A stretch of 28,474 bases of DNA from a virus, in the IMG/VR virus record IMGVR_UViG_3300017743_000083, positions 1 through 28,474 of that record. One strand, given 5' to 3'. The position numbers were made by a program, and so were the translations under genes. The notes under the pieces are model-generated. The model did not search any database and had not been told where the DNA came from. It saw only the letters and a program-made list of their open reading frames with translations. Positions 1 to 28,474 of the stretch are shown here, piece after piece. Each line of letters opens with the position of its first letter. Position 1 is the stretch's first letter.

Positions 1-40
1 ACTGAACATTTTATAAACCACAACGAAAGGGAGGACGACA

Positions 41-373
41 ATGAGTAATTATAAAATAGAAATCATTGAACGTAAGTATGCAACCGCTTCGGAAGCACAA
101 CAAGAAATCATGAGTAGAGATATGAATGATAAAGTTTTAAATGATAAGGCGTTTGCATTTAATATTCACGCTAACGAGGACGCTAACATTGAGGATTATG
201 TATTCTATTCAGCTAAGATTTCTAATGGAGATCAAGTTTGGTATACCGATGAAAGCTATCTGCAACGAGCATGTTTAATGGAAAACATTGAATATCAATT
301 ACAAAGAATTGAACGTGGTCAAGAGCCAACATTTTTTGAGCAAGTTGAAGTTAGATTAAAGGCGGTACAATGA
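41..373 (+). CDS. Hypothetical early phage protein (110 aa)
   Basis: I do not recognise this protein. It is a 110-residue soluble, acidic and probably mixed alpha/beta protein with no membrane segment, signal peptide or cysteine cluster. A strong ribosome binding site (GGGAGGA, about 30-36) sits just before the ATG and supports this start. It is the first of a run of small + strand genes that overlap end to end, so they are probably one transcript and translationally coupled. Its stop overlaps the next start in an ATGA. No promoter is visible in the 40 bases before it, so transcription probably begins left of the window. Small coupled genes like these in phages often encode host-takeover or regulatory functions, but nothing in this sequence shows which. 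Confidence 0.8.
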   Translation: MSNYKIEIIERKYATASEAQQEIMSRDMNDKVLNDKAFAFNIHANEDANIEDYVFYSAKISNGDQVWYTDESYLQRACLMENIEYQLQRIERGQEPTFFEQVEVRLKAVQ

Positions 374-561
374 CACCACAAAAAACCAAAACCGAAATCG
401 ATATGATCTGTAAAAGAAAATACCGCCATACCAATTGGGCAATCAAAGGCACATGTACTTTTGAAGAATTACAAGTAAACGAGATTGCTCACGTTGATAA
501 TGAAGAGGGTATCATTTACTTCAAAAACAAAGAATTCAATGTTTCGAGGTCAATATTATGA
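370..561 (+). CDS. Hypothetical small protein (63 aa)
   Basis: This 63-residue protein is unrecognised. It has a basic first half with a lone cysteine (ICKRKYRHTNW) and a more acidic second half with a predicted strand-like stretch (GIIYFKNKEFNV). The start codon overlaps the stop of the previous gene (ATGA), and its own stop overlaps the start of the next small frame in another ATGA. That double coupling is the main evidence that it is translated. No domain, membrane segment or metal-binding pattern is visible. Confidence 0.65.
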   Translation: MTPQKTKTEIDMICKRKYRHTNWAIKGTCTFEELQVNEIAHVDNEEGIIYFKNKEFNVSRSIL

Positions 562-707
562 AATTTTTCTCACACAGATCATCGAGGATAAGCAATTTTG
601 GTTGGGGCTTAGTGTTAGTACCCCTCCCAAATCGCAGAATTGGCTCGAATGCAGCTTTTGCTAAAAAGAAATTAAAAGTAACTAAACTGAAAGGAAAAAA
701 GAAATGA
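558..707 (+). CDS. Very small basic protein (49 aa)
   Basis: This frame of 49 codons starts at the ATG at 558, which overlaps the previous stop as ATGA, and ends at 707, overlapping the ATG at 704 as another ATGA. It fills an otherwise unexplained 142-base gap in a tightly packed operon, and both junctions are typical of coupled translation. The product has a serine/arginine-rich start, a short hydrophobic middle (GWGLVLVPLP) and a lysine-rich tail (KKLKVTKLKGKKK). That makes it strongly basic, possibly a nucleic-acid-binding or membrane-active peptide (inference). The middle of the gene is more GC-rich than its neighbours and could fold into an imperfect hairpin (about 592-635), so part of its conservation could be for RNA structure instead. 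Confidence 0.5.
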   Translation: MKFFSHRSSRISNFGWGLVLVPLPNRRIGSNAAFAKKKLKVTKLKGKKK

Positions 708-898
708 ATGAAAATGAAATAGAAAAATATGTAGTTTACAATCTAAAAACTAAACAAGAAGATTACAAATTTTTTAAAATACATAATGCGGAAGATAGAG
801 CATTTTATTTAAATAGTGCTGTAATTTTAGAAGATGAAATTATACCTAAAACTACAAATTGGGTAGTAAAAGAAATTTTTAATAAGGAGAATAAATAA
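704..898 (+). CDS. Hypothetical small protein (64 aa), MNENEI start
   Basis: This 64-residue unknown protein is rich in Lys, Glu and Asn, with alternating short strands and no membrane segment. An AAGGA motif (about 690-695) precedes the ATG at 704 and supports the start. It overlaps the 49-residue gene upstream by 4 bases and the next gene by 1 base (TAATG). Its first six residues, MNENEI, are identical to those of the following gene. The DNA repeat covers the start codon and the next 14 bases, but the proteins diverge afterwards. Confidence 0.7.
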   Translation: MNENEIEKYVVYNLKTKQEDYKFFKIHNAEDRAFYLNSAVILEDEIIPKTTNWVVKEIFNKENK

Positions 899-1101
899 TG
901 AATGAAAATGAAATTGATAAATTAAGAGATGAACACACCTATACTAATATCAGTACTTACTCGATAACTTTTTGTCGCATGGATAGTGACGGCAATATGT
1001 TAAAAGATGATAACGGCAAGGTTATAGAATATCGAGCCGATGATCTAGTATGTGATGATTTATCTGAGGATTTAGAACTAGATGATTTGGAGGAAGTATA
1101 A
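898..1101 (+). CDS. Hypothetical small acidic protein (67 aa), MNENEI start
   Basis: This 67-residue protein of unknown function has an acidic tail (Asp/Glu/Leu-rich, last 17 residues). The middle (CRMDSDGNMLKDDNGKVIEY) looks like a beta hairpin. An AAGGAGA ribosome binding site at about 884-890 supports the ATG at 898, which overlaps the previous stop as TAATG. Its own stop overlaps the next start in the same way. The strongly acidic C-terminus is typical of small phage inhibitors or DNA mimics, but that is speculation without structural evidence. Confidence 0.7.
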   Translation: MNENEIDKLRDEHTYTNISTYSITFCRMDSDGNMLKDDNGKVIEYRADDLVCDDLSEDLELDDLEEV

Positions 1102-1352
1102 TGAAAGTAAAAGAACTTATAAAAGAATTACAAGAAGTACCTAATCAAAATGCAAGAGTAGAACTATACATTCCTGATGAAATAGAGAATGACGGTGGTA
1201 GTGATATTGTACGAAAAGATTTTGCAGTACATTCGTCACACGCTATGAATGAAGATGAAGATAATGCAGAGTATGTTGAATTATATGCTTTGATTGATTT
1301 ACATGGTCATAAACACCCTTGTTTAGAAAGTGAGAACACATGGAAGAAGTAA
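1101..1352 (+). CDS. Small phage protein of the 'KELIKELQEVPNQNARVELY' type (83 aa)
   Basis: The N-terminal pattern, an amphipathic KELIKEL helix followed by a 'P-x-x-x-x-V-x-(L/Y)' strand, recurs in many small uncharacterised phage proteins; I recognise the layout but know of no function. The rest is acidic with a His-rich end (LHGHKHPC), which could bind a metal but lacks a clear motif. A GGAGGA ribosome binding site (about 1089-1094) and the TAATG overlap with the previous stop support the start. It is the last clear gene of the + strand operon; transcription from here converges on the - strand gene that ends at 1390. Confidence 0.7.
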   Translation: MKVKELIKELQEVPNQNARVELYIPDEIENDGGSDIVRKDFAVHSSHAMNEDEDNAEYVELYALIDLHGHKHPCLESENTWKK

Positions 1353-1389
1353 TTATCCAATCTATCTTAATGATACTAATTTTTTTACT

Positions 1390-1893
1390 TTAGATACCTA
1401 AAGCCGTACAAAGCGAATTCATACCTATTTTAAGGTTGTTTAGCTGTTTGGGATGGTGATGAGGACTATTGATTAGTGCAAGTGGCATAATGTCGTAAAT
1501 ACAGATTTTATCGACCGCCACTTGGATAACGAGACCACAATCAAGTAAAGCATTCTTAGCGTGATCGTATCTATTGCGAACTCGGATCTCAGTTTCCTCA
1601 TCAATTAAGCCAAGACCTCTTGTGCTGCCGATTAAGTCAGCCGTGCTTGGGTTAACTGAACCAAAGATTTTGCGTCTGAGATTGCAGTATTGTTGACCAG
1701 CTTTCAACTGATACTCATTGATCAGACCACGAGCAAAAAGTACCCCAATTGCAGATTCCGCTAAGCTAGGATCACCAGGGCCAACTAACAATGCTCTCTT
1801 CATTTGCAATTCTGGTGTACCTACATCTCTAGCTGCAATAGGTTTCTTTTTGAGTTTCTTGTTTTTCTTTTTTCTCATAATTGCCTTTCCCAT
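1390..1893 (-). CDS. Basic hypothetical protein, possible regulator (162-167 aa)
   Basis: The protein opens with a strongly basic tail (RKKKNKKLKKK), followed by a TPELQMKRAL stretch, an 'IGVLFARGLINEYQLKAGQQYC' helical region and a C-terminal 'GMNSLCTALG'. This layout (TPE...; L..G.I...Q..AG; final G...L....G) resembles small alphaproteobacterial and phage proteins of the DUF6456 kind. I make that comparison from memory and with low certainty. The first ATG (1893) has no ribosome binding site, whereas the second ATG at 1878 is preceded by GGGAAAGG, so the true protein is probably 162 residues. It sits directly downstream of the repeat region 1940-2130. It could therefore be the protein that binds those repeats, or be controlled through them (inference). 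Confidence 0.7.
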   Translation of the reverse strand: MGKAIMRKKKNKKLKKKPIAARDVGTPELQMKRALLVGPGDPSLAESAIGVLFARGLINEYQLKAGQQYCNLRRKIFGSVNPSTADLIGSTRGLGLIDEETEIRVRNRYDHAKNALLDCGLVIQVAVDKICIYDIMPLALINSPHHHPKQLNNLKIGMNSLCTALGI

Positions 1894-1899
1894 GTTATC

Positions 1900-1934
1900 A
1901 GAGAGGCGCTAAAATTTTTATTTTAGCACTCTCT
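1900..1934. other. Long imperfect hairpin upstream of the 1390-1893 gene
   Basis: AGAGAG (1900-1905) pairs with CTCTCT (1929-1934), and GCTAAAAT (1908-1915) pairs with ATTTTAGC (1920-1927) around a TTTT loop. The two arms are separated only by a 2:1 internal loop, giving 14 base pairs in total. No U-tract follows on either strand, so it is not a standard intrinsic terminator. It lies between the repeat cluster and the start of the - strand gene and could be a leader hairpin or part of an origin. Confidence 0.6.
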
Positions 1935-1936
1935 TA

Positions 1937-1965
1937 TTTATAAGAGGAACATCTTACCATCTTAA
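1937..1965 (-). promoter_or_regulatory. Weak promoter candidate for the 1390-1893 gene
   Basis: On the - strand there is a -10-like TATAAA (complement of 1937-1942) 17 bases downstream of a weak -35-like TTAAGA (complement of 1960-1965). The -35 lies inside one of the CATCTTAA repeats, so a protein bound to the repeats would block or recruit polymerase here. The -35 is poor and the predicted start would fall within the hairpin at 1900-1934, so this is only a candidate. Confidence 0.25.
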
Positions 1966-2127
1966 ATTCGTTATATATTTCAACGACTTAAAGATGTTCA
2001 CGCCTAAACTTTCAATGATCATCTTAACGCTCCGAATTCCTTAGTAAATTCAACGAGTTAAGACCATTTAAGATGTTCATGACCATCTTAAATTTGCCAA
2101 CTTTTAAGATGTTCAGATCATCTTGAA
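1947..2127. repeat. Cluster of eight inverted AAGATG/CATCTT sites; candidate origin or operators
   Basis: The non-coding gap 1894-2144 holds eight copies of one hexamer. CATCTT occurs at 1950-1955, 1958-1963, 2020-2025, 2084-2089 and 2119-2124. AAGATG occurs at 1991-1996, 2070-2075 and 2106-2111. The 10-mer AAGATGTTCA occurs exactly three times (1991, 2070, 2106). Two pairs form near-palindromes: TTTAAGATG (2067-2075) with CATCTTAAA (2084-2092), and 2103-2111 with 2119-2127. In addition, 1965-1991 and 2035-2061 form a direct repeat, 21 of 27 bases identical and both containing TTCAACGA. An AT-rich stretch lies at about 1971-1980. Repeats like these next to a primase-helicase gene suggest iterons of a replication origin, or a set of operators; the sequence alone does not decide between them. 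Confidence 0.75.
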
Positions 2128-2144
2128 CCCCAAATCCTGAATGG

Positions 2145-4376
2145 CTATTCAAAATCATATTCACTCACCATCCATTTTACATTGCCTTTCGCGTCCAGCT
2201 CTTCTGCTCCAACTGGCTGCACTTCACCCGTGCCACCATTAACAAAATGGGTTGGTCGAATGGTCATATTGGTCTTGATACCTTTGGTATCATTGTCCCA
2301 AACAGGCATATCTTTGATACATAAAAACTTACCGCCTTTGATAATTTTCTCACCAACTTGCTCCCCGTCAAATAACATAATCCACCCTTGGGTCAGTAAT
2401 GTTGACAGATTTCGCTTGATAGTAGAGGCTCCACCCAGACGATATTTGTCTGAAAATTTCAACGCAAATTGATTTTTATTGTAGTATTTACCCTTACTTG
2501 CCTCTCGAAATAGCAGCCCTAGGCACTTATTGACTTGATTAAATCGATCCATACTCATGTCATCCGTGATATTTACGCCAGAATCTCGATCAAATGCGTC
2601 CCCACGATCACACATATGTCCCTCATGATAGAAAACTGTCATTGGTTTTGGCTCCATAACTGCTCGTGTTTGAAAAAATAGTCTACGATCTTGCGTATCT
2701 TCGCTTGTTTTGGTGATGAATAGCCCCACATCATAAGCCCCTTGGATTGCTGAAGCCCCTCGAATAGCTAGGAATGGGTTTTCCATCATCTGATTTCTGT
2801 TAACTTTGTTCGAGTGATGAATAAGTATGATAGCAGCTTTGGGATTAATCTGATCTCGTAAGACCCAAATGCGATCTCGAATAAACTTCATCAACTCCAC
2901 GTTAGAGTTTTCATCATCGCCCGCGAATATATTAGATAGTGGATCAAAGATAATAACTTGCGGTAAATCATTGCCACAACTTCGATCGACCCAATCTTTA
3001 ACATCCTTAGAGCCTTCATCATCCAATACTTTAGTAAATCGATAAGTGAATTTAACATTGCGTTTTAATAATGCTTTCTCGGCCGGGTTTACTTTCACGG
3101 CTCTTAATCTTGCCGAGAGCTGGGCTTTTGACATCTCTGCTTGAACGACTACGACTTGCTGCGGTATTGGTACATCAAAACGATTGAGTAATTTATTTCC
3201 AGTGCCAATACAATATGCCATTTCTTGCATGAGTAATGATTTTTGCGACTTCGGTGGCCCAGCGATAACCATAAACTCACCCTCACGCAACAATCCTTCA
3301 ATGATTTCTGGTGGTAGTGGGGTATCGTCATCCACAATATCCGCCCAATCATCACCTTCAAGTGCCACTTGCTCTTTTTTTATTTTTGGCGCCCCATGTT
3401 TGTCGTAATGAATTTGAAAAATACGATCAAAATCTTTTTTAACTCGATCTAATTCCCATGGTGGATTAACTTTAGTTTGATTATAACCAACAACATCGTT
3501 CCAAGCCTCTTGCAATGTCCAATGACCTTCAAAGTGTCTTGTTAAACTCCACCCAATCGCTCGACCCATAGCTTCAAATCTAGTTTCACCTGCGTCTGCT
3601 CCTTCGTACACTTGCTCTTTGTACATGTCTTCCATTGGTACTTTGTTGTCACCTAAAGTTTTTTCGTTAACTTGTATCCCTGGCATGATTGCCATGTTAT
3701 TAACGCTGTCGATTAATTCTTCCAGCTCATATTCAATCGCTGAGTGATTAGCTATGCGTACTTGATTAGCAACATTATTTTTTTGATGTATGCTTCCAGG
3801 GAGGCGAATAGGTTGGTGGGCCGATCCAAAACTAGGATCCGCTGCAATCTTTTGAGCTGCTAATTTTTGAGCCGAGGTGATACGAGTGATGTCAGTTCCC
3901 ATGGCAGGTTCTGTTAGCTTCCAATACAAATGTCGCTTGTAAACATTTTCAGCAGTCTTACCGCCAGAATATATTTCTAAACTTGGTTGACCGAGTTGGG
4001 CAATGATATAATTTTTTGACGCTTCAATATCACCGCTATCGATATCAACCACAAAACATGGGTAGTTAATAATGTCACTAGCTTTTGCTTGATCTCTTGC
4101 AGCTACCGTTCCAGGGATAACATACACCCCCATTTTAAAATTACGTCCACGCTCAACTAAGGGTTTGAGGTGTTGGTGCATGTCATCTAAATTACTAGTT
4201 GGGATCCAATGTAATTGTTGATAGTGGCTTGTGCCGTCTACGCCCTTCTCCATAAACATACGAATAGGAATAAAGCCGTCACAATAACCATACAAAGTTT
4301 GTAGATACAACTTGATAGCGTCCGTATCTATGCGTGTTGGTTGACTGTAATCCGTGCGAAAATTATTCATTACCAT
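2145..4376 (-). CDS. Fused primase-helicase, RepB-primase plus RepA-like ATPase (743 aa)
   Basis: The N-terminal part resembles archaeo-eukaryotic-type primases of the RepB_primase group: a hydrophobic strand ending in the acidic metal motif VVDIDSGD (D111, D113, D116), then YSGGKT with HLYWKL, and RLPGSIHQK (191-199). Residues about 260-325 look like a small primase C-terminal linker domain (ETRFEAMGRAIG...PPWELDRV). Residues about 355-560 are a RecA-fold hexameric helicase of the RepA/AAA_25 type: Walker A GPPKSQKS (373-380), Walker B VIIFD (474-478), HH at 520-521 and an IRGASAIQGA loop. The C-terminus resembles a winged helix. The expected role is unwinding and priming at the phage origin in the host cytoplasm. 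It is the last gene of the leftward replication operon and borders the repeat cluster. The first ATG (4376) and the third codon ATG (4370) are both possible starts. Confidence 0.88.
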   Translation of the reverse strand: MVMNNFRTDYSQPTRIDTDAIKLYLQTLYGYCDGFIPIRMFMEKGVDGTSHYQQLHWIPTSNLDDMHQHLKPLVERGRNFKMGVYVIPGTVAARDQAKASDIINYPCFVVDIDSGDIEASKNYIIAQLGQPSLEIYSGGKTAENVYKRHLYWKLTEPAMGTDITRITSAQKLAAQKIAADPSFGSAHQPIRLPGSIHQKNNVANQVRIANHSAIEYELEELIDSVNNMAIMPGIQVNEKTLGDNKVPMEDMYKEQVYEGADAGETRFEAMGRAIGWSLTRHFEGHWTLQEAWNDVVGYNQTKVNPPWELDRVKKDFDRIFQIHYDKHGAPKIKKEQVALEGDDWADIVDDDTPLPPEIIEGLLREGEFMVIAGPPKSQKSLLMQEMAYCIGTGNKLLNRFDVPIPQQVVVVQAEMSKAQLSARLRAVKVNPAEKALLKRNVKFTYRFTKVLDDEGSKDVKDWVDRSCGNDLPQVIIFDPLSNIFAGDDENSNVELMKFIRDRIWVLRDQINPKAAIILIHHSNKVNRNQMMENPFLAIRGASAIQGAYDVGLFITKTSEDTQDRRLFFQTRAVMEPKPMTVFYHEGHMCDRGDAFDRDSGVNITDDMSMDRFNQVNKCLGLLFREASKGKYYNKNQFALKFSDKYRLGGASTIKRNLSTLLTQGWIMLFDGEQVGEKIIKGGKFLCIKDMPVWDNDTKGIKTNMTIRPTHFVNGGTGEVQPVGAEELDAKGNVKWMVSEYDFE

Positions 4377-4411
4377 CCGTATTCATCTTCGGGGTTCAAG
4401 GGCATTAAATT

Positions 4412-4714
4412 TTAGTTTCCTTTTTCTGTTTCTCTTGGGATTGGCATAGTTGCAAGGGTTATGTTCCCGGCAATAAATTCGTTAAAAGCTGCGTCTTTGT
4501 TGCCTTCAAAAATTTTCTCATGTTTATCAAAAATATCTAAAATTTGTTTTACTATTCCTGAATGAAAGTTACCCAAGATCTGTAATTCATCACGCAATAG
4601 TTCAGCGTCATTAGTACACTTCTCGACATGTTTATCGATCAACGGCTGTACATGTTTATTCATAGCTGCGAATACTTTCTCTAAAGTTTTTTCAGCTGCA
4701 TCCATTTTTCTCAT
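4412..4714 (-). CDS. Hypothetical helical protein (100 aa)
   Basis: I do not recognise this 100-residue, almost entirely alpha-helical protein. Heptad-like Leu/Ile spacing in residues about 20-70 suggests a short coiled coil or helical bundle. There is no membrane segment. GGAGGA lies 8 bases before the ATG, and the start overlaps the stop of the upstream gene as ATGA, so the start is well supported. It lies between the Cas4-like nuclease region and the primase-helicase, so a replication accessory role is reasonable by position only. Confidence 0.7.
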   Translation of the reverse strand: MRKMDAAEKTLEKVFAAMNKHVQPLIDKHVEKCTNDAELLRDELQILGNFHSGIVKQILDIFDKHEKIFEGNKDAAFNEFIAGNITLATMPIPRETEKGN

Positions 4715-5061
4715 AGTGGTTCCTCCAAATAATAATCAGTTAATAAATGATCAGCGACATGACCAACAATAGTCATAGCGGTGCCGTCAGTTCTTCTTAG
4801 TTCTCTATCTGCAATCTCTCTTAACCCTGCGGTTGGATCTTGAAATTTTTGTATCATCTCAGTTAAATAAGATGAAAAGACTGCAACATAGGAACCTTTG
4901 TTATTGATATCTTCCTGGTATTTATGAAAGATTTTAACCGACATTAATCTGCCATCAGGCATAGGTCGGTATTGTGCATTAATATAATATTTACCTGTCT
5001 CATGTAGGCATTTGACAGTTACACCATGTCTACGCCAAGGTTCTTGAAGTGTTGTTTGCAT
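4711..5061 (-). CDS. Hypothetical protein of the replication operon (116 aa)
   Basis: This 116-residue protein is unrecognised. It has a predicted antiparallel beta start (GVTVKCLHETGKYYINAQYRP) and helices afterwards (SSYLTEMIQKF, LREIADRELRR). It is soluble, with a single cysteine. Its stop overlaps the next start (ATGA). The ribosome binding site is weak (AAAGAAAG). Position between a recombination nuclease and a helical protein suggests a DNA-metabolism accessory, without direct evidence. Confidence 0.65.
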   Translation of the reverse strand: MQTTLQEPWRRHGVTVKCLHETGKYYINAQYRPMPDGRLMSVKIFHKYQEDINNKGSYVAVFSSYLTEMIQKFQDPTAGLREIADRELRRTDGTAMTIVGHVADHLLTDYYLEEPL

Positions 5062-5081
5062 TAGTTTTCTTTCTTTAGTTG

Positions 5082-5876
5082 TTAAATTGCTCGTTCACCC
5101 CAACAAGTTTTACGATAGTCACACCACTTACATTGAAAATATGATGGATCATTAAAACTTCTGGGTAATAGTTCGCCACGTTCGGTAGCGGTAATAATTT
5201 CAAAGGCTCGATCAGAATATTGTTGGGCAACTTCAGCGTCATAACCCACAAACTCATGCCAAACTTCAGCCGTATCTTTATTGACTGAAGTAAACCAACA
5301 TAGATTGTCAGTTAATTTCATGAATGCCATGTAGAGCTGGACTTGTACATAGTAACCATAGTGACTTTGCTTCACGCCTTTTTTCTTATACTCATTGAAC
5401 TTAGAATTTTTCATTGACTTGGCTTCCCATAAACATGGAAACCCTCTGACATATTCTTCTATGGTGTCTCGGTCTTGTACCCAATCTTCAATGCCTTTAA
5501 TAATGCCATCACAGTGGCCAGATACTTTACCTTCCTTGCCAACATTAAGAGTGAACTCCCATTGCTTACCCGTTTTTGGATTAACATCTTGTAAAATAAT
5601 GCCACCAGTACGCATCCAATCCACCATAAGTTCCTCTGACTTGTGACCAAAATCAAAAATTCTTAAAGTCTTACCTTGAAAATCAAAATCTTTCTCTTGA
5701 CCCATGTAGCCGTATTGCACTTCACGTTGACAGTCACGACCGATAGCTGATGGCCCAAGGTATTTTCGTCTAGCTTGTTTTTTATTCTTAGCTTCGATAC
5801 CTGTGTCTAGGGCTAATGCAACTTTCTTATTAAAAAGTTCACCAGGGGTTGGACTGAAATTAGTGTTAAAGTTCAC
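5082..5876 (-). CDS. Cas4/RecB-like PD-(D/E)XK nuclease with Fe-S cysteines (264 aa)
   Basis: The nuclease motifs appear in order: GPSAIGRDC with C49, GHKSEELM (H78, E81), GHCDGII (D123), LWEAKSM (E151 and K153) and the helix YYVQVQLYM (Q178, Q180, Y182). C249, C252 and C258 near the C-terminus together with C49 match the four-cysteine iron-sulphur arrangement of Cas4 and AddB-type nucleases. The expected activity is metal-dependent degradation of a DNA strand to expose single-stranded DNA for recombination. It starts with GTG, preceded by AAGGA, and the start overlaps the upstream stop as GTGA. With the Sak4-like ATPase in the same operon it forms a plausible exonuclease-annealase pair. No CRISPR array or other cas gene is present, so it is a phage recombination nuclease rather than an adaptation protein. 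Confidence 0.85.
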   Translation of the reverse strand: MNFNTNFSPTPGELFNKKVALALDTGIEAKNKKQARRKYLGPSAIGRDCQREVQYGYMGQEKDFDFQGKTLRIFDFGHKSEELMVDWMRTGGIILQDVNPKTGKQWEFTLNVGKEGKVSGHCDGIIKGIEDWVQDRDTIEEYVRGFPCLWEAKSMKNSKFNEYKKKGVKQSHYGYYVQVQLYMAFMKLTDNLCWFTSVNKDTAEVWHEFVGYDAEVAQQYSDRAFEIITATERGELLPRSFNDPSYFQCKWCDYRKTCWGERAI

Positions 5877-6055
5877 TTATAAAATCCTTGAAACCAACGA
5901 CTAATTTTGCGTAATACGATTGATTGATTTTCAATGTAATATTGCATACGTCTATAAGTGGTGTAACGTGCCTTAGTTTCCTCGACAATCTGTCGTCTCA
6001 ACAATGCATTCTCTTGTTTTAATGTGTTGTATTCTTCTAAAGTTATTTCGATCAT
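5873..6055 (-). CDS. Small coiled-coil protein (60 aa)
   Basis: The 60-residue product starts MIEITLEEYNTLKQENALLRR and has a clear leucine-zipper-like coiled coil over roughly residues 5-40, then an aromatic and basic end (RWFQGFYK). An upstream in-frame ATG at 6073 would add six residues, but the GGAAGGA ribosome binding site lies between the two ATGs at proper distance from 6055, so I chose the shorter form. The stop overlaps the GTG start of the nuclease gene by 4 bases. Short coiled-coil proteins of this kind are common in phages and usually uncharacterised. Confidence 0.6.
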   Translation of the reverse strand: MIEITLEEYNTLKQENALLRRQIVEETKARYTTYRRMQYYIENQSIVLRKISRWFQGFYK

Positions 6056-6075
6056 TTTGTTTCCTTCCGTCATGG

Positions 6076-6303
6076 TTAATTAATTCCTTGTAATAATTTC
6101 ACTATCTCGTTGAGATAAAATTGTGCTTTCTGATAATCCTCAATGGGTTTGCCTTTGTGAGGCGCTCTCCAAGTGTATTTTTGTACTTGCCCACGGCAAT
6201 AGGCTAGGTAGCCTTCAATACCCAACATAGATTTGATTGAATCCTTGCATTCTATTTCGCCTTGCTTGTAATGCGGTGGGTGGTTTACCATATCATCGGT
6301 CAT
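6076..6303 (-). CDS. DUF3310 family protein (75 aa)
   Basis: The N-terminal MVNHPPHYKQGEIECKDSI and the later motif 'QKYTWRAPHKGKPIEDYQKAQFYL' (KY..R..KG...D..KA..YL) are the signature of DUF3310. The domain occurs alone in many phages and within T7 gp1.7. T7 gp1.7 has been described as a nucleotide kinase, hence the frequent annotation, but a 75-residue DUF3310-only protein has no obvious nucleotide-binding site and that activity should not be assumed here. It overlaps the upstream gene by 11 bases and lies in the replication operon, consistent with a nucleotide or DNA metabolism role. Confidence 0.85.
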   Translation of the reverse strand: MTDDMVNHPPHYKQGEIECKDSIKSMLGIEGYLAYCRGQVQKYTWRAPHKGKPIEDYQKAQFYLNEIVKLLQGIN

Positions 6304-6724
6304 AATAATCTCTCTTTACTTGTAATAATGTTTGTAATGCTTCTTCGCTGTGAATTGGTTTGTTGGCTTTATGTTTTTCAAAAGGACATTTAACCAAACC
6401 ACAAGGGAATGATACTTTGCGTGGCATAGCTTCGGTCCCATAACAATTGATTGAACATAGACCGCATTCACCCACGACTTGTTTGTCTTTAACCATTTTT
6501 TTAACCAATGAGTCTGACCGATAAAGTTTATCATCTAATGCAGCTTCCAATATAGGTGCCAACGCTTGGTCTTTGTTGCGTTTGACAATGGTATGAATAA
6601 TCATTTGAAATGTAATTAGAGTTTCTTTGAACCTTGCGTCTAATAGGTTCAGCTTCTCTTCGAGTACCTTGCGTTTTACTTTCCATGGTACATGTACACC
6701 CCTTGCTCTTTTTTTCTCGGTCAT
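6293..6724 (-). CDS. Cysteine-rich hypothetical protein (143 aa)
   Basis: The first 80 residues are basic and helical. A cysteine cluster then follows with C87, C90, C94, C108 and C113 in the arrangement C-x2-C-x3-C-x13-C-x4-C, which suggests a zinc or iron-sulphur site. I do not recognise the family. The start overlaps the stop of the helicase gene by 4 bases (ATGA), and the end overlaps the DUF3310 gene. Coupling to the SF2 helicase hints at a partner or DNA-binding function (inference). Confidence 0.65.
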   Translation of the reverse strand: MTEKKRARGVHVPWKVKRKVLEEKLNLLDARFKETLITFQMIIHTIVKRNKDQALAPILEAALDDKLYRSDSLVKKMVKDKQVVGECGLCSINCYGTEAMPRKVSFPCGLVKCPFEKHKANKPIHSEEALQTLLQVKRDYYDR

Positions 6725-8394
6725 GCAACTCTACGTCCCTCTATTAAAGCGATGTCTCGAATGAGAGAGCCGTAAAACTTCCACTTGATCAAAGCGGTTG
6801 CTCGATACTTAGTCATGGAATAATCATGTTTGAATTTGTTGTTCAGCATTTTTTGCTGTTTGTCAGTAGGTCGTTGTTGTAACCACGTTCGACTTTTTTT
6901 AGCAGAGTCACCTTGCTCATGCTTACACATAAAATCATTAGCGACCGCTAGTGCGTGTAATCTTTCACCAACAAATAATTTGTATGCTTGACGACCTTCA
7001 ACTCTACCAATGGCGCACCAAGTGGTAGGATTTAGTTGTAACATCATAGCGAAACAATCAAACCCGGTAGCCATAAAGGTGTCTCCCTGGCCGAATAAAT
7101 CTACCCATAAAAATGGTGATTGTTTTAATAGATCAACTTCACGCATTTTAAAATCAATGACAATTTCTTTACCCATTGATTGAATGCGTTTATTTTGAAA
7201 GCTGTACTCACAAAATGGACACTCTAAAGAAGCAAGAGGAACTTCTGCCAAACATTCTGGACAAGTTTTGTGGGGGGAGGTTCCAGAAGGTTTTTTATCC
7301 GTCTCTAGTAAGTTTACCTCTTGCTCTAATGTGCCGTGAAGGGAGGAGCTAATACCAAAATCCAACACGATACAATCTCGTTTATCGACACCAGGGAATT
7401 TATCTGGATCAACAATTCTTAGACCTCGACCGATCATCTGAATCATTGTTGATTTGTATGATGAAGGTCTAAGAAGGATAACGCAGCTTGTAGGCTGACT
7501 GTCAAAACCTTCAGTTAAAACCATAACGCTAATTAAAACTTGGGTATTACCATAGTCGTAATTTTCGTAGATCTCTTTTCTTTCAGCTTCTGGTGTCTCA
7601 CCTGTAATTAACTCTGCATTAATGTTACTACTCATGAATTCATCTAACACGCTTATGCCGTGGGCCACTGTCGAACAAAAGATAATGGTCTTACGATCAC
7701 CAGCTTTGTCCATCCAATGTTTTACCACTGACTTGTTGTGTGCTTGTTTATTCATGATGTCCTCAACGTCTTGCATGTTGAAGTCGTTCATAGTTTGTCG
7801 AACTTCTTTTAACTTATCGTTACAACCTAAATCGATTTGATAAGTTACTGGTGGTACTAATAAACCACTCATAATTAATTCACCGATATGTACTTGATCA
7901 GCACAATTGTTCCAAATCTTACCTAAAGTTTTACCGTCACCTCGATTAGGTGTAGCGGTAACTCCAAAGATTTTTAAATTGGGGTTTAAAGATTTAGCGT
8001 GATCTAAAATTTTTAAATAACTATCACTAGCTGCATGGTGGGCTTCATCAATAACACATAAGTCTATTGGTGGTAGGTTCCATAAGTTTTTTTCACGGCT
8101 CATAGTCTGTGCCATGGTGAAAATTGTTTTACCGCTATAGTCTTTGTTGTCACCATTGACAATGCTAGTAGCGATACTTGGATTTAATCTACTAAATGTT
8201 CCTAGATTTTGGTTCGTGAGTTCATCACGATGTTGAATAACTAAAGTTTTATTAGATTTTATCTTGCCGATAATATCTGAAGTGACAACAGTTTTGCCAT
8301 AGCCTGTCGCTGCTACCAAAAGGGTATTACCTTTTGTATTAAGTGCTTCAATGCACTTGGTTACTGATTCTTCTTGGCGAGGTCTAAGAATCAT
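6721..8394 (-). CDS. SF2 DEAD/DEAH-box helicase with C-terminal zinc ribbon (557 aa)
   Basis: This is a superfamily 2 helicase of the type III restriction/UvsW-like kind. Numbering from the ATG at 8394, Walker A is ATGYGKT (29-35), the DEAH box is at about 116-119, motif III TATP at about 146-149 and motif VI QMIGRGLR at about 319-326. A CPEC...CPFC zinc ribbon lies at about 378-395, then a C-terminal domain of unknown fold. The expected function is ATP-driven DNA or branched-structure remodelling during replication and recombination. The frame extends to a TTG at 8412, but AGAGGA 5 bases before the ATG at 8394 favours the shorter start. It overlaps the 59-residue gene upstream by 11 bases. 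No nuclease or methylase is adjacent, so a restriction role is unlikely. Confidence 0.88.
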   Translation of the reverse strand: MILRPRQEESVTKCIEALNTKGNTLLVAATGYGKTVVTSDIIGKIKSNKTLVIQHRDELTNQNLGTFSRLNPSIATSIVNGDNKDYSGKTIFTMAQTMSREKNLWNLPPIDLCVIDEAHHAASDSYLKILDHAKSLNPNLKIFGVTATPNRGDGKTLGKIWNNCADQVHIGELIMSGLLVPPVTYQIDLGCNDKLKEVRQTMNDFNMQDVEDIMNKQAHNKSVVKHWMDKAGDRKTIIFCSTVAHGISVLDEFMSSNINAELITGETPEAERKEIYENYDYGNTQVLISVMVLTEGFDSQPTSCVILLRPSSYKSTMIQMIGRGLRIVDPDKFPGVDKRDCIVLDFGISSSLHGTLEQEVNLLETDKKPSGTSPHKTCPECLAEVPLASLECPFCEYSFQNKRIQSMGKEIVIDFKMREVDLLKQSPFLWVDLFGQGDTFMATGFDCFAMMLQLNPTTWCAIGRVEGRQAYKLFVGERLHALAVANDFMCKHEQGDSAKKSRTWLQQRPTDKQQKMLNNKFKHDYSMTKYRATALIKWKFYGSLIRDIALIEGRRVA

Positions 8395-8563
8395 TCGTAT
8401 CCTCTGGCTCAAAAAAAATTTCTATTTCATCGTCTTGGTCTACATTGACTTGTACATTTTCTATTTGTACTCCAGCGTCTTGTAAAAATTCTAGTATAGA
8501 ATTCTTTGACCTAGCTTTAATTCTTTTAGCTTTTTCTTTTTCAAAACTTATAACTTTTGACAT
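8384..8563 (-). CDS. Small protein with basic start and acidic end (59 aa)
   Basis: The 59-codon frame is preceded by AGGGG at 6 bases before the ATG (8563) and overlaps the helicase start downstream, so it fits the coupled operon. The first 20 residues are lysine- and arginine-rich (FEKEKAKRIKARSK). A short helix (SILEFLQDAG) follows, then an acidic strand-like end (VDQDDEIEIFFEPEDTND). No family is recognised. It lies directly behind the structured region 8577-8629, which would form the 5' leader of its message. Confidence 0.6.
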   Translation of the reverse strand: MSKVISFEKEKAKRIKARSKNSILEFLQDAGVQIENVQVNVDQDDEIEIFFEPEDTNDS

Positions 8564-8576
8564 TATTACCCCTAAC

Positions 8577-8629
8577 GGGCGTAGGTAGGAAGGTGGGTAA
8601 TGAACGAACCCTTGTAACGACCTACGCCC
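8577..8629 (-). promoter_or_regulatory. Structured leader: 10-bp stem with nested stem before the 59-aa gene
   Basis: GGGCGTAGGT (8577-8586) and ACCTACGCCC (8620-8629) are perfect inverted repeats. Inside them GGGT (8595-8598) and ACCC (8608-8611) could form a second stem. On the leftward transcript this element lies between the stop of the preceding gene (8638) and the AGGGG ribosome binding site of the 59-residue gene. It is much more GC-rich than its surroundings. No U-tract follows in the direction of transcription, so a translation-control, RNA-processing or riboswitch-like role is more likely than termination. On the opposite strand TTAATTTTTT follows the stem, but no gene there needs a terminator. 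Confidence 0.6.
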
Positions 8630-8637
8630 TTAATTTT

Positions 8638-9504
8638 TTATGTGTAGCTTTCTCGTTGCCAAGAAGGTTGCGCCCATTCGCCTTCCGCTGGTGCGGTAGG
8701 TGATGTCATTGCTTGATCTAGTTTACCTAAATCAGAAGCATTAAATTCAGCAGCTTCATCTTTTGGTATAAAAGTTTTCAAGTTGGGTTGTCTACTAGCC
8801 ATGATGGTCTGATATTGAGGGTCGTTAGGAAGTATAATCTTCTTAACTGAGTTCTTATCATCAGGGTAATCTGGGTTTGTGCTTTTCTCTAACTTGAGAA
8901 TTGCAGCAAACTCTAAACCAGTCATTGCCATAAAACCGTCATCGCCAAGGTTAAACACAGCATTGTTTGAACCATCGTTCATGACGTTATTTGCAGAAGA
9001 TAATACATCACCAATAAAAGTCTCACTCATTTTTAAATGCATGAGAATTTTTTTGTACTTGGCAGCGTAATTATTTGCTGGGCTACCTGATGTACCGTTT
9101 CTTATTGCGTCTTGGATTTTTGGATAATGCGTAGCTTGAGTTGCATCATCGATTGTATTAAACATTTCCAAGGTTGGTTTGTCTGCAAGATCACTTTGGA
9201 TAGGGTGATAGGAATTCATCAACTGTGCATTGCCATGACTTAATACAGTCATAGTAAAAGGCACTTGCCATGTTCCAGCTCCACTTAGATAAGCCTGATC
9301 TTGAGTTTTTACACCATTCTCAACTTGTTTTTGAAGGTGCTTGTGATTGATCGCAATGCCTAAAACCACGGGAGTTCCGTCTGGTAGGGCTTTACGTTCG
9401 TTTGTTTCCATGACTATGTTGTTCTCTTTTAAGAACTGATTCTTAGATTCAGCATGAGCCGTCATAGTGGCTTTACTAAAATCTGTATTAAAGGTATTAT
9501 TCAT
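8638..9504 (-). CDS. Hypothetical protein beside Sak4; ssDNA-binding candidate (288 aa)
   Basis: I do not recognise this protein. It is soluble, with no cysteines, a beta-rich first half (about residues 35-95), helices in the middle, and a flexible Pro/Ala/Glu-rich end finishing EWAQPSWQRESYT. The chosen start at 9504 has an excellent AAAGGAGA ribosome binding site; a longer in-frame version from 9531 has none and would overlap the upstream gene further. It follows the Sak4-like gene with an 8-base overlap. Sak4-type annealases are commonly encoded beside single-stranded DNA-binding proteins, so that role is a reasonable guess by position, but the acidic tail typical of such proteins is missing. 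Confidence 0.7.
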   Translation of the reverse strand: MNNTFNTDFSKATMTAHAESKNQFLKENNIVMETNERKALPDGTPVVLGIAINHKHLQKQVENGVKTQDQAYLSGAGTWQVPFTMTVLSHGNAQLMNSYHPIQSDLADKPTLEMFNTIDDATQATHYPKIQDAIRNGTSGSPANNYAAKYKKILMHLKMSETFIGDVLSSANNVMNDGSNNAVFNLGDDGFMAMTGLEFAAILKLEKSTNPDYPDDKNSVKKIILPNDPQYQTIMASRQPNLKTFIPKDEAAEFNASDLGKLDQAMTSPTAPAEGEWAQPSWQRESYT

Positions 9505-10420
9505 AAGTTGTCTCCTTTGGTTTTGGAACAATAGGGGTAGAGATTGGTTTGGTTGTGCTTACTTTATTCTCTACTCCGCTACTTCCTTGCATTTTTTTGA
9601 ACAAGTTTCCCCATAAAGGCTGTTCAATTCCCTCCAAGCGTCCGCTTCTATCTTTAGCAGGATACCCTCCAGGGTTGGGGCTAGTACAAACAAAAACTCT
9701 TTCGGGCTTTGTTGTGTCGTCTTTTTGTTTCACTGGAATTACCGCAAGTGTAATTACTTCGTCTACAATTCCAGGAAGTTCATTCTTAATTCGTCTACCT
9801 TCAGCTTCAATGACATAAGACTTACGACCTAAATCGTCTTCCTCAGTATTGAGTTTGCATGAAAATATAACTGTTTTCTCATGATTGTGTTGCCAATGGC
9901 GTAACGCACTTAGTACATCTGTTGCCATGTTTCCATAAACCCTCATCATATTATTTGATGTTTCTAAGGCTTTATGGTGGGCAAAGGCTCTCTTAGTTAG
10001 ATCCGAGATACTGTCGATAAAAAATACGTCAGCGTCTTGAAACATTTTTTTCTCAGCCTCAACATTGTAACCAGCTTGACTTCTTCTGCTCATTACACTG
10101 TCGTGGTGATTTTGTGACATTGGGCTACTTGGATGTGCCGACTTATCTGGCCCACATGCTAAAACAGTTATATCTAGAAAGTCTTGAAACTCACCAATCT
10201 TAATTGTTTGAACATGATCACCAGCTTTAGTGCGTAACCATTGGTTGACAGTCATTAATCCACTTTCAATATCAAGTACAATAGTCTTCATATGTTTAGG
10301 GATAGTTTGAATAGTGTAAGTCTTGCCTACACCATACTGACCTGTTAATAAGATCTTAGGCCCTTGGCTTTCCAAGTGTGTAGCCCTTTGATCTGGGGTT
10401 ATTATAGAATATCCGTTCAT
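9497..10420 (-). CDS. Sak4-like RecA-fold recombination ATPase, AAA_24 type (307 aa)
   Basis: Walker A is GQYGVGKT (27-34) and Walker B is VFFIDSISD (132-140). Later conserved stretches include FSCKLNTEED, the strand VDEVITLAVIPV and GGYPAKDRSGRLEG, which fit the phage AAA_24/Sak4 family of short RecA-like single-strand annealing proteins. The last 35 residues are Ser/Thr/Pro-rich and probably disordered. It would bind single-stranded DNA and promote annealing or strand exchange together with the Cas4-like nuclease of the same operon. The start overlaps the upstream stop as ATGA, with AAAGGA before it. A nucleotide-binding protein outside recombination cannot be excluded. Confidence 0.82.
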   Translation of the reverse strand: MNGYSIITPDQRATHLESQGPKILLTGQYGVGKTYTIQTIPKHMKTIVLDIESGLMTVNQWLRTKAGDHVQTIKIGEFQDFLDITVLACGPDKSAHPSSPMSQNHHDSVMSRRSQAGYNVEAEKKMFQDADVFFIDSISDLTKRAFAHHKALETSNNMMRVYGNMATDVLSALRHWQHNHEKTVIFSCKLNTEEDDLGRKSYVIEAEGRRIKNELPGIVDEVITLAVIPVKQKDDTTKPERVFVCTSPNPGGYPAKDRSGRLEGIEQPLWGNLFKKMQGSSGVENKVSTTKPISTPIVPKPKETTYE

Positions 10421-10956
10421 TTGAGATCCTTTACAGTTAATTTATATGAGGGGGTTTTTTCAGTGATAGTTCTATGAGGCTCTAGAAATCCTCTAACGGC
10501 TTTAGCTAATGGTTCGTCACTTGCTTTAAGTTTAGTCCAATTAGTCTCAGATACTTCTATCTTTACAGTCACTCCACACTTATTTAATTGTTGAAGAAAC
10601 TCCATAGCCTTATCATCTATATTACTAACGACCTTTAACATTGCCTTAGAATCCCACTTAATAGCTGTTGGGCTAGAAGCGGACACAGATACTTGTGGAT
10701 TCTTAGAATCATTCCAAGATACTTGGCCGATAGTATTCTTTACCTTCCTAGCTTCTTCCGCATGGCTGCTAAATAGGGTAGATAACACATCTTGAAATTG
10801 CAACGTCCGCAACTTTGTGTAATCTGCCGAACTTTTAATTTGTGACTGGATCTCAAGTAGATCGTCAGTATCTAAATTAACAGCACCATTGGGGTTTTGT
10901 GAGAGATCATCTAGTATTTCTAATGTTAAATTAGACTTTTCGTGAGCATTTTGCAT
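10417..10956 (-). CDS. Hypothetical protein, first gene of replication operon (179 aa)
   Basis: The N-terminal half is helical and acidic (TLEILDDLSQN, DTDDLLEIQSQI). The C-terminal half alternates strands and helices and contains CGVTVKIEVSETNWTKL and VRGFLEPHRTI, then ends KLTVKDLK. No catalytic or metal motif is visible and I do not know the family. AGGAAGG lies about 8 bases before the ATG. It is the first gene transcribed leftward from the divergent control region and overlaps the Sak4-like gene by 4 bases. Early expression and a recombination or replication accessory role are therefore likely. Confidence 0.75.
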   Translation of the reverse strand: MQNAHEKSNLTLEILDDLSQNPNGAVNLDTDDLLEIQSQIKSSADYTKLRTLQFQDVLSTLFSSHAEEARKVKNTIGQVSWNDSKNPQVSVSASSPTAIKWDSKAMLKVVSNIDDKAMEFLQQLNKCGVTVKIEVSETNWTKLKASDEPLAKAVRGFLEPHRTITEKTPSYKLTVKDLK

Positions 10957-11217
10957 TTTTTTACACCTTCCTAATGTAGGCAGACTACTAGAAACTGGAA
11001 GGTATGCTCGGATTAGAAACTAAATAATCTGCCTTAAAATTTGTTGATTCGAAGCATACTCGAACCGTATGTAGACTTTTTACAGTAAAAATATAAATGC
11101 TTCAAGTATTAATTTTATCAATTCAAATAAATATTAATGCACATGCTATGTAAAAAAAACTTGACAACAATTTACAATTGTCTGTAATGTGAAAAAATTA
11201 TCAGAAAAAATATTTTT
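10957..11217. promoter_or_regulatory. Divergent control region between lysogeny and replication operons
   Basis: This 261-base gap separates the leftward replication operon from the rightward repressor gene and is the expected place for the lytic/lysogenic switch. It contains several inverted repeats: ACCTTCC (10965-10971) with GGAAGGT (10997-11003); AGGCAGA (10978-10984) with TCTGCCT (11028-11034); GTATGC near 11002-11007 with GCATAC near 11054-11059; and a perfect palindrome TTTTTACAGTAAAAA (11077-11091). TAGAAACT occurs directly repeated at 10989-10996 and 11014-11021. Some of these could be repressor operators, others could fold in the leftward leader RNA. A clear leftward promoter is not seen; TTGAAG and TAAAAA spaced 17 bases around 11084-11112 is one weak possibility overlapping the palindrome. 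Confidence 0.65.
11161..11190 (+). promoter_or_regulatory. Promoter of the repressor-integrase operon with overlapping operator-like repeat
   Basis: A consensus -35 TTGACA (11161-11166) is followed after 18 bases by a fair -10 TAATGT (11185-11190), 28 bases before the repressor ATG. The inverted repeat TTACA-N6-TGTAA (11172-11187) covers the spacer and the first bases of the -10, as expected of an operator for negative autoregulation. The repressor start has no clear ribosome binding site, so the message would carry only a short, weak leader. Confidence 0.6.
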
Positions 11218-12168
11218 ATGTTGCGAAAAAATTTAACTAATATTATAGAAAAAGCTAAAGTGAGCAAACCTACAGATATATCTACAGAGTCAAACGCAGG
11301 TATAGGATCATATTTTGACAAAGAGGGTAAGTATGTACAGCGCAGACCCGAAGATAATTTCTATTTTATTATTGACAGAATTCAGACTAAGCACGGTTTA
11401 AAGTTAAACGATGTTGCTACTAAAACAGGCGTTAGTGTTAAGACTTTATACAATATCCAAAAAGAATATAGAGAACCTGGTGAAGGTCACACTACTACTA
11501 TTGGTGTGATTAATAAGGTATTTGCTGCTTACCCTAAATTTAAAAAAGAGTGGGAAGAATTTAAGGCAATTATGCCAATTGATAAAAAAGAGGATGTGGT
11601 TACAAATCTTACTTTTGATAAAGATATGTATGCAACCATTCCAGTGTTGGGTAATTGGTATTCACAATTTGATGACTGTTCTATTTCTTCATTAGAACCG
11701 CAGCAAACGCCACAAATGCTATTTCCTAAATTCGTTTTAGGGGTAGGTGGTTATCAAGACGGACAGTCTTTAAAGGGTTGGTATGCTTTAAACTCACAAT
11801 CTCCCACTTATAGTGGTGTTAGTATTATGGCTGAAATTGGTGATGTTATTCCTGGCACTAAAATATACAGAGCTTCATTGAATAATTGGTCAATCATTAA
11901 ATTTAAAGATCAAAAAAGATATTTTAAAGGTTTAATTTATGCGTGTTTAGTACCTTCTAAAAGTGGTTTTGTTAATTTACATTTATCATATAGTAACTAT
12001 GAAGCTGAAGGTAAATCACCAACTAAAGTTATTAACGATATACCAATGTCAGATATTGAATACACAATTCCTTTTGTCTTAACAGTAAGTCAAGTCACAG
12101 TCGGCTTATGGCAAAGCAGAATCCAAAACCAAAAAATAAACAACAATGACGAAAAGATTAAAGAATAA
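11218..12168 (+). CDS. CI-like phage repressor with N-terminal HTH (316 aa)
   Basis: Residues about 48-85 form a helix-turn-helix (LKLNDVATKTGVSVKTLYNI) of the XRE/Cro-CI kind, preceded by an unusual 45-residue extension. The C-terminal half (about 138-300) begins IPVLGNW and is beta-rich, similar in plan to the LexA/CI oligomerisation domain. However, I cannot find the GDSM serine motif or the matching lysine of self-cleaving repressors, so it may be controlled other than by RecA-stimulated cleavage. It is the first gene of the lysogeny operon, downstream of a good promoter. Its gene overlaps the AlpA-like gene by 23 bases. Position, the HTH and linkage to integrase make a prophage repressor role likely. 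Confidence 0.75.
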   Translation: MLRKNLTNIIEKAKVSKPTDISTESNAGIGSYFDKEGKYVQRRPEDNFYFIIDRIQTKHGLKLNDVATKTGVSVKTLYNIQKEYREPGEGHTTTIGVINKVFAAYPKFKKEWEEFKAIMPIDKKEDVVTNLTFDKDMYATIPVLGNWYSQFDDCSISSLEPQQTPQMLFPKFVLGVGGYQDGQSLKGWYALNSQSPTYSGVSIMAEIGDVIPGTKIYRASLNNWSIIKFKDQKRYFKGLIYACLVPSKSGFVNLHLSYSNYEAEGKSPTKVINDIPMSDIEYTIPFVLTVSQVTVGLWQSRIQNQKINNNDEKIKE

Positions 12169-12385
12169 AAAAGAGATTGCTACATATTTAGGATTAAGTT
12201 ATCCCAATTTTTTGGCCAAAGAACACCGTTTACAGGCTGTTGGCTTCCCTAAATTAGAGCTGGTTGTTAACCGTTACGACATAAAAAAAGTCGATGCTTG
12301 GCTAGACAATGACACAATTCAGCGGGATAGTGGCTTAAAAAAACATTATGAAAGTAAACTATCCCTACTTAAAAATAATCACTAG
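12146..12385 (+). CDS. AlpA/excisionase-like winged-HTH protein (79 aa)
   Basis: The protein opens KNKKEIATYLGLSYPNFL (helix-turn-helix) and continues with a wing-like beta hairpin (LELVVNRYDIKKVDAWLD). This is the arrangement of MerR-related AlpA and Xis proteins, which bind DNA near attachment sites and either direct excision or activate integrase transcription. At 79 residues it is normal for the family. It overlaps the repressor gene at its start and the integrase gene by 38 bases at its end. A ribosome binding site is not obvious, so translation may depend on coupling. An excisionase role is inferred from fold and position. Confidence 0.7.
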   Translation: MTKRLKNKKEIATYLGLSYPNFLAKEHRLQAVGFPKLELVVNRYDIKKVDAWLDNDTIQRDSGLKKHYESKLSLLKNNH

Positions 12386-13388
12386 ACGATCTCGTTCTAA
12401 AAAATCTAAAAAAATAATTAAAAAATACTATTACTATTTTCGTAATAAAAAATTACATAAAATAAATGTATCACCAGACCATCCACAATTTCATAAAATG
12501 TATACCGCAATTGATAGCAGCTTCGATGGTGCTACAACTCATGGTACTATTGAGTGGGCTTGTGATTGGTATCTAAAATCAAAACATCATAAGTCTCTTA
12601 GTGATTTTTCACAACGAGATGATAAAAAATTTTGTAAGGCTTTAAAGGAAGTGATAGGTGATTATAAATTAAATTTAATTACCGCTATAGATGTTAGAGA
12701 TTTTAAAGATGACTATGCTGAAGTTAAATCTAACGATGCAGCTAATAAGATTTTAAGTTTTATGCGTAAACTTTTTAATCAAGCTGAACTAAGAGAGTTG
12801 CAACCAATTAATCCGTTTGCGAAATACGGCAAGTTAGCAACACTACCTAGGGATCAAAGGTGGGAAGATGATGAAATAGCTTTAGTGCATAAACATAAGG
12901 ATGACTTGCATCCAAATAACTATTTAGTTTTTTTAATGGGATTGTATACGCTCCAAAGAATTGGAGACATTTTAGACCTAGATCGAGATCAATATGATGG
13001 TAAGAAAATATCTTTACAACAAGCAAAGACCTTGAAGAAATCAAGGAAATTGGTGGGTTTTCCAGTACATAAAGATTTAAAAATTGTACTTGATAAAAGT
13101 TTACAAGGACACAATCATCATAAACTGTTACAACAAAATTCGTACTGGAGTTTTAGAAAAGATTTTGATAACTTCAGACGCAAACATAATTTGTCGCAAA
13201 AAAGATTTCATGATTTACGCAGAACAGGAATGGTTAAAATGGCTGAGTTGGGAGTAAATGATATTATGATCTCGGCTGTATCTGGTCATAGTCTTGAGTC
13301 TACTAAAAGAATACTTGAAACTTACTTGCCGAGAAATTATAAAATGGCAAAGAAAGCAATGGATACTTGGGAAAGTGGAAACCCCTAA
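12348..13388 (+). CDS. int: Tyrosine recombinase integrase (346 aa)
   Basis: The catalytic residues of tyrosine recombinases are present in order: R204 (TLQRIGDIL), a beta-hairpin lysine near 230-234, H288 and R291 (RFHDLRRTG), H314 (SGHS) and the nucleophile Y326 (LETYL). The N-terminal ~60 residues are very basic and aromatic, resembling an arm-type DNA-binding domain, and residues about 65-150 form the SAM-like core-binding domain. It would insert and, with the AlpA-like protein, excise the phage genome at attP, which lies immediately downstream. Its last codons overlap the first arm-type repeat. There is no clear ribosome binding site at the ATG at 12348. Confidence 0.93.
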   Translation: MKVNYPYLKIITRRSRSKKSKKIIKKYYYYFRNKKLHKINVSPDHPQFHKMYTAIDSSFDGATTHGTIEWACDWYLKSKHHKSLSDFSQRDDKKFCKALKEVIGDYKLNLITAIDVRDFKDDYAEVKSNDAANKILSFMRKLFNQAELRELQPINPFAKYGKLATLPRDQRWEDDEIALVHKHKDDLHPNNYLVFLMGLYTLQRIGDILDLDRDQYDGKKISLQQAKTLKKSRKLVGFPVHKDLKIVLDKSLQGHNHHKLLQQNSYWSFRKDFDNFRRKHNLSQKRFHDLRRTGMVKMAELGVNDIMISAVSGHSLESTKRILETYLPRNYKMAKKAMDTWESGNP

Positions 13389-13409
13389 CGCAAAAGTGGA
13401 AACCCCTAA
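13372..13409 (+). repeat. Two tandem integrase arm-type sites
   Basis: AAAGTGGAAACCCCTAA is present identically at 13372-13388 and 13393-13409, spaced exactly 21 bases, about two helical turns, so both copies face the same side of the helix. The first copy includes the integrase stop codon. The position 25-60 bases before the tRNA-like core is typical of arm-type integrase binding sites. Confidence 0.75.
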
Positions 13410-13434
13410 TTAATTTTTCGCAGTTTTCTAGTAC

Positions 13435-13480
13435 GGCTCGATAGCTCAGTTGGTAGAGCAAAGGACTGAAAATCCTCTGG
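13435..13480 (+). other. attP core: 5' half of a tRNA-Phe(GAA) gene
   Basis: The stretch matches the 5' half of a bacterial tRNA-Phe: acceptor strand GGCTCGA (13435-13441), D arm GCTC...GAGC with the usual AGTTGGTA loop, and an anticodon loop CTGAAAA with GAA at 13468-13470 flanked by AGGA/TCCT. No variable loop, T arm (no GGTTCGA) or 3' acceptor strand follows, so it is not a working tRNA gene. It lies directly after the integrase gene and between repeated arm sites, so it is the segment shared with the host attB. Crossover would fall in the D-arm to anticodon part of a host tRNA-Phe gene. Confidence 0.8.
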
Positions 13481-13511
13481 TTTATGCCCTAAGTCATTGA
13501 TTTTATTGGTT

Positions 13512-13577
13512 GGGGTTTCCAGTTAGAAGTAAAAAAAACTCTATATAAATCAAGAAAAATAAAATTAATTGGAAACC
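13512..13577. repeat. Right-hand (P') arm-type sites
   Basis: GGGGTTTCCA at 13512-13521 is the reverse complement of the core TGGAAACCCC of the left arm sites. TTGGAAACC at 13569-13577 is a shorter match in the forward direction. Together with the tandem pair on the left they flank the tRNA-like core on both sides, as in lambda-type attP sites. Confidence 0.55.
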
Positions 13578-13657
13578 TTTTTTCCGTATAGTTTTGTCCA
13601 AGACCAACTATTAATCTTACCTGCGTACTTATTAATTATTTTTAATATTGTTCTCAT
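13565..13657 (-). CDS. Possible 30-residue basic peptide
   Basis: A 30-codon frame starts 4 bases after the stop of the next gene upstream (TAA, ATAG, ATG) and encodes a basic, aromatic peptide containing INKYAGKINSWSWTKLYGKK. No proper ribosome binding site is visible, so translation would rely on coupling. The amphipathic, tryptophan-rich sequence could be membrane-active. Its end overlaps the last arm-type site. The composition looks protein-like rather than random, but at this length the evidence is modest. Confidence 0.4.
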   Translation of the reverse strand: MRTILKIINKYAGKINSWSWTKLYGKKVSN

Positions 13658-13661
13658 CTAT

Positions 13662-13982
13662 TTATCTGAGTAGTGGGTTACTTTGCTCTTCTTTAATCTC
13701 ATTTAATTTGGCTTCCATGTAGGCTATGGCAGCTTCGTTGATTTTAATAAGTGCTTTCATTGCTTGTAAATCTGTTTGTAAGACTTCAAGTTCTTCGCTT
13801 AAACCATCTTTTGATTCTGCAATGCGATCATGAATTTCTGTAAGATCAATTGATTGAACTTTCTTTTTTTCAATGACATCTAGTCTTTGGTTAAATGTAC
13901 CCCAGGTATAAAAGCCACCTCCGATTGCTGAAACCAATGCTATAAGCATTCCCACTGTTTGTAGTTTAGATATTATTTGCAT
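13662..13982 (-). CDS. Membrane-anchored coiled-coil protein, lysis-accessory candidate (106 aa)
   Basis: The protein has one N-terminal transmembrane segment (about residues 8-30, GMLIALVSAIGGGFYTW). A long coiled coil follows (about 35-98) with a basic KKK after the membrane segment and a charged end. This one-membrane, long-helix plan is shared by i-spanin-type (Rz) lysis proteins and by several unknown phage membrane proteins. TGGAG lies 9 bases before the ATG. It overlaps the secreted 618-residue gene by 17 bases. A spanin-like role is only suggested by topology and position; no embedded or following lipoprotein (o-spanin) is evident. Confidence 0.65.
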   Translation of the reverse strand: MQIISKLQTVGMLIALVSAIGGGFYTWGTFNQRLDVIEKKKVQSIDLTEIHDRIAESKDGLSEELEVLQTDLQAMKALIKINEAAIAYMEAKLNEIKEEQSNPLLR

Positions 13983-15822
13983 TTTTTAACTCCATTAATT
14001 TTTTATATGCGTCTTCTGTTTTAATTTTAAGTTTTTCTTTTTTTATTTCATGAGCGGTTACAGGATCATCAACTGACAAAGAAACTTGTTGCTGATATAT
14101 CTCATAATCATAACCGACTAAATCTATTTGCTTAAAGAAATCCATGTTACCGTCAGGGAAGTCTAATTGGTTCTCAAAGAAACTTTCATTAATTGCATTG
14201 TAACTAGCAAGACTTACTTCTTGTTGAATAATATCTCGGCTTAAAATTTCACTGACTACTGACAATGTTACTTCAACTTTTTGTCGTACATTAGTTATCT
14301 TATCGGCAATGGCTTTTTCAATTTGCACAACTTTAGTATCTTCTAGCTCAACTACTTCTTCTTCGACTGATTCGTCAGCGACTTCTGGCTGTTCGACTGG
14401 CTCTTCAACGTCTGCTGTCTCTTGCGGTTGCTCTGCGATAGGCTCCTCTGTAATGGGTGATTCATTCTCAATGGCATTTTCTTCAACTACCTCTTCGTTG
14501 ATAACTTCTTCTTGGTAGGTTTCTTGGATTGGCGTTTCTTCTTGATAGGTTTCTTCATCGGTGCTTGTGGAAAGAATAGGTTCTTCAACCATTGCAATCT
14601 CTTCATTAGAATTTGTTTCAACATAATTATCCTCACTATAGTTGGTTGGTTCATCGATTGGTCCTGTTGAGACATCATCTTGATTATTAAGTGTAGGCTC
14701 ATAGGTTTCAATAAATTCTTCTTGATTAAACTCTTCTTCTTGATATGGATCGGTGTCATTATTTAAAGTTATTAAAGACAACTCATTTTCATTGTCTAGT
14801 GACACACTAGTTTCAAACTCTATTTCAAGTTCAAGATTTTCTTCAACTGTAATATTGTTTGGTTCAAAGTTAATTTCTTCAGCATCGAAGTACTCAACGT
14901 CAAAATAATCGTCAGATATAAGCACAGTTGCTTCATCATAATTAAAATTATCTTCTTCATATGTGTAAAGATCTTCTTCATACTCATATTCAAAATAAGT
15001 AATGTCAGTATTAGGAATATTAAAAATTTCTGTTTCTTCGTTGGGGTCATAAATATCTATCCATTCCTCTACATCTATGCTTTCAATCAATTCTCCCGCT
15101 GCTACAATTTCATCGTTACCGGGACATGCGTTAGGTATCTTTTCATAACAGTAAACTGTATCTACAGAGACCGTGTTTGTGTAAGTATTGTAACTTACAT
15201 TTAGAGAAGGCGATTTCAAATCAACGCCAGCATGACCTCCGTTGTAATTAATTTTAGTATCATCTAAAATATCAAAATCAAACCGAGCGGTTAGAGTTCC
15301 ATGTTGAATATCTGCACTAGGGTTTACAATCAAAGTATTTTGATAAGGATAAAACTGATAGTTATGATTAGTAGTATCTTCTAGAAGTAAAATTTGTGTT
15401 GTACTATCACCATTAGATGTTGTTGCAATTTGTGTCATGGTAAAAGTTGATGGCACTGAGTTCCACCATCGAGCTTGAACACCAAACACACTAGTAAAAC
15501 CACCTTGAAGTTCTTGTAAAGTAAAGTAATCTTGTGAGCTAAGTGTAGTTTGTGCATACGTTCCATCTTTACCTGTCAGATAAAGAGACTCATTACTTAA
15601 ATCACTTGAGTCTGGAAACATAGTTCCAACCCAAGATCCATCAATCCAATTTTCACTAATAAGATTAGAAGTAGTTACAGATGTACCATGCGCGTGATAA
15701 GTAGTTGTCGTGGTGTCCCCTATAGATGGCCAGTCTTCTTGTATCTCAACTAAATCGGCTAAACTATTGGTTACCCAACTTAACAACACCACCAGAGTGG
15801 CTAATGACGTTAGTAGTTTCAT
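13966..15822 (-). CDS. Secreted acidic low-complexity protein (618 aa)
   Basis: A signal peptide (MKLLTSLATLVVLLSWVTNSLA, cleavage probably after residue 22) leads a Thr/Ser/Asn-rich beta-sheet domain (about 25-235) that ends with a close cysteine pair (C225 and C233, VDTVYCYEKIPNACPG). Residues about 245-495 are extremely acidic low complexity rich in Glu, Thr, Pro and Tyr, with recurring ETYQEE. The last 120 residues are helical and not low-complexity. The start at 15822 is backed by AAGAGGA; a longer frame from 15855 would put a basic extension before the signal peptide. It overlaps the 239-residue exported protein by 59 bases. The function is unknown; export to the periplasm or outer surface is likely. 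It could act in late lysis or alter the surface of the lysogen. Confidence 0.75.
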   Translation of the reverse strand: MKLLTSLATLVVLLSWVTNSLADLVEIQEDWPSIGDTTTTTYHAHGTSVTTSNLISENWIDGSWVGTMFPDSSDLSNESLYLTGKDGTYAQTTLSSQDYFTLQELQGGFTSVFGVQARWWNSVPSTFTMTQIATTSNGDSTTQILLLEDTTNHNYQFYPYQNTLIVNPSADIQHGTLTARFDFDILDDTKINYNGGHAGVDLKSPSLNVSYNTYTNTVSVDTVYCYEKIPNACPGNDEIVAAGELIESIDVEEWIDIYDPNEETEIFNIPNTDITYFEYEYEEDLYTYEEDNFNYDEATVLISDDYFDVEYFDAEEINFEPNNITVEENLELEIEFETSVSLDNENELSLITLNNDTDPYQEEEFNQEEFIETYEPTLNNQDDVSTGPIDEPTNYSEDNYVETNSNEEIAMVEEPILSTSTDEETYQEETPIQETYQEEVINEEVVEENAIENESPITEEPIAEQPQETADVEEPVEQPEVADESVEEEVVELEDTKVVQIEKAIADKITNVRQKVEVTLSVVSEILSRDIIQQEVSLASYNAINESFFENQLDFPDGNMDFFKQIDLVGYDYEIYQQQVSLSVDDPVTAHEIKKEKLKIKTEDAYKKLMELKNANNI

Positions 15823-16483
15823 CTTTATTTTCCTCTTGCTCAATTTTTTTATCAACTGAATCTATGTAACGAAGGTCTTTAGTATAAGTCTCATAGTCAG
15901 GTCGTAACTTAGGATACTTTTGATAATGCTCTTCGGCCTGACTTCCAATCAAACCCATGTAAGGACAATGAGTTGAGGCATGAGCCATAGAAAGAAAAAT
16001 TCTTTCATCAGTACATAGCAACGCCAAACTTGCAACTTTCATACCCATTAAGTGTAAAGTTTTAGCAAGTAAAACTAACTCACACGTTAGATCTCTTTGA
16101 TGACTTGCAACTGAAACACCAAGACCAAATTTTTGAATACCACCAGACACTGATGATGTACAAACCATTTGATTCATGTTGCCGATTGCCGCTGCATTAG
16201 CACTAGGCACGACTCTTGTGTCGCCTGTAAAACTGTTATTAGTACTATTAGTGGTGTTAGTAGTAGTGGTGTTAGAAGATGAACCAGATTGATAATTAGT
16301 TGTACTATCTGTTTCTGTATGCATTCCGCCTGTTATGGCAGTATTTGTTCCTGAACTATTTGTTTGTGTATTAGTTGTTGCTTCTGCACCAGTAACGTCT
16401 GCCATTGCTTGATCCATTAACCAACCAAAAACAAACAATACTAATGTGATAATAATTACCATTGTTAATATATTCTTTATCAT
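15764..16483 (-). CDS. Exported Thr/Asn/Ser-rich four-cysteine protein (239 aa)
   Basis: A hydrophobic N-terminal segment (about 4-24, then AMA at 26-28) acts as signal or anchor. It is followed by a Thr/Ser/Asn-rich linker (about 30-85) and a compact domain with C108, C134, C157 and C173 spaced for two disulphides. This domain contains SGGIQKFGLGVSVASHQRDL, LAKTLHLMGMKVASLALLC and HCPYMGLIGSQA. I recall similar proteins, with 'GTNTAITGG' and the four-cysteine domain, recurring in marine phage genomes without known function; this is recall, not a search. The start overlaps the previous stop as ATGA. The gene runs 59 bases into the next. It is probably envelope-located, with the 618-residue protein as a likely partner. 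Confidence 0.75.
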   Translation of the reverse strand: MIKNILTMVIIITLVLFVFGWLMDQAMADVTGAEATTNTQTNSSGTNTAITGGMHTETDSTTNYQSGSSSNTTTTNTTNSTNNSFTGDTRVVPSANAAAIGNMNQMVCTSSVSGGIQKFGLGVSVASHQRDLTCELVLLAKTLHLMGMKVASLALLCTDERIFLSMAHASTHCPYMGLIGSQAEEHYQKYPKLRPDYETYTKDLRYIDSVDKKIEQEENKDETTNVISHSGGVVKLGNQ

Positions 16484-16677
16484 CTTCTTGCTGCCCTTCG
16501 ATATTTTTTTTGTTGTTTACAACACTCACCACGCTGATTTTTATTTACAGTATGGTTAGTGCAAGTTCGTGAGTGATCAGTCATTCGTTCTTGATTCTCT
16601 TTTAAAAAATCAACTAACTGAGTAAAAGTTTTTACTTTGCCTGTGGAGGGGTGAGAGTAATTAGACTTCTTCGCCAT
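16480..16677 (-). CDS. Small basic cysteine-containing protein (65 aa)
   Basis: From MAKKSNYSHPS the 65-residue product contains a helix (TFTQLVDFLKEN) and a basic, cysteine-bearing end (HSRTCTNHTVNKNQRGECCKQQKKYRRAARR). A longer frame from 16722 exists but overlaps the upstream gene by 62 bases and lacks a ribosome binding site; the start at 16677 overlaps it by only 17. The end overlaps the next start (ATGA). Function is unknown; C-x3-H and CC suggest a possible metal site. Confidence 0.55.
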   Translation of the reverse strand: MAKKSNYSHPSTGKVKTFTQLVDFLKENQERMTDHSRTCTNHTVNKNQRGECCKQQKKYRRAARR

Positions 16678-16873
16678 ATCTACTTTCACAATAAAACTCA
16701 AAGCCTTGAAGCTGATCACCATATTCTATTAAAAGTGGTGCTAATAAAGTCACCTTGTTGTCTGCGATAAACTCGTGACAACTCCATGTGTCTTGAAAAG
16801 ATCTTTGTAGGTACTCTCGACTGAATTGTTCACCTTCATAGAACGTCAGCATTATTGTGATTACAAAAAACAT
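16661..16873 (-). CDS. Small exported or membrane protein with two cysteines (70 aa)
   Basis: A short hydrophobic start (MFFVITIMLTF) is followed by a soluble 55-residue part with two cysteines (SCHEFI and FYCES), which could form a disulphide outside the cytoplasm. The start overlaps the stop of the holin candidate as TAATG, showing that the two are coupled. The hydrophobic segment is short for a full membrane anchor, so it could be a weak signal peptide. No family is recognised. Confidence 0.6.
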   Translation of the reverse strand: MFFVITIMLTFYEGEQFSREYLQRSFQDTWSCHEFIADNKVTLLAPLLIEYGDQLQGFEFYCESRYGEEV

Positions 16874-17298
16874 TATTTTTTAACCAACGAACCACCAAAG
16901 TATAAGCCAATAATAGCTGACACTAAGTTAGTATCTAACGGAGTTATAACTAACCCTTTGAGTGGTACCCAATTCATTACGTCTTTGCCTTCAATAAATA
17001 AAAACCCTGGTCTAAATTCTGTAAAGCCCACAACGACTGGTGTGTCTGGTGCAATCAATGGTACGATTTTAGGTAGTACTACGATTGCAAATACAGAGAC
17101 TAATGCAATAATTCTTCTGGTCCATTGGAACCCTTCATTCTCATATTCTCTTGCTTCCTTAAAAGCTGCTGTTTGTACTTCAGCTCTGGCCAATAACATT
17201 TTTTGTTCTGCTTGTTTGGCTTTAATATTTTGTGACCATATACTCATAACTCCACCTAACACGGTTGAGCCGAGCATGGTAATCATCTCGAACGGCAT
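16873..17298 (-). CDS. Three-transmembrane holin candidate (141 aa)
   Basis: Three hydrophobic segments are visible: about residues 5-20 (ITMLGSTVLGGVMSIW), 62-84 (IIALVSVFAIVVLPKIVPLIAP) and 117-136 (DTNLVSAIIGLYFGGSLV). An Ala/Gln/Glu-rich helix joins the first two (KAKQAEQKMLLARAEVQTAAF). Length and layout fit the three-pass holin type found in gene transfer agents and marine phages, which form the inner membrane lesion at lysis. TAGGAGA at about 8 bases before the ATG supports the start. It lies between the HNH gene and a set of exported small proteins. No endolysin is found beside it, which weakens but does not exclude the assignment. Confidence 0.65.
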   Translation of the reverse strand: MPFEMITMLGSTVLGGVMSIWSQNIKAKQAEQKMLLARAEVQTAAFKEAREYENEGFQWTRRIIALVSVFAIVVLPKIVPLIAPDTPVVVGFTEFRPGFLFIEGKDVMNWVPLKGLVITPLDTNLVSAIIGLYFGGSLVKK

Positions 17299-17309
17299 TT
17301 TGTTTTCTC

Positions 17310-17789
17310 CTAGTTATTTTTTGAAATTAATTTGCAAAGTTTAATAAAGTCTTTTTGCTTTAAGTCATTCTTTGCAACATTCACATCGGCACATACCAAC
17401 TGAACATTTTTTTTTGTGTAACCCTTGTCGCTGTTAATGCGATCAATACTCATATTGGTATTGCATTTTTTTTTTAAACCAATAATCCGGGTCATAGGCC
17501 TATGTGATAAGGCACACAAACCTTTTTGTTTTTTTAATAATTTTAATAAGAACTCAACATCAACCGCTATCGGTATGTTACCGTGGCGATTAGATCTTTT
17601 ACTGTGACTAATTTTTCTTCTTAAAAATGAAGCATCGCTTCTAGCATAACGCTCTTGCATTTGTTTTTGTTTGCAAATTTTACAAGCGTCAATGGTCGGA
17701 GTTTTCCTATGAGTATTATTAACATAAAATTCTTGTACTGCTTTTTCTTTTTTACAAATACGGCAAACGTGCCTTCTTTGATGAAGCAT
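17310..17789 (-). CDS. HNH / endonuclease VII-like nuclease (159 aa)
   Basis: The N-terminus carries a zinc knuckle (C9, C12, C36, C39) typical of phage HNH nucleases. The C-terminal part has CALSHRP (92-98), then SIDRINSDKGYTKKNVQLVC (114-133) and N137...K140, the usual pattern of HNH homing endonucleases of 'SxDRIxxxxGYxxxNVQ' type. Such enzymes nick or cut DNA and often spread as free-standing homing genes between phages. It sits between the holin candidate and the 78-residue gene, interrupting an otherwise continuous lysis and late cluster. Its ribosome binding site is weak. Confidence 0.85.
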   Translation of the reverse strand: MLHQRRHVCRICKKEKAVQEFYVNNTHRKTPTIDACKICKQKQMQERYARSDASFLRRKISHSKRSNRHGNIPIAVDVEFLLKLLKKQKGLCALSHRPMTRIIGLKKKCNTNMSIDRINSDKGYTKKNVQLVCADVNVAKNDLKQKDFIKLCKLISKNN

Positions 17790-17818
17790 TCATAAACCAA
17801 ACCGAGCGTCCAGTTTGT

Positions 17819-18055
17819 TTAAAATATCAGACCAAACATAGATTGGACTGTATCTGCAAATATTACTGACAACATTATAGCAAATCCAACAGCTAATTTA
17901 TAGAGTTGGTTAACACTTTTCTTTAATTCCTGTACCTCAATTGAGAGGTTTTCCATTTGATTGTCGCGCATAATTAATACTTCCTGTGATAGTAGTGCAA
18001 CCTTCTTATCTAATTCGATGATTGCTTCTCGATTTTGTTGTGATTGGGTAGCCAT
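17819..18055 (-). CDS. Coiled-coil protein with C-terminal membrane segment (78 aa)
   Basis: Residues about 5-50 form a coiled coil (REAIIELDKKVALLSQEVL...IEVQELKKSVNQL), and the last 27 residues are hydrophobic (KLAVGFAIMLSVIFADTVQ). This plan is like XhlA-type holin-associated proteins, so it may help the holin at the inner membrane; it could also be a structural membrane-contact protein. The ATG follows the stop of the giant virion protein with no gap (TAA-ATG), so translation is coupled. Confidence 0.7.
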   Translation of the reverse strand: MATQSQQNREAIIELDKKVALLSQEVLIMRDNQMENLSIEVQELKKSVNQLYKLAVGFAIMLSVIFADTVQSMFGLIF

Positions 18056-21000
18056 TTACTTCATATCCTTTATATATTTTAAATATTCTGGTCGTTGAGA
18101 TTTTCTTAATTTCTTAACTGTGTTGATTGCCCTAGGATTTCTAAGGTTTCTAAACATTCTGCGGATGTAACCATTGTTAATAGGAATATCATCCTCTCGT
18201 GCTTCAGTTCGAATACGATTTAATTCTTCTCTAAACTTTTCAGGATCAGTTTTAGCATAACGTGTATATACATATGCCATGTCGGTATAAACTTTTTTGG
18301 TTTCACGATCTAAATTGTTATCATCAAACATTAATAGTTCATTTAAGTCAGACTCTAATGAGAACTTAGTAGGGCGACCACCAATCATATAGTTGAATAC
18401 ATCAAGTCTAGATACTTTATTACTAACTACTTGCCCTGATTTGTAACCACTAGTGTAAACAATATTAGATGGACTGGCTAAGTTCTTCATAACTGTTTCA
18501 GCATACAATTGTAACGTACTCATATCGGTTGTCGCTAATACTGCCAAGTCTTGACCGCCTGCTAACATCTCAATACCTTTTAGTGGTTTACCAATACCAC
18601 TTGTGATGTTAACTGTTTGATCACCAAAAGTAGCACCAGCTTCTTGTAGTTTACGAGCGTTAATTAAAGTAGATATAAACGGACCTTTAAATTGATCCAT
18701 TAAGTTATCACCGATACTCAAACGATCATTGTAAGGAATAAATCTATTACCTAAACCAACCCTAGATGATATATCTTGGCCAACTAAAGTAGGTAAACCT
18801 TTAACAAAAAGATCACCCATCATACCAGTGGCTTCACCGTTAGCATGAGCATCTAAATTAGTACGCATTAAAAATTTAACTGGTGAATATTCATCACCGA
18901 ATAAGGATCTGATTAACCAATCAAGTGCTTGTAAACCAGGTAAGCCTAATGCTCCCGCTAGTATATAAATGTGTAGTAATTGTTTTAACATTACCTTACG
19001 CATCTCTTTAATTCTAGCGACTGCTTCTTCGGCAGTCTCAATAGTGCCATCGTCTTTTTCTAAACGAGTTTTTGGATTAAATGGATTGAGTTCAGCATCT
19101 TTCCATATACCTAAAGTAAATGCAGTTTGTTTGAATAAGAAGTTTTTAAATTGAGTTCCAACTTTTAAACCTTTTATTCTTAAAATTTTTGATGTATCAG
19201 ATTTGTCATAGAAGAACTGTGTATCGTTCCACGCTTTTTGGCCATCAAATCTAGCTTGTTTTTCTGTCTTGCCGTTGTTGGTAGCTCTAGTATGTCCTGC
19301 CGTATAAGCCATCATACGGTTAAAGACTTCTGCTTTTTGAAATAAGAACATAGAGTACTTAGCAATAGTGCCACGATCTAAATTCATTTCAGTACCATCA
19401 GTAAATAGACCTTGGTCTACATCTACACCACCTTCATCAAATCTTTGATCCCACATAGTAGTAAACTCAGTGTCAGTACCAGTCATTTTACCACGAGTAT
19501 AACGTGAAAGAATTCCATACGATTGTACTATTTCGCTGTAACTATAAAGTGCTGAAGTATTAATAACAGTTTGCGATAAGTTAACAATCGGTGATAGTAA
19601 GTTCATAAACATACCTAATTTAGTATGTGCTGAGATACCTAAAATTGCTTGTATAGTAGGATCAAAAACTTTAGTTGATCCATCTTCGGATACTATACCT
19701 GCGTCTGAAGAGGCTTTTACTCTGCCGTAGACCATCATTCCTAACGGTACACCTATAATTAAACCAATAACAGGAGCGCCAAAAATACCTACGACACCTG
19801 CAGCTCCTAATCCTGTCATACCAGAATAAAGTGTTGCTCGATCTAAGCCTTTAACTTTACCTTTAGTTAAGGTGTCAATACTATTATCAACTGTATTAAA
19901 AAATGAATCAAATACACTATCAAATGTATTTTCGAAACCGCCTTCAACATTACTAATGTCATTGATAAAGTTTCTAAATTCGTCTTTCATTAAGTTATCA
20001 ACTGATGAATACTTTCCATCGTCTAATGCTTGTTGTATTTCATTAGCGTCATATTTCATTTCATCTAATATTAAGAAACGCATGACGTTTTGAATATGTG
20101 AACCTAATATCTTTTGAGTGTCAGTTGAGTAACCTTCAGCACCTAATCGTTCTTTTTCAAATGAAGCGGTAACTCTTCTATCACCCATTTTAACATTTAA
20201 GTCTCTATTAATTTGAGCTAATGATTGTCTACCTGTTCTAACATCTTCTAATTGATCCGCAGTTAAAGATACTGCTAACTTTTCAATTGTTTTATCATTA
20301 AGTATAGTTGCACTGACAGCACTGTCAGCCCAAGTTGTTCCTCTATTTACAACAACAATTTTATCGTCTTTATACTTAGGGTTAGCTTCAATAAAATTTT
20401 CCGCTGCTTGTCTTGCTTGAGCGTCTGTATCAAAATAACCTTGCTCACTAAATATGTTTTTAACTTTACCGTCCGCGCTAACAATTCTAACACTATGACT
20501 ACCAAACCATATATGAGGCAGATAACCATCATTAGTTTTAATATCAAACTCAGGTTTTATTCTAGAGTTCTCAATATCAATCATTACAATTTGACGATTT
20601 AATTCTAATTGATATGGGTTACTATTTTTGTAACCTCTCTTATAACCAATCTCTTTTTCAATTTCTCTAATACGATCGTTTAGTCTATTAATATTTTCTT
20701 CTCTAAGTTTAGCTTTCTCAGCGTTTCTTAATTTAGGAGTACGATAAACTCTTTTAAGTTCATTATATATTTCTTCACGTTCCTTTAAAGATTCAATAAT
20801 ATCAATCTCGGCTCTTTCTGCTTCAAAATCAGCTTTAGCTTTAGCTATAGCTATTTCTTGAGCTGCTTTCACTGCATCACTTTCCATGATTAATTTTTCT
20901 AATTGTTTGCCGTTTGGGTTATTAACTTCTGGAAAATCTTTTTTAGTAAACTTCATTGACCAACCGTCAGGAAGTGCTACTACATAACCTAATATATTTT

Positions 21001-24000
21001 TAGTCTTAGGATCTTTAATACGTTCAACAATTTCAACTTTACCTGCATCTTTAAACTTAGGTGTTTCAAGACTATCAAATGTTTTTTTTACGTCAGCTAA
21101 TAAGTCGTTTAATCTTTTAGTAGCTTTAGGTCTGATGTTGTCGTTGTGTTCGTTAATTAATGTACCAAGTTCATCAAGGGTGTTACGAGTTTCATTGTAA
21201 CCATCAATACCTTCTTTAGTTAACTTGATTGTTTTATCACCAATAACAATACCTTCTTGTAATTCTGCTAATGAGTACTTTTTACCTTGGCGATCACCTT
21301 CCACTATAACTGCGGATACATCTGCACGTTCAGCTTCAGGAACTTTACGCCAAACATCATTGTATCGCTTAAAGATACGACTCATTTTTGAGGTTACACT
21401 TTGTGTATTAAATTGAAATTTTTCTATAACTTTTCTAACTTGAGGATAGACATAAGTACCATCAGGATTACGCATACTCCAAAGTTTTAACGGGCTTTGT
21501 ACCCACTTTAAAAAATTTACTTTCCATTTCTTAGGTGCTTTCTTATCTGAAGTACCATCACCGTCACCGCTATCACTTTCAACACCAGCTTCATCAGGCA
21601 CAATTGGCTCTGCAAGTTCTGCAAGTTTTTCTTCTTCAGTCATCTCATCCACTATAACTTTAGCTTCTGCCTCAGTACGTTCAACGGACTTTTCAACTGC
21701 TTCAACAATTTCTGGGTCTTCTATAATTTTACTTATGGGTAAACCATCTTTTAACTCACCGTTAAAACCAATATTAGTGTCTATGGATCTGTCAATGACA
21801 CCTTCAAAGCCTAAAGGTTGATTTCTATCTTCAACAACCCCCAACTCATTCATGACAAATCGTTCATCTAAATACTTTTGAATTCTTTTATCTGTAATAT
21901 TAAACGGAGCTTTCTCATTTGGAACTCCATATCGGCTTGTTGCCTTTTGATCTTCAGCCGTATCAAAACGACCCCACGATGTAAAATTACTTCTTATACC
22001 AGGAGGTGGTTGTTTGTTAGGGTAATCGTGCGCCCACAATGGATTTTGTGATCTTGTCTCATACATTTTACTAATGCTGTCAACTGGAGTAATTGTCTTA
22101 AATAGGCGTTTCCAAAACTCTGCAACTTTTGCAAAAAATTTTTCTGATAAAGTTTTTGGTGGAATATTAGTTAATGCCCAACGTGAACTTTGTTCAGCAA
22201 ACCATTCTGCAAAACTCCCATGATATACTTGATCCTTATTTGGTATGTTATAGTCACGTTTTTTACTTGGTCTCTCAACACCACCGCTAACAACAGTTCC
22301 ACCATATTTAACTTCATAATTTTGAAAGTCAGTAATGTCTTTCATCAACGCATCATTATTAAAACTACCATCGCTGTTGCGATATATCTCAGCAGTATGT
22401 TGATTTCCAGCAAAAGCAGCTAACCTACTTAAAGGGTTACTTTTAGTAAACGTTAAGTTCTGATATGTTTTACCTATTTGTAAATATTTAAGATAATCAA
22501 GAAGAACTGCTCTTTTAGTTGCAGTATCAGAATTGTTAAACAATTCCCATTCCATAATATGACCAACTTCATGAGCCACTGTTGAAAGAATACTCATGTC
22601 GTCAACAGATCTATTTAAATCAGCTTCATTAAAAGTATCAAACATACGTTTAATTTGGTAACTTGTTGAGCTAGTGTCTAAATTAATAGTGTATGTTTTA
22701 TTTATTTCAAAATCGGGACCAAATTCATGTTGTATATGTCCTGCAAATTTTTTCTGTGCGCGTCCAACTATATAAACATTACCACGGGTTAAACCTTGTT
22801 CAGATAATTCATTCTTAAATTTTGCCCGTCTTTTATCACTGCTTGGATTTGCGTAAACACTATGTTTTTTTGCAACTTTTTCTGTCAAATGTCCATTACC
22901 ATCTCGGTCTTTATCGGTAGTAACAAATATATTAATGTTGCTCATATTTAATTTTGCTAACATCTGTTCCATATATTCTAATGCATAACTTGGAACTGTA
23001 TCTGTACCGACAACTTTGCCATCTAATGTGTCCCCAAATGGACCAAACTTAGGTGTCGATTTAGTTGGAACTGCTGGCCCTTTAGTTTTCTTCTTAACAA
23101 CTTTTTTTTCTTCTTGACCAAAAGTATTTGACCAAGAGCGTTTGTCATACTCTAACCTAGTGCCATCAGGTAAAAAGATATCTACAATTTCGTTACTGGC
23201 TTCATCAATTTGAGATTTTTGTTTAGCTCTTACCGCGGGCTTGTTTCGATCTGTGCCTTCTTCTACAAATTGTATCGGAATTGCATTAATACCTTCTTCA
23301 ATATAACTGTTTAAGTTATTAAGGTTATCTTGAGTATCATTTATTATATAACGGCTTCCAGTTTTACCGGGCATTTTAGTAACTATAATTTGTGGAATAT
23401 TTGCCCCACCAACATTTGATTGATTATCAAAATCTTGAAATGTAAATCTTGAATCAGAATTACTACCAGCTAATTGAAAAGCCCCTACACCAGATCGTAA
23501 TTGCGCTCTAGTTGGATCAATAAATTTAGATTTTAAATTAAATGATTTAGCTAAATTTTCTGCTTGAGCTTTAGTAATAAACCCTACTTTACCGATAAAC
23601 TTACCTTTAAGATCTTTTTTATCAATGGCTGCTCTAGTAGAATTTTGATCTGCTGAATTTTTATTAGCAGCTCTTGCACGTTGTACAGAAGGTCTGTTGT
23701 CTATCGTATAATAGCCATCATCAAGTATAGTTGTCGCTGTATCTGCTATATCTTTTGGATCTAGTTCTTCAACAGTTTCTTTTACCGCTTTAGTTTCAGC
23801 AGTTGGTTTATTATAGATGCCTCTTTTTTCAGCTTCTTTTTTAAGAGCAAAACCGTCACGCATTGCACTGTAATAAGTGTCTTGTCCTGCACCAAACTTA
23901 TCACTTGTTTTTTTACGGTCTTTAATTCTTGTTCTTCTATCTGCAAGAAGTGCTAATAATTGTTCATTAGATAAATCTTTAGGTTTGATTTTAGTTTCTT

Positions 24001-25519
24001 TGCCGTCAATACCACTTAATTCAAAATTTTCATCTAAAGGATTTTTAGTATCATATTCAAATCCTAAAATTTGAGGCTCACCATCTAATTCAAAATCAAC
24101 TTGACCTGTCTCTTGATCTCTTGAAATAACTCTTACTCTTTTTTTTCTACCTTGAAGATCATAGACATCTATATGTGAACCATCATCAATATCATCTTTA
24201 GTAGTCTTTGGTCGCCAGTCAGGACCATTGTCATCAAACGGAGTTAACTCAACTGTATCAAATCCAAACGGATCAAGTTCTTCATCTACGTCCATGTCGT
24301 AGTAATCGTCATCAGCTAATACAGTTTGAAAACCGCCAGTGGGTGTTGAGCCACCCATATTGTCAATGCCTTCAGCTATTTCTTTTTCTGCATCGATAGC
24401 AGCTTTGATTCTGCGTGTCTTTGCTTTAGCAAACGGATAAACAATTGCAGTTAAAGTACCGCCCGCAATACCACCTAAAATTCCTTCGTATTGATTTTCT
24501 GCCCAACCAATAGTTTTTTCTGGGTCTAAGAACATCTGCTCAATATAATCTTGTGCAATAGCTTGAGCGTATTCTTGGCCACCCTCAAGAAAGGCTCCAG
24601 ACACCGCGCCTGTAAACACATCACCAGTAACTTGGGCTAATCTATTGTTGCCCATCTTTTTAGCAACACCTTCAATAATTGGATTCTTACCAATAATTTT
24701 ACCAAGAATACTATATGACATAGCAGTCTTAGCTTTACCGCCCTTACTAAGTTTAGATAACTTACTTGCAACTAAACCTATTGGTGCTGCTTCTAATGTA
24801 CCTAAACCAAAGGAAGCTCCTACAGCTTTTGAAAATTCAATATCATATTCATCATAACCTAAACTTCTAGCACGTTCAGCCATATCACCTGCTGCCATGC
24901 CACCACCTAAAGCAGCCATCATACCTATACCTGCTAATGGCCCACCAACGGCAGTACCTGCTACACCTGCACCAATGAAACCACCGAGATTACCAAACAC
25001 ATAACCAAGGTCATCAACCCAATCATCGTCTGTAAAATCTACTTCACCAAACCATTCACGATTAGCATCACGGACAGCTTGTCCAGCTTTCCATAAAGTA
25101 CTGTCATTACCACTTGCAAATTCTTCAAAGAAATTTTTATAATTATCATCAGTTGCAGTTCCTGCCGCAACTGCTTCAGAAATACCTTGTAACGCTAGAC
25201 CACCAGTATCGATCACACCGCTCATAAGACTTTGACTAAATCTACTTATAGCTCCACGATCATCAAAAGAATTTTCAGTAACTTGTGGCACCAATAAATT
25301 ACGCATAGTTGGATCGCCAGAAACATATTGCGATACTTGAAATGCTTGAGCGTTAGGATTTAATTCTGAAAAATCCATTGACTGACCTTTTAATAAGGCA
25401 GGCTCATAATTAGCAAGTGGATTAGAGAGTAGATTAAGTTCAATATCTCTAGCGTCAGCATTCAGCCGTTGTTCTCTAGATGCAATTGGATTCTGCTCTT
25501 CTTCTAAGTTCTTAACCAT
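18056..25519 (-). CDS. Giant internal virion / DNA-ejection protein with metallopeptidase motif (2487 aa)
   Basis: This is the last of the ejection-type genes. Near the N-terminus are Gly/Ala-rich hydrophobic stretches (about 171-212 and 343-363) suited to membrane insertion. A zincin motif HEVGH lies at 983-987, after SILSTVA, with a possible third ligand at E1105 (AEWFAEQ). A long charged helical region, probably coiled coil, spans about 1540-1635. Hydrophobic stretches recur at about 1897-1932 and 2173-2210. The C-terminal third resembles domains of phage 'polyvalent' proteins that travel with the DNA, among which predicted metallopeptidases have been described. It probably leaves the capsid during infection and helps DNA cross the envelope; the peptidase could cut envelope or host proteins (inference). 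No lysozyme or transglycosylase motif is recognised. AAGGA precedes the ATG. Confidence 0.8.
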   Translation of the reverse strand: MVKNLEEEQNPIASREQRLNADARDIELNLLSNPLANYEPALLKGQSMDFSELNPNAQAFQVSQYVSGDPTMRNLLVPQVTENSFDDRGAISRFSQSLMSGVIDTGGLALQGISEAVAAGTATDDNYKNFFEEFASGNDSTLWKAGQAVRDANREWFGEVDFTDDDWVDDLGYVFGNLGGFIGAGVAGTAVGGPLAGIGMMAALGGGMAAGDMAERARSLGYDEYDIEFSKAVGASFGLGTLEAAPIGLVASKLSKLSKGGKAKTAMSYSILGKIIGKNPIIEGVAKKMGNNRLAQVTGDVFTGAVSGAFLEGGQEYAQAIAQDYIEQMFLDPEKTIGWAENQYEGILGGIAGGTLTAIVYPFAKAKTRRIKAAIDAEKEIAEGIDNMGGSTPTGGFQTVLADDDYYDMDVDEELDPFGFDTVELTPFDDNGPDWRPKTTKDDIDDGSHIDVYDLQGRKKRVRVISRDQETGQVDFELDGEPQILGFEYDTKNPLDENFELSGIDGKETKIKPKDLSNEQLLALLADRRTRIKDRKKTSDKFGAGQDTYYSAMRDGFALKKEAEKRGIYNKPTAETKAVKETVEELDPKDIADTATTILDDGYYTIDNRPSVQRARAANKNSADQNSTRAAIDKKDLKGKFIGKVGFITKAQAENLAKSFNLKSKFIDPTRAQLRSGVGAFQLAGSNSDSRFTFQDFDNQSNVGGANIPQIIVTKMPGKTGSRYIINDTQDNLNNLNSYIEEGINAIPIQFVEEGTDRNKPAVRAKQKSQIDEASNEIVDIFLPDGTRLEYDKRSWSNTFGQEEKKVVKKKTKGPAVPTKSTPKFGPFGDTLDGKVVGTDTVPSYALEYMEQMLAKLNMSNINIFVTTDKDRDGNGHLTEKVAKKHSVYANPSSDKRRAKFKNELSEQGLTRGNVYIVGRAQKKFAGHIQHEFGPDFEINKTYTINLDTSSTSYQIKRMFDTFNEADLNRSVDDMSILSTVAHEVGHIMEWELFNNSDTATKRAVLLDYLKYLQIGKTYQNLTFTKSNPLSRLAAFAGNQHTAEIYRNSDGSFNNDALMKDITDFQNYEVKYGGTVVSGGVERPSKKRDYNIPNKDQVYHGSFAEWFAEQSSRWALTNIPPKTLSEKFFAKVAEFWKRLFKTITPVDSISKMYETRSQNPLWAHDYPNKQPPPGIRSNFTSWGRFDTAEDQKATSRYGVPNEKAPFNITDKRIQKYLDERFVMNELGVVEDRNQPLGFEGVIDRSIDTNIGFNGELKDGLPISKIIEDPEIVEAVEKSVERTEAEAKVIVDEMTEEEKLAELAEPIVPDEAGVESDSGDGDGTSDKKAPKKWKVNFLKWVQSPLKLWSMRNPDGTYVYPQVRKVIEKFQFNTQSVTSKMSRIFKRYNDVWRKVPEAERADVSAVIVEGDRQGKKYSLAELQEGIVIGDKTIKLTKEGIDGYNETRNTLDELGTLINEHNDNIRPKATKRLNDLLADVKKTFDSLETPKFKDAGKVEIVERIKDPKTKNILGYVVALPDGWSMKFTKKDFPEVNNPNGKQLEKLIMESDAVKAAQEIAIAKAKADFEAERAEIDIIESLKEREEIYNELKRVYRTPKLRNAEKAKLREENINRLNDRIREIEKEIGYKRGYKNSNPYQLELNRQIVMIDIENSRIKPEFDIKTNDGYLPHIWFGSHSVRIVSADGKVKNIFSEQGYFDTDAQARQAAENFIEANPKYKDDKIVVVNRGTTWADSAVSATILNDKTIEKLAVSLTADQLEDVRTGRQSLAQINRDLNVKMGDRRVTASFEKERLGAEGYSTDTQKILGSHIQNVMRFLILDEMKYDANEIQQALDDGKYSSVDNLMKDEFRNFINDISNVEGGFENTFDSVFDSFFNTVDNSIDTLTKGKVKGLDRATLYSGMTGLGAAGVVGIFGAPVIGLIIGVPLGMMVYGRVKASSDAGIVSEDGSTKVFDPTIQAILGISAHTKLGMFMNLLSPIVNLSQTVINTSALYSYSEIVQSYGILSRYTRGKMTGTDTEFTTMWDQRFDEGGVDVDQGLFTDGTEMNLDRGTIAKYSMFLFQKAEVFNRMMAYTAGHTRATNNGKTEKQARFDGQKAWNDTQFFYDKSDTSKILRIKGLKVGTQFKNFLFKQTAFTLGIWKDAELNPFNPKTRLEKDDGTIETAEEAVARIKEMRKVMLKQLLHIYILAGALGLPGLQALDWLIRSLFGDEYSPVKFLMRTNLDAHANGEATGMMGDLFVKGLPTLVGQDISSRVGLGNRFIPYNDRLSIGDNLMDQFKGPFISTLINARKLQEAGATFGDQTVNITSGIGKPLKGIEMLAGGQDLAVLATTDMSTLQLYAETVMKNLASPSNIVYTSGYKSGQVVSNKVSRLDVFNYMIGGRPTKFSLESDLNELLMFDDNNLDRETKKVYTDMAYVYTRYAKTDPEKFREELNRIRTEAREDDIPINNGYIRRMFRNLRNPRAINTVKKLRKSQRPEYLKYIKDMK

Positions 25520-25539
25520 TAATGATGTTCCTTGATTAT

Positions 25540-26772
25540 TTAGTAGCCAACAAAATCTTCTAGTTTACCACCAGAAGCTACCCATGCTTTTTGATCTGCT
25601 GTTAAGTTACCTTGACCAACTTCAGATAAAAGATTGTTAACATTTACGTTTTGATTGTCAGTTTTATTTAAACTTTTTTGATAACTCTCTGAACGCATAA
25701 TATCATACAATGTAGTTTGAGTGCCATTCAACGTCACTTTAACTTTTTTCTTTTGTGCATCTGTTTTTTCACCATGCATTGAAACTACCGATTGTATCTC
25801 TTGATTAACTTTAAATCCTTGTTCTTGGTTGTCACCATCCATAGTAATTTGAAAACCATTGTCTTCATCATATTCTGGCATACCAATTTTATTATCAACG
25901 ATGTTAGCAAGGTAATTATCAGAATAAAAACTAGCATCAGGATCCATTTCTCGTAATGATATTGCAACTTGGTTCCAATCAGTCTCTGAATACTTAGTAC
26001 CAGTGTCACCGTCAGTGAAATCTCTAGTATTCTGTTTTACAATGTTTTCATAGATCTCACTAGTTGTTTTAGCTTCATCAAGTTTAGCCGCTCTATTCTC
26101 TTTAGCAGTTTCTAATGCAGATAATTTTCTTGCATCAGCTTTATCAACTGTATCACCAACTGATTGCGCAACGGTTCCTAAGAAGTCATCACCTGCACCT
26201 TTTGAGTTAGCCATCATAGCTAATCCAAAATCCAAAAGATTCCGTGGAGCGGTACTGTCTTTGTCGGTAAATTTATCCCATTGTTTTTTAAAGAAACCTC
26301 TTTTATCTAATTCTTTAGGAAGTTTTCCACCTTTTCTTTGTTCGTCAGTTGGACCACTTTTATCAGTTTTTTTGTTATTAGATTTTCTTTGCTCATCAGT
26401 CATAGTTTTAACCGATTGAACTTTTTCTTTTGGTGCTTCGTATTTTGCCCCTGCATTAAAATTATCTTCAGAATAAATTTCATTCATTGCATCCTCAAAC
26501 GCAGGGCTTCCAGGTAGTGGGTTAGAAGTTAAACCATAAGGATTAATTTGTTCTTTTGATTTAGCTTTTTCCATCATGGCATTATACCCACTATTGGCAG
26601 CGTCTTTTAATGGTTGAAGCTGTTCACTAATAGGTGCAAAACCTTGTTTAATATTAGGATCGCCTGGTGGAAGAAACTGAAAAAAAGGTACTCCATATTT
26701 TTCTTCAAATGCAGATTTCTCTTTATCATTATTAACTAGACTTTGAAAATATGTTACTTGATCTCTATTCAT
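25540..26772 (-). CDS. Internal virion / DNA-injection protein (410 aa)
   Basis: The middle contains RNLLDFGLAMMANSKGAGDDFLG (two pieces, about 177-199) followed by a helical VAQSVGDTVDKADARKL, an arrangement common in podovirus ejection proteins. The N-terminal 175 residues are flexible and polar, with TDEQRK twice (125-130 and 142-147). The C-terminal half mixes helices and strands. No membrane segment is visible. The start follows GGAGGAGG and overlaps the previous stop as TAATG. Its place between the Gln-rich protein and the giant protein supports an internal core or injection role. Confidence 0.7.
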   Translation of the reverse strand: MNRDQVTYFQSLVNNDKEKSAFEEKYGVPFFQFLPPGDPNIKQGFAPISEQLQPLKDAANSGYNAMMEKAKSKEQINPYGLTSNPLPGSPAFEDAMNEIYSEDNFNAGAKYEAPKEKVQSVKTMTDEQRKSNNKKTDKSGPTDEQRKGGKLPKELDKRGFFKKQWDKFTDKDSTAPRNLLDFGLAMMANSKGAGDDFLGTVAQSVGDTVDKADARKLSALETAKENRAAKLDEAKTTSEIYENIVKQNTRDFTDGDTGTKYSETDWNQVAISLREMDPDASFYSDNYLANIVDNKIGMPEYDEDNGFQITMDGDNQEQGFKVNQEIQSVVSMHGEKTDAQKKKVKVTLNGTQTTLYDIMRSESYQKSLNKTDNQNVNVNNLLSEVGQGNLTADQKAWVASGGKLEDFVGY

Positions 26773-27797
26773 TAGTAACCTCCTCCTTGACCAAACATTC
26801 CACCTGCACCAAGTAGTGATGCAAAGGCTCCAATGTTGCCCGCTAAATTATTGTTGCCAGGACCATAAGTTGTTGACGTAGTTGGATACGCTGCTCCTGT
26901 TAATGCTCCTTGGCGAATTGCTAAGTTACGCAATGGATAATCTCTTTGTTGTAAGAAATCATTGTACTTATAGTCTTCACCTTGTTGAGCAAATTGTTGA
27001 TTGGCTGCTCCAACAGATTGACCTGCAAGTAAAGCCTTCATCGCCTCTGCGTTTTGTGCGCCTTGCATTTGACCCATCATACCGTAGGCTTGATTACTTA
27101 AACCACGATTTTGTAATTGAGCCGCTTGATTGAGTTGGCCAGTCTTCATTAAGTTAGCAATGTTTTGTTGATCAGCACTCATCTGACTTGCACGGTCTTG
27201 ATTAAATTGTTGTTGTGCATTTTGGAAACCTTGATTTAAAGTTCCAGATAAGAATTGATTGACTTGATTATTTGTATTTTGTTGTAATTGCGAATTTTCT
27301 AGTGCCGTTCTATTATTACCAAATGCACCTCGTGCAGCTTGTCGTCTTCTCAACTGTGCTTGTTGGTCAGAACCTTGCTGATTGATTGTTTGCAATCCTT
27401 GATTAATAACTTGTTGCTGATATGGATTCATATACTGAGCAGCTTGTTGTGCGCCAAACTGTTGTGACGTAATTGAATTAGGATCAGCAATAGTCATAGC
27501 ACTAGAGCCAGCGTTATTTGCGATACCAGACATTGCTTTAGTATAGTTTTGACTACCTGGTGCTGTATAATTGCCATCGACATCATACATATTTTTTAAG
27601 TAGTCAGTACCTCGTGTTTGCAAATCATTTTGTTTTGCAAATCGTTGAGCTGGATCCGCATCATTGTATTGCTGATATGGCGAAGCTGCAATTGTATCCG
27701 CCATTGTAATATTTTTCTTTGTCGCATCTCTTAACCAATCAGGTATTTCTGTTGCCTGAACTTGAATTGGATTTTGACCTCCGCCACCCATGCACAT
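26772..27797 (-). CDS. Gln-rich internal virion / injection protein (341 aa)
   Basis: The start MCMGGGG is followed by a helical, Gln/Asn/Ala-rich body. A helix with QQVINQGLQTINQQG leads to RRRQAARGAFGNNRTAL (about 149-166); the 'ARGAFG(G/N)xR' pattern recurs in phage virion proteins delivered with the DNA. The end is glycine-rich with a hydrophobic stretch (LAGNIGAFASLLGAGGMFG), possibly membrane-active. AAGGAGA precedes the ATG (27797). It lies upstream of the other two ejection proteins, in the position that gp14-like proteins hold in T7-type phages, but sequence similarity to T7 gp14 was not tested. Confidence 0.7.
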   Translation of the reverse strand: MCMGGGGQNPIQVQATEIPDWLRDATKKNITMADTIAASPYQQYNDADPAQRFAKQNDLQTRGTDYLKNMYDVDGNYTAPGSQNYTKAMSGIANNAGSSAMTIADPNSITSQQFGAQQAAQYMNPYQQQVINQGLQTINQQGSDQQAQLRRRQAARGAFGNNRTALENSQLQQNTNNQVNQFLSGTLNQGFQNAQQQFNQDRASQMSADQQNIANLMKTGQLNQAAQLQNRGLSNQAYGMMGQMQGAQNAEAMKALLAGQSVGAANQQFAQQGEDYKYNDFLQQRDYPLRNLAIRQGALTGAAYPTTSTTYGPGNNNLAGNIGAFASLLGAGGMFGQGGGY

Positions 27798-27809
27798 AAT
27801 TGTATCTCC

Positions 27810-28250
27810 TTATAATTTTGTGGTGTAAATTCCGCCTGCTCGTGTAAAGCCTGCTTTATTAAAAAATTTATCTTTTGCTTCAATATGTCTGCCGTCTAAG
27901 ACTGACATAATTAAAGGTTGTTTGTGTTTGTTAGAAAACTTTTTTAGTTTTTTTAAAAGTTGTTGACCAACCCCTGTATGTTGTACAGAGGAGTCAACGT
28001 AAAAGAACGCATCAAATAATCCACCTTCATCTGAGAACCACATGTTATTCCAATAGCAACCGATAGTACCATTGAGAATGCCTTGTTTATCTTGACTCAC
28101 CCAACACATTTTATTCGTAACATGTTGAGAGATATATTTAACGGCACGTTCTTGATTGATTGCTGGATAAGTTGTACTCGCTTCTGAGTGCATCTTTTCC
28201 AACATGATAAAGATATCAATCACATCTTCTTGAAGGGCTAGTCTAATCAT
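27810..28250 (-). CDS. GNAT-fold acetyltransferase-like protein in virion gene block (146 aa)
   Basis: The acetyl-CoA binding signature is present after a beta-strand (LFDAFFYVDSSVQHTGVGQQLLKKL, in pieces): QHTGVG at 90-95 matches the Q/R-x-x-G-x-G/A motif, followed by the expected helix. The rest fits the GNAT fold, with a C-terminal DKFFNKAGFTRAGGIY strand-helix. GNAT-like genes occur among tail and internal-protein genes of several marine podophages, so it could modify a virion or host protein; the substrate is unknown. The start overlaps the upstream stop as TAATG. Confidence 0.8.
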   Translation of the reverse strand: MIRLALQEDVIDIFIMLEKMHSEASTTYPAINQERAVKYISQHVTNKMCWVSQDKQGILNGTIGCYWNNMWFSDEGGLFDAFFYVDSSVQHTGVGQQLLKKLKKFSNKHKQPLIMSVLDGRHIEAKDKFFNKAGFTRAGGIYTTKL

Positions 28251-28474
28251 TATTCGTAATTGTAAATTCCTCTATTGATAGTTCTTTTTAAAGGATCATT
28301 TAATAATTGTGCTAATTCTTCTTCTGATAGAAGTTCTAACGGTTTATTAAATTCAGCTAACGCTTTAGCTTTAAGTTCTGCTTGTTCATCAGAAGCATCT
28401 TGAGCAGCCCCTGCGGTCATTGAACCTGCAGTTGACGCTCCCGCATTGATTGCAGTTGATGCATTCATACCACC
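28250..28474 (-). CDS. Partial gene at window edge, Ala/Ser-rich virion-type protein
   Basis: Only the 3' part is present. The frame stays open through the right edge of the window: two glycine codons precede the first visible ATG at 28468, and no ribosome binding site can be seen, so the real start is probably outside. The visible part is Ala/Ser/Gly-rich, then helical with an acidic LSEEELAQLL, and ends NRGIYNYE. Its stop overlaps the GNAT start. It is probably a virion or head-tail associated protein, by position only. Confidence 0.6.
   Translation of the reverse strand, partial: GGMNASTAINAGASTAGSMTAGAAQDASDEQAELKAKALAEFNKPLELLSEEELAQLLNDPLKRTINRGIYNYE

Follow-up and report, generated by a model that had tools for sequence, protein, structure and literature searches.

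Inverted short sites past a phage primase-helicase gene form a candidate replication origin, probably read by the C-terminal domain of the enzyme

The DNA analyzed here (hereafter the window) comprises all 28,474 bases of an IMG/VR virus record. Its source is a tailed phage, temperate-like and carrying an integrase gene (12348-13388) and a tRNA (13435-13525). The tRNA match lies on the plus strand directly after the integrase gene, and is a likely attachment site. Two near-identical records, one of 34.7 kb and one of 50.9 kb, overlap at either end, which points to a circular or permuted genome of about 58 kb. The replication genes form a minus-strand operon (about 10956 to 2145) for a Sak4-like annealing protein, a DEAD-type helicase, a Cas4-type exonuclease and, as the last member, a primase-helicase. 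The minus strand also carries the reading frames of a predicted secreted protein of 629 residues (13966-15855), low in complexity and very rich in Glu and Thr, and of a protein of 2487 residues (18056-25519), very large and of structural or polyvalent type.

The primase-helicase gene (2145-4376, minus strand) encodes a protein of 743 residues, which matched PF13481 (1e-23) and the PHROG families of DNA primase and primase/helicase, the PHROG matches covering the ATPase part. The protein is laid out as an N-terminal primase-like region, a RecA-type ATPase of the AAA_25 family and a C-terminal domain, and we infer that the N-terminus is the primase. The C-terminal domain (residues about 609-743; 2148-2552, minus strand) gave no significant match to Pfam and PDB, the helix-turn-helix matches being below the threshold. 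The structure model of the full-length protein was poor (pLDDT 39) and usable for secondary structure alone; within this low-confidence model, three helices predicted for the C-terminal domain at residues 609-627, 634-641 and 650-662 fit the helix-turn-helix pattern, and the domain is probably a winged helix. The putative recognition helix is the last of the three (residues 650-662, within GGASTIKRNLSTLL; 2391-2429, minus strand).

Past the stop codon of the primase-helicase gene lies a gap of 251 bp (1894-2144), followed by the gene for a basic protein of 162 residues (1390-1878, minus strand), while the opposite flank of the primase-helicase gene measures only 35 bp. The sequence-only reading had pointed to this gap as a sizeable one holding eight copies of a hexamer, and recounting agreed in each respect. 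The hexamers AAGATG/CATCTT start at 1950, 1958, 1991, 2020, 2070, 2084, 2106 and 2119, within 175 bp, and belong to eight AAGATGNTC-type sites that together form an array at 1947-2124, to which no strand is assigned and which begins 20 bp past the stop codon. The sites are at 1947-1955 (minus), 1955-1963 (minus), 1991-1999 (plus), 2017-2025 (minus), 2070-2078 (plus), 2081-2089 (minus), 2106-2114 (plus) and 2116-2124 (minus). The orientation is thus mixed, and near-palindromic pairs are formed by the hexamers at 2070/2084 and 2106/2119, as had been claimed. All but one of the eight match AAGATGNTC, for which there is no further match in the 28.5 kb; the exception, at 1955-1963, is AAGATGGTA. 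The decamer AAGATGTTCA was found in three exact copies (1991, 2070 and 2106, all on the plus strand), nowhere else in the record, and in the 50.9-kb relative it was likewise confined to the array, and not scattered through the genome. Among 200 sequences simulated from the window under a first-order Markov model, counting 6-mers with at least three different letters, the density of eight copies per 175 bp was never attained, the maximum being six.

The second direct repeat that had been claimed, TTCAACGA, does exist as two copies 70 bp apart and is confined to the array; however, when the window was shuffled 100 times, two or more copies arose by chance in 34 cases, and the repeat was rejected as part of a conserved system after it was found not to be kept as such in three divergent relatives (L012, L013 and L014). 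DnaA boxes (TTWTNCACA) matched twice in the window and not within the array. The array does not follow the classical iteron pattern of direct repeats at near-constant spacing, its orientation being mixed and its spacing irregular. Neither a search of the gap with Rfam covariance models nor a nucleotide search of phage records with the array gave a match. The cumulative GC skew, suggested earlier as a check, does reach its maximum about 0.5 kb from the array, but is uninformative, the strand of the genes switching at that point; third-position skew was inconsistent. Separate from the array, a hairpin (1901-1933, minus strand) lies just upstream of the gene for the 162-residue protein. When the alignment was read by eye, both arms of this hairpin were changed between relatives with the pairing kept, apart from a single bulged base, and it could be a translational control element.

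The array was compared with those of four divergent relatives, L010, L012, L013 and L014, with primase-helicases 94%, 86%, 83% and 82% identical, respectively, to that of the window. The alignment of the arrays is free of gaps in all four, indicating that the site spacing is conserved where the flanking genes are kept, and the loss or scrambling of the array in relatives, which would have spoken against a functional array, was not observed. The array of L014 retains the motif of the window. In L012 and L013, by contrast, the sites switched in concert from AAGATGNTC to AAGATRGTA at unchanged positions and against the genome phylogeny: AAGATRGTA occupies eight of eight sites in both, and in L013 is found nowhere else in the 23-kb record. 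Between the window and L013, all 18 substitutions in the 8 x 9 site positions fall at positions 6, 7 and 9 of the site, with consistent directions, and uniformity of the sites as in L013 was reached in none of 20,000 random placements of substitutions. L012 and L013 are grouped together by 15 site columns vs two spacer columns. The idea that the array simply passed as a block from one lineage to the other was rejected in a test with about seven informative spacer columns, as the spacers do not group the two. Genes elsewhere in the operon mostly group the window with L010, and L013 with L014.

The concerted switch bears on the reading that the inverted sites are hairpins of a structured RNA in the transcript. 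Both strands fold better than shuffled sequences (z of -5.4 and -6.3), the 1901-1933 hairpin changed in both arms between relatives, and the A/G variation at site position 6 in L012 and L013 occurs in one orientation only, as G-U pairing permits; good folding, however, is expected wherever inverted sites are densely packed. Neither L013 nor L014 retains the inner arms of the large hairpins in the array, all eight sites were switched to one new sequence even though they belong to different hairpins, and the number, spacing and orientation of sites differ between motif classes (see below). An RNA structure is thus a very improbable explanation of the array.

A change parallel to that of the sites was found in the primase-helicase. 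Among the 14 columns of this protein that group L012 with L013, six fall within 20 residues, at 638-657 (p of about 0.0002 under a uniform distribution and about 0.0006 among variable columns), overlapping the putative recognition helix. These six group-specific substitutions convert GGASTIKRNLSTLL into GSAATIRN[HN]VNTLL, while at the third positions of codons 620-680 the split of L012 plus L013 from the others was seen only once. A binder of the array had also been sought in the 162-residue protein, a proposal that was not supported. The five group-specific changes of that protein are conservative and scattered, its distant homologues in L036 and L037 have neither a gap nor an array upstream, and loci with an unrelated downstream gene still have arrays.

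Arrays of this kind recur in most of the helicase loci examined. For distant homologues, about 31-34% identical, the 300 nt past the stop codon mostly contain a short site in 4-12 copies of mixed orientation. On a Shinella replicon, the helicase is 33.7% identical over 95% of its length and the gap repeats AAGTTGGGAA in both orientations; in Eleftheria terrae, the helicase is 30% identical over 51% and the gap repeats CAGTTGGCT, again in both orientations. A scan of viral contigs with the Shinella protein as the seed yielded at least 396 relatives, of which 80 loci, the nearest to the Shinella protein, were fetched and 73 distinct gaps were examined. With the window group included (78 loci), the commonest 6-mer of the gap was present in 7.5 copies on average vs 3.3 and 3.6 in control stretches. 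Among loci with at least five motif copies, the density of the locus's own motif per 100 nt was 4.1, 2.6 and 1.2 across the first 300 nt past the stop codon, and did not exceed about 0.1 in other stretches within 2 kb. In a few loci, any 6-mer reaches three to four copies at most. AT content is raised over the same first 300 nt in the family as a whole. The motifs fall into about 11 classes, a number depending on the clustering threshold, that differ in site number, spacing and orientation, and ATTCTG and AATCTG arrays differ by another concerted switch in which the positions of the sites are conserved.

In Wolbachia phage WO (L144:5884-6071), ten AAGWTGGCA-like sites with at most one mismatch are located within 190 bp past the ATPase gene, and this array is a candidate origin for a well-studied phage. 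A 40-kb phage contig of this family (L039, PAYK01000017.1) is included in a metagenome-assembled genome labelled Flavobacteriales, an assignment that may be a binning error; a prophage search of 298 genomes of the order of this single match recovered that contig alone. No description of this family of downstream arrays was found in the open-access literature.

The motif distance between loci was compared with the divergence of the neighboring proteins. The partial correlation was 0.63 for the C-terminal domain of the helicase, 0.28 for the downstream RuvC-like gene and 0.07 for the ATPase domain, the loci being related and not statistically independent, so that the permutation tests correct for kinship only partly. 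Among pairs with ATPase identity of at least 90% and RuvC identity of at least 85%, the C-terminal domains were 92.7% identical within the same motif class (81 pairs) vs 57% between different classes (80 pairs). Between L138 and L142, the identity drops from about 90% to about 58% at the beginning of the C-terminal domain, about 400 nt ahead of the stop codon, amounts to about 35-40% across the gap, and is again about 85% in RuvC. The pair L113/L100 behaves similarly, the identity falling about 400 nt before the stop codon, remaining low through the array and recovering in the downstream gene. These patterns indicate that the reading domain and its sites are apparently exchanged between phages as a matched set. 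Since the C-terminal domain adjoins the array, recombination linkage explains part of the covariation; the gene on the far side of the array correlates much less with the motif than does the adjacent domain. In the analysis of 71 loci, the strongest motif signal came from helix 2 and the C-terminal tail, not from the recognition helix alone, which adds little once the tail is given (partial correlation of 0.08).

The same data bear on two further readings of the array. As a multi-operator, the array would be bound by a regulator, perhaps the 162-residue protein, for control of the downstream gene. The array does sit upstream of the gene for this protein, for which no family match was found; its structure model gave very weak matches to sigma-factor-like folds (E of about 1), and its distant relatives are encoded after replication genes (L036 and L037) or before terminase genes (L038), as expected for a late regulator. 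The protein is possibly a regulator of late genes, and is not likely to read the array. The downstream gene varies, however, from that for the 162-residue protein here to a RuvC-like gene in 71 of 73 distant loci, the same RuvC-like gene stands behind many motif classes, phage WO has no such downstream gene nearby on that strand, and the motif follows the C-terminal domain more closely than the downstream gene. Together with the L036 and L037 homologues, which lack an upstream array, this makes the operator reading unlikely. In the other reading, the array is a packaging site (pac or cos) bound by the small subunit of terminase. Multiple short sites within about 180 bp are in keeping with such a site, and the pac site of phage P1 comparably contains repeated hexamers; the gene resembling that for the small subunit of terminase (assigned by eye) is, however, separated from it by about 6 kb in the 50.9-kb relative, and covariation of the motif with a helicase domain renders a packaging function extremely improbable.

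Altogether, the array is likely to be the replication origin of the phage, and the adjacent primase-helicase would recognize it through its C-terminal domain. The earlier suggestion of a binding array for an initiator or regulator is well supported by sequence comparison as far as an initiator at a candidate origin is concerned, with the primase-helicase taking the place of the 162-residue protein as the predicted binder. DNA binding, helicase loading and origin function are what we infer for this system: several primase-helicase subunits would bind the 9-bp sites, and the bound subunits would load the helicase ring at the AT-richer gap, where the DNA would be melted and primed. The site sequence and the reading domain would be inherited as a matched pair, exchangeable as a cassette. 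Since cassettes appear to be exchanged, origin specificity is suggested to be under diversifying selection. More tentatively, and with somewhat less than even confidence, the C-terminal domain and the array may constitute a cassette of origin specificity that can be swapped and is widespread among the phages and prophages of alphaproteobacteria and others, diversifying into many classes that would be mutually exclusive like plasmid incompatibility groups; co-resident phages would thus avoid firing or titrating each other's origins, and the roughly 11 pairs of domain and motif would represent a natural recognition code. A concrete origin and initiator are predicted for many phages and prophages, Wolbachia phage WO among them, and about eleven natural pairs of domain and site make the recognition specificity directly testable. 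For uncultured phages of this kind, a rule for finding the origin would be to look directly past the primase-helicase gene.

Matched specificity types are known for the O proteins of lambdoid phages and the iterons of their ori, resembling the predicted pairing of initiator and origin sites here, but the lambdoid iterons are direct repeats inside the O gene and O is not a helicase. The alpha protein of phage P4 combines primase, helicase and origin recognition in one polypeptide, as predicted for the primase-helicase of the window, the comparison being one of description. In a paper that compares it with pRN1, the primase of P4 alpha is given as of the Toprim type (PMC4234260), whereas no Toprim match was found in the window protein. 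In pRN1, the origin is located downstream of the gene for its own primase-helicase, ORF904 (PMC4234260), which resembles the system described here in the position of the origin and has the C-terminal winged helix that is tentatively predicted in the window; unlike the array, the origin of pRN1 lacks iterons and consists of a single long stem-loop, and ORF904 is an SF3 helicase (PMC4234260). For Bartonella, experiments placed a phage-derived origin of run-off replication close to or inside a phage helicase gene that has non-coding DNA next to it, and the helicase was likened to Twinkle (PMC2697382); the parallel, an origin near a phage helicase and non-coding DNA, is intriguing but one of description. 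The initiator helicases SaPI Rep and SCCmec Cch2 read, through their C-terminal domains, short repeats located directly downstream of their own genes (PMC7581432). The window likewise has a replicative helicase and a putative primase in the same protein (AAA_25, 1e-23; PHROG), with repeats directly downstream (20 bp past the stop codon, and in the family-wide profile), and a mobile-element helicase with a C-terminal domain reading short downstream repeats is predicted here as well. The window sites differ in being mixed in orientation and irregularly spaced, and the ATPase differs in being a RecA-type AAA_25 domain fused to a primase-like region: no SF3 or AAA+ helicase fold was found in the protein, only AAA_25 and weak DnaB_C matches, both of RecA type. 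Because its ATPase is of this type, the primase-helicase with its array stands outside the SF3/AAA+ families proper, while by analogy it would work like the group of SaPI Rep, Cch2 and P4 alpha.
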